Below, piece by piece: positions 1-64,000 of a stretch of 64,000 nt of DNA. This DNA is from an uncultured Tateyamaria sp. Lineage in GTDB: Bacteria > Pseudomonadota > Alphaproteobacteria > Rhodobacterales > Rhodobacteraceae. The notes below the pieces were generated by a model. The model was not told the origin of the DNA. It searched no databases and saw only the letters and a program-made list of their open reading frames with translations. Positions within the stretch are counted from its first letter, which is position 1, and the number at the start of each line of letters is the position of its first letter. The DNA lies in assembly GCF_947503045.1 (NCBI RefSeq), contig NZ_CANNCF010000002.1:961501-1025500 (forward strand), in the 5' to 3' direction. Both the position numbers and the translations under genes were made by a program.

Positions 1-515
1 ATCGCTCCGGCAGACATATCACTGTCGATCGCAAGTTGCTTTCCGGGCATTCCGTCCAAAGCGAAACGCGCGCCAACTTCCGCCATGCGTGTCGCACCCT
101 TGGTGATCACCATGAAATTCACGATCAATAGGACGCAAAACACGACGAGACCCAGGAAGACGCTGCCGCCCATGACAAATTGCGCAAAACCCTGGATCAC
201 TTCGCCTGCGGCCTGGGTGCCGGTGTGGCCCTGTCCGATGATCAACTTGGTGGATGAAACGTTCAGCGAAAGGCGCAGCATCAGTGAGGCCAGCAGTATC
301 GTGGGGAATGCTGAAAAATCGAGTGGTCGTTCAATGAACAGGGTGATAGTAAAAATCAGAATGGCGAGCGCAAAGGAAGCTGCAAGACCAACGTCAAGCA
401 CCCATGCTGGCATGGGTAAGATCATCATGACAATGACTGCCATGAGCGCTACGGCAAGCATCACGGTCGGATTGAATAACGTGATTGAGGAGAGGTTGAA
501 GCCAGGTTTATCCAA
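1..515 (-). CDS. flhA: FlhA, flagellar type III export gate protein (N-terminal part, cut by window edge)
   Basis: FlhA is the large inner-membrane subunit of the flagellar export gate. The visible ~171 residues hold the first membrane segments and the strongly conserved FHIPEP-family stretch, including [56 protein letters not shown] and [15 protein letters not shown]. The cytoplasmic domain lies beyond position 1. I place the start at a TTG at 513-515 because AGGGAG lies 6 nt upstream (522-527 on the plus strand) and the following residues fit the usual FlhA N-terminus; no ATG suits as well. The start overlaps the stop of the ORF upstream (TTGGATAA), which suggests translational coupling at the end of a motility operon. 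Confidence 0.95.
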
Positions 516-936
516 GATGTACTCCCTGGTTCGGTGGCACCGAGGATTGCATTGGCTGTGGGGCCATTATTTGAAAAGGCCTGAGTGGATTCAGGATCGA
601 TTTTGTTTCGATACTTTTCCGGACATTGCAAACGGTCACCCGCATCACAGGCATCATCAAAAAGATGCTTTTTCGAATGCTGAGAAAGGTAGCCACTGAA
701 AAAGCATCTGGTGCCATGACCGCACGGACAAGAACCGCTAGGTCTATTATTCCGATTTGGGATCGGCCCAAAGCATCCCGGAGGCTGGAAAGAACAGGTC
801 GGATGATCGCGAGACTTGAGCCGCTTTGCCAAATTGCGTTGGCACACGCATTCCCGTGTTTGACCATACTATCGGCCGTGTTGCCTGCCAGAAGAAATCT
901 GCCAAGCCTCTGCTGCATCGACTGGGACAAGGTCAC
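508..936 (-). CDS. Unknown protein encoded between the TPR protein and flhA
   Basis: This 142-codon ORF is not a family I recognise. Support for a real gene: a GTG start with AAGGA 4 nt upstream, a stop that overlaps the flhA start, and a position that fills the otherwise empty gap in a tightly packed operon. Base use at third codon positions is mixed but similar to the neighbouring TPR gene. The protein is basic, with two mildly hydrophobic stretches (about residues 50-70 and 75-100) and a Pro/Gln-rich tail. A flagellar accessory role is inferred from position only. The frame stays open upstream of the GTG into the 3' end of the TPR gene, but I saw no ATG, GTG or TTG there with a good ribosome site. 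Confidence 0.45.
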
Positions 937-1019
937 GTGTTCCTTATTCGCGTTCTGCGATGGAACAACGATACGATCGAGACGATTTAGATTTGGTAAC
1001 CAAGATTGCGATCCCGGTT

Positions 1020-3314
1020 TTATTCGCCGACGGGAACACGCAATTCGTCTGCCGTAAGCAAGTCTTCTATCGCGAGCCGAGCATTTTGGCTCTCTGAAAT
1101 GGCCGCTGCTGCACGTTCGAGCATACCGTCCTTTTGCGGCTCATCCTCGATGGTACTCTGAGCGACCGAGACCATGGGACCGAACACCGGAGTGGCGTCT
1201 TCGACCAGAACGGACCAGTCTTCCGACAGCCAGGCAGTCTGTTGCGCGCTTTGCGTGTCTTCCAATGCGGAGTAAATTGAGTGCGCTCCAGAGAAGTCAC
1301 CGGCAAGTGATTCAGCACGTGCACGCAGCAGAGTTGCTGCGTCGGACTCTTGTCCGAAAAGATGCGCCAAAGCTTCGTAAGGGCGGTTCAAAGCCATTGA
1401 TATCTCTGCTTTGAGAAGAGCAACCTTTCCGCTGTTCTTGTATCCCTGACCGGCATTCAGAACGGTTTCGGCCTGCTTGGCAAATCCAAGTTGGGTCAAG
1501 CGGTCAGCAAGCTGTAACCGAGCCTGAGGAGTCAGTGTTTCCGGATCAACCCCAATTTGGACAAAGGTATGCTCCAAAAACTCAACGTCGTCTGCATTGC
1601 GCGCCAACAAATCCAGAACTGAAGATCTCAGAACATCTTCTCCGGACTCGGAATTTCGCGCACGAATGCGAGAAAGTGCATCAAATGCTTTCGTGAACTG
1701 ACCAGATTTTCCTAAGGCCAACACATGCGTCCGCCGCAAGTCCGTTTCGATGGGATCGTCCCGCATTTCCAGCGCATAGGCTTCGACCAGCGTGGCAACA
1801 TTTTCATCAATCTCAGCGTCCTCCGCCAGATGTGAGTCGACGAACTTAATGAGTGCCTCGGCGGATTGTTCCGTGTTTGACGTCACAACTTCGGCAAGTC
1901 GCTCTTGCGCTTGCTCAACGTCTTTCTGCGCTAACTCAAGATCGGCCTTTGCAAGGTTGGCATTCGGGTTTAATGGTTGCCCCGTCCGTTCCAGGCTGCG
2001 CAAGGCAGCTGCGGCCGAACTTGAGTCGCCATAAGCCAGCAATCGCCTGCTGAGTTTCGGCGCAAGGAATATCCGCAAATGCATGGGTAGGGCACTTACC
2101 GCGCGTAGGGCTGCATTGGCGTTTACGGAAACCGTCGGTCTAATACTTTCCGTAGCTAGAATTGCCCACAGCGCGATTTCGCTATCGCATTCCATGTAGC
2201 CAGAGAGGTAGTCGGAATCGCGGCTGTGCCCATACTCCAGAATGTCCGCCATGATGACGAGCTCTGGATGTTGAGTGAAGACGTCCTCGTGCAAAAACAG
2301 CGTCTGACGAGCTTCAGCTCCAAAACCAAAGTGCAGGTATGTTTTGGCGAGCTCTACCGCGATTTTCTGGTTGAGCTGATCAAATTCACCATACAGTTGG
2401 CTGCGCAGATCAGCAATCTGCACGGACGGATCCATGTCGGTTGCCCAGTTTTGAATGGCCACACGCTTGGGTTCGATGCAAGAAAGGCCATTCGCCAGCG
2501 ACGCAAAACTTTCCTGATCAACAGAGGACTGAACGTCACTGCTGCTCGTTATTCTCAGGTTGGTGTTTGTTCCTCTTGCCAGTGATGGATCAGGTTCAAA
2601 AGTCGCAGAGGAATCGAAAATGCCTGTGTCAATCTGTGGTTTGGCTGGAGCAGCCAACAAGTCAATTTCCGGTCCGACAGGGGACAGAATACCGCGTGTC
2701 GCAGCGCTCCCGATCTGTCGAGCAATTTTGTTCCTTGTTTGCTCCAGTCGCGCGGCATTCGGAATGGAGTTTTGTTCAACAGGTAAGAGATCTTCTAGAG
2801 CGCGAACTTGAGTGTTGCTGCGCCGCTCAGAGATTCCATTTGGGAAGGGCCGAACTGTCTGTTGCCGATTTATGGGTGTCTCGCTTTGGTGTCCATCGAA
2901 CCTCAGCGGACGTGTTCCGACGAAATCAAGCGGTGGCCTGATGGCCAAGTCAGTTGATTGGGGAGTAGAAGCCTCCGCAACGTCCACCACGATCATGCTG
3001 GAACCTTCGTTGAAGACCGTTGCGCTGCACTCGCACGCAAAATCGATACGGATACTTGAGCCGTCGGAACTTACGTCGGAGATAAAGGTGCGTCTGATGC
3101 GATCAAAAACAGACGACGTATCAAAGCCGTCGTCGTGGCCATCAAGGGCCAATAGAGCGCCGCGCTCGTCTTGTTCTATGCTCCACGTCATTCTTTGGGG
3201 GACATTGAGCACCAGACGCGCAAAATCTTCATGCGCGCCTGAACGTACCGTCACTTGTTGCGCCACCGCTGGGCCGATCACAACCAAGTAAAGCAAAAGA
3301 ATGCACCTGATCAT
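1020..3314 (-). CDS. Secreted TPR-repeat protein of the motility cluster
   Basis: A 764-residue protein with an N-terminal signal peptide (cleavage likely after VAQQ, about residue 19). Residues ~20-115 are rich in beta-strand pattern and resemble the AMIN-like domain of periplasmic proteins; residues ~120-290 are low-complexity linker. From about 310 to the end runs a long series of helical hairpins typical of tetratricopeptide repeats, with recurrent Ala/Leu and Gly positions. The start overlaps the motA stop as ATGA, so it is translated with motA. Roseobacter flagellar clusters commonly carry such a large TPR protein here. A scaffold role at the motor or stator is inference. A distant FimV- or MotK-like relation is possible but not shown. 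Confidence 0.8.
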   Translation of the reverse strand: MIRCILLLYLVVIGPAVAQQVTVRSGAHEDFARLVLNVPQRMTWSIEQDERGALLALDGHDDGFDTSSVFDRIRRTFISDVSSDGSSIRIDFACECSATVFNEGSSMIVVDVAEASTPQSTDLAIRPPLDFVGTRPLRFDGHQSETPINRQQTVRPFPNGISERRSNTQVRALEDLLPVEQNSIPNAARLEQTRNKIARQIGSAATRGILSPVGPEIDLLAAPAKPQIDTGIFDSSATFEPDPSLARGTNTNLRITSSSDVQSSVDQESFASLANGLSCIEPKRVAIQNWATDMDPSVQIADLRSQLYGEFDQLNQKIAVELAKTYLHFGFGAEARQTLFLHEDVFTQHPELVIMADILEYGHSRDSDYLSGYMECDSEIALWAILATESIRPTVSVNANAALRAVSALPMHLRIFLAPKLSRRLLAYGDSSSAAAALRSLERTGQPLNPNANLAKADLELAQKDVEQAQERLAEVVTSNTEQSAEALIKFVDSHLAEDAEIDENVATLVEAYALEMRDDPIETDLRRTHVLALGKSGQFTKAFDALSRIRARNSESGEDVLRSSVLDLLARNADDVEFLEHTFVQIGVDPETLTPQARLQLADRLTQLGFAKQAETVLNAGQGYKNSGKVALLKAEISMALNRPYEALAHLFGQESDAATLLRARAESLAGDFSGAHSIYSALEDTQSAQQTAWLSEDWSVLVEDATPVFGPMVSVAQSTIEDEPQKDGMLERAAAAISESQNARLAIEDLLTADELRVPVGE

Positions 3315-4180
3315 GCCGCGTTCTGCTTGGCAGCCTTCAGAGCCTCTTCCAGGTCAGAAAACGAAGGGCGGCAATGTGATGGGGTATTCTGCCGTCCGAC
3401 CTCGATGCAGATATTTGTTGCGTGTTCGTGAAGGTTTGCCACGAGCACCTCGCGGATGAGTTGATAAAAGTGCGCATCCTGTTCGACGACGGCTTTGACT
3501 TTTGCTGCGAACGGACCGACGAGGCCGTAGGCAAGAAACACTCCAAGGAATGTGCCAACAAGCGCGCCGCCGATCAGCTTTCCCAACACCTCTGGCGGTT
3601 GATCGATCGACGCCATCGTTTTGATCACGCCGAGAACAGCAGCCACAATTCCCAACGCAGGAAGACCATCCGCAACGGTCTGCAGTGCATGACTGGAGTG
3701 CATCGCATGGTGCATGTTTGCTTCCATGCGTTTCTCGAGTACCTCTTCAACCTGGTGTGGGTCGTCGTAGTTCATCGAAGCGGAACGCATCGTATCACAG
3801 ATCAAGGCAGTCGTTTCCTTGTCTGCCTGGATTTTGGGGTAGCGCGAAAAGATGGTGGAGTTATCGGGATCTTCAATATGCTCTTCGATGGCAACGGGAT
3901 TTTGGCGCGCCAGTCGAATCAATTCAAACAGCATGCACAACAAGTCTTTGTAGTCTTCGTCGGACCATTTTGGCCCCTTGAAGACCTTGCCGAGATCCTT
4001 GACGGTGTGTTTGATTTCGGCGACGGAATTGCTGATCAGAAACGCGCCGACGGCAGCGCCCATGATCATTGTCATTTCGAATGGCAGAGCTTTGAGGATG
4101 ATCCCCATCTTGCCGCCCGCGGCAAGATATCCGCCAAAAACCATCACAAAGATGGTAATGATCCCGATGATGCCGACCAT
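3311..4180 (-). CDS. motA: MotA, flagellar stator proton-channel subunit
   Basis: MotA forms the proton-conducting stator with MotB and pushes on FliG. The ~289-residue product has two N-terminal membrane segments (about residues 3-20 and 31-50), a long cytoplasmic loop, and two C-terminal membrane segments around ADGLPALGIVAAVLGVIKTM and GALVGTFLGVFLAYGLVGPFA, carrying the conserved prolines of the family. I start at ATG 4178-4180, with AGGGAG 8 nt upstream; an in-frame TTG directly before it would add one residue. Unusually, its partner motB lies about 28 kb away on the other side of the catabolic block. Confidence 0.95.
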   Translation of the reverse strand: MVGIIGIITIFVMVFGGYLAAGGKMGIILKALPFEMTMIMGAAVGAFLISNSVAEIKHTVKDLGKVFKGPKWSDEDYKDLLCMLFELIRLARQNPVAIEEHIEDPDNSTIFSRYPKIQADKETTALICDTMRSASMNYDDPHQVEEVLEKRMEANMHHAMHSSHALQTVADGLPALGIVAAVLGVIKTMASIDQPPEVLGKLIGGALVGTFLGVFLAYGLVGPFAAKVKAVVEQDAHFYQLIREVLVANLHEHATNICIEVGRQNTPSHCRPSFSDLEEALKAAKQNAA

Positions 4181-4248
4181 CAAAACAACTCCCTAAACAG
4201 CGTCGACGTCACATTCGCAGATAGCGGTTAACAAAGACTGTTTGCGGT

Positions 4249-4860
4249 TCAGCTTTTTGGCGCCAACGCATTCCGGCCAGCAAAAATAGCACTGATTGAA
4301 TAGGCAACCTGTGGATCGAGACCGGACATGATTTTGGCTGCGACGTCAGGGCGCATCCGCGCAAGGAAACCTGCCGCAAACTCTGGCTCCATGGTCTCAA
4401 AAAGTGCTGCGGCATCCTTCGGCTTCATGTTCTCGTAGACGGTGGTCAGCCGCGCCAAATCGTCTTCTGCAGCGGTTTCTGCGCGTGCCAAAGTGGCGCC
4501 AAGGCGCTCTTCGGCCTGTTTCAATGCATCCAATCGACGTTCTATCTCGACCTGGGCAACATCCAATGCTTTAGCCCGCACTTTCAATTTCTTTTCTTTC
4601 TCAGCAATACGGTTTTCCCGCGCGATCAAGGCATCAAGAAGGGATCCCACTTCGACCTTTTGTGCGGGCTGAGGTGCATCTTCGGTCTCACTCATCGCTT
4701 TGGGAAGGAGAAGCTGGTTGGCAAGGTCACCTTCTGCAACGGCGGTGCCTGCACCCACCCCAAGACGCAGCGCGGCGGATCCGACCAGAAGAGAAGAGAT
4801 CAGAAGGATTGAACCTTTGCCAGTGGAACTCCGCTTTTTCTTTCGACTTCCTGCCATCAT
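4249..4860 (-). CDS. MotE-like flagellar stator chaperone (MgtE N-domain-like protein)
   Basis: The 203-residue protein has a basic N-terminus, one membrane segment (about 17-40), a long coiled coil (about 70-135, with heptads such as RENRIAEKEKKLKVRAKAL), and a C-terminal MgtE intracellular-N-like domain (YENMKPKDAAALFETMEPEFAAGFLARMRPDVAAKIM). This layout matches MotE, described in rhizobia as a chaperone for the periplasmic motor protein MotC, and related proteins found across alphaproteobacterial flagellar clusters. The start overlaps the end of the preceding gene. Two adjacent ATGs (4858-4860 and 4855-4857) share the GGAG ribosome site, so the exact start is open. Confidence 0.75.
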   Translation of the reverse strand: MMAGSRKKKRSSTGKGSILLISSLLVGSAALRLGVGAGTAVAEGDLANQLLLPKAMSETEDAPQPAQKVEVGSLLDALIARENRIAEKEKKLKVRAKALDVAQVEIERRLDALKQAEERLGATLARAETAAEDDLARLTTVYENMKPKDAAALFETMEPEFAAGFLARMRPDVAAKIMSGLDPQVAYSISAIFAGRNALAPKS

Positions 4861-5231
4861 TTCGCTCCTGCAGCGCGGCGGGTGAACATTGGCTCCCCGG
4901 GGCTTTGCGATGCCGATTTTGGTGTTGATTTTTCGGCCACAGGGGCCTCTGGAATATCGTGAATTGAGGCGATCTGAAGTTCGATTCGTCGCGACGTTTG
5001 TTCGGCGCGTTCCGTCAGCTCTGTGAGGGTCTCGGTCGAGATCGCCGCTGTTTTCTGAGCAGCGGCCAGAGTTTTTGTCAGATCATCAACCTGCGCGGAT
5101 AACACAGCAACTGCTCCGCCGACTCCCTTTTCGAGGTTGTTGAATCGATTTAGCCGCCGCCCGAGAATGAAGCAGTAAAAACCAGCACCCAGTGCGCCGG
5201 CGGCCAAGAGAATATCAGCAATCAAGTCCAT
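4857..5231 (-). CDS. Small single-pass coiled-coil protein of flagellar cluster (DUF6468-like)
   Basis: A 124-residue protein with one N-terminal membrane segment (about residues 5-22), a juxtamembrane basic stretch (GRRLNRF), then a coiled coil to about residue 90 and a Pro/Ser-rich tail. The layout fits the DUF6468-type proteins that accompany fliL and motA in alphaproteobacterial flagellar clusters; that family assignment is from memory. It lies 9 nt after fliL and overlaps the next gene by 4 nt, so it belongs to the fliL-motA operon. Its function is unknown. Confidence 0.7.
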   Translation of the reverse strand: MDLIADILLAAGALGAGFYCFILGRRLNRFNNLEKGVGGAVAVLSAQVDDLTKTLAAAQKTAAISTETLTELTERAEQTSRRIELQIASIHDIPEAPVAEKSTPKSASQSPGEPMFTRRAAGAK

Positions 5232-5240
5232 TTATGGCCC

Positions 5241-5738
5241 TCAGTTCAGCACAAATTCCATAATCAGCAGATCATTGACCCGATCGGGTCCCGCAACAAT
5301 CTGCACACGGCGAAGAAGTTGAGCGCGCAAGCGGGTCAACGCGGCTGCGCTTTCAATGTCACGAACTTCAACGGCCCGAAGATATCCGTTCATGACATCC
5401 ACCACGCGGGGCAGAAGGCTCCGCACGTCGGCCGCGTGTTGAGATGGCACTTCCAACTGAGCGCGGAACCTGAGGTGACGGCCCTGCGACGCCGGGCTGA
5501 TGGAAATGGTCATTGGTTCGACTTCCACAAAGGCGATGTCCGGCATCGCGCCTGGCTGTGTCTCTGCCTCAGTATTATGTTCTGCAGTTTCCGGTGCCAG
5601 AATCAGGCCGGAGAACGTCGCATAGAATCCACCGCCACCGCCCAAAAGTGCGGCAACCATGCCAAAGATTAACGGCAGCTTTGACGATTTCTTTGCTTCT
5701 GGCGGGGCTTCTGCCGCGGCGTCTGTCATTTCATCCAT
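5241..5738 (-). CDS. fliL: FliL, stator-associated flagellar protein
   Basis: FliL is a single-pass inner-membrane protein whose periplasmic domain rings the stator. Here 165 residues: a short cytoplasmic Ala/Glu/Lys-rich N-terminus, a membrane segment (about 20-42), a variable linker, and the FliL domain with the expected strands and C-terminal helix (VVDVMNGYLRAVEVRDIESAAALTRLRAQLLRRVQ) ending in the typical LIMEFVLN tail. It is the first gene of the minus-strand motility operon and is divergent from fliF. ATG 5736-5738 and a second in-frame ATG three codons later are both possible starts. Confidence 0.9.
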   Translation of the reverse strand: MDEMTDAAAEAPPEAKKSSKLPLIFGMVAALLGGGGGFYATFSGLILAPETAEHNTEAETQPGAMPDIAFVEVEPMTISISPASQGRHLRFRAQLEVPSQHAADVRSLLPRVVDVMNGYLRAVEVRDIESAAALTRLRAQLLRRVQIVAGPDRVNDLLIMEFVLN

Positions 5739-5773
5739 CCATTGGTGTCAAAGTGACTATTGCCACAGATCAA

Positions 5774-5788
5774 CTAACCGATTGTTAA
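5774..5788. promoter_or_regulatory. CtrA-like site in the fliL/fliF divergent promoter region
   Basis: On the minus strand the sequence reads TTAACAATCGGTTAG, i.e. TTAA-N7-TTAG, one base from the CtrA consensus TTAA-N7-TTAA. It lies 36 bp upstream of fliL and 61 bp upstream of fliF, in the only gap between the two divergent flagellar operons. CtrA is known to control flagellar genes in Rhodobacterales; its action here is inferred from the motif and position. Confidence 0.5.
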
Positions 5789-5848
5789 GGCTGATCGGTC
5801 ATTGCTTGCACAACGCCGGGCAGAACGCGCGGCAGGACGGAGGCGATT

Positions 5849-7492
5849 GTGCAGCAGTTGGTGAATGTCTGGATGGGTTTGGATATCCGGCGGCAAGTAA
5901 CGGTCGTTGTGGCGACGGTCGCCGTCTTTTTGGCGGTTTTGGCGATGTCCAGGATCGCGACGTCTCCGTCGATGACGCTCTTGTATGCAGGTCTGGAAAA
6001 CGGCGCTGCCGGGGATGTCGTGCGTGCTCTGGAACAACGTGGCGTGCCCTATGAGGTGCGCGGTGGGTCCATCTTTGTCGATAACAACAGCCGTGATGAG
6101 CTGCGGTTGACTTTGGCAAGTGAGGGACTGCCGGCAAATAGCAACAGCGGCTACGAGCTGTTGGATACCCTGTCCGGATTTGGAACAACGTCGCAGATGT
6201 TCGATGCCGCGTATTGGCGTGCGAAAGAAGGTGAACTTGCGCGCACAATTGTGTCCAGCCCACACGTTGGAACGGCACGCGTTCATATTGCATCGACTGG
6301 GTCCAATCCGTTTCAACGCAGTGTCACGCCGACGGCGTCCGTCATGGTGACGCCGATTGGCGGAGAATTGTCCGCGCAACAGGGCAAAGCAATCCGCTTC
6401 CTTGTTGCATCGGCAGTGGCGGGTCTGTCCGCAGACGACGTGGCGGTGATTGGTGCCAACGGTGCGATGATCGCCATGGCCGAAGAGGCGGTACCTACGG
6501 CCGGAGCGGAAGACAAAGCACAAATTCTGCGCAAGCGCGTGGAGCGATTGCTCGAAGCGCGAGTCGGAGTTGGAAACGCAATCGTGGAGGTGAGCGTCGA
6601 TACGGAGACTGAAACCGAAGAGATTCGCGAACGTCGTTTTGATCCTGAAGCGCGCGTCGTAATCAGCACTGACACCGAAGAGCGCAGCAGCAACTCAAAC
6701 GAAGCAGGCAATGGCGACGTGACGGTCGCGTCAAATCTTCCGGATGGCGACGGCGCAGCAGGAGACACCGCATCATCGCAAAACTCCGAAACACGCGAAC
6801 GCATTAACTATGAAGTATCGGAGACAGAGCGCGCGGTGACGCGGGTTGCAGGGGCTGTCAAAAGACTATCTGTGGCCGTCCTTGTTAACCAGGATACCAA
6901 CCCAACGGCGCAAGCGTCGGGTGAGCCCGCGGAGCGACCCCAGGAGGAGTTGGATGCGCTGCGCGAGCTTGTGGCGTCGGCCGTAGGGTTTGACAAAAAT
7001 CGCGGCGACATCATCACCATCAAGTCGATGGCGCTCCAATCCATTGCGCCGCAGGGAACAGAAGCTCAGACGTCACTGCTCGATATGTTCAAAGTCGACG
7101 TAATGTCTGCGATCCAGATGGTGATTCTCGCCATTGTCGCTCTCGTCCTCGGTCTTTTTGTGGTACGCCCTATCTTGTCGCGCCAAAGTGCGTCGGCAGC
7201 CTTGCCCGCAAGCGCACCAGCTATCGAATCCTCTGCACAATCCGCGTCATCGACCGCAGCACTTACCGGCGAGGTAAGCGATTTGCCGGACGATTTTCCT
7301 GACATCCAATTGAATGATGATGGCGGAGGGTTCGACAACCTGCCAGCGATGAATTTCGCCTCGGCATCTGATAGTGTCGCAGCCGCTCCGTCTGATCCGG
7401 TTGATCGTTTGCGGGCCATGATCGGCGACAGGCAGGAAGAAACCGTAGAGATTTTGAGAACCTGGCTTGAAGACAGCGAAGAGAGGGCCTGA
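5849..7492 (+). CDS. fliF: FliF, flagellar MS-ring protein
   Basis: FliF builds the MS ring in the inner membrane, the base of the flagellum. The 547-residue product has a membrane segment near residues 16-37, the YscJ-type ring-building motif domain (YAGLENGAAGDVVRALEQRGVPYEV; then ELARTIVSSPHVGTARVHIA), a long variable middle, a second membrane segment (about 418-440), and a C-terminal acidic tail (DRLRAMIGDRQEETVEILRTWL) that binds FliG. The GTG start has GGAGG 5 nt upstream. It heads fliF-fliH-fliN-fliP; fliG and fliM are not in this window. Confidence 0.95.
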   Translation: MQQLVNVWMGLDIRRQVTVVVATVAVFLAVLAMSRIATSPSMTLLYAGLENGAAGDVVRALEQRGVPYEVRGGSIFVDNNSRDELRLTLASEGLPANSNSGYELLDTLSGFGTTSQMFDAAYWRAKEGELARTIVSSPHVGTARVHIASTGSNPFQRSVTPTASVMVTPIGGELSAQQGKAIRFLVASAVAGLSADDVAVIGANGAMIAMAEEAVPTAGAEDKAQILRKRVERLLEARVGVGNAIVEVSVDTETETEEIRERRFDPEARVVISTDTEERSSNSNEAGNGDVTVASNLPDGDGAAGDTASSQNSETRERINYEVSETERAVTRVAGAVKRLSVAVLVNQDTNPTAQASGEPAERPQEELDALRELVASAVGFDKNRGDIITIKSMALQSIAPQGTEAQTSLLDMFKVDVMSAIQMVILAIVALVLGLFVVRPILSRQSASAALPASAPAIESSAQSASSTAALTGEVSDLPDDFPDIQLNDDGGGFDNLPAMNFASASDSVAAAPSDPVDRLRAMIGDRQEETVEILRTWLEDSEERA

Positions 7493-8091
7493 TGTCACTG
7501 AGCCATCTTTTCCAGGACTTCGGAACGTTAAAACCGGCAAGTGTCGGTAAGAAATCGTTGAATGCGGAGGAAATCGAAGACCTCAAGCTTCAAGCGTTTG
7601 AAGGCGGGTTTCAGGCCGGTTGGGATGAGGCGGTCAAGGCGCAGTCGGAAACGATGACGCATGTGTCTTCGGGGCTGGCGGCCAGTCTCCAAAATGCGTC
7701 CTTCGAGTATCATGAATTGCGCAGGACATTGCACGAATCTGTTCAGAGCATTCTGAGCGAAGTCGTCGAAACGATTTTGCCACTGGCTGCTCATGCGAGC
7801 CTCGGCAGGCACATCTGTGACCTTATCGGATCCACATCATTGGACGCACTGGATCGGACGATCGAAATTGCTGTGGCACCCGGTCGCGACGAGGCTGTGC
7901 GCCAGGTCCTGTCGGCCGAATTGCCAGAACCATTCGAAGTGGTCGTCGATCAGATGATGTCCCCAAATCAAGCCATTTTGCGTGTTGGCGCGAAAGAGGC
8001 GGAACTAAACCTGGACAAGACGGTGGCCGAAATCGCAACGGCGGTGACCAACTTTTTCGAAACCCGGAAATCAGAGGTGAAAGATGGCTGA
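7492..8091 (+). CDS. fliH: FliH-like flagellar export protein
   Basis: The 199-residue product starts inside the fliF stop (TGATG) and ends inside the fliN start. It has the FliH layout: a poorly conserved N-terminus, a GxxxG-bearing helix (FEGGFQAGWDEAVKAQSE), a helical middle, and a C-terminal alpha/beta domain like the V-ATPase E subunit (VVDQMMSPNQAILRVGAKEAELNLD). FliH holds the export ATPase FliI and docks it at the C-ring through FliN, which fits its place directly before fliN. Sequence divergence is high, as is usual for alphaproteobacterial FliH, so the name rests on layout and position. Confidence 0.75.
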   Translation: MSLSHLFQDFGTLKPASVGKKSLNAEEIEDLKLQAFEGGFQAGWDEAVKAQSETMTHVSSGLAASLQNASFEYHELRRTLHESVQSILSEVVETILPLAAHASLGRHICDLIGSTSLDALDRTIEIAVAPGRDEAVRQVLSAELPEPFEVVVDQMMSPNQAILRVGAKEAELNLDKTVAEIATAVTNFFETRKSEVKDG

Positions 8092-8377
8092 ATTGCCTGA
8101 CACACAGACCTTAGCGTCTGACACACACAACCCGTTTACTGCGGTTCCCATAGAAATCACGGTCTCAGTTGGGCGCGCACGTCCATTGGTGCGCGATTTG
8201 GTCATGCTGGGGTCCAATGCGGTGCTGACGCTGGACAAGCGCGTTGACGACCCTGTGGATCTGTTCGTTGGCGACAAGCTAATTGCCCGCGGCATGCTCG
8301 AAGAGGCTGAAGACAGCGAGGACGGTCAGTTGGTTGTCCGATTGACCGAGATTATCGACCTCGGGCCTGGCATCTGA
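8084..8377 (+). CDS. fliN: FliN, flagellar C-ring switch protein
   Basis: The 97-residue product is almost entirely a SpoA/FliN domain: an N-terminal variable part of about 20 residues, then VPIEITVSVGRARPLVRDLVMLGSNAVLTLDKRVDDPVDLFVGDKLIARGML followed by the closing strands. FliN forms the lower C-ring with FliM and binds FliH during export. It overlaps fliH by 8 nt and is followed by fliP after 4 nt, so the four plus-strand genes are a single operon. Confidence 0.93.
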   Translation: MAELPDTQTLASDTHNPFTAVPIEITVSVGRARPLVRDLVMLGSNAVLTLDKRVDDPVDLFVGDKLIARGMLEEAEDSEDGQLVVRLTEIIDLGPGI

Positions 8378-8381
8378 ATCC

Positions 8382-9107
8382 GTGCCCATCCGGCTCCTCT
8401 TTCTGTTCTTGATATGCTGCGCGCCCTTTCCGGCGCTGGCACAGGACATTGCCATCTCTTTTGGCGATGAAGGTTCGCTGAGCGCACGCACATTTCAATT
8501 GATTGCACTTGTTACTGTCCTCAGCCTCGCGCCCGGGCTTGCAATCATGGTGACCTGTTTTCCGTTTTTGGTGACCGTGCTCTCGATATTGCGCCAAGCG
8601 ATTGGTTTGCAGCAGTCTCCGCCCAACATGCTGATCGTGAGTCTTGCTCTTTTCTTGACGTATTTCGTGATGGAGCCCGTGTTCACCGAGGCCTGGACTC
8701 AAGGCCTGCAGCCGCTCACCAATGACCTGATTGACGCAGAGACGGCATTCATCCGAACGCTTGAACCGTTTCGGGTGTTCATGGCCGCTCGGCTGGATGC
8801 GGATACGTTTGGTGCCATGGCTGATCTGCGTCCAGACACACAAGGTCTGGAGTTGAGTGAGGACGCGCCCCTTTCGGTTCTCATCCCAAGCTTTCTGTTG
8901 TCGGAAATCTCGCGCGCATTTCAGATTGGCTTTTTGATTTTCCTGCCATTCCTCATCATCGATTTGGTTGCTGCGGCAGTTCTGATGAGCATGGGGATGA
9001 TGATGGTGCCACCAGCCATCGTGTCGCTTCCCTTCAAACTGGCCTTCTTTGTTGTCGCAGATGGTTGGAGTCTGATCGCCGGAAGCCTCGTGAGAAGCTA
9101 CTTTTAA
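8382..9107 (+). CDS. fliP: FliP, flagellar export gate membrane protein
   Basis: FliP is a core subunit of the export gate with FliQ and FliR. The 241-residue product has a cleavable signal peptide (through ALAQD, about residue 21), then the family signatures TVLSLAPGLAIMVTCFPFLVTVLSILRQAIG, SPPNMLIVSLALFLTYFVM and ISRAFQIGFLIFLPFLIIDLVAAAVLMSMGMMMVPP, ending with the expected final helices. GTG start, 4 nt after fliN. It is the last gene of the operon and marks the left border of the catabolic block. Confidence 0.96.
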   Translation: MPIRLLFLFLICCAPFPALAQDIAISFGDEGSLSARTFQLIALVTVLSLAPGLAIMVTCFPFLVTVLSILRQAIGLQQSPPNMLIVSLALFLTYFVMEPVFTEAWTQGLQPLTNDLIDAETAFIRTLEPFRVFMAARLDADTFGAMADLRPDTQGLELSEDAPLSVLIPSFLLSEISRAFQIGFLIFLPFLIIDLVAAAVLMSMGMMMVPPAIVSLPFKLAFFVVADGWSLIAGSLVRSYF

Positions 9108-9369
9108 AACCGGTCGTAGATAAAAAACTGCGAAACCGATGGGCCGACGCTCCGTTGCATGCATTTTTTACACAACGCAGAAAGCGGATCGGTGATCGTT
9201 CCGAATTCATGTTCCGGTCGCTTCTCGCCGATGATGCATTGACACCACGATAGTGTGCAGTCGCAGACGTATGTTCCGCGCTCTTTATCGGCTATTCACT
9301 TCCCCAATTTCTCAATTCATGTATCCATCCAAGCGTGAGAGGTTCAATCGATAAGCCCGGGAGAGCGTC
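9108..9369. other. Intergenic region, fliP end to pobA
   Basis: 262 bp with no gene. It contains a T-run (9167-9172) but no clear stem before it, and GTTCCG twice, 12 bp apart (near 9199 and 9211), which could be part of a pobA regulatory site. No pobR-type regulator gene is in the window. GGGAG lies upstream of the pobA ATG. This is also the left junction of the catabolic block; I saw no direct repeat shared with the right junction. Confidence 0.5.
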
Positions 9370-10539
9370 ATGAGGACTCAGGTTGCGATTATTGGAGGCG
9401 GGCCATCGGGGCTTTTGCTGGCGCAGCTTTTGTTTGCCCGCGGGATCGAAAGCGTCGTGCTGGAACGCAAAACAAAAGAATATGTGTTGGGTCGCATACG
9501 CGCGGGCGTTCTCGAACAGGGATTTGTCAGTCTGATGGAAGAAGCGGGATGTGCCGACCGTCTGCATGCCGAAGGGATCCCTCACAACGGCACTTTGATA
9601 TCATATGGGGAAGAGATATTTCGCGTGGATTTCACGCGCCACACCGGCTCGCCAGTGATGGTCTATGGGCAGACTGAGGTGACGCGTGACTTGTATCAAG
9701 CCCGCGAAGAGGTTGGCGGGCACATTGAATTTACGGTCGAAAATGTTGTCATCCACGGTGCGGACGGTGACGCCCCACATGTCACATACACCGTGGATGG
9801 TGTCGCGCGTCGCATTGATTGCGATTTCGTCGTGGGCTGTGATGGTTTTCATGGGGTCAGCCGCCAAACGATCCCGGCGGACGTACGCAAAGAGTATGAA
9901 AAACTGTACCCTTTCGGTTGGTTGGGCATCCTTTCCGAAACTCCACCCGTCAATCGTGAACTGATCTACGCCAATTCGCCACGTGGATTTGCGTTGTGTT
10001 CGATGCGCAACGAAAACCTGAGCCGATACTATATTCAGTGCTCCCTCGACGACACACCCGAAGACTGGTCGGACGAGGCGTTTTGGGACGAACTCAAATG
10101 CCGGATTCCGGCAGAAGTTGCAGCAAAATTGGTCACAGGCCCAAGTATCGAGAAATCCATTGCGCCACTGCGGTCTTTTGTGACCGAACCGATGCGCTGG
10201 GGTCGGTTGTTCTTGTGTGGCGACGCGGCCCACATTGTGCCCCCGACCGGGGCCAAGGGGTTGAACACGGCCGCCTCGGATGTCCACTACCTCTACAATG
10301 GCCTGCGCGACTTCTATGAGAATGACAGCACTGCCGGGATCGACAGCTATTCGGAAAAAGCCCTGGCCCGCGTTTGGAAAGCAGAACGGTTCAGCTGGTG
10401 GTTCTCGTCCTTGATGCACACATATCCGGACCAGTCAGGATTTGATTTGAAAATGCAGCAGGCTGAAATTGATTTCCTCCGAACCAACACCGCAGCGCAG
10501 CAGGCGATGGCGGAAAACTATGTGGGCCTGCCTTATTGA
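9370..10539 (+). CDS. pobA: 4-hydroxybenzoate 3-monooxygenase
   Basis: PobA is the cytoplasmic FAD enzyme that hydroxylates 4-hydroxybenzoate to protocatechuate using NADPH and oxygen. The 389 residues match the usual family length. Visible motifs: FAD dinucleotide fold IIGGGPSGLLLAQLL near the N-terminus, the NADPH/FAD contact region around DFVVGCDGFHG, and the flavin-binding LFLCGDAAHIVPPTGAKGLNTAASDV near residue 280. Its product feeds the pcaH/pcaG dioxygenase just downstream. The 75 bp before pcaC contain no evident terminator, so all four genes may be one operon. Confidence 0.96.
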   Translation: MRTQVAIIGGGPSGLLLAQLLFARGIESVVLERKTKEYVLGRIRAGVLEQGFVSLMEEAGCADRLHAEGIPHNGTLISYGEEIFRVDFTRHTGSPVMVYGQTEVTRDLYQAREEVGGHIEFTVENVVIHGADGDAPHVTYTVDGVARRIDCDFVVGCDGFHGVSRQTIPADVRKEYEKLYPFGWLGILSETPPVNRELIYANSPRGFALCSMRNENLSRYYIQCSLDDTPEDWSDEAFWDELKCRIPAEVAAKLVTGPSIEKSIAPLRSFVTEPMRWGRLFLCGDAAHIVPPTGAKGLNTAASDVHYLYNGLRDFYENDSTAGIDSYSEKALARVWKAERFSWWFSSLMHTYPDQSGFDLKMQQAEIDFLRTNTAAQQAMAENYVGLPY

Positions 10540-10614
10540 TGGTTAACATCCTCTTACATCCATACGGTGGCGGCTTTTCCGGCCAATCAAAATCTCTGTC
10601 AGAAGGACAATGCC

Positions 10615-10995
10615 ATGTCTGATCGTTTCAAGGTGGGCCAGGCCACGCGTCGTTCTGTTCTGGGCGACATGCATGTCGACCGGGCCGAGGCCGACCAGTC
10701 ATCCTTTGACGTCCCGTTTCAGACGCTGATCACCGAGGGCGCTTGGGGCACGTTGTGGTCGGATGATACCATCAGCAAACGGGAACGTTCGATGCTGACG
10801 CTTTCCCTGTTGGCGGCGACAGGGAATTTCGAGGAAATCCCAATGCATATCCGGGCAACCGCCAACACGGGCGCCAGCCCCGAGGATGTTATGCAAGCAT
10901 TTTTGCACGTGGCCGTTTATGCGGGGGTGCCCAAGGCGAACCATGCGATCAAACTGGCCAAACAGACTTATGCCGAGATGGGAGTCACTTTATGA
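10615..10995 (+). CDS. pcaC: 4-carboxymuconolactone decarboxylase
   Basis: PcaC decarboxylates gamma-carboxymuconolactone in the beta-ketoadipate pathway. The 126-residue product has the carboxymuconolactone-decarboxylase fold signatures [25 protein letters not shown], the helix with [30 protein letters not shown], and [20 protein letters not shown] start at ATG 10615 because AGAAGGA lies 7 nt upstream and the family begins this way; an upstream in-frame start would add an unlikely tail. The stop overlaps the pcaH start (ATGA). Confidence 0.95.
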
Positions 10996-11738
10996 GCGCC
11001 CAAAACACACCGACAAGGCAGGGTGGTTTTTTTCCGCGTGACCGGACCTGGCAACCCGATGCGCTGACACCATCATACAAGACGAGCGTCAAACGAAGCC
11101 CTCAGGCTGCTTTGCTGTCTTTCCCGACCACCCTCAGCGAGGAAACGGCGCCCCTGTTTGGGCATGGCCTGCTTGGCAAGCTGGACAACGACCTGATCCA
11201 CAACTTTGCAAAGGCTGGTGAAAGCGCGATAGGTCCGCGTATCATCGTGCATGGACGCGTTCTGGATGAGAACGGTCGCGGTGTCCCAGATGCCCTGCTG
11301 GAGGTTTGGCAGGCCAATGCCGGGGGGCGTTATCGCCACAAGAAGGAGAGTTATCTGGCGCCTCTGGACCCGAATTTTGGTGGTTGCGGACGCGCGATCA
11401 CAGGTGAGGACGGCAGCTATGAGCTCGCCACCATTCAGCCCGGTCCATATCCTTGGCCCAATGGCCCGAACGATTGGCGACCTGCGCACATTCACTTTTC
11501 CATATTTGGCCACAGCTTTGCGCAGCGTTTGATCACCCAGATGTATTTCGAGGGTGATCCGCATATCAAACTGTGTCCCATCGTCGGCGTCCTGAAATCC
11601 CAGGATGCAGTCGATGCGTTGACAGCACCACTGGACATGAACCGCACGGTCCCGATGGACAGCCGTGCGTTTAAGTTTGATATCGTGCTGCGCGGACGAC
11701 GCCAGTCCTACTTTGAAAATCGCCCGGAAGGTCTTTGA
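10992..11738 (+). CDS. pcaH: Protocatechuate 3,4-dioxygenase beta subunit
   Basis: This subunit carries the non-haem Fe(III) that cleaves protocatechuate between the two hydroxyls. In the 248 residues the iron ligands expected for the family are all in place: Tyr in [11 protein letters not shown], Tyr in [12 protein letters not shown], and the two His of PAHIHFS. The N-terminal segment ([24 protein letters not shown]) is the usual beta-subunit start. It overlaps pcaC by 4 nt and ends 2 nt before the pcaG start. Confidence 0.97.
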
Positions 11739-11740
11739 TC

Positions 11741-12355
11741 ATGGCGCAAAAATTGAATTACTTGCGTGAAAGTCCAAGCCAGACTGGCGGGCCTTATGTG
11801 CATATTGGCTGCACTCCCAATTTCACAGGGATCGGCATGTATGGCGGAGACCTTGGCACGTCGATGAAAACAGGGCCGGTTCAAGGCACGGAAATTAGCA
11901 TCAAGGGCACAGTCTTTGATGGGACCGGAACCCCGTTGCGCGACGCAATGATCGAAATCTGGCAACCAGACGCGGCAGGTCTGTTTCCCTCTGCCAATGA
12001 AACGCGCGGAACGGCAGACCCCCACTTTACCGGTTGGGGGCGGTCTCCGGGCGATATGGAAACCGGTGAATTCACGTTCGAAACTGTCAAGCCGGGTGCC
12101 GTCCCTTTCCCGGACGGACGCATGCAGGCCCCTCATATTAACGCATGGATCGTAGCGCGCGGCATCAATGTCGGTTTGCACACCCGCATCTATTTCGAGG
12201 ATGAAGCGGAGGCCAATGTAACCGATCCAATCCTGACCCGAATCGAGCATCAAAACCGTATTCCGACCCTGCTGGCCAAACCGGAAGGTGTTGGGAGCTA
12301 CCGGTTCGACATTCATCTGCAAGGTCCGCTCGAGACCATCTTTTTCGATATGTGA
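11741..12355 (+). CDS. pcaG: Protocatechuate 3,4-dioxygenase alpha subunit
   Basis: The structural partner of PcaH in the oligomeric dioxygenase. The 204-residue product has the same intradiol-dioxygenase fold (GTPLRDAMIEIWQPDAAG, then APHINAWIVARGINVGLHTRIYFEDE) but lacks the Tyr/His iron ligands, as expected of alpha subunits. Start ATG 11741 with GGAAGG 8 nt upstream; an in-frame TTG two codons earlier overlaps the pcaH stop and is less likely. pcaB, pcaD and pcaIJF are not found here, so the pathway must be completed elsewhere in the genome. Confidence 0.96.
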   Translation: MAQKLNYLRESPSQTGGPYVHIGCTPNFTGIGMYGGDLGTSMKTGPVQGTEISIKGTVFDGTGTPLRDAMIEIWQPDAAGLFPSANETRGTADPHFTGWGRSPGDMETGEFTFETVKPGAVPFPDGRMQAPHINAWIVARGINVGLHTRIYFEDEAEANVTDPILTRIEHQNRIPTLLAKPEGVGSYRFDIHLQGPLETIFFDM

Positions 12356-12486
12356 GAACCCGACATTCGCACCCGTATGTACGAGCTGGACTTACCAAAT
12401 ACGTGACAGAAAAACGTGAGCGTGCAGGTTGATCTCTGCGCTCCGGGCAGTTCAAATCTCGGGTTCATTCGGCATGCGGTCAATAA

Positions 12487-12500
12487 TGCAACCGGTTGCA
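12487..12500. promoter_or_regulatory. LacI-type operator, copy 1 (TGCAACCGGTTGCA)
   Basis: A perfect 14-bp palindrome with the central CG typical of LacI-family operators, 56 bp before the iolI-like gene that opens the importer operon. The same 14-mer recurs at 20738-20751. The LacI regulator encoded at 16548 is the natural candidate to bind both; that link is inference. Confidence 0.75.
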
Positions 12501-12556
12501 AAATAAATCAATGACGATAAGGTGGGCGCATTCCGAGTGGAGAATCGTCGCCCCTT

Positions 12557-13396
12557 ATGCAGCCGATTGGCATAAATCATATGACTACGCCGAACCGTTC
12601 GGTGGACGCGCTGCTGGACCTTGCCGCCAGGCTTGGCGCGTTTGGCGTTGAGCTGCGAAACGATCTAGGCCGCGACATTTTTGGCGGCCACTCACCTCAG
12701 GATGTCGGTCAGCAGGCGTCAGAACGTGGTTTGAAAATTCTGGCCGTCGCAGAGATCAAGGCGTTCAACAGCCCCGATGTGGACATGCAAAAAGCAAAGG
12801 CGCTGATCCGTCAGGCACAGGCCTGTGGCGCGTTGGGCGTCGCCCTGATCCCTGCCGTGCTGACCCATGAAACCGCGCGCGACGTGCAAAGAGAAATGTT
12901 GAGAACCAGCCTGACACGCCTGCGCCCGTTGCTTGAAGAACATCAGCAGGTTGGGCTGATCGAGCCGATTGGCTTTGGCACCAGCACCCTGCGTTTCAAA
13001 CAAGATGTGGCCGATGTGCTGCACGCTATAGGCCGCCCCGCATGCTTTGGGATCATCCACGACACTTTCCATCACTGCCTTGCGGAATCGGACACGCTGC
13101 AGGCTGACCTGACGATGCTGATGCATATCTCCGGTGTCGATGATCCAGCGCCACAAGTGGACGAATTGGAGGACAAACACCGGGTTCTGGTCGGTCCCCG
13201 AGACCGTCTCGGATCAGTGGCGCAAATCAAGGCGCTTGCTGACAATGGCTATGACGGTCCGATCTCGTTCGAGGCCTTTGCACCCGACATTCACAACCTC
13301 ACCGACCCGTCCGCCGCATTGGCCGGGTCCATTGATCATATTGCGCACAGCCTTGCCGAAAATGCAGGGCGGGTGCGCGCAACCGAAACGCTCTGA
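12557..13396 (+). CDS. IolI-like 2-keto-myo-inositol isomerase (xylose-isomerase-like TIM barrel)
   Basis: A 279-residue TIM-barrel protein resembling Bacillus IolI in order of motifs: first strand PIGINHMTT, GVELRND, ILAVAEIKAFN, LIEPIGF, GIIHDTFHH, then MLMHISGVDD with the downstream VLVGPRDRLGSVAQIKALADNGYDGPISFEAF. The Glu, Asp/His, His and final Glu are placed to bind the catalytic divalent metal. IolI converts 2-keto-myo-inositol to 1-keto-D-chiro-inositol, which allows chiro-inositol to enter the pathway; that exact activity here is inferred. The annotated ATG keeps the first barrel strand, although GGAG is about 15 nt upstream. It heads the importer operon. Confidence 0.72.
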   Translation: MQPIGINHMTTPNRSVDALLDLAARLGAFGVELRNDLGRDIFGGHSPQDVGQQASERGLKILAVAEIKAFNSPDVDMQKAKALIRQAQACGALGVALIPAVLTHETARDVQREMLRTSLTRLRPLLEEHQQVGLIEPIGFGTSTLRFKQDVADVLHAIGRPACFGIIHDTFHHCLAESDTLQADLTMLMHISGVDDPAPQVDELEDKHRVLVGPRDRLGSVAQIKALADNGYDGPISFEAFAPDIHNLTDPSAALAGSIDHIAHSLAENAGRVRATETL

Positions 13397-13454
13397 AAAT
13401 GAGCCAACCCGGCTTAATCAATCGTGTGCCGGGCACGAACCTAGGGAGAAGAAC

Positions 13455-14390
13455 ATGAACAAATTTCTATTGGCCGCCGGTATAACGGCACTGATGGCGA
13501 CAACCGCGATGGCTGAAACCATCGGCGTGTCTGTTGCACGTTTTGACGACAACGGCCTGACCATCATGCGCAACGGCATGACATCGCACGCCGATACGCT
13601 GGACGGCGTGGACCTGCAGGTCGAAGATGCACAGGACGATGTGGCACGCCAGCTTGACCAGATCAACAACTTCATCGCGTCCGGCGTTGACGCCATCATC
13701 GTGAACGCGGTTGATACAAACGCGACCGAAGCGATGTCGAACGCCGCCGCCTCTGCCGGTGTTCCGCTGGTCTACGTAAACCGCCAGCCGATCAACATGG
13801 ACACGTTGCCAGAAGGTCAGGCGTTCGTGGCCTCCAACGAAATCGAATCCGGCACACTCGCAGCATTCCGCATGTGCCAGGATCTGCGCGCGCAGGGTAA
13901 GTCCGGCGGCGCCAAGGCGTATATGCTGATGGGTCAGCTATCCAACCAGGCCGCAGTCCAACGTTCCAAGGACTTCCACGACGTGATCGGCATGGACATG
14001 TGCAACTTCATCGAGCTGATCGACGAGCAGACGGCCAACTGGTCCCGTGACGAAGCGCAGGATTTGATGACCAACTGGATTTCTTCGGGCGAGCCGTTTG
14101 ACGCAGTCTTCGGCAACAACGACGAAATGGCCATCGGCGCCATTCAGGCGATGAAGTCCGCAGGCATGTCCATGGACGATGTGGTTGTGGGCGGTGTGGA
14201 CGCCACACCGGACGCACTGGTTGCGATGGCCGCAGGCGACATGGACGTGACCGTGTTCCAGGACCTTGCAGGTCAAGGTGCCGGTTCCATCGACACAGCG
14301 CTCAAGCTGGCACGTGGCGAGGATGTCGACAAGACAGTCTTCATCCCCTTCAAGCTGGTGACGCCTGAAAACCTGGCTGACTTCCAGTAG
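13455..14390 (+). CDS. Periplasmic sugar/inositol-binding protein of ABC importer
   Basis: The 311-residue product has a signal peptide (cleavage after ATTAMA) and the periplasmic-binding-protein type I fold: N-lobe start ETIGVSVARFDDNGLTIMRNGM, IASGVDAIIVNAVDT, VYVNRQP, QAAVQRSKDFHDVI, AVFGNNDEMAIGAIQAMKSAG and VVVGGVDATPDALVAM. It resembles IbpA-type inositol-binding proteins. The start follows AGGGAGAAG. Placement between an IolI-like isomerase and a sugar permease, under the shared operator, supports inositol as ligand. A pentose ligand is possible; the sequence alone does not decide. Confidence 0.88.
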   Translation: MNKFLLAAGITALMATTAMAETIGVSVARFDDNGLTIMRNGMTSHADTLDGVDLQVEDAQDDVARQLDQINNFIASGVDAIIVNAVDTNATEAMSNAAASAGVPLVYVNRQPINMDTLPEGQAFVASNEIESGTLAAFRMCQDLRAQGKSGGAKAYMLMGQLSNQAAVQRSKDFHDVIGMDMCNFIELIDEQTANWSRDEAQDLMTNWISSGEPFDAVFGNNDEMAIGAIQAMKSAGMSMDDVVVGGVDATPDALVAMAAGDMDVTVFQDLAGQGAGSIDTALKLARGEDVDKTVFIPFKLVTPENLADFQ

Positions 14391-14402
14391 ACTAAAATAA
14401 CG

Positions 14403-14427
14403 TGGGCGGCGCTTGCAGTGCCGCCCA
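14403..14427 (+). terminator. GC-rich stem-loop after the binding-protein gene
   Basis: An 8-bp perfect stem (TGGGCGGC / GCCGCCCA) around a 9-nt loop, followed by ATATTT, 12 bp after the binding-protein stop. Such intercistronic hairpins commonly reduce read-through into permease genes or protect the upstream mRNA, giving more binding protein than membrane components. Confidence 0.7.
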
Positions 14428-14478
14428 TATTTCTAACGCCCATCAGGGCAGCCCGAATTGGGCCAAAGAGGGAATAGG

Positions 14479-15561
14479 ATGTCCGATACATCACAAGGAA
14501 CCGGTGGGCTCGCCTTCGATTCCAAAAAGAGATCTTGGCCCAATGAGCTGAATATCTTTTTCGCACTGATCATCATCGTGGTGATCTTTGAAATTCTCGG
14601 GCAGACGCTGCCTTACATGAACGATCAGAGCTTTCTGTTCGACACGCGTGATCGCTTCGACACCATCTTTAACGAAGCCCGGCTGCGCATCATCATTCTG
14701 CAGGTTTCGATCATCGGGATCATCGCGCTGGGCGTGACGCAGGTCATCATCACTGCAGGCATCGATCTGTCATCGGGCCCTTTGGTGGGTGCGACGGCGA
14801 TGATCGTGATGTCCTTTGCACAGACCGAACTGGTCAACGGAAACCTGAACCCCAACCCGGTTCTGGGAACATGGGCTTTTGATTTGCCGGTGTTGATACC
14901 GGTCATTGTCGGGCTCGCCTTTGGGGCCTTCATAGGGGCGATCAACGGATCGCTCATCGCATACACGCGCATCCCGCCCTTCATCGCGACACTGGGCATG
15001 TTCCTGATCTGCCGCGGCATCGCGCAGGCCTGGACGCGGGGCAAGCCCGTGTCCTTCCCGACCGAGGGCTACGCCGCTCTCGGCAAAGGGATGATGCCGG
15101 TCTTCTGGTTTCTGGCTCTGGCGATCTTGTGTCACGTTTTGCTGCGCTACACGCTTTACGGCAAGCACACCTACGCCATCGGCTCCAACGAGGATGCCGC
15201 GCGCATGTCCGGCATCAACGTGCAACGCCACAAGGTGCTGGTCTACATGATCGCCTCGATGCTGGCGGCTTTTGCGGCTGTGATCCTGAGTTCGAAAAAC
15301 CTCACGGCCCAATCCGGCATGGGGATCTTTTACGAACTTTACGCAATTGCGATGGCCGTGATCGGTGGCGTCAGCCTCACAGGTGGGCGCGGATCGATCG
15401 TCGGGACCGTGCTGGGGGCCATGGTCTTTGGTGTTATCCAATCCGGTTTCACCTACATCAAGCTCGACGCGTTCTATCAGTTGATGGCGATGGGCGGAAT
15501 TATCATCAGTGCGGTGGTCTTGGACAAAATGCGCCAAGAACGCGCGTTGTTACGCAGCTAG
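14479..15561 (+). CDS. ABC sugar/inositol importer permease
   Basis: A 360-residue membrane protein of the ribose/inositol permease family (BPD_transp_2), with about nine or ten hydrophobic segments and signatures IIALGVTQVIITAGIDLSSGPLVG, GAFIGAINGSLIAYTRIPPFIATLGM and the EAA-like loop GSNEDAARMSGINVQRHKVLVYM. It transports the ligand of the upstream binding protein. Start ATG 14479, after an AGAGGGAATAGG region; the upstream TTG in frame would place the ribosome site inside the protein. The ATPase gene follows after 10 nt. Confidence 0.9.
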   Translation: MSDTSQGTGGLAFDSKKRSWPNELNIFFALIIIVVIFEILGQTLPYMNDQSFLFDTRDRFDTIFNEARLRIIILQVSIIGIIALGVTQVIITAGIDLSSGPLVGATAMIVMSFAQTELVNGNLNPNPVLGTWAFDLPVLIPVIVGLAFGAFIGAINGSLIAYTRIPPFIATLGMFLICRGIAQAWTRGKPVSFPTEGYAALGKGMMPVFWFLALAILCHVLLRYTLYGKHTYAIGSNEDAARMSGINVQRHKVLVYMIASMLAAFAAVILSSKNLTAQSGMGIFYELYAIAMAVIGGVSLTGGRGSIVGTVLGAMVFGVIQSGFTYIKLDAFYQLMAMGGIIISAVVLDKMRQERALLRS

Positions 15562-15571
15562 GGGGCACGTC

Positions 15572-16345
15572 ATGAGCGACATTATTCTACAAACCGAAGG
15601 CCTCACCAAACACTACGGTGGCGTGCACGCGCTGAACGACGCCGACTTTACCCTAAAAAAGGGAGAGCACGTGGCGATCATGGGTGACAACGGCGCGGGC
15701 AAATCCACATTTGTGCGCCAGATCACCGGGGTCGAACAGCGCACGAGCGGCAAGATCACATTCGATGGGAATGAGGTCCACTTTTCTGGCCCCATCGATG
15801 CACGTGAGGCGGGCATTGAAACCGTGTTCCAGACACTTGCACTGGCCGATGATCTGGACGTGCCCGACAACCTGTTTCTGGGCCGTGAAAAGACCAAGCT
15901 GAACTGGCTCGGCCCATTCCGCTTTCTCGACTACAAGGCCATGCGGCGCGAAACCATCGAAGGGCTCGAGCGAACGGGGGTGAAAATCCCTAACATCCGC
16001 AACACGATCGCCAACATGTCAGGCGGTCAGCGCCAATGTGTGGCCATCGCCCGCACGGCAACCTTTGCCTCAAAATTGACCATCATGGACGAACCCACGG
16101 CAGCTTTGGGCGTTCAGGAAACGGCGCAGGTTGAAAACATCATCCGCACGTTGAAAGAACAGGGTGAACCACTCATTCTGGTCAGCCACAACATGCGGCA
16201 GGTGTTCGATCTGGTAGATCGTATCATTGTCTTCCGGCGCGGTCGGATCGTGGCGAACCTGAACAAAGAAGACACGGACGGCAACGATGTGGTGTCCTAC
16301 ATTACCGGTGCAAAAACCGGTGCGGAGTATGAAGGCGCAGCGTGA
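15572..16345 (+). CDS. ABC sugar/inositol importer ATPase
   Basis: The 257-residue product is a single ABC domain: Walker A GDNGAGKST, Q-loop near VFQTLAL, signature MSGGQRQCVAIAR, Walker B LTIMDEPTAALG and switch His in LVSHNM. It has one nucleotide-binding domain, unlike the double-domain RbsA/MglA proteins, which is common in alphaproteobacterial inositol and sugar importers. The start at ATG 15572 follows a GGGGGCA stretch. Its stop overlaps the GTG start of the next small gene. Confidence 0.93.
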   Translation: MSDIILQTEGLTKHYGGVHALNDADFTLKKGEHVAIMGDNGAGKSTFVRQITGVEQRTSGKITFDGNEVHFSGPIDAREAGIETVFQTLALADDLDVPDNLFLGREKTKLNWLGPFRFLDYKAMRRETIEGLERTGVKIPNIRNTIANMSGGQRQCVAIARTATFASKLTIMDEPTAALGVQETAQVENIIRTLKEQGEPLILVSHNMRQVFDLVDRIIVFRRGRIVANLNKEDTDGNDVVSYITGAKTGAEYEGAA

Positions 16346-16539
16346 AATTCTTCGACTTTACAGACCCGTTCTTTGCACCTGTCTGGATCAGGGTTTGTGT
16401 CGTGGCTGTCTGCGTCCTTTGGGGCCTGTTTGAATTGGCCACCGGACAGGTCGTCTGGGCAGTTGTCTTTTTCGGGATGGGCGCGTTGTCGGGCTGGCGG
16501 TTCTGCGTCAACGACTATGACCGCGATACGGACGGGTAG
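16342..16539 (+). CDS. Small two-helix membrane protein in the inositol importer operon
   Basis: A 65-residue protein starting at GTG inside the ATPase stop (GTGA) and ending 8 nt before the LacI start, so it is embedded in the operon. Two hydrophobic helices (about residues 12-32 and 36-52) flank a short turn, with an acidic Asp-rich C-terminus. It matches no family I recognise. Translational coupling and operon position support a real gene; a role with the importer is inference. Confidence 0.6.
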   Translation: MKFFDFTDPFFAPVWIRVCVVAVCVLWGLFELATGQVVWAVVFFGMGALSGWRFCVNDYDRDTDG

Positions 16540-16547
16540 GGCGCGCA

Positions 16548-17546
16548 TTGGCCGTAACTCTTAAAGATGTGGCGGAACTGGCGGGTGTGTCACGCTCTGC
16601 CGTGTCGCGCACCTATACCGAAGGTGCGTCGGTCTCCGCCAAGACCCGCGAAAAGGTCCGCAAGGCCGCAGAAGATCTGGGCTATAGCCCCAATGCTCTT
16701 GCCTCGTCGCTGACCACCGGCCGCACCAAGATGATTGGGTTGGTGTCGAACAACTTTCACAACCCGATCTTTCTCGAAGTCTTTGATCTGTTCACCAAGG
16801 GCTTGCAGGACCGGGGTCTACGTCCGCTTTTGGTCAATCTCACCAACGAAACCGACGCCGCGCAATCCGTCAGGATGCTGCGCCAGTATTCGGTGGATGG
16901 CGTGATCGTGGCCTCGTCGACCCTGCCGCCCAGTTTCGCCGACGCTTTTCGTGTTGCAGGTGTGCCGGTGGTGCAGTCCTTTGGCCGTCTGATGGACAAT
17001 CCCGATGTCAGTGTGCTTGGCATTGACAATATCGCGGCGGGACGGCTGGCAGCGCAAACGCTGATCGCCCATGGATACACCCGGATCGGATTCCTCGGCG
17101 GGCCGCGCGGTGCGACCTCAACCCAGGACCGGCAATCCGGATTTCTGGGCGAAGTCGCGCGCCACAAGCACGTCGAGGCAACCACCAGTTTTGCGGCGGA
17201 ATACTCGTTCGAAGCAGGGCGCGCCGAAATGCAGCGCCTGCTTGAGGCCCCCCTCGCGCAGGCCTACTTCTGCGGCGATGACGTGCTGTCCATCGGGGTG
17301 CTGTCCGCGCTGCAATCTGCTGGTCTCGGCGTGCCGAATGACGTTGGGATCATCGGCCTCAACGACATGCAGATGGCGGGGTGGGAAAACATCAACCTGA
17401 CCACGATCCGCAACCCGATCAAGGATATCATTGCCGCGTCGATCGACATGATTTGCGCACGGGTCGAAGACAACAGCTGCCCGCCCGAGGCGCGTCTGTT
17501 CGAATGCTGCGTGGTCGAGCGCGGGACGCTCAGCCACCTAACCTAG
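16548..17546 (+). CDS. LacI-family repressor of the inositol regulon
   Basis: The 332-residue protein begins with the LacI helix-turn-helix and hinge (VTLKDVAELAGVSRSAVSRTYTEGASVS, then ALASSLTTGRTKMIGLVSNN) and continues with the periplasmic-binding-like ligand domain (DGVIVASS, VLGIDNIAAGRLAAQTLI, RIGFLGGPRG, FCGDDVLSIGVLSAL, GLNDMQMAGW). TTG start. It is probably autoregulated from the operator before the iolI-like gene and is the best candidate to bind both palindromes in the window; an inositol derivative would be the expected inducer. Its stop shares the tetramer CTAG with the stop of the converging dehydrogenase gene. Confidence 0.9.
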   Translation: MAVTLKDVAELAGVSRSAVSRTYTEGASVSAKTREKVRKAAEDLGYSPNALASSLTTGRTKMIGLVSNNFHNPIFLEVFDLFTKGLQDRGLRPLLVNLTNETDAAQSVRMLRQYSVDGVIVASSTLPPSFADAFRVAGVPVVQSFGRLMDNPDVSVLGIDNIAAGRLAAQTLIAHGYTRIGFLGGPRGATSTQDRQSGFLGEVARHKHVEATTSFAAEYSFEAGRAEMQRLLEAPLAQAYFCGDDVLSIGVLSALQSAGLGVPNDVGIIGLNDMQMAGWENINLTTIRNPIKDIIAASIDMICARVEDNSCPPEARLFECCVVERGTLSHLT

Positions 17547-18697
17547 CGGAACATCGGTGGCCGCGCGTCCAGCCACGCCCCGTCTTGCTTGCCTGATTGC
17601 GCGACAGCAACAACTGCCGCCATCGACCGCAATCCGTCCTCGGCGCGGGGATAGAGGTTTGCCGCCGGATCCATGGTTCGACCGTCCTTGCGCGCATTGA
17701 TGGCTTCGGCGAGGTCCTTGTAGATGTTGGCAAAGGCAAGCGGCATCCCCTCGGCATGGCCGATGGTGACACGGGTGGTGCGATCCGCCTCAGGTGACAG
17801 ATTTGCTTCGCCACGTTCAATTATTTGCAACCGTTCGCCCAGAGGCATGTAGTATAGCTGGTTGGGTTGTTCCTGGCTCCAACGCAGACCGCCGGTTTCG
17901 CCAAAGACCTGAATGCCCAGCCCGTGTTGACGACCGATGGCGATGGACGAGGTCCACAGCCGCCCGACGGCACCGCCATTCATGCGAAAATTCACCATCG
18001 CGTCATCTTCGAGCGTGCGCACCTCAATGCAGGACACGCAATCGGCGGATAGCTTGGTCACTTCCTGCCCGGTCACAAAGGACGCCATGTGCATCGCGTG
18101 AATACCGCAATCCGCAAACTGCGCCGACACACCCGCCTGTGCAGGATTATAGCGCCAGCGCACGCGCGGATTGTCCGCATCTGCCGCATCGGCGTGGTGG
18201 CCATGGGCGAATTCGGCGTTGACGACACGTACCTTGCCGATGTCGCCGCGCGCGATCATGGCCTTCATGTGCCGCACCAACGAATAGCCCGAATAGCCGT
18301 AGTTCACTGCGCATATCCGGTCCGTTGCCCTGGCCGTGTTGACGATATCTTCGCCTTCATCAACGGTCATGGTCATCGGCTTTTCACACAGCACGTGAAA
18401 CCCGGCCTCGAGGAACGCCTTGGTGATCTCGTAATGGGTCGAATTTGGCGTGGCCACCGTTACCAGATCGACGCGGTCATCGCGGTTGCTCTCGCCTTCC
18501 AGCATGTCTTGCCACGACCCATAGGCCCTGTCGCCCAGACCAAGTCGGTGGCCATAGTCGATGCCCTCATCAGCCCGGTGATCAAGCGCACCGGCGCTGA
18601 ATTCGAACAACCCGTCAAGCCCGGCTCCAAGACGGTGGGCTGGTCCAATCTGGCTGCCTTCGCCGCCGCCGATCATGCCCCATTTGAGTTTCGTCAT
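17543..18697 (-). CDS. Gfo/Idh/MocA-family oxidoreductase (inositol regulon, third dehydrogenase)
   Basis: A 384-residue NAD(P)-dependent dehydrogenase. The N-terminal Rossmann fold has KWGMIGGGEGSQIGPAHR and the family lysine in HVLCEKPMTM; the C-terminal domain has FADCGIHAMHMASFVTG, with the catalytic-type Asp/His pair. It is the last of three minus-strand genes led by an operator. The substrate is not evident: inositol stereoisomers (scyllo, chiro) or their keto forms are likely from context, but anhydrosugar dehydrogenases share this fold. Start ATG 18697 with AAGGAG 7 nt upstream; an in-frame TTG five codons earlier would place the ribosome site inside the protein. Confidence 0.85.
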   Translation of the reverse strand: MTKLKWGMIGGGEGSQIGPAHRLGAGLDGLFEFSAGALDHRADEGIDYGHRLGLGDRAYGSWQDMLEGESNRDDRVDLVTVATPNSTHYEITKAFLEAGFHVLCEKPMTMTVDEGEDIVNTARATDRICAVNYGYSGYSLVRHMKAMIARGDIGKVRVVNAEFAHGHHADAADADNPRVRWRYNPAQAGVSAQFADCGIHAMHMASFVTGQEVTKLSADCVSCIEVRTLEDDAMVNFRMNGGAVGRLWTSSIAIGRQHGLGIQVFGETGGLRWSQEQPNQLYYMPLGERLQIIERGEANLSPEADRTTRVTIGHAEGMPLAFANIYKDLAEAINARKDGRTMDPAANLYPRAEDGLRSMAAVVAVAQSGKQDGAWLDARPPMFR

Positions 18698-18698
18698 A

Positions 18699-19595
18699 TC
18701 AGGCTCCTTCAAAACCGATGGATTGCAGGTAGGCCCGGTTCAGCTTGGCATCGTCGATGGGAGAGGTGTCGCCCTGCGGGTCGCAATCCTGCTCGACCGT
18801 GCACCAACCCTCAAAGCCGTTCTCTTCCAGCACACGGCGCACGGCCGGAAAATCCACATCACCGTCGCCGAGATTGCAAAAGATGCCCTGGGCACAGGCG
18901 TCATAGAACCCGGTACGCTTGGCGACGACGTCTTCCTTCACCTTGGGATCAATGTCCTTGAAGTGCATATAGCTGATGCGCGAAATGTGCTTTTTCATGA
19001 AGGCCACGGGATCAAAACCGGCATAGGAATGATGGCCGGTGTCAAAGCAGATCTTGAGGATGCTTTCGTCCACTTCGCTCAGCAGGCGCTCAAGCTCGGG
19101 TTCAAAGTCCATGAAGCCAGCCGCGTGGGCATGGATGCCCACGGTCAAGCCGTACTCTTCGGTGCCCATCTTGGCCACGGTCGCGATCTTGTCGCGGTAT
19201 GCGGCCCATTCGGCCTTGTCCATCTGTTCGGCCTCGTCGGCACGACCCGCAGTGGGCGCACGACGGGGCGAGATGCTGTCGATCAAAACCAGATGCTGCG
19301 CGCCATGCGCCTTGAGCGCCTTGCAGGTGCGCACCGCGCCGTCCATCACGTCGTCCCAGGCCTCAGGGTCGTGGAACGGGCGAAAGACCACGCCGCCAAC
19401 CAGTTCTTGATTGAACTCTTCCAGAGCGTCCCCAAGGATCGCCGGGTATTCGGGCATGAAACCGACAGGGCCCAGCTCGATCCCAGTATAGCCGGCTTCG
19501 GCGTTTTCGTGCAGCACCTTGCGCCAGCCGGGGTTGCGCGGATCATCTGCGAACTCCACGCCCCATGAACAGGGCGCATTTCCGATTTTGATCAT
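18699..19595 (-). CDS. IolE/MocC-like inosose dehydratase (TIM barrel)
   Basis: A 298-residue sugar-phosphate isomerase/epimerase-like TIM barrel with KIGNAPCSWGVEF at the first strand, GYTGIELGPVGFMPE, LTVGIHAHAAGFMDFE, LKICFDTGHHSYAG, ISYMHFKDID and GWCTVEQDCD, which supply the metal ligands of the IolE fold. IolE dehydrates 2-keto-myo-inositol to the dione that IolD hydrolyses. No other IolE candidate is in the window, so this protein probably fills the step. It lies between two dehydrogenases in the same transcription unit. Confidence 0.78.
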   Translation of the reverse strand: MIKIGNAPCSWGVEFADDPRNPGWRKVLHENAEAGYTGIELGPVGFMPEYPAILGDALEEFNQELVGGVVFRPFHDPEAWDDVMDGAVRTCKALKAHGAQHLVLIDSISPRRAPTAGRADEAEQMDKAEWAAYRDKIATVAKMGTEEYGLTVGIHAHAAGFMDFEPELERLLSEVDESILKICFDTGHHSYAGFDPVAFMKKHISRISYMHFKDIDPKVKEDVVAKRTGFYDACAQGIFCNLGDGDVDFPAVRRVLEENGFEGWCTVEQDCDPQGDTSPIDDAKLNRAYLQSIGFEGA

Positions 19596-19607
19596 CTTTG
19601 TATTCCT

Positions 19608-20720
19608 TTAGTAATCTGCAAGGTCGACCCAGGCCCGCTTGGCGCTGGAATCGATAGCTGCTTTGACAACGCGGTTGACCTCCATGCCCTCGGCAAAGGT
19701 CGGCCAGATGTTGGTCTTGGTCTCGATGGCGGTCAGGAAATCCTTGGCCTCGATGATGATTTGATCCTGATAGCCGGTGCCATGCCCCGGCCCCTGACAG
19801 AAGGCCGCATAGTCGGGATGCGCAGGGCCAGTCAGGATCTTGCGAAAGCCCTGTTCCGCCTCGGACCCTTCGCGCAGGTACAGGTTCAGGGCGTTCTGGT
19901 CCTCGCCATCAAAAATGATCATGCCCTTGGTCCCGTGGATCTCATAGCTGTAACCCATCTTGCGCCCGGTCGCGACGCGGCTGACATGGATGTGGCCCTG
20001 CACACCGCTTTCAAATTCAACCATCATCTGGGCCTGATCGTCGTTGGTCACAGGTTTGCCGTCGCGGGTCTTGTGTACGGTCTCGACAACCGCACTCAAC
20101 CGCGCAATCGGACCCATGAGGCGACGCGCGCCGTTGATCATGTGGGGGGCCAGATCACCCATGCAGCCGTTTGCCATCCCTTCACAGCGCCATGTGTAGG
20201 GCGCGTCGGGATCGGCTGAGAAATCCTCGGTATGCTCGCCGCGGAAATAGGTGAGATCACCGATGCGCCCCTGCTGGACCAGTTGATAGGCATATTGCGA
20301 TGCAGGCGTGCGGATGTAGTTGAACCCGCTCATGTGGATGGCGCCGCCTGCTTCAGCTGCGTCCAGCATGGCACGACTGTCTTCGAGCGTAGCCCCCAGC
20401 GGTTTTTCGCAGAACACCGGCAGACCCCGCGCAAATGCGGCCTCCGCAATGGCACGGTGCGTGCCTTGCGGCGAGGCAATGACAACCGCGTCGATGGCCG
20501 GGTCGTTGACCAAGTCGTGCCAATCCGTGGTGCATCGGTTGAACCCGAATTTCTGTTTGTAGCGCTGTGCGGATGGCTCGGACGTGGCGCAAACCATCTC
20601 GAGCACCGGGCGCAGGTTTGTCTCAAACACTGTGCCGACAGCCGCATATGCTGCCGCGTGGGCCTTGCCCATGTAGCCACCACCGACAATTCCAATTCTG
20701 ATCTCGGTCATCGCTGACAT
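19608..20720 (-). CDS. Gfo/Idh/MocA-family dehydrogenase, inositol type
   Basis: A 370-residue protein with the Rossmann start IRIGIVGGGYMGKAHAAAY, the lysine motif LPVFCEKPLG, and the catalytic-domain signature MGDLAPHMINGARRLMG. It heads the minus-strand unit, and its ATG lies 17 bp from the operator palindrome. A myo- or scyllo-inositol dehydrogenase role fits the context; iolG proper is encoded at 25362, so this may serve another isomer. A second in-frame ATG three codons in is an alternative start. Confidence 0.85.
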   Translation of the reverse strand: MSAMTEIRIGIVGGGYMGKAHAAAYAAVGTVFETNLRPVLEMVCATSEPSAQRYKQKFGFNRCTTDWHDLVNDPAIDAVVIASPQGTHRAIAEAAFARGLPVFCEKPLGATLEDSRAMLDAAEAGGAIHMSGFNYIRTPASQYAYQLVQQGRIGDLTYFRGEHTEDFSADPDAPYTWRCEGMANGCMGDLAPHMINGARRLMGPIARLSAVVETVHKTRDGKPVTNDDQAQMMVEFESGVQGHIHVSRVATGRKMGYSYEIHGTKGMIIFDGEDQNALNLYLREGSEAEQGFRKILTGPAHPDYAAFCQGPGHGTGYQDQIIIEAKDFLTAIETKTNIWPTFAEGMEVNRVVKAAIDSSAKRAWVDLADY

Positions 20721-20736
20721 GCCTTCCAGAAACTCG

Positions 20737-20752
20737 TTGCAACCGGTTGCAA
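20737..20752. promoter_or_regulatory. LacI-type operator, copy 2 (TTGCAACCGGTTGCAA)
   Basis: A perfect 16-bp palindrome containing the same 14-bp core as the site at 12487. It lies between the divergent minus-strand dehydrogenase unit (17 bp from its ATG) and iolD (80 bp from its ATG), placed to control both directions. Confidence 0.8.
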
Positions 20753-20831
20753 AATGCGTATCCTTGTTTGTAGCCGCTGGTCAACACCAATGTTATCCGG
20801 CAAGAAATAGTTACCAGACCGGAGGTACGTC

Positions 20832-22700
20832 ATGGGACAGGGCAGCGACACCATTACCCTGACAACTGCGCAGGCCATCATTCGCTACCTTGCGGCGCAA
20901 TATATCGAGATCGACGGCGTGAAAACCCGTGTTTGCGGTGGCGGGTTCGGCATTTTCGGGCATGGCAACGTCACCTGTCTGGGCGAGGCGCTTTATGCTC
21001 ATCGCGACGAACTGCCGCTCTATCGGGGACAAAACGAACAAGGGATGGGATTCGCGGCTGCCGCCTATGCCAAGCACAAGCTGCGTCGTCGCTTCATGTT
21101 CTGCACCGCGTCGGCCGGGCCGGGCACGGCCAACCTGCTGACTTCAGCCGCATTGGCCCATGCCAACCGCCTGCCCATGCTGTTGTTGTGCGGGGACGCG
21201 TTCCTGACGCGGTTGCCCGACCCGGTGCTGCAACAGTTGGAACACTTCAACAATCCAACCTTTGGCGTGAACGACGCGTTCAAGGCTGTCTCGCGCTATT
21301 GGGATCGCATCACGCACCCCGCGCAGATCATCCAGTCGCTGCCTGCGGCCCTCAACACGATGCTGGATCCGGCTGATTGCGGTCCGGCTTTTTTGGGTCT
21401 GCCGCAGGATGTGCAGGGGTGGACTTACGACTATCCGGTCTCCTTCTTCGAAGAGCGGGTGCACCGCATCCGGAGCCAGCCTGCAGATGACGCCGAAATC
21501 GCAGAGGCCGCGGCACTGCTGACATCCGCAAAGCGCCCCATGATCATCGCAGGGGGCGGCGTGCAATATGCAGGCGCGGTGACCGAACTGACCGCCTTCG
21601 CCGAGGCCCGTAGCATTCCCGTGGTCGAAACGATTGCAGGACGGGCGAACCTGAAAAACGACCATCCGTTGAACATCGGCCCGATCGGTGTCACGGGCTC
21701 GGAGTCCGCCAACACCATCGCCGAAGAGGCCGATGTGATCCTCGCCATCGGCACAAGGTTGCAGGATTTCACCACCGGCTCATGGACTGCCTTTGCCAAG
21801 AATGCGCGGATCATCGGAATGAATGTGGGTCGCCATGACGCGGCCAAGCACATGTCAATGACCGTGGTGGGCGACGCCAAGCTGACGGTACCCGCTCTGG
21901 ACGACGCCCTGGCCGACTACACCACGCCACAAGACTGGACGCAGAAAGCGCAAAGCGAACGCGCCAAATGGACGGCCTATGTCGTCGAAAACACCCGGGT
22001 CGGAAACGGGCCCGCCTCGTACGCTCAGGCCATCGGGACTGTCAACGATCTGTGCAGCCCGCGCGACCGTGTTGTGGCGGCTGCAGGCGGCTTGCCTGCC
22101 GAAGTCACCGCCAATTGGAAAACGCTGGACATCGGCACGGTCGACGTCGAGTTCGGCTTTTCCTGCATGGGTTATGAAATCGCCGGTGGCTGGGGTGCGC
22201 GCATTGCGCAGTCCGAGGATGAACCCGACAGCGACACCATCGTCTTCACCGGCGACGGATCTTATTTGCTGATGAATTCGGACATCTACTCTTCAGTCCT
22301 GACCCGCAAGAAACTGATCGTTGTCGTGCTGGACAATGGTGGTTTTGCGGTGATCAACAAATTGCAGAACAACACCGGGCACGAAAGTTTCAACAACCTG
22401 ATCACTGACACACCCACCGTGCCCGAACCCTTCGCTGTCGATTTCGAGGCGCACGCGCGCGCCATGGGGGCCAAGGCCGAAACCGTCGAGATGGCCAATC
22501 TGGGTGCCGCGTTCGAGCGGGCCAAGGCCAGCGACAAGACCTATGTGATCTGCGCCAAGGTTGACGCCTATAACGGCTGGACGACCGAAGGACACACGTG
22601 GTGGGAGGTCGGCACGCCACACATTTCGAACAGCGCCAGCGTGACTGCGGCCCACAAAGACGTTGAAAGCGCGCGCGCACGCCAGCGCAAGGGCGTCTGA
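20832..22700 (+). CDS. iolD: 3D-(3,5/4)-trihydroxycyclohexane-1,2-dione hydrolase
   Basis: IolD opens the ring of the dione made by IolE to give 5-deoxy-glucuronate. The 622-residue product is a thiamine-diphosphate enzyme: PYR domain with LYRGQNEQGMGFAAAAYAKH (the catalytic-type Glu), central domain with GGGVQYAGAVTELTAFAEA, and PP domain with the metal/ThDP motif FTGDGSYLLMNSDIYSS followed by DNGGFAVINKLQNNTG. Start ATG with GGAGG 7 nt upstream. It leads iolD-iolC-iolB-iolJ-iolG. Confidence 0.97.
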   Translation: MGQGSDTITLTTAQAIIRYLAAQYIEIDGVKTRVCGGGFGIFGHGNVTCLGEALYAHRDELPLYRGQNEQGMGFAAAAYAKHKLRRRFMFCTASAGPGTANLLTSAALAHANRLPMLLLCGDAFLTRLPDPVLQQLEHFNNPTFGVNDAFKAVSRYWDRITHPAQIIQSLPAALNTMLDPADCGPAFLGLPQDVQGWTYDYPVSFFEERVHRIRSQPADDAEIAEAAALLTSAKRPMIIAGGGVQYAGAVTELTAFAEARSIPVVETIAGRANLKNDHPLNIGPIGVTGSESANTIAEEADVILAIGTRLQDFTTGSWTAFAKNARIIGMNVGRHDAAKHMSMTVVGDAKLTVPALDDALADYTTPQDWTQKAQSERAKWTAYVVENTRVGNGPASYAQAIGTVNDLCSPRDRVVAAAGGLPAEVTANWKTLDIGTVDVEFGFSCMGYEIAGGWGARIAQSEDEPDSDTIVFTGDGSYLLMNSDIYSSVLTRKKLIVVVLDNGGFAVINKLQNNTGHESFNNLITDTPTVPEPFAVDFEAHARAMGAKAETVEMANLGAAFERAKASDKTYVICAKVDAYNGWTTEGHTWWEVGTPHISNSASVTAAHKDVESARARQRKGV

Positions 22701-22701
22701 T

Positions 22702-23679
22702 ATGGACCTGATCGAAGGGATCAAGGCGAACAATTTTGTCGTGGTTGGCCGCGCAGGGATGGATTTCTTTACTCCCGCAGGCGGCGCGACCGAAGAGGCG
22801 GACGTGATGACCGCAGGCCTTGGCGGCTCGTCGGCCAACATCGCGGCAGGTATCTGCAAACTTGGAGGGGCCGCCGCCCTCGTCACGCGAGTCTCGGATG
22901 ACAGCATCGGGCGCTACTGCGTGAACCAGTTGAAACGCTACGGCGTGGACGCCACCCATGTGACTCCGATTGGCGGCGAGTTCCGCAACTCGCTCGCCGT
23001 CTACGAATCCCGCGTCGAAGGGCACCAATCGGTAATCTATCGCAATGGGGCCGCCGATTTCCAAATGGACAAGGCAGATGTCGACGCGGTCGATTACGCC
23101 AAATACGGCGCACTCATCACCGCCGGAACAGTCTTTGCCGCCGAGCCTTCACGCAGCGCCTCGTTCCATGCCTTTGCGCTGGCCAAAAAGGCAGGCGTGC
23201 CGATCATATTTGACGTCGATTACCGCCCCTATTCATGGCCTTCGCCGCAGGTCGCCTCTGACGTGCTCAGCCGGGCGGCGGCCGAATCCGACATGATCGT
23301 GGGAAATGACGAAGAGTTCGGCTTCATGGCAGGCTCCATCGACAAGGGGTTGGCCAAGGCGCGCGCACTGTCTGAAACCTCAGCCGCCATCGTAATCTAC
23401 AAGATGGGGCAGGACGGCGCGATCACGTTTGCAAATGGCGAGGAAATCCGTACCGGAATCTACCCGGTTGAGGCGCTGAAACCCACAGGGGCGGGCGACA
23501 GTTTCATGGCGGGCATGCTGACGTCGATTGCCGGTGGGCATGACCTCAAAACCGCGATCCTGCGCGGGTCAGCCTGCGCCTCGGTCACCGTCTCGCGTCC
23601 GGGCTGTGCGCCTGCTATGGCAGATAGCGAAACACTGGAAACATTTCTGGCCGACCATTCCGGCCCGACATCCGCATAA
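22702..23679 (+). CDS. iolC: 5-dehydro-2-deoxygluconokinase
   Basis: IolC phosphorylates 2-deoxy-5-keto-gluconate, the step after IolB. The 325-residue PfkB-family kinase starts FVVVGRAGMDFFTPAG, has GLGGSSANIAAGICKLGG, and the catalytic signature KPTGAGDSFMAGMLTS with the base Asp. I start at ATG 22702, one base after the iolD stop; an upstream in-frame start would overlap iolD by 13 codons with no family support. Confidence 0.95.
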   Translation: MDLIEGIKANNFVVVGRAGMDFFTPAGGATEEADVMTAGLGGSSANIAAGICKLGGAAALVTRVSDDSIGRYCVNQLKRYGVDATHVTPIGGEFRNSLAVYESRVEGHQSVIYRNGAADFQMDKADVDAVDYAKYGALITAGTVFAAEPSRSASFHAFALAKKAGVPIIFDVDYRPYSWPSPQVASDVLSRAAAESDMIVGNDEEFGFMAGSIDKGLAKARALSETSAAIVIYKMGQDGAITFANGEEIRTGIYPVEALKPTGAGDSFMAGMLTSIAGGHDLKTAILRGSACASVTVSRPGCAPAMADSETLETFLADHSGPTSA

Positions 23680-23691
23680 AGGAACCCGTCC

Positions 23692-24534
23692 ATGCATATC
23701 GCGCCCTTCGACAACCAGAACAAACCGATCGTCGACCTCGATGACAGCACGGTTCCGCTGAACTACTTCAACGTCGTGAAGCTCAAGAAAGGCGAGGCGT
23801 TCGAATATGCCACGCCCGGCTACGAGACCTGCATCGTGCCTGCCACCGGCACGGTCGATGTGAATGTCGAAGGGTTCAAGGCCGACGCCGTGGGCGGTCG
23901 CGTCGAAGATGTCTGGGACGGCGAACCCGAGGGGGTCTATGTGCCCACCGCGGCCAAGGCCGAGATGGTGTGTATCTCTGACGAGGCCGAAATCTTTGTC
24001 GCCGGGGCGCGCTATGACGAGGTGCTCGAGGCCTTTGCAGTGCGCAATGACGAGTTGGACATGGTGCAATACGGCTCGGACGAGACGAAAACGCACCGCA
24101 AGATCAAGCACATCCTCGGCACCAAATACCACGACAAAGTGGGCCGTCTTCTGGTGTCTGAACTGTTCACCGTGGGCGAGGGCGGTTGGTCCGGCTTTCC
24201 CTCGCACAAGCATGACACCGACCGTCTGCCCATCGAAACGCGCCACGACGAGACCTACAATTTCCGCTTCAAGCCCAAGCACGGATCGGGCGTGCAAATG
24301 CTGCAGCGCGAAGATGGCAAGCCGGGGGATGCCTATCACCTCGTCGACGGTTCAACCATTTGCCTCGACAACGGATACCACCCCTGCTGCGTGCTGCCTG
24401 GCTACCAGATGTACTATTTCACCATTCTGGGCGGCTTGTCTCAGCGATCACTCGTGCAATACTTTCAACCCTCACATGCCTACCAGATCGAAACGATCCC
24501 GGGCATCAAAGACATGATTGCCAAGTTCAAATGA
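23692..24534 (+). CDS. iolB: 5-deoxy-glucuronate isomerase
   Basis: IolB converts 5-deoxy-glucuronate to 2-deoxy-5-keto-gluconate. The 280-residue bicupin has the expected FTVGEGGWSGFPSHKHD metal-binding histidines, RHDETYNFRFKPKHGSGVQML and GYHPCCVLPGYQMYYFTILGG. An AAAGGA ribosome site precedes the start. Its stop overlaps the start of the aldolase gene (ATGA). Confidence 0.96.
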   Translation: MHIAPFDNQNKPIVDLDDSTVPLNYFNVVKLKKGEAFEYATPGYETCIVPATGTVDVNVEGFKADAVGGRVEDVWDGEPEGVYVPTAAKAEMVCISDEAEIFVAGARYDEVLEAFAVRNDELDMVQYGSDETKTHRKIKHILGTKYHDKVGRLLVSELFTVGEGGWSGFPSHKHDTDRLPIETRHDETYNFRFKPKHGSGVQMLQREDGKPGDAYHLVDGSTICLDNGYHPCCVLPGYQMYYFTILGGLSQRSLVQYFQPSHAYQIETIPGIKDMIAKFK

Positions 24535-25358
24535 CACTTGCGACCCTGTCAGAGGTGCTGCAACCCGCCCTTCAGGACGGCTATGCAGTGGCGGGTGTGG
24601 TGACGCTCGGCTGGGAAGACATGCGCGCCTTTGTTGCGGCAGCCGAGGCTGAAAACTGCCCCCTCATTCTGCAGGCCGGGCCCGGATGTCGCGCGCATAC
24701 GCCGCTGCCGATCCTGGGCAAGATGTTCCGGCACCTGGCAGAGGGCGCATCTGTACCGGTCGTGGCCCATCTGGATCACGGCTATACCTATGATGAATGC
24801 GCCGAGGCGCTTGATTGTGGTTTCACTTCACTGATGTTCGACGGATCGCGCAAACCGCTCAAGGACAACGTTGCCGAAACCCGGGCCATCGTCGAAATGG
24901 CGCACGCTGCGGGTGTTTCCTGCGAAGGTGAGATCGGTTTTGTCGGCTATGCAAATGGCGAGAATTCGGCAGGCACGGACCCGGACGAGGCCGCGCTGTT
25001 CGCGGAAGAGACTGGCGTAGATGCCATGGCAATCTCGTGTGGGAATGTCCACTTGCAGCAAGATCAAGAGGGCGGTCTGGATGAGGCGCGCATCACTGCC
25101 ATTCAGGCCGTGACTGGTGTGCCGTTGGTGATCCACGGCGGCTCTGGCGTGCCGGTGGCGCAGCGCACATCGCTCGCCCGCGCCTCCAACATCTGCAAGT
25201 TCAACATCGGGACGGAATTACGTATGGCTTTTGGCGCCGCCATGCGCGCGGCGGTGAATGCCGACCCCGCGCGTTTTGACCGGGTGGAGATCCTGAAAGA
25301 AACGCATGATCCGATGGTTGTGGCAACACGCCGCGTGCTGGCGGCCTTGAAAGGATAG
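24531..25358 (+). CDS. iolJ: Class II 2-deoxy-5-keto-gluconate 6-phosphate aldolase
   Basis: IolJ splits the IolC product into dihydroxyacetone phosphate and malonate semialdehyde. The 275 residues show the class II zinc-aldolase signatures: PVVAHLDHGYTYDEC, SLMFDGSRKPLKDN, CEGEIGFVG, LVIHGGSGV and KFNIGTELRMAF. Many proteobacteria instead use an IolC-aldolase fusion; here kinase and aldolase are separate. Start ATG 24531 inside the iolB stop. iolA, which would use the malonate semialdehyde, is absent from the window. Confidence 0.92.
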   Translation: MTLATLSEVLQPALQDGYAVAGVVTLGWEDMRAFVAAAEAENCPLILQAGPGCRAHTPLPILGKMFRHLAEGASVPVVAHLDHGYTYDECAEALDCGFTSLMFDGSRKPLKDNVAETRAIVEMAHAAGVSCEGEIGFVGYANGENSAGTDPDEAALFAEETGVDAMAISCGNVHLQQDQEGGLDEARITAIQAVTGVPLVIHGGSGVPVAQRTSLARASNICKFNIGTELRMAFGAAMRAAVNADPARFDRVEILKETHDPMVVATRRVLAALKG

Positions 25359-25361
25359 AGC

Positions 25362-26354
25362 ATGCTGAACATCGGAATTCTGGGCAGCGGACGGATCGGT
25401 CAGGTTCACAGCGCGACACTCGCCGTCATGAGCGAAGCACAAGCAGTGGCGGTATCGGATTTCCTGCCCGAAGCCGCCGAGGCGCTGGCCACAAAAATCG
25501 ACGCCAAGGCGATGAGCACCGAAGAGATCATCGCAGACCCGTCAATTGACGCCGTCATCATCGGCACGCCGACCACGACCCATTACGATCTGATTCATCA
25601 GGCAGCGGCGGCGGGCAAAGCAATATTTTGCGAAAAGCCGGTGGACCTGTCGGTCGAGCGCATCCGAGAATGCCTTGCCGTGGTCGAAAAAGCGGGCGTG
25701 CCATTCATGACGGCTTTCAACCGCCGCTTCGATCCCAGCTTTGCACTTCTGCAAAAACAGATTGCGGATCAAGTGATCGGCAATGTCGAAATCGTCACTA
25801 TCCTGTCGCGCGATCCGTCACCGCCGCCGATCGGCTACATCAAGACGTCGGGCGGGATCTTCCGTGACATGATGATCCACGATCTGGACATGGCCCGCTT
25901 TTTGTTGGGCGAAGATCCGGTTGAGATCTCGGCCGCAGGATCGTGCCTCGTGGATCCGGAGATTGGCGAGGCAGGCGATTTTGATACGGCTGCCGTTACC
26001 TTGAAAACTGCAAAAGGGCGTATCTGCCAGATTTCCAACTCGCGGCGGGCCACTTATGGCTATGACCAGCGGATCGAAGTGCACGGCAGCAAAGGGATGT
26101 TGCGCGCAGACAATGTTCTGGAAAACACGGTCGAAGTGTCAAATGAGCGCGGCTTTCGCAAGGCGGCAACACAACCCTTTTTTCTGGAGCGCTATGCTGC
26201 GGCCTATCGGGCAGAGATGCAGCATTTCGTTGACGTGATCGCGAATGGCAAGCAAATGACTCCATCAGGCATGGACGGTCTGAAGGCACAAATTCTGGCG
26301 GACGCCGCAGACGCCTGCGCGCGAGACGGGAAGATCAGAACCTTGTCCCTTTGA
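25362..26354 (+). CDS. iolG: myo-inositol 2-dehydrogenase
   Basis: IolG oxidises myo-inositol to 2-keto-myo-inositol with NAD+. The 330-residue product has the Rossmann fold (IGILGSGRIGQVHSATL), the lysine motif KAIFCEKPVDLS, and the catalytic block GGIFRDMMIHDLDMARFLLGEDP with the Asp and His expected of IolG. It closes the operon, 3 nt after iolJ. Of the three Gfo/Idh/MocA proteins here it is the closest to classical IolG in length and motifs. Confidence 0.93.
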   Translation: MLNIGILGSGRIGQVHSATLAVMSEAQAVAVSDFLPEAAEALATKIDAKAMSTEEIIADPSIDAVIIGTPTTTHYDLIHQAAAAGKAIFCEKPVDLSVERIRECLAVVEKAGVPFMTAFNRRFDPSFALLQKQIADQVIGNVEIVTILSRDPSPPPIGYIKTSGGIFRDMMIHDLDMARFLLGEDPVEISAAGSCLVDPEIGEAGDFDTAAVTLKTAKGRICQISNSRRATYGYDQRIEVHGSKGMLRADNVLENTVEVSNERGFRKAATQPFFLERYAAAYRAEMQHFVDVIANGKQMTPSGMDGLKAQILADAADACARDGKIRTLSL

Positions 26355-26672
26355 TGGCAATGTCGACGGTCTAGTAGCCGGTTTTTTTAGCCTCTCGTTC
26401 GGTGTGCGAGACGGTGAGACGAACATGGTTTCATCCTCCACCGAAAAACATGGAACACGCGCCTGATATTGCTACATTTCAGGAAAGGAGGATCCACGGA
26501 CAACCACTGGCCTCCGGATCACAAATCGCCGCTAAAAGAATCGGGATACGCCGTTCTCGAACCAGCTTCTTTCAGGCGAATGGCAAGATGTGCAGTTCCA
26601 GATGCCAGCACTCGCCTTCGTGCGTTTCATATGTCTACATACCTGTCTTGAGACTGTCGAACCGCGATCAAA
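26355..26672. other. Intergenic region, iolG end to flgI end
   Basis: 318 bp between two converging genes with no credible coding sequence; the short ORFs here lack ribosome sites and family features. A T7 run at about 26385-26391 follows a weak stem and may end the iol operon. An AAAGGAGG box at 26483 has no start codon at useful distance. This is the right junction of the catabolic block. Confidence 0.5.
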
Positions 26673-27773
26673 CTAGCGCACTACGAATTCGGCATGCAGC
26701 GCACCCGCCGCCTTGATGCTCTTCAGAATGTCGATCATGTCGCGAGGGGCCACTCCCAAGGCGTTCAAGCCCGCAATGACTTCGGACAGGGATGCGCCTT
26801 CGGGAATCTCAGCAAGCCCGATCCCTTCATCATCCTGAATGTCTGCGGTCGTGCGCGGTACGACAACGGTTGCGCCTTCCGAAAACGGATTGGGTTGCAC
26901 GGCCAATGGCTGTTCCTGAATGCGCAAGGTCAGGTTGCCCTGCGAGACAGCGACGCGCGAAATGCGTACGTCATCGCCCATCACAATGGTTCCGGATCTT
27001 TGATCGACCACCACTCTGGCTTTGCGTTCCGGTTCAACCGTGATGTTCTCGACCCTTCCGATGGCATGGGCAACAGAACGCATGCGCGATGCCGCGACAT
27101 TCATGCTGACAGTGCCAGAATCGAGCATCGTTGCGATGGGGCGGCCAAAATCGGCATTGATCGCCTCTTCAATACGTGTCGCTGTTGTAAAATCGGCATT
27201 GCGCAACGCGAGGCGTACATCCGTCAAGCTGCTGAGTTCGAAATCGATTTCGCGCTCTACCCGAGCACCCGAAGGAATCACGCCGGCCGTTGGCACACCC
27301 TGTGTGACCCGCGCTCCGTCACCTTCTGCGACGGCCCCGCCAGCAATAATGGTGCCCTGCGCAACAGCGTAGATTTGGCCGTCAGCCGCATTCATTGGGG
27401 TCATTATCAACGTCCCACCCAAAAGGCTTTTGGCATCACCGATCGCAGAAACGGTCACATCAATCTGCGATCCGCTGCGCGCAAACTGTGGCAGAGTCGC
27501 GGTGACAAACACCGCGGCGACGTTCTTGGGGCGGAACTGTTCGCCGGTCACATTCACTCCAAGCCGTTCCAGGATATTGGTCATGATGTCTTCGGTGAAG
27601 GGCGCGTTGCGCAAGCCGTCCCCGGTTCCGTCCAGACCAACGACAAGACCATATCCAACCAGATCGTTGCCACGCACGCCGTCGAACTCGACCAGATCCT
27701 TGATCCGAACCGGTCCAGCGACCGCTGCCTGGATCCAGATTGCGATCAGAGAAATGACAATCAACCACCTCAT
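26673..27773 (-). CDS. flgI: FlgI, flagellar P-ring protein
   Basis: FlgI forms the peptidoglycan-level bushing of the rod. The 366-residue product has a Sec signal peptide (to about residue 19) and the family blocks RIKDLVEFDGVRGNDLVGYGLVVGLDGTGDG, NILERLGVNV, NVAAVFVTATLPQFARSGSQIDVTVSAIGDAKSLLGG and a terminal domain ending in LKAIKAAGAL-type sequence (ILKSIKAAGALHAEF). It overlaps flgL by 4 nt and is the last gene of flgE-flgK-flgL-flgI. Confidence 0.97.
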   Translation of the reverse strand: MRWLIVISLIAIWIQAAVAGPVRIKDLVEFDGVRGNDLVGYGLVVGLDGTGDGLRNAPFTEDIMTNILERLGVNVTGEQFRPKNVAAVFVTATLPQFARSGSQIDVTVSAIGDAKSLLGGTLIMTPMNAADGQIYAVAQGTIIAGGAVAEGDGARVTQGVPTAGVIPSGARVEREIDFELSSLTDVRLALRNADFTTATRIEEAINADFGRPIATMLDSGTVSMNVAASRMRSVAHAIGRVENITVEPERKARVVVDQRSGTIVMGDDVRISRVAVSQGNLTLRIQEQPLAVQPNPFSEGATVVVPRTTADIQDDEGIGLAEIPEGASLSEVIAGLNALGVAPRDMIDILKSIKAAGALHAEFVVR

Positions 27774-28777
27774 CGGATGTAGTTCACAAATGACATGTCG
27801 GACATGCGCGCGGTGATGGTGTACAGGCTTTGCAGTTGAAATTGAACGGCCTCCAATTCTGTTGCAGCTTCATATGGATCGACCTGAAGCAACGCGCTTT
27901 TTGCACTCAGGAGCGAAAACTCCTCAGCAGAATTTCGTGCCGCAACGACTTCGATTTGGGCTTGGGATGACCCAACGGATGCGCGTGTCGACGTCAGTGC
28001 GGATTGCGCCTGAAACAAGGTCTGCCCGGTTTCCTGCAACAAGGCCTGCCTATTGTCCGAACTGAGGCCGTAACTGATGTCGCCGCTGATCGCGGCAATG
28101 GACACATGCATCAGAACATCGCGAAGTGCCTGGCTGTTCGCCGTCAGGTTCAGTCCGACGGTTTCGTCGCCTCCCAATCGAAAAGGGGCCAGTGTTTCGT
28201 CCGTACCGTTGTAGACAAGTGCGGCGAAACCGCTGGGATCGTTGAACCAGGTTTCAGCAGCCAGTTTTAGATCTGTAGTGCTTGTCGCGCCCACGGTCGC
28301 AGCGCGCAATTCGGCGAGCAGGGTTTCCATCCCCTGCAATGCCGGTTGATCCGTGGCCCGTCCCGAAAAAAGACTGCGCCCGCCAGACGACGTGTTCAGA
28401 GCATCGACAATCGTCGCCAACTCCGCCTCTGCCTCGGCCGTGAATTGATCCAGAACCGGGCCGTTGGCGTGGGGGGACATTGCAAGGTATTTGGCGCTCA
28501 GGCTTTCGACACTTGCATTCACACGCTCGAGCGCCGATTGCGTTGCGTCGGCAAATTGCCCGGCTTCCACCGTCGCAACGCGATAACCAGCCAGCGTTTG
28601 CAAATCGCTTTCGAGGTCGGAGAGATAGCTGGTATTTCCTGCCAGGACAGATTTCACGTCACTGACCTGACCCGTGGACAGCTCTTCTGTAATGCGGCCC
28701 AAATCAGCTTTCAGAGCCGCGCCGCGTCTTTGAAGCATGAAGGTTTGTGCGAGATCGCCAAGAGAAAAGCTGTTCAT
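27770..28777 (-). CDS. flgL: FlgL, hook-filament junction protein
   Basis: HAP3, the second junction protein between hook and filament. The 335-residue product has flagellin-like N- and C-terminal helices (FSLGDLAQTFMLQRRGAALKADLGRITEELSTGQV; QIEVVAARNSAEEFSLLSAKSALLQVDPYEAATELEAVQFQLQSLYTITARM) flanking a variable middle with NTSSGGRSLFSG. It lies between flgK (2 nt upstream) and flgI (4-nt overlap). Confidence 0.93.
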   Translation of the reverse strand: MNSFSLGDLAQTFMLQRRGAALKADLGRITEELSTGQVSDVKSVLAGNTSYLSDLESDLQTLAGYRVATVEAGQFADATQSALERVNASVESLSAKYLAMSPHANGPVLDQFTAEAEAELATIVDALNTSSGGRSLFSGRATDQPALQGMETLLAELRAATVGATSTTDLKLAAETWFNDPSGFAALVYNGTDETLAPFRLGGDETVGLNLTANSQALRDVLMHVSIAAISGDISYGLSSDNRQALLQETGQTLFQAQSALTSTRASVGSSQAQIEVVAARNSAEEFSLLSAKSALLQVDPYEAATELEAVQFQLQSLYTITARMSDMSFVNYIR

Positions 28778-28779
28778 CC

Positions 28780-30234
28780 TCAGATCCTCAGAAGTTCGTC
28801 GAACATTTGGTCGACGGTTTCAATGACGCGTGCGTTCGCCGCATAGGCCTGCTCGATGACCATCAGGTTCTGCAGTTCGACATCGGTGTCTACACCATTG
28901 GCCAGTTCCAGTTCGGTCAGTTCATAAAACTGGGCAGAGGCAAAACTCAGCTGTTGGTCTTCTCTCAGTCTCGTTGCCCCGATTTGCGATGCAAATCCGG
29001 CCATGACGCCAGTTGCCGAAAGTGCGGCGGACCCAAACGAACCGGACGACGTTATGCGTGCGTCGGTCAGTGCTTCTGACAGGGCGTTCAAGAGTGTGGC
29101 GTCGCCGGATAGGCCGGGTGCAACAGCGCCCAGCCCATCGCGCATACGCCACGTCTGACCGCCTTGCGCGGGATCCACCAATTCATTCAGCGCAATTCGG
29201 TTTGCGAGGCCAAGCTCGAATGCGGGATCCAGAGCTGCCCCGGAATCTGTGAAAAGGCCCGCCTGTCCGACCGCAAGGGTCGGATCAACCGCGCTGGATT
29301 CGAACCGCTCGATCATGTCGCGGGCCACCGCATCGATCTGCACCTGTGCTTGCGGTGCCAGTTCGTCGCGAATCTCGAATTGCGCGCCGAGAGTGCCGCC
29401 ATGCAAGCGACCCGTGGTGGAGGTCGTGTTGACCGCGTATCCGTTGATGGTCAAACCCGAGAGCGTGCCGTCGGTGATCGACATGAACGGCGTGACGACA
29501 TTTGACGGTTCAAACCCGATTTCGGCGGCCCGCCCGTCCAGCAAGATTGCACCGCCAGTTGAATACAGCGCCACCGCCCCATGATCGCGGTCCAACATCC
29601 GAACGGGAACCATTTCGCTGATCTGGTCGATCAGAACCTGCCGCTGATCCTGCAGACCTGATGTGTCGTTCTGACGGCCGCTGGCTGCGGTGATGCGTGC
29701 GTTGAGTTTTTGCACACCCTGCAACGCATCATTGAGCCGTGTGACCTGATCAGCAATGCTACGGTCAGCATTGGTCCGGGCCGACTGGATGCCATCGGCG
29801 ATCGAATTGATCGACCGCGCGAGGTCACGCGCGCCAAGTGCGGCACTATCCAGACGTTCAGTTGCGTCGGGTCTGCTGCTCGCCAGAATAAGGTTGTTTT
29901 CAAAACTGGCGAGGCGACCGGAAAGTGAATCCAGTTGGTCCGGGGTGCCGATCAGATTCTCGATACGGTTCAGGTAGTCAGAGGTTGCTGCACGATACCC
30001 GAACTCGGACCCGGCGAGGCGACGGTCCGCGATGACCTGAAGGTCGATCTGGCGGTTTATGCCATTGATCTGAACGCCGCCGGTGTTGCCGATGGATGCA
30101 GAACTGATCGAAAGCGTCCTGCGCGCATAGCCCGGGGTCAAAGCATTTGCGATGTTGCTCGACACCAGCCCTGAAGCGCGACTGGCGGCATGCAGGCCGG
30201 ACATGGCAGAATTGAGAGCGCTTGATATGGTCAT
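28780..30234 (-). CDS. flgK: FlgK, hook-filament junction protein
   Basis: HAP1, the first junction protein. The 484-residue product starts with the axial-protein motif ALNSAMSGLHAASRASGLVSSNIANALTPGYARR, has QLNALISEISG-like helices with LQDQRQVLIDQISEMVPVRM, and ends with the conserved ELANGVDTDVELQNLMVIEQAYAANARVIETVDQMFDELLRI. It follows flgE by 45 bp and precedes flgL by 2 nt, in one operon. Confidence 0.96.
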   Translation of the reverse strand: MTISSALNSAMSGLHAASRASGLVSSNIANALTPGYARRTLSISSASIGNTGGVQINGINRQIDLQVIADRRLAGSEFGYRAATSDYLNRIENLIGTPDQLDSLSGRLASFENNLILASSRPDATERLDSAALGARDLARSINSIADGIQSARTNADRSIADQVTRLNDALQGVQKLNARITAASGRQNDTSGLQDQRQVLIDQISEMVPVRMLDRDHGAVALYSTGGAILLDGRAAEIGFEPSNVVTPFMSITDGTLSGLTINGYAVNTTSTTGRLHGGTLGAQFEIRDELAPQAQVQIDAVARDMIERFESSAVDPTLAVGQAGLFTDSGAALDPAFELGLANRIALNELVDPAQGGQTWRMRDGLGAVAPGLSGDATLLNALSEALTDARITSSGSFGSAALSATGVMAGFASQIGATRLREDQQLSFASAQFYELTELELANGVDTDVELQNLMVIEQAYAANARVIETVDQMFDELLRI

Positions 30235-30279
30235 GTGCCGGCCTTTCGACGGAGGCCCGGGCCTTGGCCCGGGTCAGGT

Positions 30280-31581
30280 TTATCGTTTGATATTGGTGGT
30301 TTCCTGCAACATTTCGTCGACGGTCTGAATGACCTTGGCATTGGACGAATACGCGCGCTGGGTCTGGATCATCGCCGTCAGTTCGCCCGCCACATCAACC
30401 GCGGATTCCTCACGTGCGTAAGACACGATGTCGCCAGTCGGGCCATCACCCGCGTCCCAAAGAAAGAAGCTGCCGCTTTCCGGGGAGGGTAGGTATGTTT
30501 GCTGGTCCAGCGCCACCATGCCGTTGGGGTTCGGCAGGTCGACGAGGGGAATCTGGTAGATCGTGCGGTTGATGCCGGTGTCAAAGAACGCCGTCACAAA
30601 GCCATTCGCGTCCACTTCGACATTGGTCATGTTGCCGACGGGTGATCCGTCCTTGGAAATGGAGACGGGGGCAAAGCTGTCAGACAACTGCGTGATTCCG
30701 TCATTGTCCCCAAGCGTGCCGATGTTGATTTCCAGCGGCCCCCCTTCGGCTGCGATGATCAGGTTGCCGGTGACAGGATCATAGGCGCCGCCACTCACCG
30801 TCGCGACGCTTGCCAAGGTGCCGCCGGAAGTACGGCTGTTGTCGAATGTCAGCACGTACTCCCCGACGACGGCGTTGTTCAGCGCCGAATCCGTCATCTG
30901 GATGGTCCACTCGTTCGAGGACCCTGTCGCGGGGACGGTGGGGGTAAAGCTGATATTGATGTTTTCGGATGTGCCGAGGTTGTCGAAATATTCGACTGAT
31001 AGATACTGGATCTCACCGGCGGACCCTGCATCGGTATCCGTCGCAGGCAGGTTCACACCCAGCGCCAGTTTTGTCGTGGGCTCACCCGAGAACTGGTTGA
31101 CGTTGATCTGCACAGGCTCGAGCCCGTCGGACGTATCGCGCGGGAAGGTCGGAACCGTACCGTCCGGAAGGGCGGGCCAGCCAAGGAGCACAAGACCGGA
31201 ATCGGACCGCAGGAACCCTTCGGCATCGGTGCGGAAGGACCCGGTTGTCGTCAAATGCATCAGCGGGTCGCCATTGGAGACTCCAATTTCGCTTTCCTTT
31301 GCGACGGGCAGCATGCCGCGACCGCGCACGGCAAGGTCTGTTGCATTGGAAGTCGAAACCAGCGATCCGCTCTGATCGATCAGGCGCGAGGTTGTGGCCC
31401 GCACGCCACCGGCGGAATAGGTGCCGCCGTTGGACGAGATCACCAGTGAATGGAAATCGGTCTGCACCCGTTTATAGCCAAACGTGGACGAGTTCGCGAT
31501 GTTGTCCGAAATGGACGCAAGTCGCGTTGCGTTCGATTGGAGGCCCGCAACACCTGCGTTAAGCGACGAAGAGATGGTCAT
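30280..31581 (-). CDS. flgE: FlgE, flagellar hook protein
   Basis: FlgE builds the hook. The 433-residue product has the axial N-terminus SSLNAGVAGLQSNATRLASISDNIANSSTFGYKR, the middle hook domains (TTGSFRTDAEGFLRSDSGLVLLGWP; NVEVDANGFVTAFFDTG), and the C-terminal helix SAVDVAGELTAMIQTQRAYSSNAKVIQTVDEMLQETTNIKR. It is the first gene of its operon and has a CtrA-like site about 60 bp upstream of the start. Confidence 0.95.
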   Translation of the reverse strand: MTISSSLNAGVAGLQSNATRLASISDNIANSSTFGYKRVQTDFHSLVISSNGGTYSAGGVRATTSRLIDQSGSLVSTSNATDLAVRGRGMLPVAKESEIGVSNGDPLMHLTTTGSFRTDAEGFLRSDSGLVLLGWPALPDGTVPTFPRDTSDGLEPVQINVNQFSGEPTTKLALGVNLPATDTDAGSAGEIQYLSVEYFDNLGTSENINISFTPTVPATGSSNEWTIQMTDSALNNAVVGEYVLTFDNSRTSGGTLASVATVSGGAYDPVTGNLIIAAEGGPLEINIGTLGDNDGITQLSDSFAPVSISKDGSPVGNMTNVEVDANGFVTAFFDTGINRTIYQIPLVDLPNPNGMVALDQQTYLPSPESGSFFLWDAGDGPTGDIVSYAREESAVDVAGELTAMIQTQRAYSSNAKVIQTVDEMLQETTNIKR

Positions 31582-31637
31582 GAGACACGCCTTTCTGCTG
31601 TATCAACCTGAGTTGACTCACAGATAGGGAACGTCAC

Positions 31638-31652
31638 TTAACGTCAGGCTAA
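31638..31652. promoter_or_regulatory. CtrA-like site upstream of flgE
   Basis: On the plus strand TTAA-CGTCAGG-CTAA; on the minus strand TTAG-N7-TTAA, within one base of the CtrA consensus and the same variant as in the fliL/fliF region. It lies in the 107-bp gap between motB and flgE. A further AATT half site sits another 11 bp upstream on the minus strand, giving three half sites at helical spacing. Confidence 0.55.
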
Positions 31653-31663
31653 CAGATACAATT
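31650..31663. repeat. 14-bp motif TAACAGATACAATT, copy 1 (upstream of flgE)
   Basis: The identical 14-mer occurs again at 32584-32597, upstream of motB, in the same orientation relative to the gene. It overlaps the CtrA-like site here. Together these suggest a common promoter element for the two motility units. Confidence 0.6.
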
Positions 31664-31688
31664 CAATCTATTCGCCTTGCGTTTGCCA

Positions 31689-32525
31689 CTATCTCAGCAA
31701 AATGATCTCAAGCCGGTTGTTGCGGATAGCCATTGGATTCCGCTCTGCCGCGGGTTGGCGATCAGCATGGCCCGTGACGCGTTTGATGCGGGCCGATGAG
31801 ACGCCGGACTCTTCGAGCATCACGCGCATGATACTGGCCTGTTCTGCAGAGCGATCCCACGTGAGATTGTTCGCCAGAACAATCGGTTCCGCGGCCACAT
31901 GTCCCTCGACTGCGATGCCGTTGGACACTGTCCGGGACGTGTCGGCAATCAGACCGGCGAGGCTGCGCAACAGCGCTGTTGGCGTGTTGGTGCCCGGATG
32001 GAACAAACGCGCATCTTCGGTGGCGAATACTTCGATCACCAACCCTTCGTCGGTCAGCCTCGTGTTGATGTGGCGCAGTTCGTTTTCCATCACTGTGGAT
32101 TCGCCGCCATGACCGACCAGCAAAGCCTCAAGCGATTCAAACACTTCGTCCTGTGCTGCACCGGCGCCTTCGTCCGACATGCCGGATTCGCCGCGGGCCT
32201 GCTGGGATTCTGTGGTGTGCTGAGCCGAGGCCCCGATGCCGTTTTGCGGCAAGGTTTCTTCGGAAAACACCGAGCTGCCGCCAAAATTGCCGTCACCGCC
32301 GCCAGACGTCCGGCTGATCGGAATCGACGGCGAAAAGTAGTCAGACAGACCCTTGCGCTGTTGTTCTGTCGTTGCATTCAGCAGCCACATCAACATGAAG
32401 AATGCCATCATCGCGGTTACGAAATCCGCATAGGCCACTTTCCAAGCTCCGCCGTGGTGGCCACCGCCGCCCACGACCTTTTTCCGCTTGATAATGATTG
32501 GCCGCGCATTGGCTTGCACGCTCAT
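31689..32525 (-). CDS. motB: MotB, flagellar stator peptidoglycan-anchoring subunit
   Basis: MotB anchors the stator to the cell wall and carries the proton-binding Asp. The ~278-residue product has a basic N-terminus (IIIKRKKVVGGGGHHGGAWKVAYADFVTAMMAFFMLMWLL), in which YADF holds the channel aspartate, a single membrane segment (about 27-47), a linker, and a C-terminal OmpA-like domain (IAVEGHVAAEP, then RIKRVTGHADRQPAAERNPMAIRNNRLEIILLR). Start ATG 32525 with AGAGG 9 nt upstream; a GTG three codons earlier abuts the ribosome site. Its partner motA is on the far side of the catabolic block. Confidence 0.95.
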   Translation of the reverse strand: MSVQANARPIIIKRKKVVGGGGHHGGAWKVAYADFVTAMMAFFMLMWLLNATTEQQRKGLSDYFSPSIPISRTSGGGDGNFGGSSVFSEETLPQNGIGASAQHTTESQQARGESGMSDEGAGAAQDEVFESLEALLVGHGGESTVMENELRHINTRLTDEGLVIEVFATEDARLFHPGTNTPTALLRSLAGLIADTSRTVSNGIAVEGHVAAEPIVLANNLTWDRSAEQASIMRVMLEESGVSSARIKRVTGHADRQPAAERNPMAIRNNRLEIILLR

Positions 32526-32583
32526 ATCCCACACCTCTTGGTCACCCGCAGAAGGGTATACCCGCCGGGCGTTTCATCACCCT

Positions 32584-32597
32584 TAACAGATACAATT
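32584..32597. repeat. 14-bp motif TAACAGATACAATT, copy 2 (upstream of motB)
   Basis: Exact copy of the motif at 31650, about 59 bp upstream of the motB start and in the gap shared with the divergent MFS gene. It includes a TTAA half site (32583-32586). The perfect palindrome GGGTATACCC at 32554-32563, between this motif and motB, is a further possible regulatory element. Confidence 0.55.
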
Positions 32598-32653
32598 TTC
32601 AGGATTTACGCTTGCCCCTTGCGCTGGCTGCGGGAACGCGCGCAGATGAGCGC

Positions 32654-33868
32654 ATGACCTCAACCGCGCATGACAGTGCCTATTCCTGGCTTCGGCTGGG
32701 GCTGACCCTTGGGATCGCTATGGTTGCCAATGTCGGCATGTGGGCGATCATCGTGATCATGCCTGCGGTCGAAGCCGAGTTCGGCGTGAGCCGCGCCGAG
32801 GCCAGCCTGCCCTATACCCTGACGATGATCGGCTTTGCGGTGGGCAACTTTGCCGTCGGGCGCGCGGTCGATGTCTGGGGGGTCACGCGGGTGCTGCTTC
32901 TCTGCGCCTTTGGCATCGCTGCCGGGTACGGGTTGGCGATGGCGAGCGGGTCGATCCTTGCCCTGTCGATGGCGCAGCTGATCGTCGGATTTGGCACCTC
33001 TGTAGGCTTTGGTCCGCTGATCGCGGATATCTCGCATTGGTTCATGAAGCGGCGCGGGATTGCGGTCGCGATTGTGGCCAGCGGCAACTACCTGTCCGGC
33101 GCGATATGGCCGATCCTGCTGGCAGGCATTCTGGCCGAAAGCGGCTGGCGCACGGCCTATGCGGTGCTGGCCATTGCAACCCTTGTCATCGTGATCCCGC
33201 TCGCCTTTGCGCTGCGCCGCCAAGTGCCTGAAAGTGCACATGAAGTGGCCGAGGCGGCCTCGGTCGCGAATGCCCATTCCTCGGGTCTGTCGCCGCGCGC
33301 ACTGGCGTGGTTGCTGGGCCTTGCGGGGGTGGGGTGTTGCGTGGCGATGTCGATGCCGCAGGTCCATATTGTGAGTTACTGTGTCGACCTTGGCTATGGA
33401 CCTGCGGTGGGGGCGGAGATGCTGTCGCTGATGCTGCTGGGCGGTGTCGGCTCGCGCCTTGTGTCGGGGCTGCTGGCGGACCGTCTGGGCGGGGTGCGCA
33501 CGCTGCTGCTGGGCTCGGTTCTGCAGGCGTTTGCGCTGGTGCTCTACCTGCCGTCAGACGCGCTGATATCGCTCTATGTGGTCAGCCTGATCTTTGGTCT
33601 CAGCCAGGGTGGGATCGTGCCGAGCTATGCGTTGATCGTGCGGGAATACATGCCTGCCCGCGAAGCCGGGGCGCGGGTCGGTTTCGTTCTGATGGCGACC
33701 ATCATGGGCATGGCGCTGGGCGGGTGGATGTCGGGGTGGATCTATGACGTGACCGGCAGCTATCAGGCGGCGTTCTGGAACGGCATTGCGTGGAACGGGA
33801 TGAACATCGCGATCATGGTCTGGCTGCTGAGCCGGAGCCGTCCGCGCCGGGTGCTGCAACCGGCCTGA
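32654..33868 (+). CDS. MFS transporter (OFA/monocarboxylate-type)
   Basis: A 404-residue major facilitator protein with 12 predicted membrane segments. Helix 1 starts LGLTLGIAMVANVGMWAI; GRAVDVWGVTRVL after helix 2 is the usual loop motif, and GFGTSVGFGPLIADISHWFMKRRGIAVAIVASGNYLSGAIWP resembles oxalate/formate and monocarboxylate carriers. The substrate cannot be read from sequence. Start ATG 32654; no upstream in-frame start has support. It is divergent from motB and unrelated to motility by content. Confidence 0.85.
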   Translation: MTSTAHDSAYSWLRLGLTLGIAMVANVGMWAIIVIMPAVEAEFGVSRAEASLPYTLTMIGFAVGNFAVGRAVDVWGVTRVLLLCAFGIAAGYGLAMASGSILALSMAQLIVGFGTSVGFGPLIADISHWFMKRRGIAVAIVASGNYLSGAIWPILLAGILAESGWRTAYAVLAIATLVIVIPLAFALRRQVPESAHEVAEAASVANAHSSGLSPRALAWLLGLAGVGCCVAMSMPQVHIVSYCVDLGYGPAVGAEMLSLMLLGGVGSRLVSGLLADRLGGVRTLLLGSVLQAFALVLYLPSDALISLYVVSLIFGLSQGGIVPSYALIVREYMPAREAGARVGFVLMATIMGMALGGWMSGWIYDVTGSYQAAFWNGIAWNGMNIAIMVWLLSRSRPRRVLQPA

Positions 33869-34285
33869 GAGCAGCGTGCGCGCAACGGGTGGTTGGCGCA
33901 TCAATGCATTTGCGCGAATCAAATCGTTAAGGCCAGGAAAACAAGGGGTTTGCGCGAGTCACAACCCGTGCACAGGGCGTGCACACCCTGTGCACCGTTT
34001 GGCATACGATTTGGCTAAATGGGCGGGTTAACGCGGCGCACGGTGCTGAGTGTTGAGGAAGGGTTAATGCCGGGTGGGCGGAGGACACCTCCTCCTTACG
34101 GGTTAAGCAATCGGACCGGAATCAAGGCCGCAAGGCCGCCGGGCCAGCGGCTGCCCGCCCACCGGGGCGGCCGCTATGTCGATGATGTCGCGATATCAGG
34201 TCCGCAAAGGCGAACGATCACCATAAATCAATGTGCAGAGAGGTCGGAGCGGCCCCCCGCGGAACGGCGCTGGACCGGCGTGTTC
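33869..34285. other. 417-bp gap between converging MFS and trhO genes, with repeats
   Basis: No credible gene. It holds TTTGCGCGA twice, 40 bp apart (33909-33917 and 33949-33957), a long inverted repeat at 33968-33995, and GGAGGA-cacc-TCCTCC near 34080-34095. Gaps between converging genes are usually short, so this one may carry an unannotated RNA or a regulatory or structural element. I see no tRNA and no T-tract after the stems. Confidence 0.4.
33968..33995. repeat. Perfect 10-bp inverted repeat GTGCACAGGG / CCCTGTGCAC
   Basis: Two perfectly complementary 10-bp arms around an 8-bp loop that itself contains GTGCA. There is no T-run, so it is not a standard intrinsic terminator; it might act as a bidirectional RNA stem between converging genes or as a protein site. 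Confidence 0.6.
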
Positions 34286-35209
34286 TCAGCCTTTGTCGGG
34301 CACCATCTTGCCCGTGAGGTGATCCGTCCCGCGCGCCTTGGCCAAGGCGACCTGTTTTTGCCGTTCGCGGAACCGGGCCTTGTCATCGTCCGAGGTTTCA
34401 TGCGCGCAGTGATGGCAGGCCACGCCCTGTTCATATTCGGGGCGGTCTCGATCCTCGGGCAGCACCGGGCGACGGCAGGCGTGGCAGAGCAGGTGCGGGC
34501 CGATTTCGAGGCCGTGCCCAACGCTGACACGCCCGTCAAAGACAAAGCACTCGCCCTGCCATGTGCTGTCGTCCTGGGGCACCTCCTCAAGGTATTTCAG
34601 GATGCCGCCCTTGAGGTGATAGACGTCCTCGACCCCCTGGCCGAGAAGGTAGTTGGTGGATTTTTCGCAGCGAATGCCGCCGGTGCAGAACATCGCGATT
34701 TTCTTGTTGTGAAACTGGTGCTTGTTGGCCTCCCACCATGCGGGGAACTCACCGAAACTGGCGGTTTTGGGGTCCACCGCGCCGTCAAAAGTGCCGATGG
34801 CGACCTCGTAGTCGTTGCGGGTGTCGATCACGGCGACGTCCGGCTGGGTGATCAGATCGTTCCAGTCGGCGGCCTCGACATAGTGGCCGGTGCGCGCGAC
34901 CGGGTCCACGTCCGGCTGACCCATGGTGACGATCTCGCGCTTGAGCCGCACCTTCATCTTGCCGAAGGGCGGCGTGGGGCTGTGGCTTTCCTTATGTTCA
35001 AGTGCGGCGCATCCGGGCAGGGCGCGGATATGGGCGAGCACGGCGTCGATGCCGGCGCGCGGGCCAGCGATGGTGCCGTTGATCCCCTCAGGTGCCAGCA
35101 AGAGCGAGCCGGTCACGTCCTGCGCCTGACACAACGCAAGCAGCGGCGGTTTCAGCGCGGCTGGATCGGAAAAGCGCGTGAAGTGATAGAGGGCGGCGAT
35201 GGTGAACAT
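34286..35209 (-). CDS. trhO: TrhO, oxygen-dependent tRNA uridine-34 hydroxylase (rhodanese family)
   Basis: TrhO (formerly YceA) hydroxylates wobble uridine 34 in tRNA with oxygen. The 307 residues have the N-terminal domain (AALYHFTRFSDPAALKPPLLALCQAQDVTGSLLLAPEGINGTIAG), a central rhodanese domain with AVIDTRNDYEVAIGTFDGAVDP, the catalytic loop CTGGIRCEKST, and the C-terminal zinc-like Cys cluster (LLCHACRRPV, ACHHC). The isolated ATG start and family length agree. It is transcribed alone, converging on the MFS gene. Confidence 0.93.
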   Translation of the reverse strand: MFTIAALYHFTRFSDPAALKPPLLALCQAQDVTGSLLLAPEGINGTIAGPRAGIDAVLAHIRALPGCAALEHKESHSPTPPFGKMKVRLKREIVTMGQPDVDPVARTGHYVEAADWNDLITQPDVAVIDTRNDYEVAIGTFDGAVDPKTASFGEFPAWWEANKHQFHNKKIAMFCTGGIRCEKSTNYLLGQGVEDVYHLKGGILKYLEEVPQDDSTWQGECFVFDGRVSVGHGLEIGPHLLCHACRRPVLPEDRDRPEYEQGVACHHCAHETSDDDKARFRERQKQVALAKARGTDHLTGKMVPDKG

Positions 35210-35396
35210 GCGCGCTCAGATACGCCTGCGGGCACTGTCCTGCAAGCCTTGGCCGTGCGCCCCGATCCCGGACCCCGCCTGTTTGCACAGTGGATGGCGC
35301 GACCCGCCGCCGTCTGCCGCAAAGGACGGGTATTCCAGACTATGTTTACTTTGCCGGACCTGTGATCGTCGGATCATTCAAGGAAGGCATATATAA

Positions 35397-35654
35397 GTGA
35401 TTGATTCAAAAACCCTACTTCTTCTCGCGGCCATCGGCTTGCCCCTGGGCGCCTGTGCGCCGTCCCCGGATGACACCCAGATTGTTCCCCCACCTTCGCT
35501 GCTGCCAGCGGAGTCGACGGAACCAGAGCCGAAAAGCACGAAAGTGTTTGATATGAACGAGGACGGCACTGCGAGCGCAGGCGAGGTCGCGGGCGGTGTC
35601 TTGGGCGTTGCGGTCATCATCGCCGTATGTCCGTTCTGCGTTTTGGGGATGTGA
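35397..35654 (+). CDS. Small lipoprotein with EF-hand-like motif and hydrophobic C-terminus
   Basis: An 85-residue product from a GTG start preceded by AAGGAAGG about 11 nt upstream. It has a lipoprotein signal peptide with the lipobox LPLGAC (Cys about residue 20), a Pro-rich spacer, an EF-hand-like loop DMNEDGTASAGEV at about 52-64, and a hydrophobic tail with two Cys (GVLGVAVIIAVCPFCVLGM). The combination of lipid anchor and terminal hydrophobic helix is unusual. Function unknown; it precedes pncA by 93 bp. Confidence 0.6.
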   Translation: MIDSKTLLLLAAIGLPLGACAPSPDDTQIVPPPSLLPAESTEPEPKSTKVFDMNEDGTASAGEVAGGVLGVAVIIAVCPFCVLGM

Positions 35655-35747
35655 ATGGCCGCTGATCCGGAAGCTGACGTGTTATCGGCATTTCGTTTGG
35701 CATAAAGCGGGTCTAGTCTGGGGTAACAGTCTGAAACGGAGCCCCAC

Positions 35748-36344
35748 ATGACCCATGCGCTGATCGTGATCGACGTCCAGAACGATTTTTGCCCCGGCGG
35801 CGCGCTGGCGGTGCCAGAGGGGGACGTGATTTTGCCCGGCATCAATGCGCTGATGAATGAGGCCGAGGCGGTGATCCTGACGCAGGACTGGCATCCGGGC
35901 GGGCATTCATCCTTTGCCAGCAGTCATGCGGGGGCCAGCCCCTACGAGATGATCGACATGCCTTATGGGCCGCAGGTGCTGTGGCCGGATCACTGTATTC
36001 AGGGCACAGATGGCGCGGCCTTTCATAAGGATTTGAACGTGGACCGCGCCGACATGATCGTGCGCAAAGGGTACCGTCCGGCCATCGACAGCTATTCGGC
36101 ACTGTTCGAGAATGATCACACGACGCCCACGGGGCTTGAGGGCTATCTGCGCACGCGCGGCATCGAGAGCTTGACGCTGGTGGGGCTGGCCACGGATTTC
36201 TGCGTGAACTTTTCCGCCGTGGATGCGGCCAGGCTGGGCTTTGATGTCACCGTGCGCACCGATTTGTGCCGCGCCATTGATCTGGACGGATCGCTGGCGG
36301 CGGCGATGGACGGGATGACGGGCGCGGGTGTGAGCGTGACCTGA
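35748..36344 (+). CDS. pncA: Nicotinamidase
   Basis: PncA deamidates nicotinamide to nicotinate in NAD salvage. The 198-residue isochorismatase-fold protein has ALIVIDVQNDFCPGG (catalytic Asp), VILTQDWHPGGHSSF (metal His), LWPDHCIQGTDGAAF, the Lys in IVRKGYRP and the catalytic Cys in GLATDFCVNFSAVDA. pncB, the next enzyme of the pathway, is 795 bp downstream on the same strand, separated by an antisense gene. Confidence 0.95.
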   Translation: MTHALIVIDVQNDFCPGGALAVPEGDVILPGINALMNEAEAVILTQDWHPGGHSSFASSHAGASPYEMIDMPYGPQVLWPDHCIQGTDGAAFHKDLNVDRADMIVRKGYRPAIDSYSALFENDHTTPTGLEGYLRTRGIESLTLVGLATDFCVNFSAVDAARLGFDVTVRTDLCRAIDLDGSLAAAMDGMTGAGVSVT

Positions 36345-36968
36345 TCAGGCGGGCTTGAGCTTGTTGGCGTCCTTGACCATCTCGGTCACCTGCTTGGCCT
36401 CGGCCTTGAGCATTTTGACGGACTTCTTGATCAGCGACTTGGCCTTTTTCACGCCGGAGGTGATGGATCCGACCTGCGTGATCCAGCCAAACACGAGCTG
36501 CAGCATCATCTTCATCGTGTCGATGACCTTGAGCACGATTTCAATCGGGTTGATGACAACCATGACCTCCATCACTTTGGACAGGATGGTGCGGAACATC
36601 TTGGCCAGACGGGCGACCATCGCCTTGACCACCTTGAACGCCTTTTGCGGTACCTTGGCGGCCTTGCGGATCACGGCGAGGATCTTGGAGGCGAACTTGA
36701 TCCCCTCGATGACCAGCTTTTCGACAGAGGCCACCACCTGAACCAGTCTGGTGCCCATCTTGATGACGCTTTCAACGGCGGATTTGCCAACTGTCTTTGC
36801 AATCTCCTTGGCCGCCTTTTTGACGTTCACCAGAAACCCCTGCAACGACACGATCATCGGTTTCATCTTGACCAGAACGTTGCGGAAGAATTCGAGGAGC
36901 CGTGAGTGAATCCGGACAACTTTGTCCTGAATGGGGATGAGGGGATTGTCGGGTTGTGCCTGTGCCAT
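36345..36968 (-). CDS. Lysine-rich amphipathic helical protein between pncA and pncB
   Basis: A 207-residue protein I do not recognise. By hand count it has about 39 Lys/Arg against about 13 Asp/Glu, almost no Cys, Trp or Tyr, and long runs of alternating hydrophobic and lysine positions (VIKMGTRLVQVVASVEKL; GVKKAKSLIKKSVKMLK) suggesting amphipathic helices along its full length. There is no signal peptide or clear membrane segment. Its stop directly abuts the pncA stop on the opposite strand, and its start is divergent from pncB. I start at ATG 36968 (MAQAQPDNPL); the longer upstream frame is rich in Arg and less likely. Membrane- or nucleic-acid association is inference. Confidence 0.6.
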   Translation of the reverse strand: MAQAQPDNPLIPIQDKVVRIHSRLLEFFRNVLVKMKPMIVSLQGFLVNVKKAAKEIAKTVGKSAVESVIKMGTRLVQVVASVEKLVIEGIKFASKILAVIRKAAKVPQKAFKVVKAMVARLAKMFRTILSKVMEVMVVINPIEIVLKVIDTMKMMLQLVFGWITQVGSITSGVKKAKSLIKKSVKMLKAEAKQVTEMVKDANKLKPA

Positions 36969-37138
36969 GAGAATTTCGTCCAAAATTGTTTTGTCAAAAT
37001 ACACGCGAACCAATGTACGCAGGGCCACGGTGCCGCAAATCGGGTTTTTTTGCAAGTTTCGCCGATGGGTGGGCCTGCCCTTGCCCCGGCGCGCGCGACT
37101 TGGCACAACGGGTGCGCCTGCATCTGGAAAGTGCCCCC

Positions 37139-38431
37139 ATGGTCGACATTGCCACCCGCGTCTGGAACCACAAGTGGAAGATCGATCCCATCGTGCGGTC
37201 GCTGATCGACACGGACTTCTACAAGCTGCTCATGTGCCAGTCGGTGTTCCGCAACAAGCCGGACACGCAGGTCCGGTTCAGCCTGATCAACCGGTCGACC
37301 CATGTGCCGCTGGCCCATCTGATCGACGAGGGCGAGTTGCGCGAGCAGCTGGATCACATCCGCTCGCTGTCCCTCAGCCGCGGCGAAAGCACGTGGATGC
37401 GCGGCAACACGTTTTACGGCAAGCGGCAAATGTTCACGCCCGAGTTCATGGACTGGTTCGAGGCGCTGCGCCTGCCGCCCTACCATCTGGAGCGCCGTGG
37501 CGATCAGTACGAGCTGACCTTTGAAGGGTCCTGGCCCGAGGTGATGCTGTGGGAAATCCCCGCCCTGGCTGTGCTGATGGAACTGCGCGGCCGCGCGGTG
37601 CTGAACAGCATGGGCCGGTTCGAATTGCAGGTCCTTTATGCCCGCGCGATGACCAAGCTGTGGGAAAAGATCGAACGGCTGCGCGAGCTGGATGATCTGC
37701 GGGTGGCTGATTTCGGCACGCGGCGGCGGCACAGTTTCCTGTGGCAGGACTGGTGCGTGCAGGCGATGGGCGAGGGGCTGGCGGGGGCCTTTGCAGGCAC
37801 GTCGAACTGCCTGATCGCCAAGAACCGCGATCTGGAAGCCATCGGCACCAATGCCCATGAGTTGCCCATGGTCTATTCCGCGCTGGCCACGGATGATGCG
37901 GCCCTTGCCAAGGCCCCGTACGAGGTGCTGAGCGACTGGCACGACGAACATGACGGCAACCTGCGCATCATTCTGCCCGACACCTACGGCACCAAGGGCT
38001 TCCTTGATAACGCGCCGGACTGGCTGGCGGGCTGGACCGGTATCCGCATCGACAGCGGCGACCCGGCCACGGGGGCCGAAACGGCGATCAACTGGTGGAA
38101 GCAGCGCGGCGAAGATCCGCGCGATAAGTTGGTGATTTTTTCAGACGGGTTGGATGTGGACAAGATCATTGAACTGCAGGCCCAATTTGTGGATCGGGTC
38201 CGGGTGTCCTTTGGGTGGGGTACGATGTTGACAAATGATTTCAAAGGCTTGACCAAGGATGACCGTCTCGCGCCGTTTTCATTGGTGTGCAAGGCCGTGT
38301 CGGCCAACGGGCAGCCCACCGTCAAACTGTCGGACAATCCCAACAAGGCGATGGGCCCGGCGACCGAAATCGAACGCTACAAACGCGTGTTCAAGGTTGG
38401 CGCGCAAGACCCGCAGGCTGTGGTCGTTTGA
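37139..38431 (+). CDS. pncB: Nicotinate phosphoribosyltransferase
   Basis: PncB joins nicotinate to PRPP, forming nicotinate mononucleotide. The 430-residue product has the family N-terminus SLIDTDFYKLLMCQSVFR, RRRHSFLWQDWCVQAMGEGL, GTSNCLIAKNRDLEAIGTNAHELPM (active-site His region), GIRIDSGDPATGAE and FSDGLDVDKIIELQAQF, with VSFGWGTMLTND near the end. I start at ATG 37139; the upstream open frame has no family support. It is followed by a strong terminator. Confidence 0.95.
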   Translation: MVDIATRVWNHKWKIDPIVRSLIDTDFYKLLMCQSVFRNKPDTQVRFSLINRSTHVPLAHLIDEGELREQLDHIRSLSLSRGESTWMRGNTFYGKRQMFTPEFMDWFEALRLPPYHLERRGDQYELTFEGSWPEVMLWEIPALAVLMELRGRAVLNSMGRFELQVLYARAMTKLWEKIERLRELDDLRVADFGTRRRHSFLWQDWCVQAMGEGLAGAFAGTSNCLIAKNRDLEAIGTNAHELPMVYSALATDDAALAKAPYEVLSDWHDEHDGNLRIILPDTYGTKGFLDNAPDWLAGWTGIRIDSGDPATGAETAINWWKQRGEDPRDKLVIFSDGLDVDKIIELQAQFVDRVRVSFGWGTMLTNDFKGLTKDDRLAPFSLVCKAVSANGQPTVKLSDNPNKAMGPATEIERYKRVFKVGAQDPQAVVV

Positions 38432-38451
38432 ACACACTTTTCTGAAACAAG

Positions 38452-38505
38452 GCAATTGTGGCGAAATCTGGGCCATTTGCCTCAAAGTGGTCACAATTGC
38501 TTTTT
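38452..38505 (+). terminator. Intrinsic terminator after pncB (long-armed hairpin with T5)
   Basis: Outer arms GCAATTGTG (38452-38460) and CACAATTGC (38492-38500) are perfectly complementary; inside them GGCCA and TGGTC pair with one G-U. TTTTT follows at once at 38501-38505. It lies 20 bp after the pncB stop and before the next gene's own start region. Confidence 0.65.
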
Positions 38506-38550
38506 ACCTCCCTCGGTAAACAAAACAAAAAAACATCTGAGGCAGGCAAA

Positions 38551-39309
38551 ATGAAGCGAATTTCCATACTCCTTTCGTCGCTATCCGTCGTTGCTGTGGT
38601 GGGCGCGTGCGGTCCGGCCAACGAGATTACAACCCGTGCCGCGCAGGATCCGCTGAGCTTTCGCCAAGGGCCATCGATGAGCGTGGTCGAAGTGCAGGCG
38701 GATGCGCTGAACCACATGGCCGATCAGCTGGTGCTGGATTCCAAGGTGCGCGGATCGTTCAACAGCGCGCTTGTCGATTGCGGCCTTGCCATCCTGACGC
38801 CGGGCAAGCGCCCCGTTTGCGGTCGCAACAGCGGCTCGGTCGAACTGGTCCCTGCGGTTGCCCTTGTCGACAACATTCAGGACATGCACGGCCAGATGGA
38901 CACGCTTGAGGTTGGCCTGCCGGACATGATCGCAGCCCAGGATGCCCGCCTTGCCGACCTTGAGGCGCGTCGCATCGCCGGGGCCGTGTCCGAGGCCCAG
39001 TACGACGAAGAAGTGGCCGCCATCAATCGCACCCGCACCCGCATCGCCGAGTCGCTGGCATTGACCGCCGCGCAGGCTGAACGCGCCCAGTCCAACATGC
39101 AGACGGCCAGTGCGCGCGGTCAGGTCGGGTTGGGTTGGCACCTGAACGCCACGGCGCAACTGGCCCGCGACGTCAACGGCGCCCGCGCCCAACTGGGGCT
39201 GCTGGATGCGCCTGTGCCGGTCTCGGGCGATTATGTGGCCTCAAACGTGCCGGTGTTCGCCGCCGCAAGCCCGATCACACATCGGCCCCGGTCGGGCGAG
39301 TTGCGCTGA
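38551..39309 (+). CDS. Lipoprotein with coiled-coil domain, unknown function
   Basis: A 252-residue protein with a lipoprotein signal (SVVAVVGACGPA, Cys about residue 20). The mature part has two Cys that may pair (LVDCGLAIL, RPVCGRN) and a central coiled coil (about 115-185: IQDMHGQMDTLEVGLPDMIAA, then helices rich in Ala/Glu/Arg). The C-terminus is Pro/Arg-rich. No family recognised. Start ATG 38551, preceded by GAGGCAGG. Its last 35 bp overlap the end of the converging DMT gene. Confidence 0.65.
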   Translation: MKRISILLSSLSVVAVVGACGPANEITTRAAQDPLSFRQGPSMSVVEVQADALNHMADQLVLDSKVRGSFNSALVDCGLAILTPGKRPVCGRNSGSVELVPAVALVDNIQDMHGQMDTLEVGLPDMIAAQDARLADLEARRIAGAVSEAQYDEEVAAINRTRTRIAESLALTAAQAERAQSNMQTASARGQVGLGWHLNATAQLARDVNGARAQLGLLDAPVPVSGDYVASNVPVFAAASPITHRPRSGELR

Positions 39310-40195
39310 CCCTACCCCGCTGTCTTTCGCGCCAGATGATCAACAGCCCCCCGGCGGCAATCAGCAGCGCGCCGGGAAACAGCGCGTCCCATGGTGCTTC
39401 GTCAAAGAACAGCCAGCCCATCACAAAGGCGAGCGGGATGCCGAAATAGCTGAACGGGGCGAGGTTGCTTTGTTCGGTCATGCGGTAGCTGACCACGAGG
39501 AAGAGGACCGCCGTGCCGCCAAAGCCCCCCATTGCGACGATCCATGCCAGATCGGTGGCGCTTTGGATCGGAGTGAAGCCGCCAAAGGACATCGCGATCA
39601 GAAAGGCGCCGACCAGTGCGGCCACGGAGGAATAGAGATTGACCAGCGGGCTGGGCACATCGTCATCCATCATCCGCGCGGTGACCCCGACCAGCGCGTA
39701 AAACGCCGCCGCGCCCAGCGGCAGCAGCGCAATGGGCGTGAACGTGTCGGAGCCCGGTTGCATCACCAGCACAACGCCGACAAAGCCGATCAGAACCGCG
39801 CCCCAGCGCACCCATCCAACCTTTTCCCCCAGCAGGGGCACGGCGAGTGCGGTCATGAACAGCGCATTGGCGTAGGTGATGGTCGAAGCGGTGGCAAAGG
39901 CCATCTGCCCCAGCGCGATATAGAAGAAAAGCTGGGCAAAGGTGACAATCCCGCCGCGCGCCAGCGCCAGTTTCCACTGGCGGATGCGCAATCGCCGCCC
40001 GTCCTTGTGCCATTGCCGCGACAGGCCAAGCGCGACAACGCCCGGAATGATCCCGAACAGATTGCGCCATGCGGAGAGTTCGGCGGCCGTGTAGGTCCCC
40101 GACAAATGCTTGATCACCAGCCCCATCGCGTCAAACAGGGTCAGGGCCACAAGGCTGAGAAAAATGGCCAGGCCAGTGCGGTCGGTGGGGCGCAA
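39275..40195 (-). CDS. DMT-superfamily (EamA) transporter
   Basis: A 306-residue inner-membrane protein with ten hydrophobic segments in two EamA repeats. Repeat 1 contains LARGGIVTFAQLFFYIALGQMAFATASTITYANALFMTALAVPLLGEKVG and repeat 2 the matching SYRMTEQSNLAPFSYFGIPLAFVMGWLFFDEAP. Members export amino acids, metabolites or S-adenosylmethionine; the substrate here is not evident. It converges on the upstream lipoprotein gene with a 35-bp overlap. Confidence 0.87.
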   Translation of the reverse strand: MRPTDRTGLAIFLSLVALTLFDAMGLVIKHLSGTYTAAELSAWRNLFGIIPGVVALGLSRQWHKDGRRLRIRQWKLALARGGIVTFAQLFFYIALGQMAFATASTITYANALFMTALAVPLLGEKVGWVRWGAVLIGFVGVVLVMQPGSDTFTPIALLPLGAAAFYALVGVTARMMDDDVPSPLVNLYSSVAALVGAFLIAMSFGGFTPIQSATDLAWIVAMGGFGGTAVLFLVVSYRMTEQSNLAPFSYFGIPLAFVMGWLFFDEAPWDALFPGALLIAAGGLLIIWRERQRGRVSATRPTGADV

Positions 40196-40390
40196 GGGAG
40201 AACTCGGTCTGATTGAGGGTGGTTGAGGGCGACGTTACGCGCTTTGCGCGCCATGTCACGTCAGGAAATCGGAACTTTTTGGGGTGTCAGGAAATAAGAT
40301 ACCCGCATAGCGTGTATTTGCCCAATCTGTGCCACATTTGGGGGGTAAACTGGAACCAATAATGAAGAAGCAGACATATTGGACAGAAAA

Positions 40391-40570
40391 GTGAAACGTA
40401 TCATTGCTTTCGCCACGCTTGCTGCGCTGATGGGCGTTGCCGGTTGCGGCACAACGACAGATGAGGTCACCCGATCCGAGGCGGCCCCCCTCGGTATCTT
40501 CGGGATCAAACCCGATCACAGCGGTGCCACGTCGACCCGATCCTCGATCGATCTGTTGTCCCTGACCTAA
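40391..40570 (+). CDS. Short lipoprotein, unknown function
   Basis: A ~59-residue product with a lipoprotein signal (IIAFATLAALMGVAGC, Cys about residue 19) followed by a short Thr/Ser-rich mature part. I favour the GTG at 40391 (VKRIIAF), since Lys-Arg then the hydrophobic core is the standard signal-peptide start; a TTG at 40379 would add MDRK. Its stop overlaps the stop of arfB on the opposite strand. The upstream region holds GTCAGGAAAT twice, 26 bp apart (40260-40269 and 40286-40295). Confidence 0.55.
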   Translation: MKRIIAFATLAALMGVAGCGTTTDEVTRSEAAPLGIFGIKPDHSGATSTRSSIDLLSLT

Positions 40571-40989
40571 TCCGTCGGATTCACGCGACCGCGCATAGCC
40601 TTGACCTCTCCGCGCACCTTTTTGGCCTTGAGCCTGCGTTTCTTGGACCCCAGCGTGGGCCGGGTCGCAATGCGCCGCTTGGGCGCCACCAACGCTTTTT
40701 CGATCAGTTCCGCCAGACGTTTGCGTGCGATGTCGCGATTGCGCGCCTGACTGCGGGTTTCATCACATTGGATGATCAGCGCGCCCTCTTGTGTCCAGCG
40801 GCGTCCTGCCAGCCGCTTGAGACGGGTCTTGACCGGACCGGGCAGGTTCGGGGAGCGCGCCGCCTCAAAGCGCAACTCGACCGCCGTGGCGACCTTGTTC
40901 ACGTTCTGACCACCCGGGCCTGAGGCGCGCACGAATTGCTCGCTCAATTCCCAGTCTTCGATTGTGATGGTGTCGTTGATCCGCAGCAT
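40567..40989 (-). CDS. arfB: ArfB, alternative ribosome-rescue peptidyl-tRNA hydrolase
   Basis: ArfB (YaeJ) enters stalled ribosomes and releases the nascent chain. The 140 residues show the release-factor motif ASGPGGQNVNKVATAVELRF, with GGQ at about residues 25-27, and the long Lys/Arg-rich C-terminal tail (RRIATRPTLGSKKRRLKAKKVRGEVKAMRGR) that lies in the empty mRNA channel. It lies 20 bp after the VOC gene on the same strand, and both lie downstream of the structured leader at 41386-41559. Confidence 0.95.
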   Translation of the reverse strand: MLRINDTITIEDWELSEQFVRASGPGGQNVNKVATAVELRFEAARSPNLPGPVKTRLKRLAGRRWTQEGALIIQCDETRSQARNRDIARKRLAELIEKALVAPKRRIATRPTLGSKKRRLKAKKVRGEVKAMRGRVNPTD

Positions 40990-41009
40990 GGCAATCGGGG
41001 TTCTTCAGT

Positions 41010-41366
41010 TCAGGCTAGTCTGCCGGACACGCTGACCGAATTGCCGGCGGGATCCTTGGCGTTGGCAAACACATAGCCATCTGCCGTGTGCAGGGGGCCG
41101 AACTCAAGCCCTTTGGCACGTGCCATATCGCAAAACGCGGCGACATGCTGAATGGCGAACACCAGTTTGACCAGCGTCTGGCCCTGTTTGCGCCCCTTGC
41201 CCATCTGGCGCAACAGCAGGGTCACGCCCGGGCCGGGTGGACGCAATTCGACGATCCGGTCCCCTTCTTCAATGTGCACTGCGTAGCCGAAATGGTGGGT
41301 GTAGAACGCGGCCATCTCGTCGATGCGTGATGTGTAAAGAACGAGGCTGCTGAGTGGCGGAGAAAT
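41010..41366 (-). CDS. VOC-family (glyoxalase-like) protein with probable ATT start
   Basis: A small protein of the vicinal-oxygen-chelate fold: SSLVLYTSRIDEMAAFYTHHFGYAVHIEEGDRIVEL is the first beta-alpha-beta-beta unit and FGPLHTADGYVFANAKDPAGNSVSVSG the second. A start at the first ATG (41315) would remove the first strand. The frame upstream contains no ATG, GTG or TTG before a stop, but an ATT at 41364-41366 has AAGGAG exactly 8 nt upstream and yields ISPPLSSLVLYTS, the normal family N-terminus. I therefore propose ATT initiation, giving ~118 residues. The substrate is unknown. It is read with arfB. Confidence 0.65.
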   Translation of the reverse strand: MSPPLSSLVLYTSRIDEMAAFYTHHFGYAVHIEEGDRIVELRPPGPGVTLLLRQMGKGRKQGQTLVKLVFAIQHVAAFCDMARAKGLEFGPLHTADGYVFANAKDPAGNSVSVSGRLA

Positions 41367-41385
41367 CTCGTGGTCTCCTTGATCG

Positions 41386-41413
41386 AAAAAGGGCCACCCA
41401 TTCAGGCGGCCCT
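41386..41413 (-). terminator. Strong intrinsic terminator upstream of the VOC gene
   Basis: On the minus strand AAGGGCCGCC-tgaatg-GGTGGCCCTT forms a 10-bp stem (one G-U) with a 6-nt loop and a T5 run. It lies between the structured leader and the ribosome site of the VOC gene, so VOC-arfB transcription from the leader must read through it. This is an attenuator layout, or the end of a separate small RNA. Confidence 0.8.
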
Positions 41414-41487
41414 TCTCGAAATGTTTCGGAGGTTGTGTCGGTTAGGTCAACCGACCAACTTGGCGGTCCTCACCGCGCGGGGCTGCC

Positions 41488-41544
41488 CTAGCAGGCGACC
41501 TCCCAAGTTGTTCCGACACCTCTCTCCAATACCTTTCTTGACAC
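41488..41544 (-). CDS. Candidate 18-residue leader peptide
   Basis: GTG start with GGAGG 7 nt upstream, inside the longest possible anti-16S match. It encodes VSRKVLERGVGTTWEVAC and stops at TAG. The last six codons lie in the left arm of the first leader stem, so a translating ribosome would open it. A second frame (from the GTG of GGAGGTG) is also open for about 36 codons but has no ribosome site of its own. Whether the peptide is made is unknown. Confidence 0.45.
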   Translation of the reverse strand: MSRKVLERGVGTTWEVAC

Positions 41545-41604
41545 TGGATCACCTCCTTTACATTTGTTGAACTCATCCCCAGCTTTGCACAGCCGAGTCA
41601 AAAG

Positions 41605-42234
41605 TCAACGAATTTCGGCAGGTGTGGCCATGCGTGCCGTGATCGCGCGAAATGGTGCCAAAGCAATGAGCGCAAGCGTCAGTTTGACCGCCCAGTCGGC
41701 GATGGCCAGCGACACCCAGAGCGGAGCCAGCGGGCCAACCCCGAGGATCGGCAGGATTTCACCGGCCCAGGCCACGTCATTGGCAGGCTCGATAAAAGTC
41801 AGGCTGGCCGAGAAGGCGATGGTAAAGAACAGGGCGGTGTCCACGGTGCTGCCGATCAGGGTCGAGACCAGCGGCGCCTTCCACCACACCCCTTTGCGCA
41901 GGGCGGCAAAGATCCCAACGTCTAGCAGCTGTGCGGTGAGGAACGCGAGGCCCGAGCCGATGGCGATGCGCAGCGTGACCAGCGGGCCAAATTCGCCCAT
42001 GATCTGCGTGCCGATGAGCGAGCAGATGACCCCCACGACAAAGCCTGCAAAGACCACCGTGCGCGCCGGACCTGCGCCATAGACCCGGTTCATGATATCC
42101 GTCACCAGAAAGGCGAGCGGATAGGTGAACGCCCCCCATGTCAGCCAGTTGCCGAACAGGTATTGGACGAGAATGTTGGAGGCCACCACGATGGCGGCCA
42201 TGGCGATGATGCCGGGAAGATGTGCGCGTGTCAT
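41605..42234 (-). CDS. yhhQ: Queuosine precursor transporter (YhhQ family)
   Basis: A 209-residue inner-membrane protein with about six hydrophobic segments and YhhQ/DUF165 signatures: ASNILVQYLFGNWLTWGAFTYPLAFLVTDIMNRVYGAGPARTVVFAGF, LRIAIGSGLAFLTAQLLDVGIFAALRK and APLVSTLIGSTVDTALFFTIAF. E. coli YhhQ imports the 7-cyano/aminomethyl-7-deazaguanine precursors of queuosine. I start at ATG 42234 (MTRAHLPG); an in-frame ATG seven codons earlier is also possible. A TTGACT hexamer overlaps its stop codon and could belong to the leader's promoter. Confidence 0.9.
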   Translation of the reverse strand: MTRAHLPGIIAMAAIVVASNILVQYLFGNWLTWGAFTYPLAFLVTDIMNRVYGAGPARTVVFAGFVVGVICSLIGTQIMGEFGPLVTLRIAIGSGLAFLTAQLLDVGIFAALRKGVWWKAPLVSTLIGSTVDTALFFTIAFSASLTFIEPANDVAWAGEILPILGVGPLAPLWVSLAIADWAVKLTLALIALAPFRAITARMATPAEIR

Positions 42235-42293
42235 AATATATGCCCGTTTTTGCAAGGTAGCGGCGACTTGGTTCGAAGGTGAACTCGGGCCTC

Positions 42294-43127
42294 TTAGTCG
42301 CAGCGTGCCCCGCCCGCAAGCGTTTCCGTCAGGGCGTATTCTATCAGTTCGCTGGCCTGCACGGAGAGAAAGTTGTTGTCCGACACCATGCTCAGGCAGG
42401 TCGCACCGCTATTCGAGCGCCAGACGGAGATCCCCTCGAGGTTGTCGTGGGTGCCGAGGGAGGTTTTGAGCAACGTCTCTGCGACCGGCGGGTCTGCCTG
42501 CAGATCGATGCGCCGGATGCGGGTACGAAAGCCGAGCGGAGAAAAGCTGCGCTCCAGCACATAGAGCAGGCCGTCGGGCCCGAAATCCGCGCCTGTGGGT
42601 CGGAACCCCTCCGCGCGGGGCAGGGCGGCGGCGACGCTCCACCTGTCACCAGCAAAGCGGTAGATCGGGATAGGCCCGCCCCTGGTGCGGGGGTTTTCTG
42701 GGATCGTGTAGATCACCCCATCTGGCGTCGCGGCCAGTGCCTCAAGCGCGCCGTTTCGGGGCAGGGCGTTGAATTCACGCGGGCTGGGCAGGATGTCACC
42801 GTTCAGCGTCGAGATATTGCCGGGATCTTCGTAGCTGATGAATACATCCGCGCCGCTGATCGCCAGCCCTTCGGTGTCGCGGTCGGGGAAAGGCAGGCGG
42901 ATAGCACGGATATCGCTGATCCGCCCTGACGACTCGTTGCGCGAAATGGCAAAGCGGTGCCCCGTGCCCCGATCCGACAGGACGAGGGCCGCTGCGCCAT
43001 CCGCCTCAACCTCGATCGCCGAAATGCCGCCCAGACCCGTCAGCGGAATGTTCCGCAGGTGGGTCAGGGGGTCAGCCGGTGAGGCAGTGGCGGAGGCGAT
43101 CAGCGCGAGGCTAAGACGCCAGCGCAT
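42294..43127 (-). CDS. Secreted phytase-like esterase domain protein
   Basis: A 277-residue protein with a signal peptide (SLALIASATASPA) and a beta-propeller-like body with the motifs GGISAIEVEADGAAALVLSDRG, FPDRDTEGLAISGADVFISYEDPGNI, GALEALAATPDG and RPTGADFGPDGLLYVLERSF, matching the 'esterase-like activity of phytase' family. Its enzymatic substrate is not established. It overlaps the end of mepA by 28 bp, so the two are probably co-transcribed. Confidence 0.8.
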   Translation of the reverse strand: MRWRLSLALIASATASPADPLTHLRNIPLTGLGGISAIEVEADGAAALVLSDRGTGHRFAISRNESSGRISDIRAIRLPFPDRDTEGLAISGADVFISYEDPGNISTLNGDILPSPREFNALPRNGALEALAATPDGVIYTIPENPRTRGGPIPIYRFAGDRWSVAAALPRAEGFRPTGADFGPDGLLYVLERSFSPLGFRTRIRRIDLQADPPVAETLLKTSLGTHDNLEGISVWRSNSGATCLSMVSDNNFLSVQASELIEYALTETLAGGARCD

Positions 43128-44041
43128 TGTTGGGGCAGGTCACCGACGCGCAATTCGCGGCGTGGCTTGGCGGCCGGTGCATTGGGATCGCGCGGCTTGG
43201 GCGGGGGCGGATTGAGGATGTCGTTCACCCATTGCTGCGCATCCGCGCATCCGTCTCCGGGTGGGGGCGGGGCCTGATTTGTGCAACCCCTCGCGCCCTT
43301 GGGGCAGGTTAGCCGCACGTGGAAATGATAGTGATGCCCGTACCAGGGGCGCACCTTGTTCAGCCACGCTCGGTCGCCTTTTTCGTCCTTGCACATCTGC
43401 ACCTTGGCGCCGGGAAAGACGAAAATCCGCGCCGTGCGCTTGTCGCTGGCAGCGGCCTTGATGATCTCGTGATGAGCGCGGGTCCAGCTTGAGTTGGTAA
43501 AGGCACCCTTGGCCCGACGGGTCGAGATCGAGCTGATGTTCTCGCGATCCGTCACCGAAAGGTTGAGGTTGCTGGCGGGCAGCATCCAGATGTCGGCATC
43601 AAGCCCGATCTGGTGGCTGCGATGCCCGGTCAGCATTGGCCCGCCGCGCGGCTGGCTCATGTCGCCCACATAAAGGCCGTTCCAGCCGGGTTGCTGTGCG
43701 GCGGTGCGAGAGAGTTTCTGTACAAAGTCCACAAGCTCGGGATGGCCCCAGTTGCGGTTGCGGCTGAGCCGCATGGCCTGCCATGTCGGCCCTGTTTCGG
43801 CCAGTTGCTGCGCCCCGGCCAGACATCCGCGGGCATAGCCGCCAAAGGGTGCCGGGTTCTGCACGGAGGCGCGGCGTTTGCCGCCGAATTGCCCCTTGGC
43901 GATGTTTTGCAGGGTGGCGGGGTCAACGTCTGGCCGCACTGTGCCGTCGATGTCGACCTCGGCGGTGCTGGCGCAGGCGACAATGAAGAGGGCGGCAACA
44001 AAGCCAGCGATCAGGGCTGTGGACCTACGGATTTGCATCAT
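43100..44041 (-). CDS. mepA: MepA, penicillin-insensitive murein endopeptidase
   Basis: MepA cuts the D-Ala-mDAP cross-links of peptidoglycan in the periplasm. The 313 residues have an export signal with a lipobox-like FIVACAS, then GYARGCLAGAQQLAETGPTWQAMRLSRNRNWGHPELVDFVQ, the zinc motif TGHRSHQIGLDADIWM (HxxxxxxxD) and the second His site WYGHHYHFHVRLTCPKG. Length is slightly above the E. coli protein because of the Pro-rich C-terminus. It sits between the UMF1 transporter (4-nt overlap) and the esterase gene. Confidence 0.93.
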   Translation of the reverse strand: MMQIRRSTALIAGFVAALFIVACASTAEVDIDGTVRPDVDPATLQNIAKGQFGGKRRASVQNPAPFGGYARGCLAGAQQLAETGPTWQAMRLSRNRNWGHPELVDFVQKLSRTAAQQPGWNGLYVGDMSQPRGGPMLTGHRSHQIGLDADIWMLPASNLNLSVTDRENISSISTRRAKGAFTNSSWTRAHHEIIKAAASDKRTARIFVFPGAKVQMCKDEKGDRAWLNKVRPWYGHHYHFHVRLTCPKGARGCTNQAPPPPGDGCADAQQWVNDILNPPPPKPRDPNAPAAKPRRELRVGDLPQQCAGVLASR

Positions 44042-45408
44042 GGGGCAAGCTCACCTTTAGGATGCACCCAGCGTAACATGATCAGCCCCAAAAGGAAGAG
44101 ACCCAATAGCGGAGAAACGCCCAATTGCGTGCTGCCCGTCACCGCCGTCGCCACCCCGATCAGGAACGGCGCGATAAAGGCGGTGGCCCGCCCGGTCAGC
44201 CCATAGAGCCCAAAGCTTTCGGTTGGGGCGGCGGGATCGCAGTGGCGCACCATCAACGTGCGGCTGGCCGATTGCATGACGCCGCCCATGCCACCGATCA
44301 ACACGCCACAGATGTAAAAGATGATGTCCGGCGCCATTGACCCCTCGGCCAGTGGAATGCCGAACATGGCGTCGCGCGACAGGTTCACCAGCATGAAGCA
44401 GACCCCCATCAGGACGAGGATGGTGGTGATGACCACCGGTTTGGGGCCAAAGCGTTTGTCCGCGTGCCCGCCGAGATAGCTGAACACTGACGCCCCGATG
44501 GCCGCGATGATCCCGAATACGCCCACCTGCACGACGCTGAAATCCAGCACCAGCAGCGCGAATGTGCCGCCAAAGCTGTAAAGCCCGTTCAGCGCGTCGC
44601 GATAGAGCATGGACGATCCGAGATAGGCGAACAGGCTGCGTTTGGCTGGCAGCGCGCGCACCGTGGACCACAGGCGCGAGAGTGCAGCCCCGACAGAAGT
44701 GCGTGTTCCGGTCGGGCGCACCTCGCGCACCCAGAGGAAGTAGGGGATCATGAAGATCATGAACCACAGTGCCACAAATGGCCCCGTGAACCGCGTGCCC
44801 TGCCGTGTTTCCGCGTCGAGCAGGCCAAACCCCGGATCAAGCCCAAGTAGCGTTTTGCCGTTGGGCTGTTCGGCAAAGAGCAGCAGGATCAGGAACAGCG
44901 ACAGCACCCCGCCCGCATAGCCAAAGCTGAAGGCGGAGCCGGAGATTTGCCCGATCTCTTCTTCGGTCCCAAGCGAGGGGAGCTGCGCATTGATGAAAAT
45001 CAGCGCGTATTCGGCCCCGATGAAGCCAAAGGCAAAGGCCATGAGCATCCACATCAGGTTGCCGCCATCCGGTGCGGTGAACCACAGCCCACCGGCCCCC
45101 GCGACCAGCATCAGGGAAAACCCGATGATCCACGGAATGCGCCGCCCGCCCGTGTCGGCCATCGCCCCGAGCAGCGGCGCGCCAAAGCCGATGATCAGTC
45201 CGGTGATGGTCAGCGTGAACGACCACATCGCCTGCGCATTGGCCTTGGCCAGTTCGGTTTCCACCCCCTGGGACAGAAAGTTCTCGCTGGCCAGCGAGAC
45301 AAAGAACGGACCAAAGATGAAGGTCAGCAGGACAGTATGGTACGGCTGGCTGGCCCAGTCGAAAAAGAACCAGCCCCAGATACGCTTTTTCAGACTGATT
45401 TCGGCCAT
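44038..45408 (-). CDS. UMF1/Atg22-type MFS transporter
   Basis: A 456-residue membrane protein with about 12 segments. The N-terminus KRIWGWFFFDWASQPYHTVLLTFIFGPFF is characteristic of the UMF1 family (related to yeast Atg22, a vacuolar amino-acid effluxer), as is GAPLLGAMADTGGRRIPWI. Bacterial function is unclear; recycling of wall- or protein-derived solutes is possible given mepA downstream. I start at ATG 45408 (MAEISLKK), with GGGGA upstream; a GTG four codons earlier is less likely. Confidence 0.85.
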   Translation of the reverse strand: MAEISLKKRIWGWFFFDWASQPYHTVLLTFIFGPFFVSLASENFLSQGVETELAKANAQAMWSFTLTITGLIIGFGAPLLGAMADTGGRRIPWIIGFSLMLVAGAGGLWFTAPDGGNLMWMLMAFAFGFIGAEYALIFINAQLPSLGTEEEIGQISGSAFSFGYAGGVLSLFLILLLFAEQPNGKTLLGLDPGFGLLDAETRQGTRFTGPFVALWFMIFMIPYFLWVREVRPTGTRTSVGAALSRLWSTVRALPAKRSLFAYLGSSMLYRDALNGLYSFGGTFALLVLDFSVVQVGVFGIIAAIGASVFSYLGGHADKRFGPKPVVITTILVLMGVCFMLVNLSRDAMFGIPLAEGSMAPDIIFYICGVLIGGMGGVMQSASRTLMVRHCDPAAPTESFGLYGLTGRATAFIAPFLIGVATAVTGSTQLGVSPLLGLFLLGLIMLRWVHPKGELAP

Positions 45409-45483
45409 GCCCGTCCCCACATTCTTTTTGTTGCAGGGACAAAAGCAGGCTGCAGGCGGCGTGGCAAGAAAAGCTTTGACGGC

Positions 45484-45996
45484 TCAGCCTTGGGGCAGGT
45501 GGGCGAGGACAAAGGCAACGCGCTCTGCCACCGGTGCTTTGGGCAGTGGGATGGCGTCATAGCCAAGGGTGTCGAGGGCGTGGGCGAGGCGGGTGTATTC
45601 CTCGGTCGCGGCGCTCAGGTCGTGGCGGCGGCCTGCGTCCTGTTGATAGATTTCGGGCCAGGGCGGGGCGAGGAAAACCGCTTTGTCATAGTGCCGCGTG
45701 TCGCCGAGCGTCTGGTCCAGCGCTGGGCCGCCATGATGGGCGAGGGCCACGGCGGCGTCGATCAGCCCGCGGTCGAAAAAGGTGGGGGAAGTTCTGGTCG
45801 CTGCCAGATCGGCGCGGGACAGTTCGACCGCGCGCCGTGCAAAACCAGCGGGATCGACCCAGGGCAGCGCACGCCCCTCGGCGACGATACGACGACCGGG
45901 TTCGGACACGGTAGCATAGCCGCGCGCAGCAAGTGCATCGAGCAGCGTGGATTTGCCGCCGCCCGAACATCCGGTGATGAGGTAGCGGCCTGTCAT
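45484..45996 (-). CDS. Small NadR-like AAA ATPase
   Basis: A 170-residue P-loop protein: Walker A TGCSGGGKSTLLDALAARG, then SEPGRRIVAEGRALPW and PTFFDRGLIDAAVALAHHGG, which is the arrangement in NadR-type kinases and related small ATPases. A kinase acting on a small molecule is plausible but not shown. It lies 9 bp after the thioesterase gene on the same strand and may be co-transcribed with it. Confidence 0.75.
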   Translation of the reverse strand: MTGRYLITGCSGGGKSTLLDALAARGYATVSEPGRRIVAEGRALPWVDPAGFARRAVELSRADLAATRTSPTFFDRGLIDAAVALAHHGGPALDQTLGDTRHYDKAVFLAPPWPEIYQQDAGRRHDLSAATEEYTRLAHALDTLGYDAIPLPKAPVAERVAFVLAHLPQG

Positions 45997-46005
45997 GCCG
46001 TTGGG

Positions 46006-46575
46006 TTACGCGACGGATTTCAGGATTGGCGCTGGGGCCTCGTCCTGCATGGGTGGCCATGGGCGCTGGGCCTCGGCCTTGATCCATGCGGCAATCCAGT
46101 CGGGTGTTTCCGGCGAGGTCGCCGTCTGCCCCATCTCGCGCAGGACACGGTCGGGTGGCACGATGCCGTTCTGATCGGTCACGGCGGCGCGATAGAGAAC
46201 GTGACTGGCGCATTCCCCGTTCGTCTGCCACATCGACTGTTCAATGTAGACGAACTTGTCATCCCAGCACACCGCGCGGCTGCGCATCTCGAAGCGTTCA
46301 AAGGCATGCAGACGACGGCGATAGCGCACCGACGAACCCGCCATGGTCAGCCCCCAACGCTGCGCCCTGAGCGTCCCCATCAACCCGGCGCGCAGGCCCA
46401 TGCCGAGACGGCCGAGATCATAGAGTGTCAGCGCGCGGCCATTGTTCAGCTCGAGAATACCATCCAGATCCCATGGCCACACCCGGTGCCGGGACACGTG
46501 CATATCCGTCAACCCCAGCGCTGGCTGGCGGCTGGCGATCAGCATGTCTTTGACAAGTCGAATGAAAGGAAACAT
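46006..46575 (-). CDS. Acyl-CoA thioesterase-like hot-dog protein
   Basis: A 189-residue protein with the 4HBT-type hot-dog fold arrangement: VWPWDLDGILELNNGRALTLYDLGRLGMGLRAGLM replaces the usual 'DxxxHxNNxxYL' block with the Asp and Asn-Asn kept, followed by MAGSSVRYRRRLHAFERFEMRSRAVCWDDKFVYIEQSMWQ. Roseobacters carry many of these as 'thioesterase family protein'. Start ATG 46575 with AAAGGAG 8 nt upstream. The substrate is unknown. Confidence 0.75.
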   Translation of the reverse strand: MFPFIRLVKDMLIASRQPALGLTDMHVSRHRVWPWDLDGILELNNGRALTLYDLGRLGMGLRAGLMGTLRAQRWGLTMAGSSVRYRRRLHAFERFEMRSRAVCWDDKFVYIEQSMWQTNGECASHVLYRAAVTDQNGIVPPDRVLREMGQTATSPETPDWIAAWIKAEAQRPWPPMQDEAPAPILKSVA

Positions 46576-46699
46576 CGCGTCCAACTCCTTTGTTTCATAC
46601 ATGCGTTTGGGCGGCGAAACTTCAATGGGTGGGGTGATGTGACCTTGCGCCGCATCGCGCTGCGCCCTAGGTCTGGTGAAATCGAAAAGGGACGCCGCG

Positions 46700-46987
46700 A
46701 TGTTCGCCATATACGAATTGCTTCAACTGATCCTGGGCGTGGTCTACATGATCATGATCGTCCACATCATCATGAGCTGGCTGATCAGCTTTCAGGTGCT
46801 GAACCTGCATCAGCCGATTGTCGGGCAGATCTGGATGGGCCTGAACAAGCTTCTGGAGCCGATCTATCGCCCGATCCGACGTATCCTGCCCGACACCCAT
46901 CCGCTTGATCTGGCACCGCTGGTGGCCTTTGTCGGGCTGATCGCAGTGCGCTCGATCATTCTGCCCGCCGTGTTTGGTTTACGCTGA
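46700..46987 (+). CDS. YggT-family small membrane protein
   Basis: A 95-residue inner-membrane protein with two hydrophobic segments and the YggT signatures LQLILGVVYMIMIVHIIMSWLISF, LLEPIYRPIRRILPDTHPLDLAPLVAFVGLIAVRSI. The family is linked to envelope or osmotic functions and, in some bacteria, division. Start ATG 46700 with AAGGGA 8 nt upstream; an in-frame start 24 nt earlier is less likely. It is divergent from the thioesterase gene. Confidence 0.9.
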   Translation: MFAIYELLQLILGVVYMIMIVHIIMSWLISFQVLNLHQPIVGQIWMGLNKLLEPIYRPIRRILPDTHPLDLAPLVAFVGLIAVRSIILPAVFGLR

Positions 46988-47070
46988 TCTGAGGTCTTGT
47001 TCACCGCCTGTTAAAATGTGAGTCTGTACCCAAAGAGCAGACTGCATAAAAATTGACAGGGTTTTGAGAC

Positions 47071-49113
47071 ATGATCAGCGCTGCCACGCTGTTGCGGGAC
47101 GTATTCGGGTTTGACGATTTCCGCCCCGGTCAGGAAGAGATCGTGGACGCCGTGGTGGCGGGTGAAAACACCCTGGCCATCATGCCGACGGGTGGCGGTA
47201 AGTCCCTTTGTTTTCAATTGCCTGCGCTGATGCGCGATGGGGTGACGGTGGTGATTTCGCCGCTGATCGCCCTGATGCGCGACCAGGTGCGCGCGCTGCA
47301 GGAGGCGGGCGTGAACGCAGGCGCACTGACCTCCGGCAACACGCCTGAAGAGACGGATGCAGTCTGGACGGCGCTGGAACGGGGCGAGTTGAAACTGCTC
47401 TACATGGCGCCCGAACGCCTTGGCGCGGGGTCGGCCATTGGCATGCTGCGCCGCATCGGCGTGAATCTGATTGCCGTGGACGAGGCCCATTGCGTGAGCC
47501 AATGGGGCCATGATTTCCGCCCCGACTACCTGCGGATCGGCGAATTGCGCCGCGCGTTGGATGTGCCGCTGGCCGCCTTTACCGCGACGGCAGATGCGGA
47601 AACGCAAGTCGAGATCATCCAAAAGCTGTTTGATGGGGTGGCGCCGCGCAGCTTTCTGCGTGGCTTTGACCGGCCCAACATCCACCTTGCCTTTGCCGCC
47701 AAGAACGGGCCACGGGCGCAGGTTTTGAACTTTGCCGCCGCGCGCAAGGGACAGTCGGGCATCGTCTATTGCGGCACGCGGGCCAAGACCGAAACGCTGG
47801 CCCATGCGCTGCGCGAGGCGGGGCACAGCGCGATCCACTATCACGGTGGCATGGAGGCCGAGGACCGGCGCATCGCAGAGCGCCGGTTCCAGCAGGAAGA
47901 CGGGCTGATCGTCGCCGCCACCGTCGCCTTTGGTATGGGCGTGGACAAGCCCGACATCCGCTGGGTGGCCCATGCGGACCTGCCCAAAAGCATTGAGGCC
48001 TATTACCAGGAGATCGGGCGTGCGGGCCGCGACGGGGCCCCTGCCGAAACGCTGACCCTGTTCGGCCCCGAAGACATCAAGCTACGGCGTAGCCAGATCG
48101 ACGAAGGGCTGGCACCGCCCGAACGGCGCATGGCCGATCACGCGCGTCTGAACGCGCTGCTTGGTCTGGCCGAGGCGCTGGAATGTCGGCGCAAGACGCT
48201 GCTGGGCTATTTCGGTGAGACCGAAGTGAGTTGCGGCACCTGCGATCTGTGTGATGCGCCCGCCGAGGTGTTTGACGGCACAACGGCGGTGCGCAAGGCG
48301 CTGTCGGCGATGCTGCGCACGGATGAGTGGTTTGGCGCAGGCCACCTGATCGACATTCTGCTGGGGGCCAAAACCGACAAGATCAAACAGCGCGGGCATG
48401 ACCGATTGCCGACCTATGGGGTGGGCAAGGAGTATTCCAAGGGTCAGTGGCAGGCGGTGTTTCGTCAGATGATGGGGCATGATCTGGTGCGCCCGGACCC
48501 GGACCGGCATGGCGCGCTGCGCATGACGGACGCGGCCCTGCCGATCCTGCGGGACGAGGCGCGGATCACGCTGCGCCGGGACACCATCGCTGCCGCTGTT
48601 GAGCGTCGCCCGGCGGTCAAGGAAATGGTGTCGGAGGAAAACGCGCCGCTGCTCTCTGCGCTCAAGGCCAAGCGGCGCGGGCTGGCCGAGGCGGCGCGGG
48701 TGCCGGCCTATGTGATTTTCCCGGACCGGACGCTGATCGAAATGGCCGAGAAACGGCCCAACAACCTGGATCAGATGGCGCAGATCAGCGGCGTCGGTGC
48801 CAAGAAACTGGACAAGTTCGGGGATGCGTTCCTTGAGGTGATCAATGGCGAGGCCGCCGCCCTGCACCCGACCCGGCGCAGGCTGGCAGGCAAGGATGCG
48901 GGCGCGATCTATGACCAGTTGTTGGCGGTGCAGGCGGAATTGGCGCGCGGATCGGACGGCACGGACAAGCCGCTGAGCTGTTCGGCCACGCAATTGGCCA
49001 AGGTGGCGCAACTGCGCGGCGGGGATGATGCCGCGCTGGAACGGCTGCTTGGGGATCGCAAGGCGGAACGATTTGGCCCGGCCTTTCTGGACGTGCTGCG
49101 CGACGCGGGCTAG
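47071..49113 (+). CDS. recQ: RecQ, ATP-dependent DNA helicase
   Basis: RecQ unwinds DNA 3' to 5' in recombination and fork repair. The 680 residues have motif I TGGGKSLCFQLPA, the DEAH box AVDEAHCVSQWGHDFRPDY, SF2 motifs GIVYCGTRAKTE and YHGGMEAEDR, AFGMGVDKPDIRWV, EIGRAGRDGAP, the zinc-binding RQC Cys block CRRKTLLGYFGETEVSCGTCDLCD, and a C-terminal HRDC domain (NNLDQMAQISGVGAKKLDKFGDAFLEVI). Length is typical for alphaproteobacteria. yaaA follows after 28 bp. Confidence 0.96.
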   Translation: MISAATLLRDVFGFDDFRPGQEEIVDAVVAGENTLAIMPTGGGKSLCFQLPALMRDGVTVVISPLIALMRDQVRALQEAGVNAGALTSGNTPEETDAVWTALERGELKLLYMAPERLGAGSAIGMLRRIGVNLIAVDEAHCVSQWGHDFRPDYLRIGELRRALDVPLAAFTATADAETQVEIIQKLFDGVAPRSFLRGFDRPNIHLAFAAKNGPRAQVLNFAAARKGQSGIVYCGTRAKTETLAHALREAGHSAIHYHGGMEAEDRRIAERRFQQEDGLIVAATVAFGMGVDKPDIRWVAHADLPKSIEAYYQEIGRAGRDGAPAETLTLFGPEDIKLRRSQIDEGLAPPERRMADHARLNALLGLAEALECRRKTLLGYFGETEVSCGTCDLCDAPAEVFDGTTAVRKALSAMLRTDEWFGAGHLIDILLGAKTDKIKQRGHDRLPTYGVGKEYSKGQWQAVFRQMMGHDLVRPDPDRHGALRMTDAALPILRDEARITLRRDTIAAAVERRPAVKEMVSEENAPLLSALKAKRRGLAEAARVPAYVIFPDRTLIEMAEKRPNNLDQMAQISGVGAKKLDKFGDAFLEVINGEAAALHPTRRRLAGKDAGAIYDQLLAVQAELARGSDGTDKPLSCSATQLAKVAQLRGGDDAALERLLGDRKAERFGPAFLDVLRDAG

Positions 49114-49141
49114 ATCAGGCTCAATCAGATGGGGTGAGCGG

Positions 49142-49912
49142 ATGTTGGTGGTGATTTCTCCGGCCAAACGGCTGGACTGGGCGGAACGGGATGTGGCGAC
49201 GACCGCGCCTGCGATGCAGGCGGATGCGATGCGGCTGGCGCGGACGGCGCGCAACCTCACATTGGGCAAGCTCAAGGGGCTGATGGACCTGAGCGACGAT
49301 CTGGCGCGCCTGAACCGCGACCGGTTTCAGGCGTTCGAGGATGCGCCGAAGGCCGAGGTGACGCGCCCTGCGATGCTGGCCTTTGCCGGGGACACCTATC
49401 AGGGGCTGGAGGCGGCAAGCCTCACGAGCGAAGAGACGGCTTATGCCCAAGATCACCTGCGCATTTTGTCCGGCCTGTATGGTCTGTTGCGCCCTTTGGA
49501 CGCGATCCAGCCCTACCGGCTGGAGATGGGCAGCCGGTTGAAAACACGGCGGGGCGCGACGCTGTATGAGTATTGGCGCAATGACATTGCCAAGGCGCTG
49601 AACGCGCAGGCCGAGGCGGTGGGCGCGGACATGGTGGTGAACTGCGCCAGCCAGGAATACTTCGGCGCAGTGCCGCTGAAGCCGCTGAAACCACGCGTGA
49701 TCACTCCGGTCTTTATGGAAGAAAAAGGGACCGGACCCAAGATCGTCAGCTTTTTCGCCAAGCGGGCGCGGGGGGCGATGGCGCGGCATATGGTGCAGAA
49801 CCGGGTGCGTGATCTGGATGGGCTGCGCGCCTTTGACAGCGACGGTTACCGGTATCAGCCCGACGCCTCGGATGATCAGAAGCTGGTCTTTGTCCGGCCC
49901 TATCCGGCCTGA
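49142..49912 (+). CDS. yaaA: YaaA, peroxide-stress protein
   Basis: YaaA limits free iron and DNA damage under hydrogen peroxide stress in E. coli. The 256-residue product has LVVISPAKRLDW at the N-terminus, PAMLAFAGDTYQGLEAASLTSEE, RILSGLYGLLRPLDAIQPYRLEMGSRLKT, VNCASQEYF and PVFMEEKGTGPKIVSFFAKRARGAMARHM. Start ATG 49142 within the GATGGGGTGAGCGG ribosome region. It is likely transcribed with recQ. Its last 13 bp overlap the end of the converging hybrid kinase gene. Confidence 0.95.
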   Translation: MLVVISPAKRLDWAERDVATTAPAMQADAMRLARTARNLTLGKLKGLMDLSDDLARLNRDRFQAFEDAPKAEVTRPAMLAFAGDTYQGLEAASLTSEETAYAQDHLRILSGLYGLLRPLDAIQPYRLEMGSRLKTRRGATLYEYWRNDIAKALNAQAEAVGADMVVNCASQEYFGAVPLKPLKPRVITPVFMEEKGTGPKIVSFFAKRARGAMARHMVQNRVRDLDGLRAFDSDGYRYQPDASDDQKLVFVRPYPA

Positions 49913-52083
49913 AGGGCAGCGTCATCGTCGTCAGGAAGCGGTGGCGGCGCGTCGGGTGGACACAGATCGCGCAGCATGCCGTGAATTTCGGGTTTGCGCA
50001 GGGGTTTGGTGAGGTAGTGATCGATGCCGCTGGCCAGAATGCCCTGATCGTCACCATCCATCGCGTGCGCGGTGAGGGCGACGATGGGAATGTGGCCGCC
50101 GCTGCCTTCTTCGATCTCGCGAATTTTCATGGTCGCCTCTTTGCCGTCCATCTTGGGCATCGAAATATCCATAAAGATCATGTCGGGTACAAAGCTTTGG
50201 AACAACTCGACCGCCTCAATCCCGTTGGCGGCGAATTTGAGGTCGATATCGGCGTCCTTCACCATCTTGCGAAAGACCAGTTGATTGGTCTTGTTGTCCT
50301 CTGCCGCCAGCACGCGCATTTTGCGCACCTTTGGCGGCTCAGGCTCTTCCTTGCGGGTGATCAGGGGACCAACAGACTGCAACTGTTTGAACAGATCGGC
50401 GCGCGGCAAGGGCTTTTGCAGGATCGCGTGCAGGTGTGACGCGCCGGGATCGTTGGCCGCAAAGCTGGTGTTTGAGCTCAGCAGGATGATGGGGGTCTCG
50501 CAGCCCTCGTTTCGAATGGCTTCGGCCAATTCAAGACCATCCATGCCCGGCATGTTGTGATCGGTGAGGACGAGGTCGATATTGTCGAGCTTTTTCAACG
50601 CCTCAGCCCCGCTGGCGCAAGTCACGACGCCCATGCCGATCTGCTCCAGCTGGCGGCGCAGGATGGTGCGGTTGGCTTCGACATCATCGACCACCAGAAC
50701 GCGGCGCAACCCGGCGGGCACGGGCGGATGGGCCGGCAATTCGGCATTGCCCAGTTCCAGCGGAATCTTGAAGCCAAAGCACGAGCCCACGCCATCCTCG
50801 CTTGTGACCCACATCTCGCCCTGCATCAGTTCGACCAGACGCTGCGAAATCGCCAGCCCCAGCCCGGTGCCGTCGAATTGGCGGTTGCGTTCGTTTTCAA
50901 CCTGATTGAACTCGCCAAAGATGTGTTGGATCTTGTCCTCGGGGATGCCGATGCCGGTGTCCTCGATGGCGATATTGACGGTGGCCTGCCCGCTTTCAAT
51001 ATCCGGCACACCGGTGACACGCACCAGCACGTGCCCCTCAGAGGTGAATTTGACCGCGTTGCCCATCAGGTTGGTCAGGACCTGCCGCACGCGCCCGGGG
51101 TCGCCGACATAGACGGTGGGCAGGAACAGGTCGTAATCCACCAGCAAGGTCAGGCCCTTGTCCCGTGCGGAGGGCTGCAACAGCATGATCACCTCGTGAA
51201 TGCAGCGTTCCAGATCGAACGGTTCGGGGTGCAACTGCAGCTTTTTCGCCTCGATCTTGGAATAGTCGAGCACGTCGTTGATGATGACCAGCAGCGCCTC
51301 GCCCGAGTTCTTGATGGTGTCGACATAAAGCCGCTGTTCTTCGGTCAGGGCGGTGTCGCCCAGCAGTTCGGCCATGCCCACAACGCCATTCATCGGGGTC
51401 CTGATCTCGTGGCTCATGTTGGCGAGAAAGGCGGATTTGGCGCGGCTGGCGGCCTCGGCCTCGGCGCGGGCGGTTTTGAGTTGTTTTTCATACTCGACGG
51501 ATTCAGTGATGTTCAGCCCGAGCGAGACGATGTCTCCGCCCTGACCCCGCCGGTCGACCAGCTTGATGTACTGACCATTCCAAAGCCGGATCGTGATCGG
51601 TTCGGGCTGGGGCTGCATCCAGCGGTCCGTCATCATCTCGCGCCAGTCTTGTGCCGCGAGTTTGCCGGTGTTGACGATCCCCTCGTCGGTCAGCACCTGC
51701 AGAATGGTGACGTAATGCACACCGGGGCGGATGATTTCGAGTTTGTCGAAAATGGCCAGATAACTGCTGTTTGCGGCAATCATCCGGTTGTCCGAGTTGA
51801 AAAAGGCAAAGCCGTCGGTGATTGTCTGGACCGAGTGCCACAGCCGTCGCTCTGCGATTTCGACCTTCTGGTTGGCTTGCCCCAGTTCGGTCTTGACCCG
51901 TTCGTTTTCGGTTTTGACGTTGGCCACTTCGGCGCGTGTTTCCACGATTTCGCCCTGAAGTGCCGCGGCATGGCGCCCAAGCTTGCGATTGGCGGCCGAC
52001 AATTCGGCCTGCTTGAGCTCCAACAGCCGTTCGGCTGCCAGCCGCCCGCGCCGTTCTAGCGCCAGCTTATTCGCCAGGCTCAT
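49900..52083 (-). CDS. Orphan hybrid histidine kinase with two receiver domains
   Basis: A 727-residue soluble sensor kinase. Residues ~1-85 are a coiled coil; ~85-195 a PAS-like domain ([29 protein letters not shown]) joined by [12 protein letters not shown]; ~220-285 HisKA with the phospho-accepting [15 protein letters not shown]; then HATPase_c ([32 protein letters not shown]); REC1 with [16 protein letters not shown]2 with [13 protein letters not shown], ending near the C-terminus. There are no membrane segments, so it senses a cytoplasmic or membrane-protein signal. No response regulator or phosphotransfer protein lies nearby; a transfer protein acting in trans is expected. Confidence 0.9.
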
Positions 52084-52231
52084 CTCAGTGCTCCGCCAAC
52101 ATCTTTGTGCCTGCGCTTATGTCACCATGATGGTGAAGATCGACTTAACCGCGCCTGTCGAAACATTTGCAGGCCCCCGCCGCGCATGGCAGGCTGCCAC
52201 CATAGCTGTTCATGTTGTCCGGAGTGCCGCC

Positions 52232-55200
52232 ATGCGTCGATTTTTCGTCATTTTCCTTGCCCTTTTTTGGGCTGGCGTGGCCTCTGCACAAGAGATTGTG
52301 CCCGATCATCGCTATGTTCTGACGCAGGATGTCGATTTCTTTGGGGCGGATCGCACGGCGTTGTTTGACACCAGTTTCGAGGCCTGCCAGCGGGCGTGCA
52401 GTGCGGATGGGCAATGTGTTGCCTTTACCTATAACAGCCGCTCGAACGCGTGTTTTCCGAAATCGGCGATCACCGATCAGCAATCCTATGTCGGTGCGAT
52501 TTCGGCGCAGCGGCTGGCGGTTGATCCCGCGGTGCAGCGCCGTGCCGCTGACCGGGCGGCTGCCCTTGATGTGGCTGAGGCGGACGCCGCGGCGGCGCGC
52601 GCGTTGGCCCAGGTCGTCGGATCGCGCCATGCGGTAAATGGCCAGCCGGTCGATGCCCTTTTGGCCGCATCGCGCGCGGCCTGGGATCGCGGTGACCGGG
52701 CGGCGGCGCTCAATTGGACCGGGGCTGCGGTGGCCCTCAGCGATGCACCTGACCTGTGGTCGCGTTATGCCTATATCGCGCTGCGTCTGGGGGACAATGT
52801 CGGATCAAACCTGCGCAATCGCGCGCGCCGGGACGCGGTGCCTGCTGCCCTCAACGCTTATCTGCGCAGCGCCAGCTCCGGCGCGCAGGCCAGCGCCCTT
52901 CAGGGCCTCGCCGAAGCGCTCGAGGCCAACAGGCGGGGCCGCGACATGGTGCCTGCGCTGCGCCTGGCCCAATCACTGCAACCCCGCGACGACATTGCGG
53001 CTGCCCTCGAAGATGCGGTGGCCAAATACGGGTTTCGCGTGGTCGACACCCGCGTTGACAGCGACTCGGCCCAGCCGCGCATCTGCGCCACCTTCTCTGA
53101 GCCATTGGTACAGGCCGGGGTCGATTACGACCCCTTTGTGCGCAGCGAGGCAGAGGGTTTGGTGGTGCAGGTCAGTGACCGTGATCTGTGTCTGGATGGT
53201 GTCGAGCACGGTGCGCGATACCGCCTGACCCTGCGCTCTGGCCTGCCGGGGGCGAGCGGAGAAGTGCTGCACAAGGACGTAGCGCTGACCCTATATGTGC
53301 GCGACCGCGCGCCGCTGGTCCGCTTTCCGGGCCGCGCCTATGTGTTGCCACGCAATGCCGGCGCGAGCATCCCGGTCGAGACGGTGAACCTAGACACCGT
53401 CGATCTGGTGCTGAGCCGGGTGAGTGATCGCAATCTGGTGCAATCGCTCAAGGGCGGTTTCTTTGGTCGGCCATTGTCGAGCTGGCAACAGGATCAGTTC
53501 AACGAAGAGATCGCGCAAGAGGTGTGGCGGGGCACGGGTGATGTGCAGTCGACGCTGAATGCCGAAGTGGTCACGCGCCTGCCGCTGGGTGATGTGCTGA
53601 AGGATCAACCCACCGGCATCTATGTCCTCAGCGCGCGGGAGCCGGGCAGTGACCGATATCAGGTGCTGACCGCTTCGCAATGGTTTGTGCTGTCCGATCT
53701 GGGTGTCAGCACGTGGCAGGGCACCGACGGGCTGACCGCAGCCGTGCGGGCGTTAAGCGATGCGGGTGCCGTAGCGGGTGCCGAGGTGCGCCTGATTTCG
53801 AACGCCAATGCGGTGCTCGGCACTGCACTGACCGACGCCGAGGGGTTTGTCCGTTTCGATGCCGGTCTGACACGTGGGCGTGGCGCCGCCGCCCCGGCAT
53901 TGGTGCAGGTGGCGGCGGGCGATGATTTCGTGTTCCTGCCGCTGACTGACCCGGCCTTTGATCTGTCCGATCGCGGGGTCGAGGGACGGCCTGCGGCCCC
54001 ACCGATTGACGTCTTTCTGACCACGGATCGCGGCGCCTACCGCCCCGGTGCAACCATCTATGCCACCGCGCTGGCCCGCGATGCGCGCACCCGCGCGGTG
54101 GAGGGCCTGCCCCTCACAGCGATCCTGAGCCGCCCGGACGGCGTCGAGTACAGCCGCATCATCAGCACGCAGGACAAAGCCGGCGGTCACGTTCTGGCAA
54201 TGCCCCTTGCCAGCAGCGCTCCGCGCGGCACCTGGCGGATCGCCGTGATGGGCGATCTGGAGGCGCCACCGCTTGCCACAACCACCGTGCTGGTCGAGGA
54301 TTTCATCCCGGACCGGATTGCGGTCACTCTGGAGATGGATGAGGCCCCACTGTCACCCAATGCAACCGCCTTTGTGGAGGTGGATGCGCAATATCTCTTT
54401 GGCGCGCCTGGCGCTGATCTGGTGGTTGAGGGCGACGTGCGCCTGCAGCGCCGCAACAGTGTCGCGGGCTGGGATGGCTATCGCTTTGGTCGCCATGACG
54501 CGTTGTTTTCTGCGCAGCGACGCTATTTCGATGGTGGACGTACGGATGCGGATGGCAAGATGCGCGTGCCACTCACCCTGCCCGAAGTCGACGCCGAGGG
54601 TGTGCTGCTGGAGGCGGTGGCCACCCTGCGCGTGTCCGACAGCGGCGGTCGCCCGGTGGAGCGGTCTGTTACGAGGCCCGTGGCCCCCGAAGGTGCTGTC
54701 ATCGGGATCAAGGCAGGTTTTGACGAAGTGCTGCCCGAAGGCGGCACCGCAACCTTCGATCTGGTGGCTGTGGGGGCTGCCTCTTTGCCTGCGCAGTGGA
54801 CCGTGAACCGGGTCGAGACCCGCTATCAATGGTATCAGTTGCAGGGCAACTGGAATTGGGAGCCGGTGACGCGGCGCATCCGCATTGCCCGCGGCGAGGT
54901 GGTGCTCGGCGAGGCCCCGCAACCGCTGGAGGTCGCGACCGAATGGGGAGATTACGAGTTGGTGGTTGAGACGCAGAGCGGGGCCTACACGGCGAGCTCG
55001 GTTGGCTTTTCTGCCGGTTGGTATGGCGGCGTGGACAGCAGTGCGACGCCGGACCGTCTGGCCGTGTCGCTGGATGCAGAAAGCTACAACATAGGCGATG
55101 CCGCGCAATTGCGCCTTGTCTCGCCTCATGATGGCGTTGCCCTCGTGTCGGTGCTGTCGAGCGGTGTGATTGCCCGGCAGGTCGTGCCCGTTGTCGAAGG

Positions 55201-57613
55201 TGAAAACGTTGTGCCTTTGCGGGTTGATGAGGCGTGGGGTACGGATGCGTATGTTGTCGCTTCCGTTCTGCGTAGCGGTGAAGCGGACAGAGGGCCCTCG
55301 CGCGTTCTGGGTCTGGCTCATGCCAGTGTCGATCCCGGCAACAAAGCCCTGCAGGTCAGCATCGACGCGCCCGGGGCCGTAGACGGGCAAGCCGGTAGCA
55401 CGGACGTCACCGTGCGCGTGGACGGTCTGGGTGATAGCCCGGGCTTTGTGACACTTGCCGCAGTCGATGTCGGCATCCTGAACCTGACCCGGTTCGCGGC
55501 CCCTGACCCGCAAGTGCACTACTTTGGCCAGCGCCGTCTTGGCGTGGAAATGCGTGACATGTACGGGCGACTGATCGATGTCAGCAATGGGGCGATGGGC
55601 ATCGTGCGTTCGGGCGGGGACGCCGCGCGCGGGATGGAGCGGGCAGGCCCGCCGCCGACCGAAGCGGTGATGGCCGCCTTTTCCGGCCCGGTTGAGGTCG
55701 GTCCCGACGGGGCGGCGACATTGACTATTCCACGTCCAAACTTCAACGGGTCGATCCGGTTGATGGCAGTGGCGTGGTCCGACAGGGGCGTTGGGCAAGC
55801 CACACAAGACATGCTGGCGCGCGATCCGGTGGTGATCTCAGCCGCAGTGCCGCGATTTCTCGCCCCCGGTGACAATAGCCGCGTGATGCTGGAATTCGTC
55901 CATGCCGCCGGGTCTGCCGGGTCGATGGACCTGTCCGTCAGTGCGAATGGCGTGGATGTCGATGCGGCTCCTGCACAACTCGATATCGGCGATGGGGCAA
56001 CCGTTCGCGTCTCCCTTCCGATCCGCGCCAACACCGTCGGGGATCATCGCATCGACGTGGCGCTGACCACGCCAGACGGGACCGCGCTGCGCAAGACGCT
56101 GACCCTTGGGGTACGCGCGAACGATCCGGTCACCGCCACCACACGCCGCTTTGAACTGGGCGCAGGTGAGGTGCTGACCTTTGATGACAATGTCTTTGCC
56201 GATCTGCGCCCGGACACCGCCCGCGCAACGCTGGCCGCCGGGCCACTGGCGCGTTTTGATATGCCGGGCCTGTTGCGCCAGCTTGATCGATATCCCTATG
56301 GCTGTACCGAGCAGATCACCTCTGCCGCGCTGCCCCTGCTCTATGTGCCGCAAACTGCGTCCGCTGCTGGCATCGACAGCGTCAAGACGCGGATCGAGGC
56401 GGCGATCACGCAGGTTCTGACACGGCAAACCAGCAACGGCGCATTTGGTCTTTGGCGGGCGCAATCGGGTGATTTCTGGCTGGACGCCTATGTCACAGAC
56501 TTCCTCACGCGGGCGCGGACCGAAGGCTATGACATTCCGGAGGCGGCAATCCGCTCGGCCTTGGACAACCTGCGCAACCGGATCAACTATGCGCCCGATT
56601 TCGACAGCGGGGGCGAGGATATCGCCTATGCGCTGATGGTGCTGGCCCGAAACGGTGCGGCTTCGATTGGCGATCTGCGATACTACGCCGACACCAAGGC
56701 CGACGCCTTTGCGACGCCCCTGGCGCGCGCGCAATTGGGAGCGGCCCTGGCGAGTTACGGAGAGCAGACGCGCGCAGACCGGATGTTCGGGCTGGCACAG
56801 GATTTGATATTGCGCAGTGCGGGTGCGACCTCCGGCTGGCGCGATGACTACGGCACGCCATTGCGCGACGCGGCGGGTCTGCTGCATCTGGCCGTTGAGG
56901 CAGGCAGCCGGGCGGTCGATCAGGCGCAACTGGCCGCAGGCATCACCTCGCAAGGAGGGCGTTATTCGACGCAAGAGGCCGCGCAACTGTTGATGGCGGC
57001 ACAGGCCTTGCGCAGTGAAGCAGGCCCCGCGGTGATGAGTGTAAATGATGTCCCCGTGTCCGGTCCGCTTGTCCAGACGCGTGCGTCGGGTGAGGCCCCA
57101 TCGACCATCCGCAATATCTCGGGCGTGGCGCAGGACGTGACGCTGACCACCTATGGCGTGCCGCTAACCCCGGTTGCGGCGGGTGGCTATGGCTACAGCA
57201 TCACCCGCAGCACCTATGATCTGGAGGGCACGCTGGTTGATGGCCCGTGGCGCGTTGGCGAGCGGCGCGTGGTTGTGCTGCGCGTAGTGCCGTTCGAAGA
57301 GGTTGGTGCGCGCCTCATGATCGACGACCCGCTGCCTGCGGGGATCGAGATCGACAATCCGAACCTGCTCCGTTCAGGAGATGTGCGTGGTCTTGACTGG
57401 CTGACCCCTGCCAATCCGGAACATGCCGAATTCCGCAGTGACCGCTTCCTTGCCGCCGTTGATCATCGCGGGGGCGAGGCGTTTGAGCTTGCCTATATCG
57501 CACGGGCCGTGAGCCCGGGAGAATTTCACCACCCCGCAGCCTTGGTCGAGGACATGTACCGTGCCGAATATCGCGCTGTGACTGACACCCGGCGCACGGT
57601 GGTGACCGAATGA
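52232..57613 (+). CDS. Bacterial alpha-2-macroglobulin with N-terminal PAN/Apple-like domain
   Basis: A 1793-residue secreted protease trap. Signal peptide to about residue 22 (AGVASAQ); residues ~25-90 form a PAN/Apple-like domain with four Cys (FEACQRACSADGQCVAFTYNSRSNACFP); then macroglobulin domains, with AYRPGATIYATALARDA and RIAVTLEMDEAPLSPN as strands of MG repeats; the thioester motif GCTEQ in DRYPYGCTEQITSAALPLLY near residue 1370; and the alpha-helical thioester domain after it. It overlaps pbpC by 4 nt, the usual partner. The thioester-bearing form is expected to trap attacking proteases covalently in the periplasm. Confidence 0.93.
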   Translation: MRRFFVIFLALFWAGVASAQEIVPDHRYVLTQDVDFFGADRTALFDTSFEACQRACSADGQCVAFTYNSRSNACFPKSAITDQQSYVGAISAQRLAVDPAVQRRAADRAAALDVAEADAAAARALAQVVGSRHAVNGQPVDALLAASRAAWDRGDRAAALNWTGAAVALSDAPDLWSRYAYIALRLGDNVGSNLRNRARRDAVPAALNAYLRSASSGAQASALQGLAEALEANRRGRDMVPALRLAQSLQPRDDIAAALEDAVAKYGFRVVDTRVDSDSAQPRICATFSEPLVQAGVDYDPFVRSEAEGLVVQVSDRDLCLDGVEHGARYRLTLRSGLPGASGEVLHKDVALTLYVRDRAPLVRFPGRAYVLPRNAGASIPVETVNLDTVDLVLSRVSDRNLVQSLKGGFFGRPLSSWQQDQFNEEIAQEVWRGTGDVQSTLNAEVVTRLPLGDVLKDQPTGIYVLSAREPGSDRYQVLTASQWFVLSDLGVSTWQGTDGLTAAVRALSDAGAVAGAEVRLISNANAVLGTALTDAEGFVRFDAGLTRGRGAAAPALVQVAAGDDFVFLPLTDPAFDLSDRGVEGRPAAPPIDVFLTTDRGAYRPGATIYATALARDARTRAVEGLPLTAILSRPDGVEYSRIISTQDKAGGHVLAMPLASSAPRGTWRIAVMGDLEAPPLATTTVLVEDFIPDRIAVTLEMDEAPLSPNATAFVEVDAQYLFGAPGADLVVEGDVRLQRRNSVAGWDGYRFGRHDALFSAQRRYFDGGRTDADGKMRVPLTLPEVDAEGVLLEAVATLRVSDSGGRPVERSVTRPVAPEGAVIGIKAGFDEVLPEGGTATFDLVAVGAASLPAQWTVNRVETRYQWYQLQGNWNWEPVTRRIRIARGEVVLGEAPQPLEVATEWGDYELVVETQSGAYTASSVGFSAGWYGGVDSSATPDRLAVSLDAESYNIGDAAQLRLVSPHDGVALVSVLSSGVIARQVVPVVEGENVVPLRVDEAWGTDAYVVASVLRSGEADRGPSRVLGLAHASVDPGNKALQVSIDAPGAVDGQAGSTDVTVRVDGLGDSPGFVTLAAVDVGILNLTRFAAPDPQVHYFGQRRLGVEMRDMYGRLIDVSNGAMGIVRSGGDAARGMERAGPPPTEAVMAAFSGPVEVGPDGAATLTIPRPNFNGSIRLMAVAWSDRGVGQATQDMLARDPVVISAAVPRFLAPGDNSRVMLEFVHAAGSAGSMDLSVSANGVDVDAAPAQLDIGDGATVRVSLPIRANTVGDHRIDVALTTPDGTALRKTLTLGVRANDPVTATTRRFELGAGEVLTFDDNVFADLRPDTARATLAAGPLARFDMPGLLRQLDRYPYGCTEQITSAALPLLYVPQTASAAGIDSVKTRIEAAITQVLTRQTSNGAFGLWRAQSGDFWLDAYVTDFLTRARTEGYDIPEAAIRSALDNLRNRINYAPDFDSGGEDIAYALMVLARNGAASIGDLRYYADTKADAFATPLARAQLGAALASYGEQTRADRMFGLAQDLILRSAGATSGWRDDYGTPLRDAAGLLHLAVEAGSRAVDQAQLAAGITSQGGRYSTQEAAQLLMAAQALRSEAGPAVMSVNDVPVSGPLVQTRASGEAPSTIRNISGVAQDVTLTTYGVPLTPVAAGGYGYSITRSTYDLEGTLVDGPWRVGERRVVVLRVVPFEEVGARLMIDDPLPAGIEIDNPNLLRSGDVRGLDWLTPANPEHAEFRSDRFLAAVDHRGGEAFELAYIARAVSPGEFHHPAALVEDMYRAEYRAVTDTRRTVVTE

Positions 57614-59607
57614 AAGCCGTACACCGCCCTCTGTTTCTGCTGGCCGGTGTGCTGAGCGCGGTGGGGCTGATGCACGATATGTGGGACGGCTGGGTCGCGC
57701 GTACGGATGTGCCATCGGTCCTCAGCGTGACTTCGGTCGAAATGCAGGACAGGGACGGCGCGCTGATGCGGGCCTTTGCGGTCGAGGACGGGCGGGTCCG
57801 TCTGGCCCTCGCGCCGGGGTCCGTCGATCCGTCGCTGACCGACATGCTGATCCGTTATGAAGACAAGCGGTTTTTCCGCCATAACGGCGTGGATGCGCGC
57901 GCGATGTTGCGCGCTGTGGCGCAGGCGGTGGCCTCGGGGCGGATTGTGTCGGGTGGGTCGACCCTGACCATGCAGGTGGCGCGGTTGCTGGAAAACTCGG
58001 GCACCGGGTCGGTGCAGGGCAAGCTGCGCCAGATGCGGCTGGCCTGGGCGCTTGAGCGGACATTGACCAAGGACGAGATCCTGCATCTGTACCTGCAACA
58101 CGCCCCCTATGGCGGGCGCATCGAAGGGGTACGCAGCGCGACTTATGTCTGGTTCGGCAAGGAACCCACGCGCTTGTCCCCGTCCGAGGCTGCGTTGCTT
58201 GTTGCCTTGCCGCAATCGCCCGAAACACGCCGTCCGGATCGCCATCCTGAGGCTGCGCGCGCAGCCCGCGACATGGTTCTTGCGCGCGTGGGTGCACCAC
58301 CTTCTGCAGCGGATGTACCCCTCACCATGCGCGCCATGCCCCGGCTCGCGCCGCATTTGGCGGATGCGCTCATGGGGCAAGACCCGTCAGCCACGCGGTT
58401 TGTCACGACCCTGCGCGCGCCGGTTCAGAGGAAGATGGAGACGCTTGTCAGAACCCATGCGGCAGGGCAGGCGGCAGGTGTTTCCATCGCACTCATCGCG
58501 GTGGACCATCACAGCGGAGCAGTTGTCGCACGGGTTGGCGCGCCGGAGTATACGGATGCGGATGGGAGCCTTGGCTTTGTCGATATGACACGGGCGAAAC
58601 GCTCGCCCGGTTCGACGCTCAAGCCTTTGATTTATGCGCTTGCCTTTGACCGTGGCCTTGCCCATCCCGAGACTGTGTTTGCCGACCGGCCCACCCGGTT
58701 TGGGCGCTATGCACCACAGAACTTTGACGGCCAGTTTCGCGGCGATGTCACCGCGCGCTCGGCGCTGTCGCTGTCGCTGAACATCCCCCCGGTCGCTTTG
58801 ACCGACGCCCTTGGGCCGCAGCGCTTGATGGCCGCTTTGCGGTCCTTCGGAGCCGATCCTGTGCTGCCGGGCGGGCAGGCCGGGCTGGCCGTCGCGCTGG
58901 GTGGAGTAGGTCTGAGCCTTGAGGACCTTGCGCGTGTCTATGCGGGGCTGGCACAGCTTGGCAGTGTGGTGCCGGTCAGCGATCAGAGGATGAACTCCGT
59001 GCCGGGCAGCCACGTGATAGCGCCTCGCGCGGCGTGGCAGGTTGGCGATATCCTGCGCGGCATTGCCCCGCCTGCAGGGGCGCCCTCAGGCTTGGCCTAC
59101 AAGACCGGCACGTCCTACGGGCACCGCGATGCGTGGGCCTTTGGCTATGACGGGCGGCATGTGATTGGCGTGTGGATCGGGCGGCCCGACGGGACGCCTG
59201 TGCCCGGGGCCTTTGGCGGCGATCACGCGGCACCTTTGCTGTTCGAGGCGTTTGGTCGACTGAAACCTGCCTTTGATCCGGCCCCGGCGCCACCGCCGGA
59301 TACCCTGATCCTGACCACAGCGGAATTGCCCGCCCCCTTGCGCCGTTTTGGGCCTGCCACGCCCAAGGCTTCCGGACCAACGGTGGCCTTCCCACCGGAC
59401 GGTGCTGTTCTGGAAACTGCGGATACGATGATCAAGGTGGAGGATGGCGTGCTGCCCCTGACCGTGTTGCTGAACGGAGCCCCCGTTGCCTCGGGTCTGC
59501 GGGCGCGGCATGTCACCGTTGGGCTGCCTTCGGTCGGGTTTTCCGACATCACGGTTATCGACGGCGCGGGCCGTTCGGCGCGGGTGGCGGTTGAGTTGCG
59601 CCCCTAG
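57610..59607 (+). CDS. pbpC: PbpC, penicillin-binding protein 1C
   Basis: A bifunctional peptidoglycan synthase thought to repair wall damage together with alpha-2-macroglobulin. The 665 residues show an N-terminal membrane anchor, a glycosyltransferase domain with IRYEDKRFFRHNGVDARAML and SGGSTLTMQVARLLE, and a transpeptidase domain with the serine motif RSPGSTLKPLIYALAFDRG, SLSLN as SxN, and YKTGTSYGHRDAWAFGYDGRHVIGVWIG as KTG. The C-terminal BiPBP domain (about 570-665) is present. Start overlaps the macroglobulin stop. Confidence 0.95.
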   Translation: MKAVHRPLFLLAGVLSAVGLMHDMWDGWVARTDVPSVLSVTSVEMQDRDGALMRAFAVEDGRVRLALAPGSVDPSLTDMLIRYEDKRFFRHNGVDARAMLRAVAQAVASGRIVSGGSTLTMQVARLLENSGTGSVQGKLRQMRLAWALERTLTKDEILHLYLQHAPYGGRIEGVRSATYVWFGKEPTRLSPSEAALLVALPQSPETRRPDRHPEAARAARDMVLARVGAPPSAADVPLTMRAMPRLAPHLADALMGQDPSATRFVTTLRAPVQRKMETLVRTHAAGQAAGVSIALIAVDHHSGAVVARVGAPEYTDADGSLGFVDMTRAKRSPGSTLKPLIYALAFDRGLAHPETVFADRPTRFGRYAPQNFDGQFRGDVTARSALSLSLNIPPVALTDALGPQRLMAALRSFGADPVLPGGQAGLAVALGGVGLSLEDLARVYAGLAQLGSVVPVSDQRMNSVPGSHVIAPRAAWQVGDILRGIAPPAGAPSGLAYKTGTSYGHRDAWAFGYDGRHVIGVWIGRPDGTPVPGAFGGDHAAPLLFEAFGRLKPAFDPAPAPPPDTLILTTAELPAPLRRFGPATPKASGPTVAFPPDGAVLETADTMIKVEDGVLPLTVLLNGAPVASGLRARHVTVGLPSVGFSDITVIDGAGRSARVAVELRP

Positions 59608-61649
59608 CGACGCCCCTCGCGCAGCCACGCACCGGTGATCAGACCCGCGGCCATCAGCAGCACCACCCACGGCGGCAGCAGCGCCATCTGGCGCACGTCC
59701 TGCGTCTCGTAAGCGCCACGTGGGGTGATCCCGATCCAGCCGCGACCGGCGGCGGGACGCCCCTCGCGCACCGTGCGGATACGGGGTGTGCCGTCTTCGA
59801 TCCGCAGCACACCGCCACGCGTTGCGGCCACTCGGTCGCCCAGAATATCTGCGGTCGCGATGGTGGCCTCGAATTCCTTGGGGGCGGCGGGGCCAAGGCC
59901 GATCACCGCGCTCTGCTCACCATTTTCAAGACGGTAAAGCCCGATCTCGGGGCCATCAAAACGGGTTTCGAATTGGCCCGGCGCGACTTCTTCAAGCGTC
60001 AGTTCCGTGGTTGTGCCGCTGGGGTCGGTGATCGTCACAGGGGGCACGCTGTCGGACAGGGTGCGGCGCTGGATGCGCATGGATTGGCCGGTGGCAAAGG
60101 CGGTCAGGGCCTCTTCTTCCAGTTCGGGTTCTTTCATCATCCAGTGCGCAAGACGGCGCAGCAATTCGAGTTGCGGCCCGCCCCCTTCATAGCCGCGATT
60201 CCACAACCATGCGTGATCCGAGGCGAGCAGGGCGACGCGCCCTTCCTCGACCCGTTCGAGCACCAGCAGTGGGCGTTCGTCGACGCCCTCCATCACCACA
60301 ACGCTGTTTTCGCGCGCGGCCACGTCGATCTGGCGCAGCCAGCGGCCCCAGTCGCCTGCGCCGGGCAGGGCGGTTGTGACTGGATGGCGATTGCCGATGT
60401 CGGACACGACCGGGCGATAGGAATCTTCGATCACCCGCGCCGAGGGCTCGGCAGGCATCACGGTGCCAAGGGGCGAGCGATAAAGGCTGTCCGCCCCGGC
60501 AAAGTCCGGGCCAGCCGCGACCAGCACCGCGCCACCATCACGGATATAACGCGCCACGTTGTCGAGATAGAGCGCGGGCAGGATGCCGCGCCGCTTGTAG
60601 CGGTCAAAGATAATCAGGTCGAAATCGTCGATCTTTTCCAGAAACAGCTCGCGCGTCGGAAACGCGATGAGGCTGAGTTCGCCCACGGGCACGCCGTCCT
60701 GTTTTTCCGGGGGGCGCAGGATAGTGAAGTGAACCAGATCAACCGAACTGTCCGATTTCAGCAGGTTGCGCCATGTGCGCCCGCCTGCATGCGGTTCGCC
60801 GGATACCAGCAGCACGCGCAGCCGGTCCCGCACGCCGTTCATCTGGATCAGGGCGGTGTTGTTGCGGTCGGTCAACTCGCCATCCGCTTCGGGAACCGAA
60901 AACTGGATCACGTTGCGCCCGCCATGAGGCAGGGTCACGGGCAGGTCGATATCCTCGCCGATGCGCACGTTAAAGCGCTGCGGCTCGGACCCGTCCACCG
61001 AGATGTCGAGCGGCGCTGTGCCTGCATCCAGCGGGGCCGCGCCGCTGTCCTCGATGCGCAGGGTCAGTGTCACAGGCTCGCCGATGATGGCGAAGGCAGG
61101 CGCATTCTTGACCAGCAGGCGGCGGTCCCAATCGGCTTCCTTGCCCGTCAGCAACAGGTGCAGGGGTGCTGGCAGATCAAAGGGGAGATCGGCGTCATGC
61201 ACTTGCCCGTCGCTGATGGCGATCAGTCCGGCGATGCGTGCACGCGGTTCTTCGGCCAGCGCATCGGACAGGGCGGTCATCAGCCGCGTGCCGGTGTCTT
61301 CGTCGCCATCAGGGACGGTGATGCGGCGGACTTCGGTGCCTTCGCGGGCATTCAGCGTCGCCTCGATGGCGTCGGCGACGCTGTCCGTCTGGTCGGGGCG
61401 GTCGCGCAGGCGTTGGCTGGCGCTTTGGTCTTCGGCGAGGATGACGATATCGCTCAGCGGCGCGCGGTCTTCTTCCTGCAGCGAGGGGCCGGACAGGGCG
61501 GCGACGATCACAAGGCCAGCCGCCCCGCGCAGGGCCCAGCCACCAAGTCCGCGCATCGCGGCGAGGATGACTCCACCCAGAACAAGGGCGCCAAGAATGG
61601 CCAGAACGGGCCACGGCAGAAGCGGGTCAAACAGAACAGTTCCGGTCAT
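59604..61649 (-). CDS. Membrane protein with glutamine-amidotransferase-like fold, BatA/DUF4159 cluster
   Basis: A 681-residue protein with two N-terminal membrane segments (about 10-29 and 36-55) and one C-terminal (about 655-672). Between them is a von Willebrand-like stretch (DIVILAEDQSASQRLRDRP, GLIAISDGQVHDADLP) followed by a class-I-amidotransferase-like stretch (LRVLLVSGEPHAGGRTWRNLLKSD, FDLIIFDRYKRRGILP, IRDGGAVLVAAGPDF). It overlaps the DUF4159 gene by 4 nt. The cluster (MoxR ATPase, DUF58, DUF4159, this protein) is common in alphaproteobacteria and linked to envelope stress. Its stop shares the tetramer CTAG with the pbpC stop. Confidence 0.75.
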   Translation of the reverse strand: MTGTVLFDPLLPWPVLAILGALVLGGVILAAMRGLGGWALRGAAGLVIVAALSGPSLQEEDRAPLSDIVILAEDQSASQRLRDRPDQTDSVADAIEATLNAREGTEVRRITVPDGDEDTGTRLMTALSDALAEEPRARIAGLIAISDGQVHDADLPFDLPAPLHLLLTGKEADWDRRLLVKNAPAFAIIGEPVTLTLRIEDSGAAPLDAGTAPLDISVDGSEPQRFNVRIGEDIDLPVTLPHGGRNVIQFSVPEADGELTDRNNTALIQMNGVRDRLRVLLVSGEPHAGGRTWRNLLKSDSSVDLVHFTILRPPEKQDGVPVGELSLIAFPTRELFLEKIDDFDLIIFDRYKRRGILPALYLDNVARYIRDGGAVLVAAGPDFAGADSLYRSPLGTVMPAEPSARVIEDSYRPVVSDIGNRHPVTTALPGAGDWGRWLRQIDVAARENSVVVMEGVDERPLLVLERVEEGRVALLASDHAWLWNRGYEGGGPQLELLRRLAHWMMKEPELEEEALTAFATGQSMRIQRRTLSDSVPPVTITDPSGTTTELTLEEVAPGQFETRFDGPEIGLYRLENGEQSAVIGLGPAAPKEFEATIATADILGDRVAATRGGVLRIEDGTPRIRTVREGRPAAGRGWIGITPRGAYETQDVRQMALLPPWVVLLMAAGLITGAWLREGRR

Positions 61650-64000
61650 TGGCCAAGCCGATCCAACAGGGCAGGTACATGGACCTGATCGCTTTTGTAG
61701 TTGCCGGTCAGCACATGCATCACGAGGTTCACGCCAAAGCGGTAGGCAAGCTCGCGCTGCCGCTCCCCGCCAAATCCGCGTCCCACGGGCAGCATGGCCT
61801 GACCATTCGGTGTCACGGCCCAGGCGGCAGCCCAGTCGTTGCCGCCGATCACCACCGGCGTCACGCCGTCATTGAGGTTGCGGAACGGCATCCCCTCGAC
61901 TTGCTCGGCGCCCGGTGGGGCGGCCTCGACCCAGACCTCACCGTTGAGGTGACGGCCCGGGAAGTCCTGCAACAGGTAAAAGGTGCGGGTCAGCACGTGG
62001 TCGCGCGGGATGGGTTCAAGCGCGGGAATGTCGAGTGGGGCTGCCAGATCCTGCAGCTTGCGCCCGTTCGGGCTGGCGGTGCCAAAGCCCGCGATATCGC
62101 CGTCGCGCGTATCAAACAGGATCAGACCGCCCGAGCGCAGGTAGTCGTTCAGCTTGGCATAGGCCTCGCGTGAGGGGCGGGGCTGATCTGGCGTCACCGG
62201 CCAGTAAAGGACGGGGAAGAACGCCAGCTCGTCCGTTTCGAGGTTCACGCCGATGGGCGGCGCGGGTTCCACCGAGGTGCGGAAGAACAGCGTGTCGGAC
62301 AGGCCGCGCAGGCCCGCCTCGGCCACTTCGTCCACCTGCGGGTTGCCGGTGATGACATGGGCCAGCACCACTTCGGAGGCGGCGGCGATTGCATCTTCGG
62401 GGCTTTGCTGGGCGTCGGATGGGCTGCCTGATAGGCCGACAAGCATCACGGCCCCGACAAGGGCAGCACTGCTGGCGCGCACGCCGCCGGTCAGGCGACC
62501 TGACAGGGCCAGCGAGGCGATGATATCGGCCAGTAGCAATCCGATGGCCGCGGCCAGAAGGATGCCGCCAAGTGGTTGTTCGGGGATGATGGCAAGGCCC
62601 GACACTTCAATCCGCGCGGGCCATTCCGTGGGTTCCAGCGTCGCATCGGCGGTCAGCACATTGCGCGCAAGGCTGCGTTCACCCGAGATATAGACCCCCG
62701 GCAACAGGTTCGGACCGGCCGGATCGGTGACCAGCTTGGGCCCCGGTACACCGGGCATCGCGCCCGCATCGCGCAAGGCGCCGAAACCGTCCATGACCAC
62801 CTGCGGTGTCCAGATTGTACCCTCAAGATCGTCGGCACTTGGGGCGGTGCTGGTCGAGGACACGGCCAATCGTTCGAGCATCTCGACAAACAGGCCCGAC
62901 AAAGGCAGCGACGACCATTCGGCATTTGCAGTGACGTGGAACAGCACGATCTGCCCCTGACCGGCCCGCTTGCGGGTGACCAGTGGCGTGCCATCCGACA
63001 GTTCTGCAATCACCCGTTCTGCCAGCGTGGGATCGGGTTGAGCCATGACCTGCGCGGTGATGGCCACGTCTTCGGGCACCGGCAGGCCAAAGAAGGGCGA
63101 GCCCTCTTTGAATGGCGCAAGTGTCTTGGGGGAACCCCAGCTCATCGCGCCACCGACGCTGCGTCCACCCGAGCGCAGGCGCACAGGCATCAGCGGGTCC
63201 TCATCGATGCGGGAAACGTCGCTGGCCGCAACGCGCGGCCCGGCAAAGCGCAGCAGCAGACCCCCGGCTTCGACCCAGTCCGAGATCGCCTCGGCCTCGC
63301 CCTCAGACAGGGTGGCCACGTCGGCCAGCACGATCACATCCGGATTGGCGGGCAACACATCGCTGAGCGCGCCGCGCAACAGGTCCGCTGTCGGTTCAAG
63401 CGCACGTTCGAGGTAATGCAGCGGCGAAAGCAGTTCGAGGCCCTCGCGCCCCTCACGCCCTGCAATCAGCGCGATTTCTCGGCGGCGCAGGCTGTCATCG
63501 ACCAGCGTGACCGCGCCGGAGGATTTCGCGCCCTGCACTTCGAAACGGGTTACGCGTGCGCGCAACTCGGCAGGCAGGGACAGCGCCGTTTCCGCAACTG
63601 TGTCACCGGGGGCGAAGACGGCGTTGGCCGAGGCGAGAGTCGCTGCATTGCCCGCCGGATCGCGCCCTTGGGCCAGCACGGTCACGCCCCGTTCAGAGCC
63701 CGGAGAGACGCGCAGGGCCTGCAATTCGATCAACCCATCCTTGTAGGTGGCAGGCGTCAGCGCGATCACAACGGTGACCGCTTGGGTCACGCGGACCGGG
63801 CCACGGGCCTCGAGCAGTTCCAGCAGATCGGCATGCCCGGAATAGGTCACGCCATCGCTGAACCAGACGGTTTCAAAGTCACCTTCGGGCAGGCGCGTGG
63901 CCAGTCCCGCCATATCACCCGGTTGCCAGGGTGCGGGCACGATGCCGGGCAGGCGCGTCGTGACGGTGTTGGCCGCTTGAAACACGGCCGGTTCGGGGTC
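61646..64000 (-). CDS. DUF4159/BatA-type membrane protein (5' part cut by window edge)
   Basis: The frame is open from the right window edge, so the N-terminus (usually a BatA and vWA domain with two membrane segments) lies outside; the ~785 visible residues are the rest. Visible: vWA-like strands VWFSDGVTYSGHADLLELLE, amidotransferase-like middle (PDVIVLADVATLSEGEAEAISDWVEAGGLLLRFAGP), membrane segments about residues 490-530 (QPLGGILLAAAIGLLLADIIASLAL), and a C-terminal DUF4159 domain (LETDELAFFPVLYWPVTPD, LNDYLRSGGLILFDTRDGDI). Function unknown; the gene order points to a MoxR-associated envelope system. Confidence 0.8.
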   Translation of the reverse strand, partial: DPEPAVFQAANTVTTRLPGIVPAPWQPGDMAGLATRLPEGDFETVWFSDGVTYSGHADLLELLEARGPVRVTQAVTVVIALTPATYKDGLIELQALRVSPGSERGVTVLAQGRDPAGNAATLASANAVFAPGDTVAETALSLPAELRARVTRFEVQGAKSSGAVTLVDDSLRRREIALIAGREGREGLELLSPLHYLERALEPTADLLRGALSDVLPANPDVIVLADVATLSEGEAEAISDWVEAGGLLLRFAGPRVAASDVSRIDEDPLMPVRLRSGGRSVGGAMSWGSPKTLAPFKEGSPFFGLPVPEDVAITAQVMAQPDPTLAERVIAELSDGTPLVTRKRAGQGQIVLFHVTANAEWSSLPLSGLFVEMLERLAVSSTSTAPSADDLEGTIWTPQVVMDGFGALRDAGAMPGVPGPKLVTDPAGPNLLPGVYISGERSLARNVLTADATLEPTEWPARIEVSGLAIIPEQPLGGILLAAAIGLLLADIIASLALSGRLTGGVRASSAALVGAVMLVGLSGSPSDAQQSPEDAIAAASEVVLAHVITGNPQVDEVAEAGLRGLSDTLFFRTSVEPAPPIGVNLETDELAFFPVLYWPVTPDQPRPSREAYAKLNDYLRSGGLILFDTRDGDIAGFGTASPNGRKLQDLAAPLDIPALEPIPRDHVLTRTFYLLQDFPGRHLNGEVWVEAAPPGAEQVEGMPFRNLNDGVTPVVIGGNDWAAAWAVTPNGQAMLPVGRGFGGERQRELAYRFGVNLVMHVLTGNYKSDQVHVPALLDRLGQ

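Follow-up and report, generated by a model that had tools for sequence, protein, structure and literature searches.

A structured small RNA with a short translated ORF: comparative evidence from Rhodobacterales and other Alphaproteobacteria

Comparison of 194 distinct loci (from 206), 93 of them from Rhodobacterales and 101 from other groups, shows at the level of sequence that, in a structured small RNA family, selection acts on initiation, on the length of the ORF and on where translation ends. One member lies on the minus strand of the window, the 64,000-nucleotide stretch of an uncultured Tateyamaria sp. genome analysed here. On comparative grounds its ORF is translated, and it lies within helices that covary, namely stem A, a stop-codon stem and, more weakly, a helix that we call P1. 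Because start, length and stop are kept and the peptide is not, the act of translation seems to matter more than its product. We consider it probable that the element is a translated, structured, mRNA-like small RNA gene, with a promoter-like sequence and a terminator of its own and a predicted RNA length of ∼165–190 nt, whose fold is gated by translation; the gating step and the output are what we infer.

Layout of the element and its relatives

A sequence-only reading of this DNA had described a leader, before a VOC gene and arfB, in which an anti-16S sequence, a short ORF, competing stems and a terminator were arranged as in translation-sensitive attenuation, and had left a free small RNA as the alternative. 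The observation is confirmed and the interpretation partly supported; the free small RNA fits best. The features are as follows.

41605–42255, minus: queuosine-precursor transporter gene (VUT family), upstream (TIGR00697, 90.4 bits, cut-off 50.95)
41581–41608, minus: promoter-like sequence, TTGACT (41608–41603), 16-nt spacer with TGTG, AAAGCT (41586–41581); recurs in relatives
41386–41559, minus: the element, including Shine-Dalgarno (SD), ORF, stems and terminator; from sequence reading, fold and relatives
41544–41559, minus: very strong SD, AAAGGAGGTGATCCAG, complementary to the 16S 3′ tail; from sequence and relatives
41488–41544, minus: 18-codon ORF VSRKVLERGVGTTWEVAC, GTG (41544–41542) to TAG (41490–41488); frame kept in relatives
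41525–41548, minus: start-codon hairpin, 41548–41540 with 41533–41525; from predicted fold and alignment of relatives
41456–41510, minus: stem A, CAACTTGG (41510–41503) with CCAAGTTG (41463–41456); from covariation
41465–41500, minus: stem C, round the stop codon, 41500–41497/41468–41465, 41494–41491/41476–41473 and 41488–41486/41481–41479; from fold and covariation
41437–41455, minus: stem B, 41455–41449 with 41443–41437; moderate covariation
41428–41433, minus: ACCTCC 3′ segment, pairing with the SD (41556–41551) in the predicted fold
41418–41537, minus: helix P1, codons 3–4 (41537–41534) with a pre-terminator segment (41421–41418); from covariation
41386–41417, minus: intrinsic terminator hairpin, 41417–41404 with 41399–41386, and T run; from covariation and fold
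41010–41366, minus: VOC/glyoxalase-family gene between element and arfB (Pfam Glyoxalase)
40567–40989, minus: arfB, alternative ribosome-rescue factor (NCBIfam ArfB, 186.9 bits, cut-off 100)

The promoter-like sequence (41608–41581) runs over the stop of the transporter gene, and a TTGAC + TGTG.CA...CT pattern is found repeatedly 5′ of the element in relatives; the start site deduced from it gives a predicted RNA 5′ end at ∼41570–41576. A generic promoter and terminator scan flagged neither end of the element, so both assignments rest on conservation. In the window as a whole, a tRNA/tmRNA search returned nothing, and no Rfam family reached its gathering threshold. The VOC gene apparently starts with ATT (41364–41366, minus), with AAGGAG upstream (ATTTCTCCGCCACTC); the relative L004 has ATG (ATGTCACCACCGCTC).

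The element's DNA was matched by blastn in 49 of 101 genomes, its own included. With up to two mismatches, the 19-mer AAGGAGGTGATCCAGTGTC was found in 239 of the 292 genomes of the order and 93 of its 112 genera, counts that are lower bounds, as against 3 genomes for the reversed-pattern control; across the class 92 of the 387 genomes had it (73 of the 264 genera; 3 genomes for the control) and 295 did not. Twenty Rhodobacterales genomes were negative in one search; 19 of these have arfB, and in 15 of the 19 a diverged element could be recognized by eye upstream of it. Inspected in the same way, the four other arfB loci (L232, L234, L240 and L241) revealed no element upstream; in L232, 43 nt separate arfB from the end of the transporter match. 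Besides Rhodobacterales, the exact motif occurs, among the matches listed, in Bradyrhizobium, Methylobacterium, Bosea, Microvirga, Ancylobacter, Devosia, Brevundimonas, Phenylobacterium, Caulobacter zeae and Falsiroseomonas.

Exact motif matches supplied 119 of the fetched loci. L091 (a duplicate of L001), L098, L222 and loci too near an end were dropped before comparison; L044, L107, L125, L150, L157 and L185 are non-Rhodobacterales and were counted in the other group, from which L151 was left out in the P1-deviant, codon and start-codon tests. Three contigs labelled as gammaproteobacteria (SAR92, Cellvibrionales) or an acidobacterium (L151, L180 and L222) carry the exact 19-mer; L151 and L222 are without the usual ORF and L180 is too near an end to judge, so that contamination or chance is possible. 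Two matches per genome, possible paralogues, were seen in G072, G098 and G220 with the family search and in G727 with the motif. Three loci (L068, L077 and L248) combine features of the Rhodobacterales form and the form of the other group, L068 encoding MSHGILEK... and L248 MSHGILES..., which supports common descent of the two.

Covariation, the terminator and arfB

The window's element folds with a z score of −6.06, none of 200 shuffles being equally stable. Covariation in Rhodobacterales was scanned over 633 window pairs in 64 non-redundant loci (of 89), with 300 partner permutations each that take no account of relatedness among loci (mean z 0.14, sd 1.7). Stem A ranked top (z 13.3), followed by the terminator (10.5) and the stop-codon stem (9.5; window pair p+61/p+76), which the sequence-only reading had not described; weaker signals came from P1 (5.2) and stem B (4.9). 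In a separate test over 89 loci, which left out the four of 93 without a recognized 3′ motif, stem A scored z 10.9, a value that none of 2000 permutations reached; stem B scored 4.3. The stems thus covary and the ORF is kept across Rhodobacterales, which that reading had named as a check on itself. Stem A, 8 bp as drawn and 7 bp in the predicted fold, has its left arm in codons 12–14, inside the ORF as had been claimed, and its right arm 3′ of the stop. Stem B, read as its competitor, is present and covaries moderately, and is missing from the minimum-energy fold of the window sequence, as is P1, which is 4 bp here.

The terminator had been read as a 10-bp hairpin before the VOC gene. It is there and it covaries, five of seven pairs being changed on both sides in 4 to 11 of 57 sequences; its length is instead 14 bp in the predicted fold, counting G-U pairs. 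The start-codon hairpin is near invariant, its first six pairs being kept in 53–57 of 57 aligned sequences. RNAalifold did not recover stem A, the region of which fails to align, when run on 57 of the 75 non-redundant sequences from Rhodobacterales, and on 49 other-group sequences it returned the terminator and three SD pairs only.

In the other group the scan covered 537 pairs in 81 loci, drawn from the 86 of 100 with a recognized terminator (mean z 0.6, sd 2.2). The terminator scored z 18.4, the next helix inward 12.2, and the position homologous to P1 9.7. Across the family P1 joins codons 3–5 to the pre-terminator segment; in 50 consensus-deviant loci of the other group its mean strength exceeded that of all 2000 permutations, and individually it was in the top 5% in 8 of the 50.

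Other pairings of the predicted fold have nearly constant arms. The SD pairs 3′ of the stop in the minimum-energy folds of 89 of 93 Rhodobacterales loci, the partner being YCUCC in 81; because both arms are nearly invariant, the SD–ACCTCC pairing is without covariation support. Of such folds in the other group, 54 of 101 leave the SD open, so masking does not extend across the class. For helix P2 (GTGTCGG with CCGACAC), whose arms are almost invariant too, z was 0.2 over the 89 loci and 1.8 in 17 deviant ones, a value reached in 71 of 2000 permutations.

For transcription attenuation, an alternative structure must form in competition with the terminator. When the 5′ arm of the terminator was scored against 87 windows upstream of it, z ranged from −3.7 to 2.5. 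An antiterminator formed between GGGCAGCCC, 3′ of the stop, and the terminator arm is possible on paper; the 27 pairs listed for it scored from z −2.7 to 2.3, and we rejected this candidate. The translation-sensitive attenuation proposed in the sequence-only reading is therefore not supported: the only covarying partner of the terminator's 5′ arm is its own 3′ arm.

In Rhodobacterales, 89 of the 93 loci have the transporter upstream of the element, and 84 have arfB downstream of it on the same strand. By a simple script that placed the end of the terminator, in L113 and L141 (two of the 34 closest loci) on weak hairpin scores, arfB starts within 40 nt of that end in 34 of the 84 loci, within 80 nt in 53, and at least 300 nt away in 16. 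The spacing in those 34 loci leaves no obvious room for a promoter, and terminator read-through into arfB probably occurs in Rhodobacterales. The VOC gene intervenes in 5 of the 84 loci, all of this genus, and so is not the regulated partner.

Outside Rhodobacterales, the promoter-like sequence, strong SD, start, 14–35-codon ORF, helix and terminator are kept amid varied genes. Neither arfB nor the transporter was found in the fetched flanks of the 101 loci, and no downstream gene is constant. There the element is free-standing with varied neighbours; in Rhodobacterales its place is mostly between transporter and arfB. Among genes downstream of it in the other group, the one that recurs most encodes a DUF188 protein (YaiI/YqxD family; nine loci, 9/9 confirmed by Pfam); it starts within ∼270 nt 3′ of the element in L031, L032, L034, L119, L120, L127, L144, L147 and L174, on the opposite strand in L147 and on the same strand in the other eight.

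We consider it unlikely that the element is a leader acting in cis, one that responds to translation and thereby controls read-through into arfB (with the VOC gene here). The synteny, the close spacing in many loci and the diverged elements upstream of arfB in 15 of the 19 seemingly negative genomes all speak for such a leader; against it stand the terminator arm without an outside partner, the four arfB loci without an element, the 16 loci in which arfB is far from the terminator, and the persistence of the layout in the other group. Since that layout is kept there without arfB in the fetched flanks, control of arfB cannot be the class-wide function; arfB may still be attenuated locally, as a side effect.

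Translation of the ORF

The minus-strand ORF of 18 codons is real and conserved, with that length in 89 of the 93 Rhodobacterales loci. In this and the following counts the statistics are inflated by relatedness of the loci: the 86 distinct ORFs of 18 codons end in TAG (46), TGA (23) or TAA (17), and TGG, which differs by one base from two of these three, was seen at the stop position 0 times as against 12.3 expected from column frequencies; in the other group all 100 loci have ORFs of 14–35 codons, as compared with a mean of 32% (maximum 46%) in shuffled sequence. The remaining two frames have a broad spread of lengths. The start codon is GTG in 176 of 193 loci, ATG in 16 and TTG in one. In the 15 diverged loci, which were found via arfB and not via the motif, the ORF has 18 codons in ten, 13 in two, and 22, 23 and 24 once each.

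Codon changes give a different picture of the peptide. Third codon positions are no more variable than first or second positions, and the crude nonsynonymous/synonymous ratio is ∼1.1 in Rhodobacterales and 2.1 in the other group; no purifying selection on the peptide overall is apparent from these ratios. By part, again from crude counts in Rhodobacterales, the ratio is 0.33 for codons 2–12, which may reflect constraint on the RNA or on the peptide, and 2.9 for codons 13–18. Covariation in the form of stems A and C runs through the latter codons and can account for their nonsynonymous changes.

These statistics disfavour a function at the level of the peptide, and we hold it distinctly unlikely that the RNA is nothing more than an mRNA for a small functional peptide, its structure being incidental. 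Such an mRNA would account for the conserved start, stop and frame, for the low ratio in codons 2–12 and for the well-kept LE (codons 6–7) and VGT (codons 10–12) of Rhodobacterales, and it would suit ten Bradyrhizobium-type loci with a near-constant 14-residue peptide; it is countered by a peptide that differs between the two groups and inside the second, by overall ratios that are not low, and by the change in codons 13–18 that follows the stems. The ten loci (L129, L134, L139, L140, L149, L158, L159, L175, L192 and L193) encode VSxxKRCHLAGIAR, their codons include the 16S-tail-like TCACCTC, and they are the sole group with a constrained-looking peptide. In a diverged subgroup 5′ of arfB (L235, L236, L239, L244 and L247), AAAGGAGGTG is closely followed by ATG and the peptide reads MIIGKQEQ... 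or MSIGIQEQ...; the ORF has 18 codons in L235, L239 and L247, 22 in L236 and 23 in L244.

The SD itself (41559–41544) bears out the 16-nt complement of the 16S 3′ end that had been claimed. The tail used for this comparison is the general alphaproteobacterial one, because a search with RF00177 found no 16S rRNA gene in four genomes (G000, G003, G054 and G069), some of whose assemblies are nearly complete. The exact 13-mer AAGGAGGTGATCC occurs at one place in the 4.74 Mb of genome searched, which is without 16S genes, and at 12 more with one mismatch; the opposite strand of 16S genes should carry it as well. In the 15 diverged Rhodobacterales copies AAAGGAGGTG is retained, and the remainder of the SD and its distance to the start codon vary. 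It is very doubtful that the RNA is a ribosome decoy, with a long SD and a short, signal-free ORF that sequester 30S subunits at initiation or stabilize the RNA by keeping ribosomes on it. In its favour, 175 of the 193 loci, which as a set lean towards the motif, are complementary to the assumed tail over at least 14 nt, and the SD sits very near the predicted RNA 5′ end. Against it, the diverged copies shorten the match, down to AAAGGAGGTG and a few bases, yet keep start codon and ORF, a gene present once would have to be expressed very strongly, and a decoy needs no fixed stop.

The translated small RNA that we prefer could work as follows. With no ribosome, the Rhodobacterales RNA would be closed, its SD paired to the 3′ ACCUCC and its start codon held in the hairpin. 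Ribosome loading would melt P1 and the start hairpin. A ribosome at the stop codon would cover codons 13–18 and ∼12 nt beyond, and hence the left arm of stem A and the stop stem; on reaching the fixed stop it would melt both, freeing their right arms and favouring stem B. The RNA probably acts through its own stability or base pairing, and in Rhodobacterales terminator read-through probably feeds arfB as well. A broader proposal is tentative and, as a whole, unlikely: that this is a class-wide alphaproteobacterial RNA device in which translating the short ORF, and not the peptide, is the signal, refolding upon ribosome loading and upon termination at the fixed stop reports translation capacity, and Rhodobacterales have wired it to ArfB.

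It is unusual for the ribosome-binding site, the start and stop codons and the length of an ORF all to be kept through much of a class when the peptide is not, and this suggests that ribosome traffic on the small RNA is itself under selection. The position before arfB in Rhodobacterales lets feedback of ribosome state on a rescue factor be tested.

Comparison with known systems

Leader-peptide attenuators have nested stems and an intrinsic terminator, both shared by the element, and the translated leader ORF expected of a translation-dependent attenuator is present on comparative evidence. Unlike them, the element has no supported antiterminator, no run of one regulatory codon in its ORF and, outside Rhodobacterales, no constant downstream gene. 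To our knowledge the element has no known target. It resembles rnTrpL/peTrpL of S. meliloti in that a short translated ORF sits on the small RNA that carries it (excerpt of PMC10117765), and Rhodobacter Pos19, a dual-function coding sRNA, in being, as far as the available extract on Pos19 goes, a small RNA of ∼200 nt with an ORF; unlike dual-function coding sRNAs such as Pos19, its peptide is not conserved. SEP1 of S. meliloti (23 aa; also PMC10117765) is at most a candidate homologue.

In the open-licence literature searched, the exact motif strings and the peptide strings had no match, the neighbour-gene terms led to no paper, and among the papers listed no description of this element, or of its conserved translation without a conserved peptide, was recognized. 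Small RNAs of Ruegeria (PMC4809877) and Paracoccus (PMC5107571) are given, in the excerpts available, without a means of mapping them to this locus. Of Caulobacter, an excerpt of Schrader 2014 (PMC4117421) states that intergenic ncRNA regions are not translated, yet that two earlier-predicted ncRNAs are.

The closest named system is Rfam CC2171 (RF01867). Rfam had been suggested as a place to look, and there is a full-length match to this family, over model positions 1–159 of 159 with large internal gaps, at a score of 33.1 bits (E 1.9e-5 for 401 bases) that falls short of the gathering threshold of 75. The window's element is the only match of RF01867 in this genome; the model matches 39 of 190 class genomes, 7 of them above the cut-off. 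CC2171 and the element have the same order of parts, with CAACAA and AAAGGAGGUGAUCCAGUGUC near the 5′ end and a terminator at the 3′ end. Unlike CC2171, Rhodobacterales copies carry stem A, the stop stem and CTAACCG...ACCTCC internally; the internal domain of the other group is a CATTGTC/GACAATG helix, unlike that of the Rhodobacterales copies. Landt 2008 is reportedly the Caulobacter discovery paper. One additional covarying pair is credited to CC2171 in Rfam 15 (excerpt of PMC11701678), and transcription of the family is supported by MH_s33 of Mesorhizobium huakuii, which is annotated as RF01867 and is a 215-nt transcript by RNA-seq (excerpt of PMC5596092). On sequence grounds we take the element to be a distant Rhodobacterales branch of a class-wide family with one named relative, CC2171. 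In Rfam that relative is of type sRNA, an ORF figuring in neither its name nor its type; it would have to be redefined as an RNA that is translated and more widely distributed.
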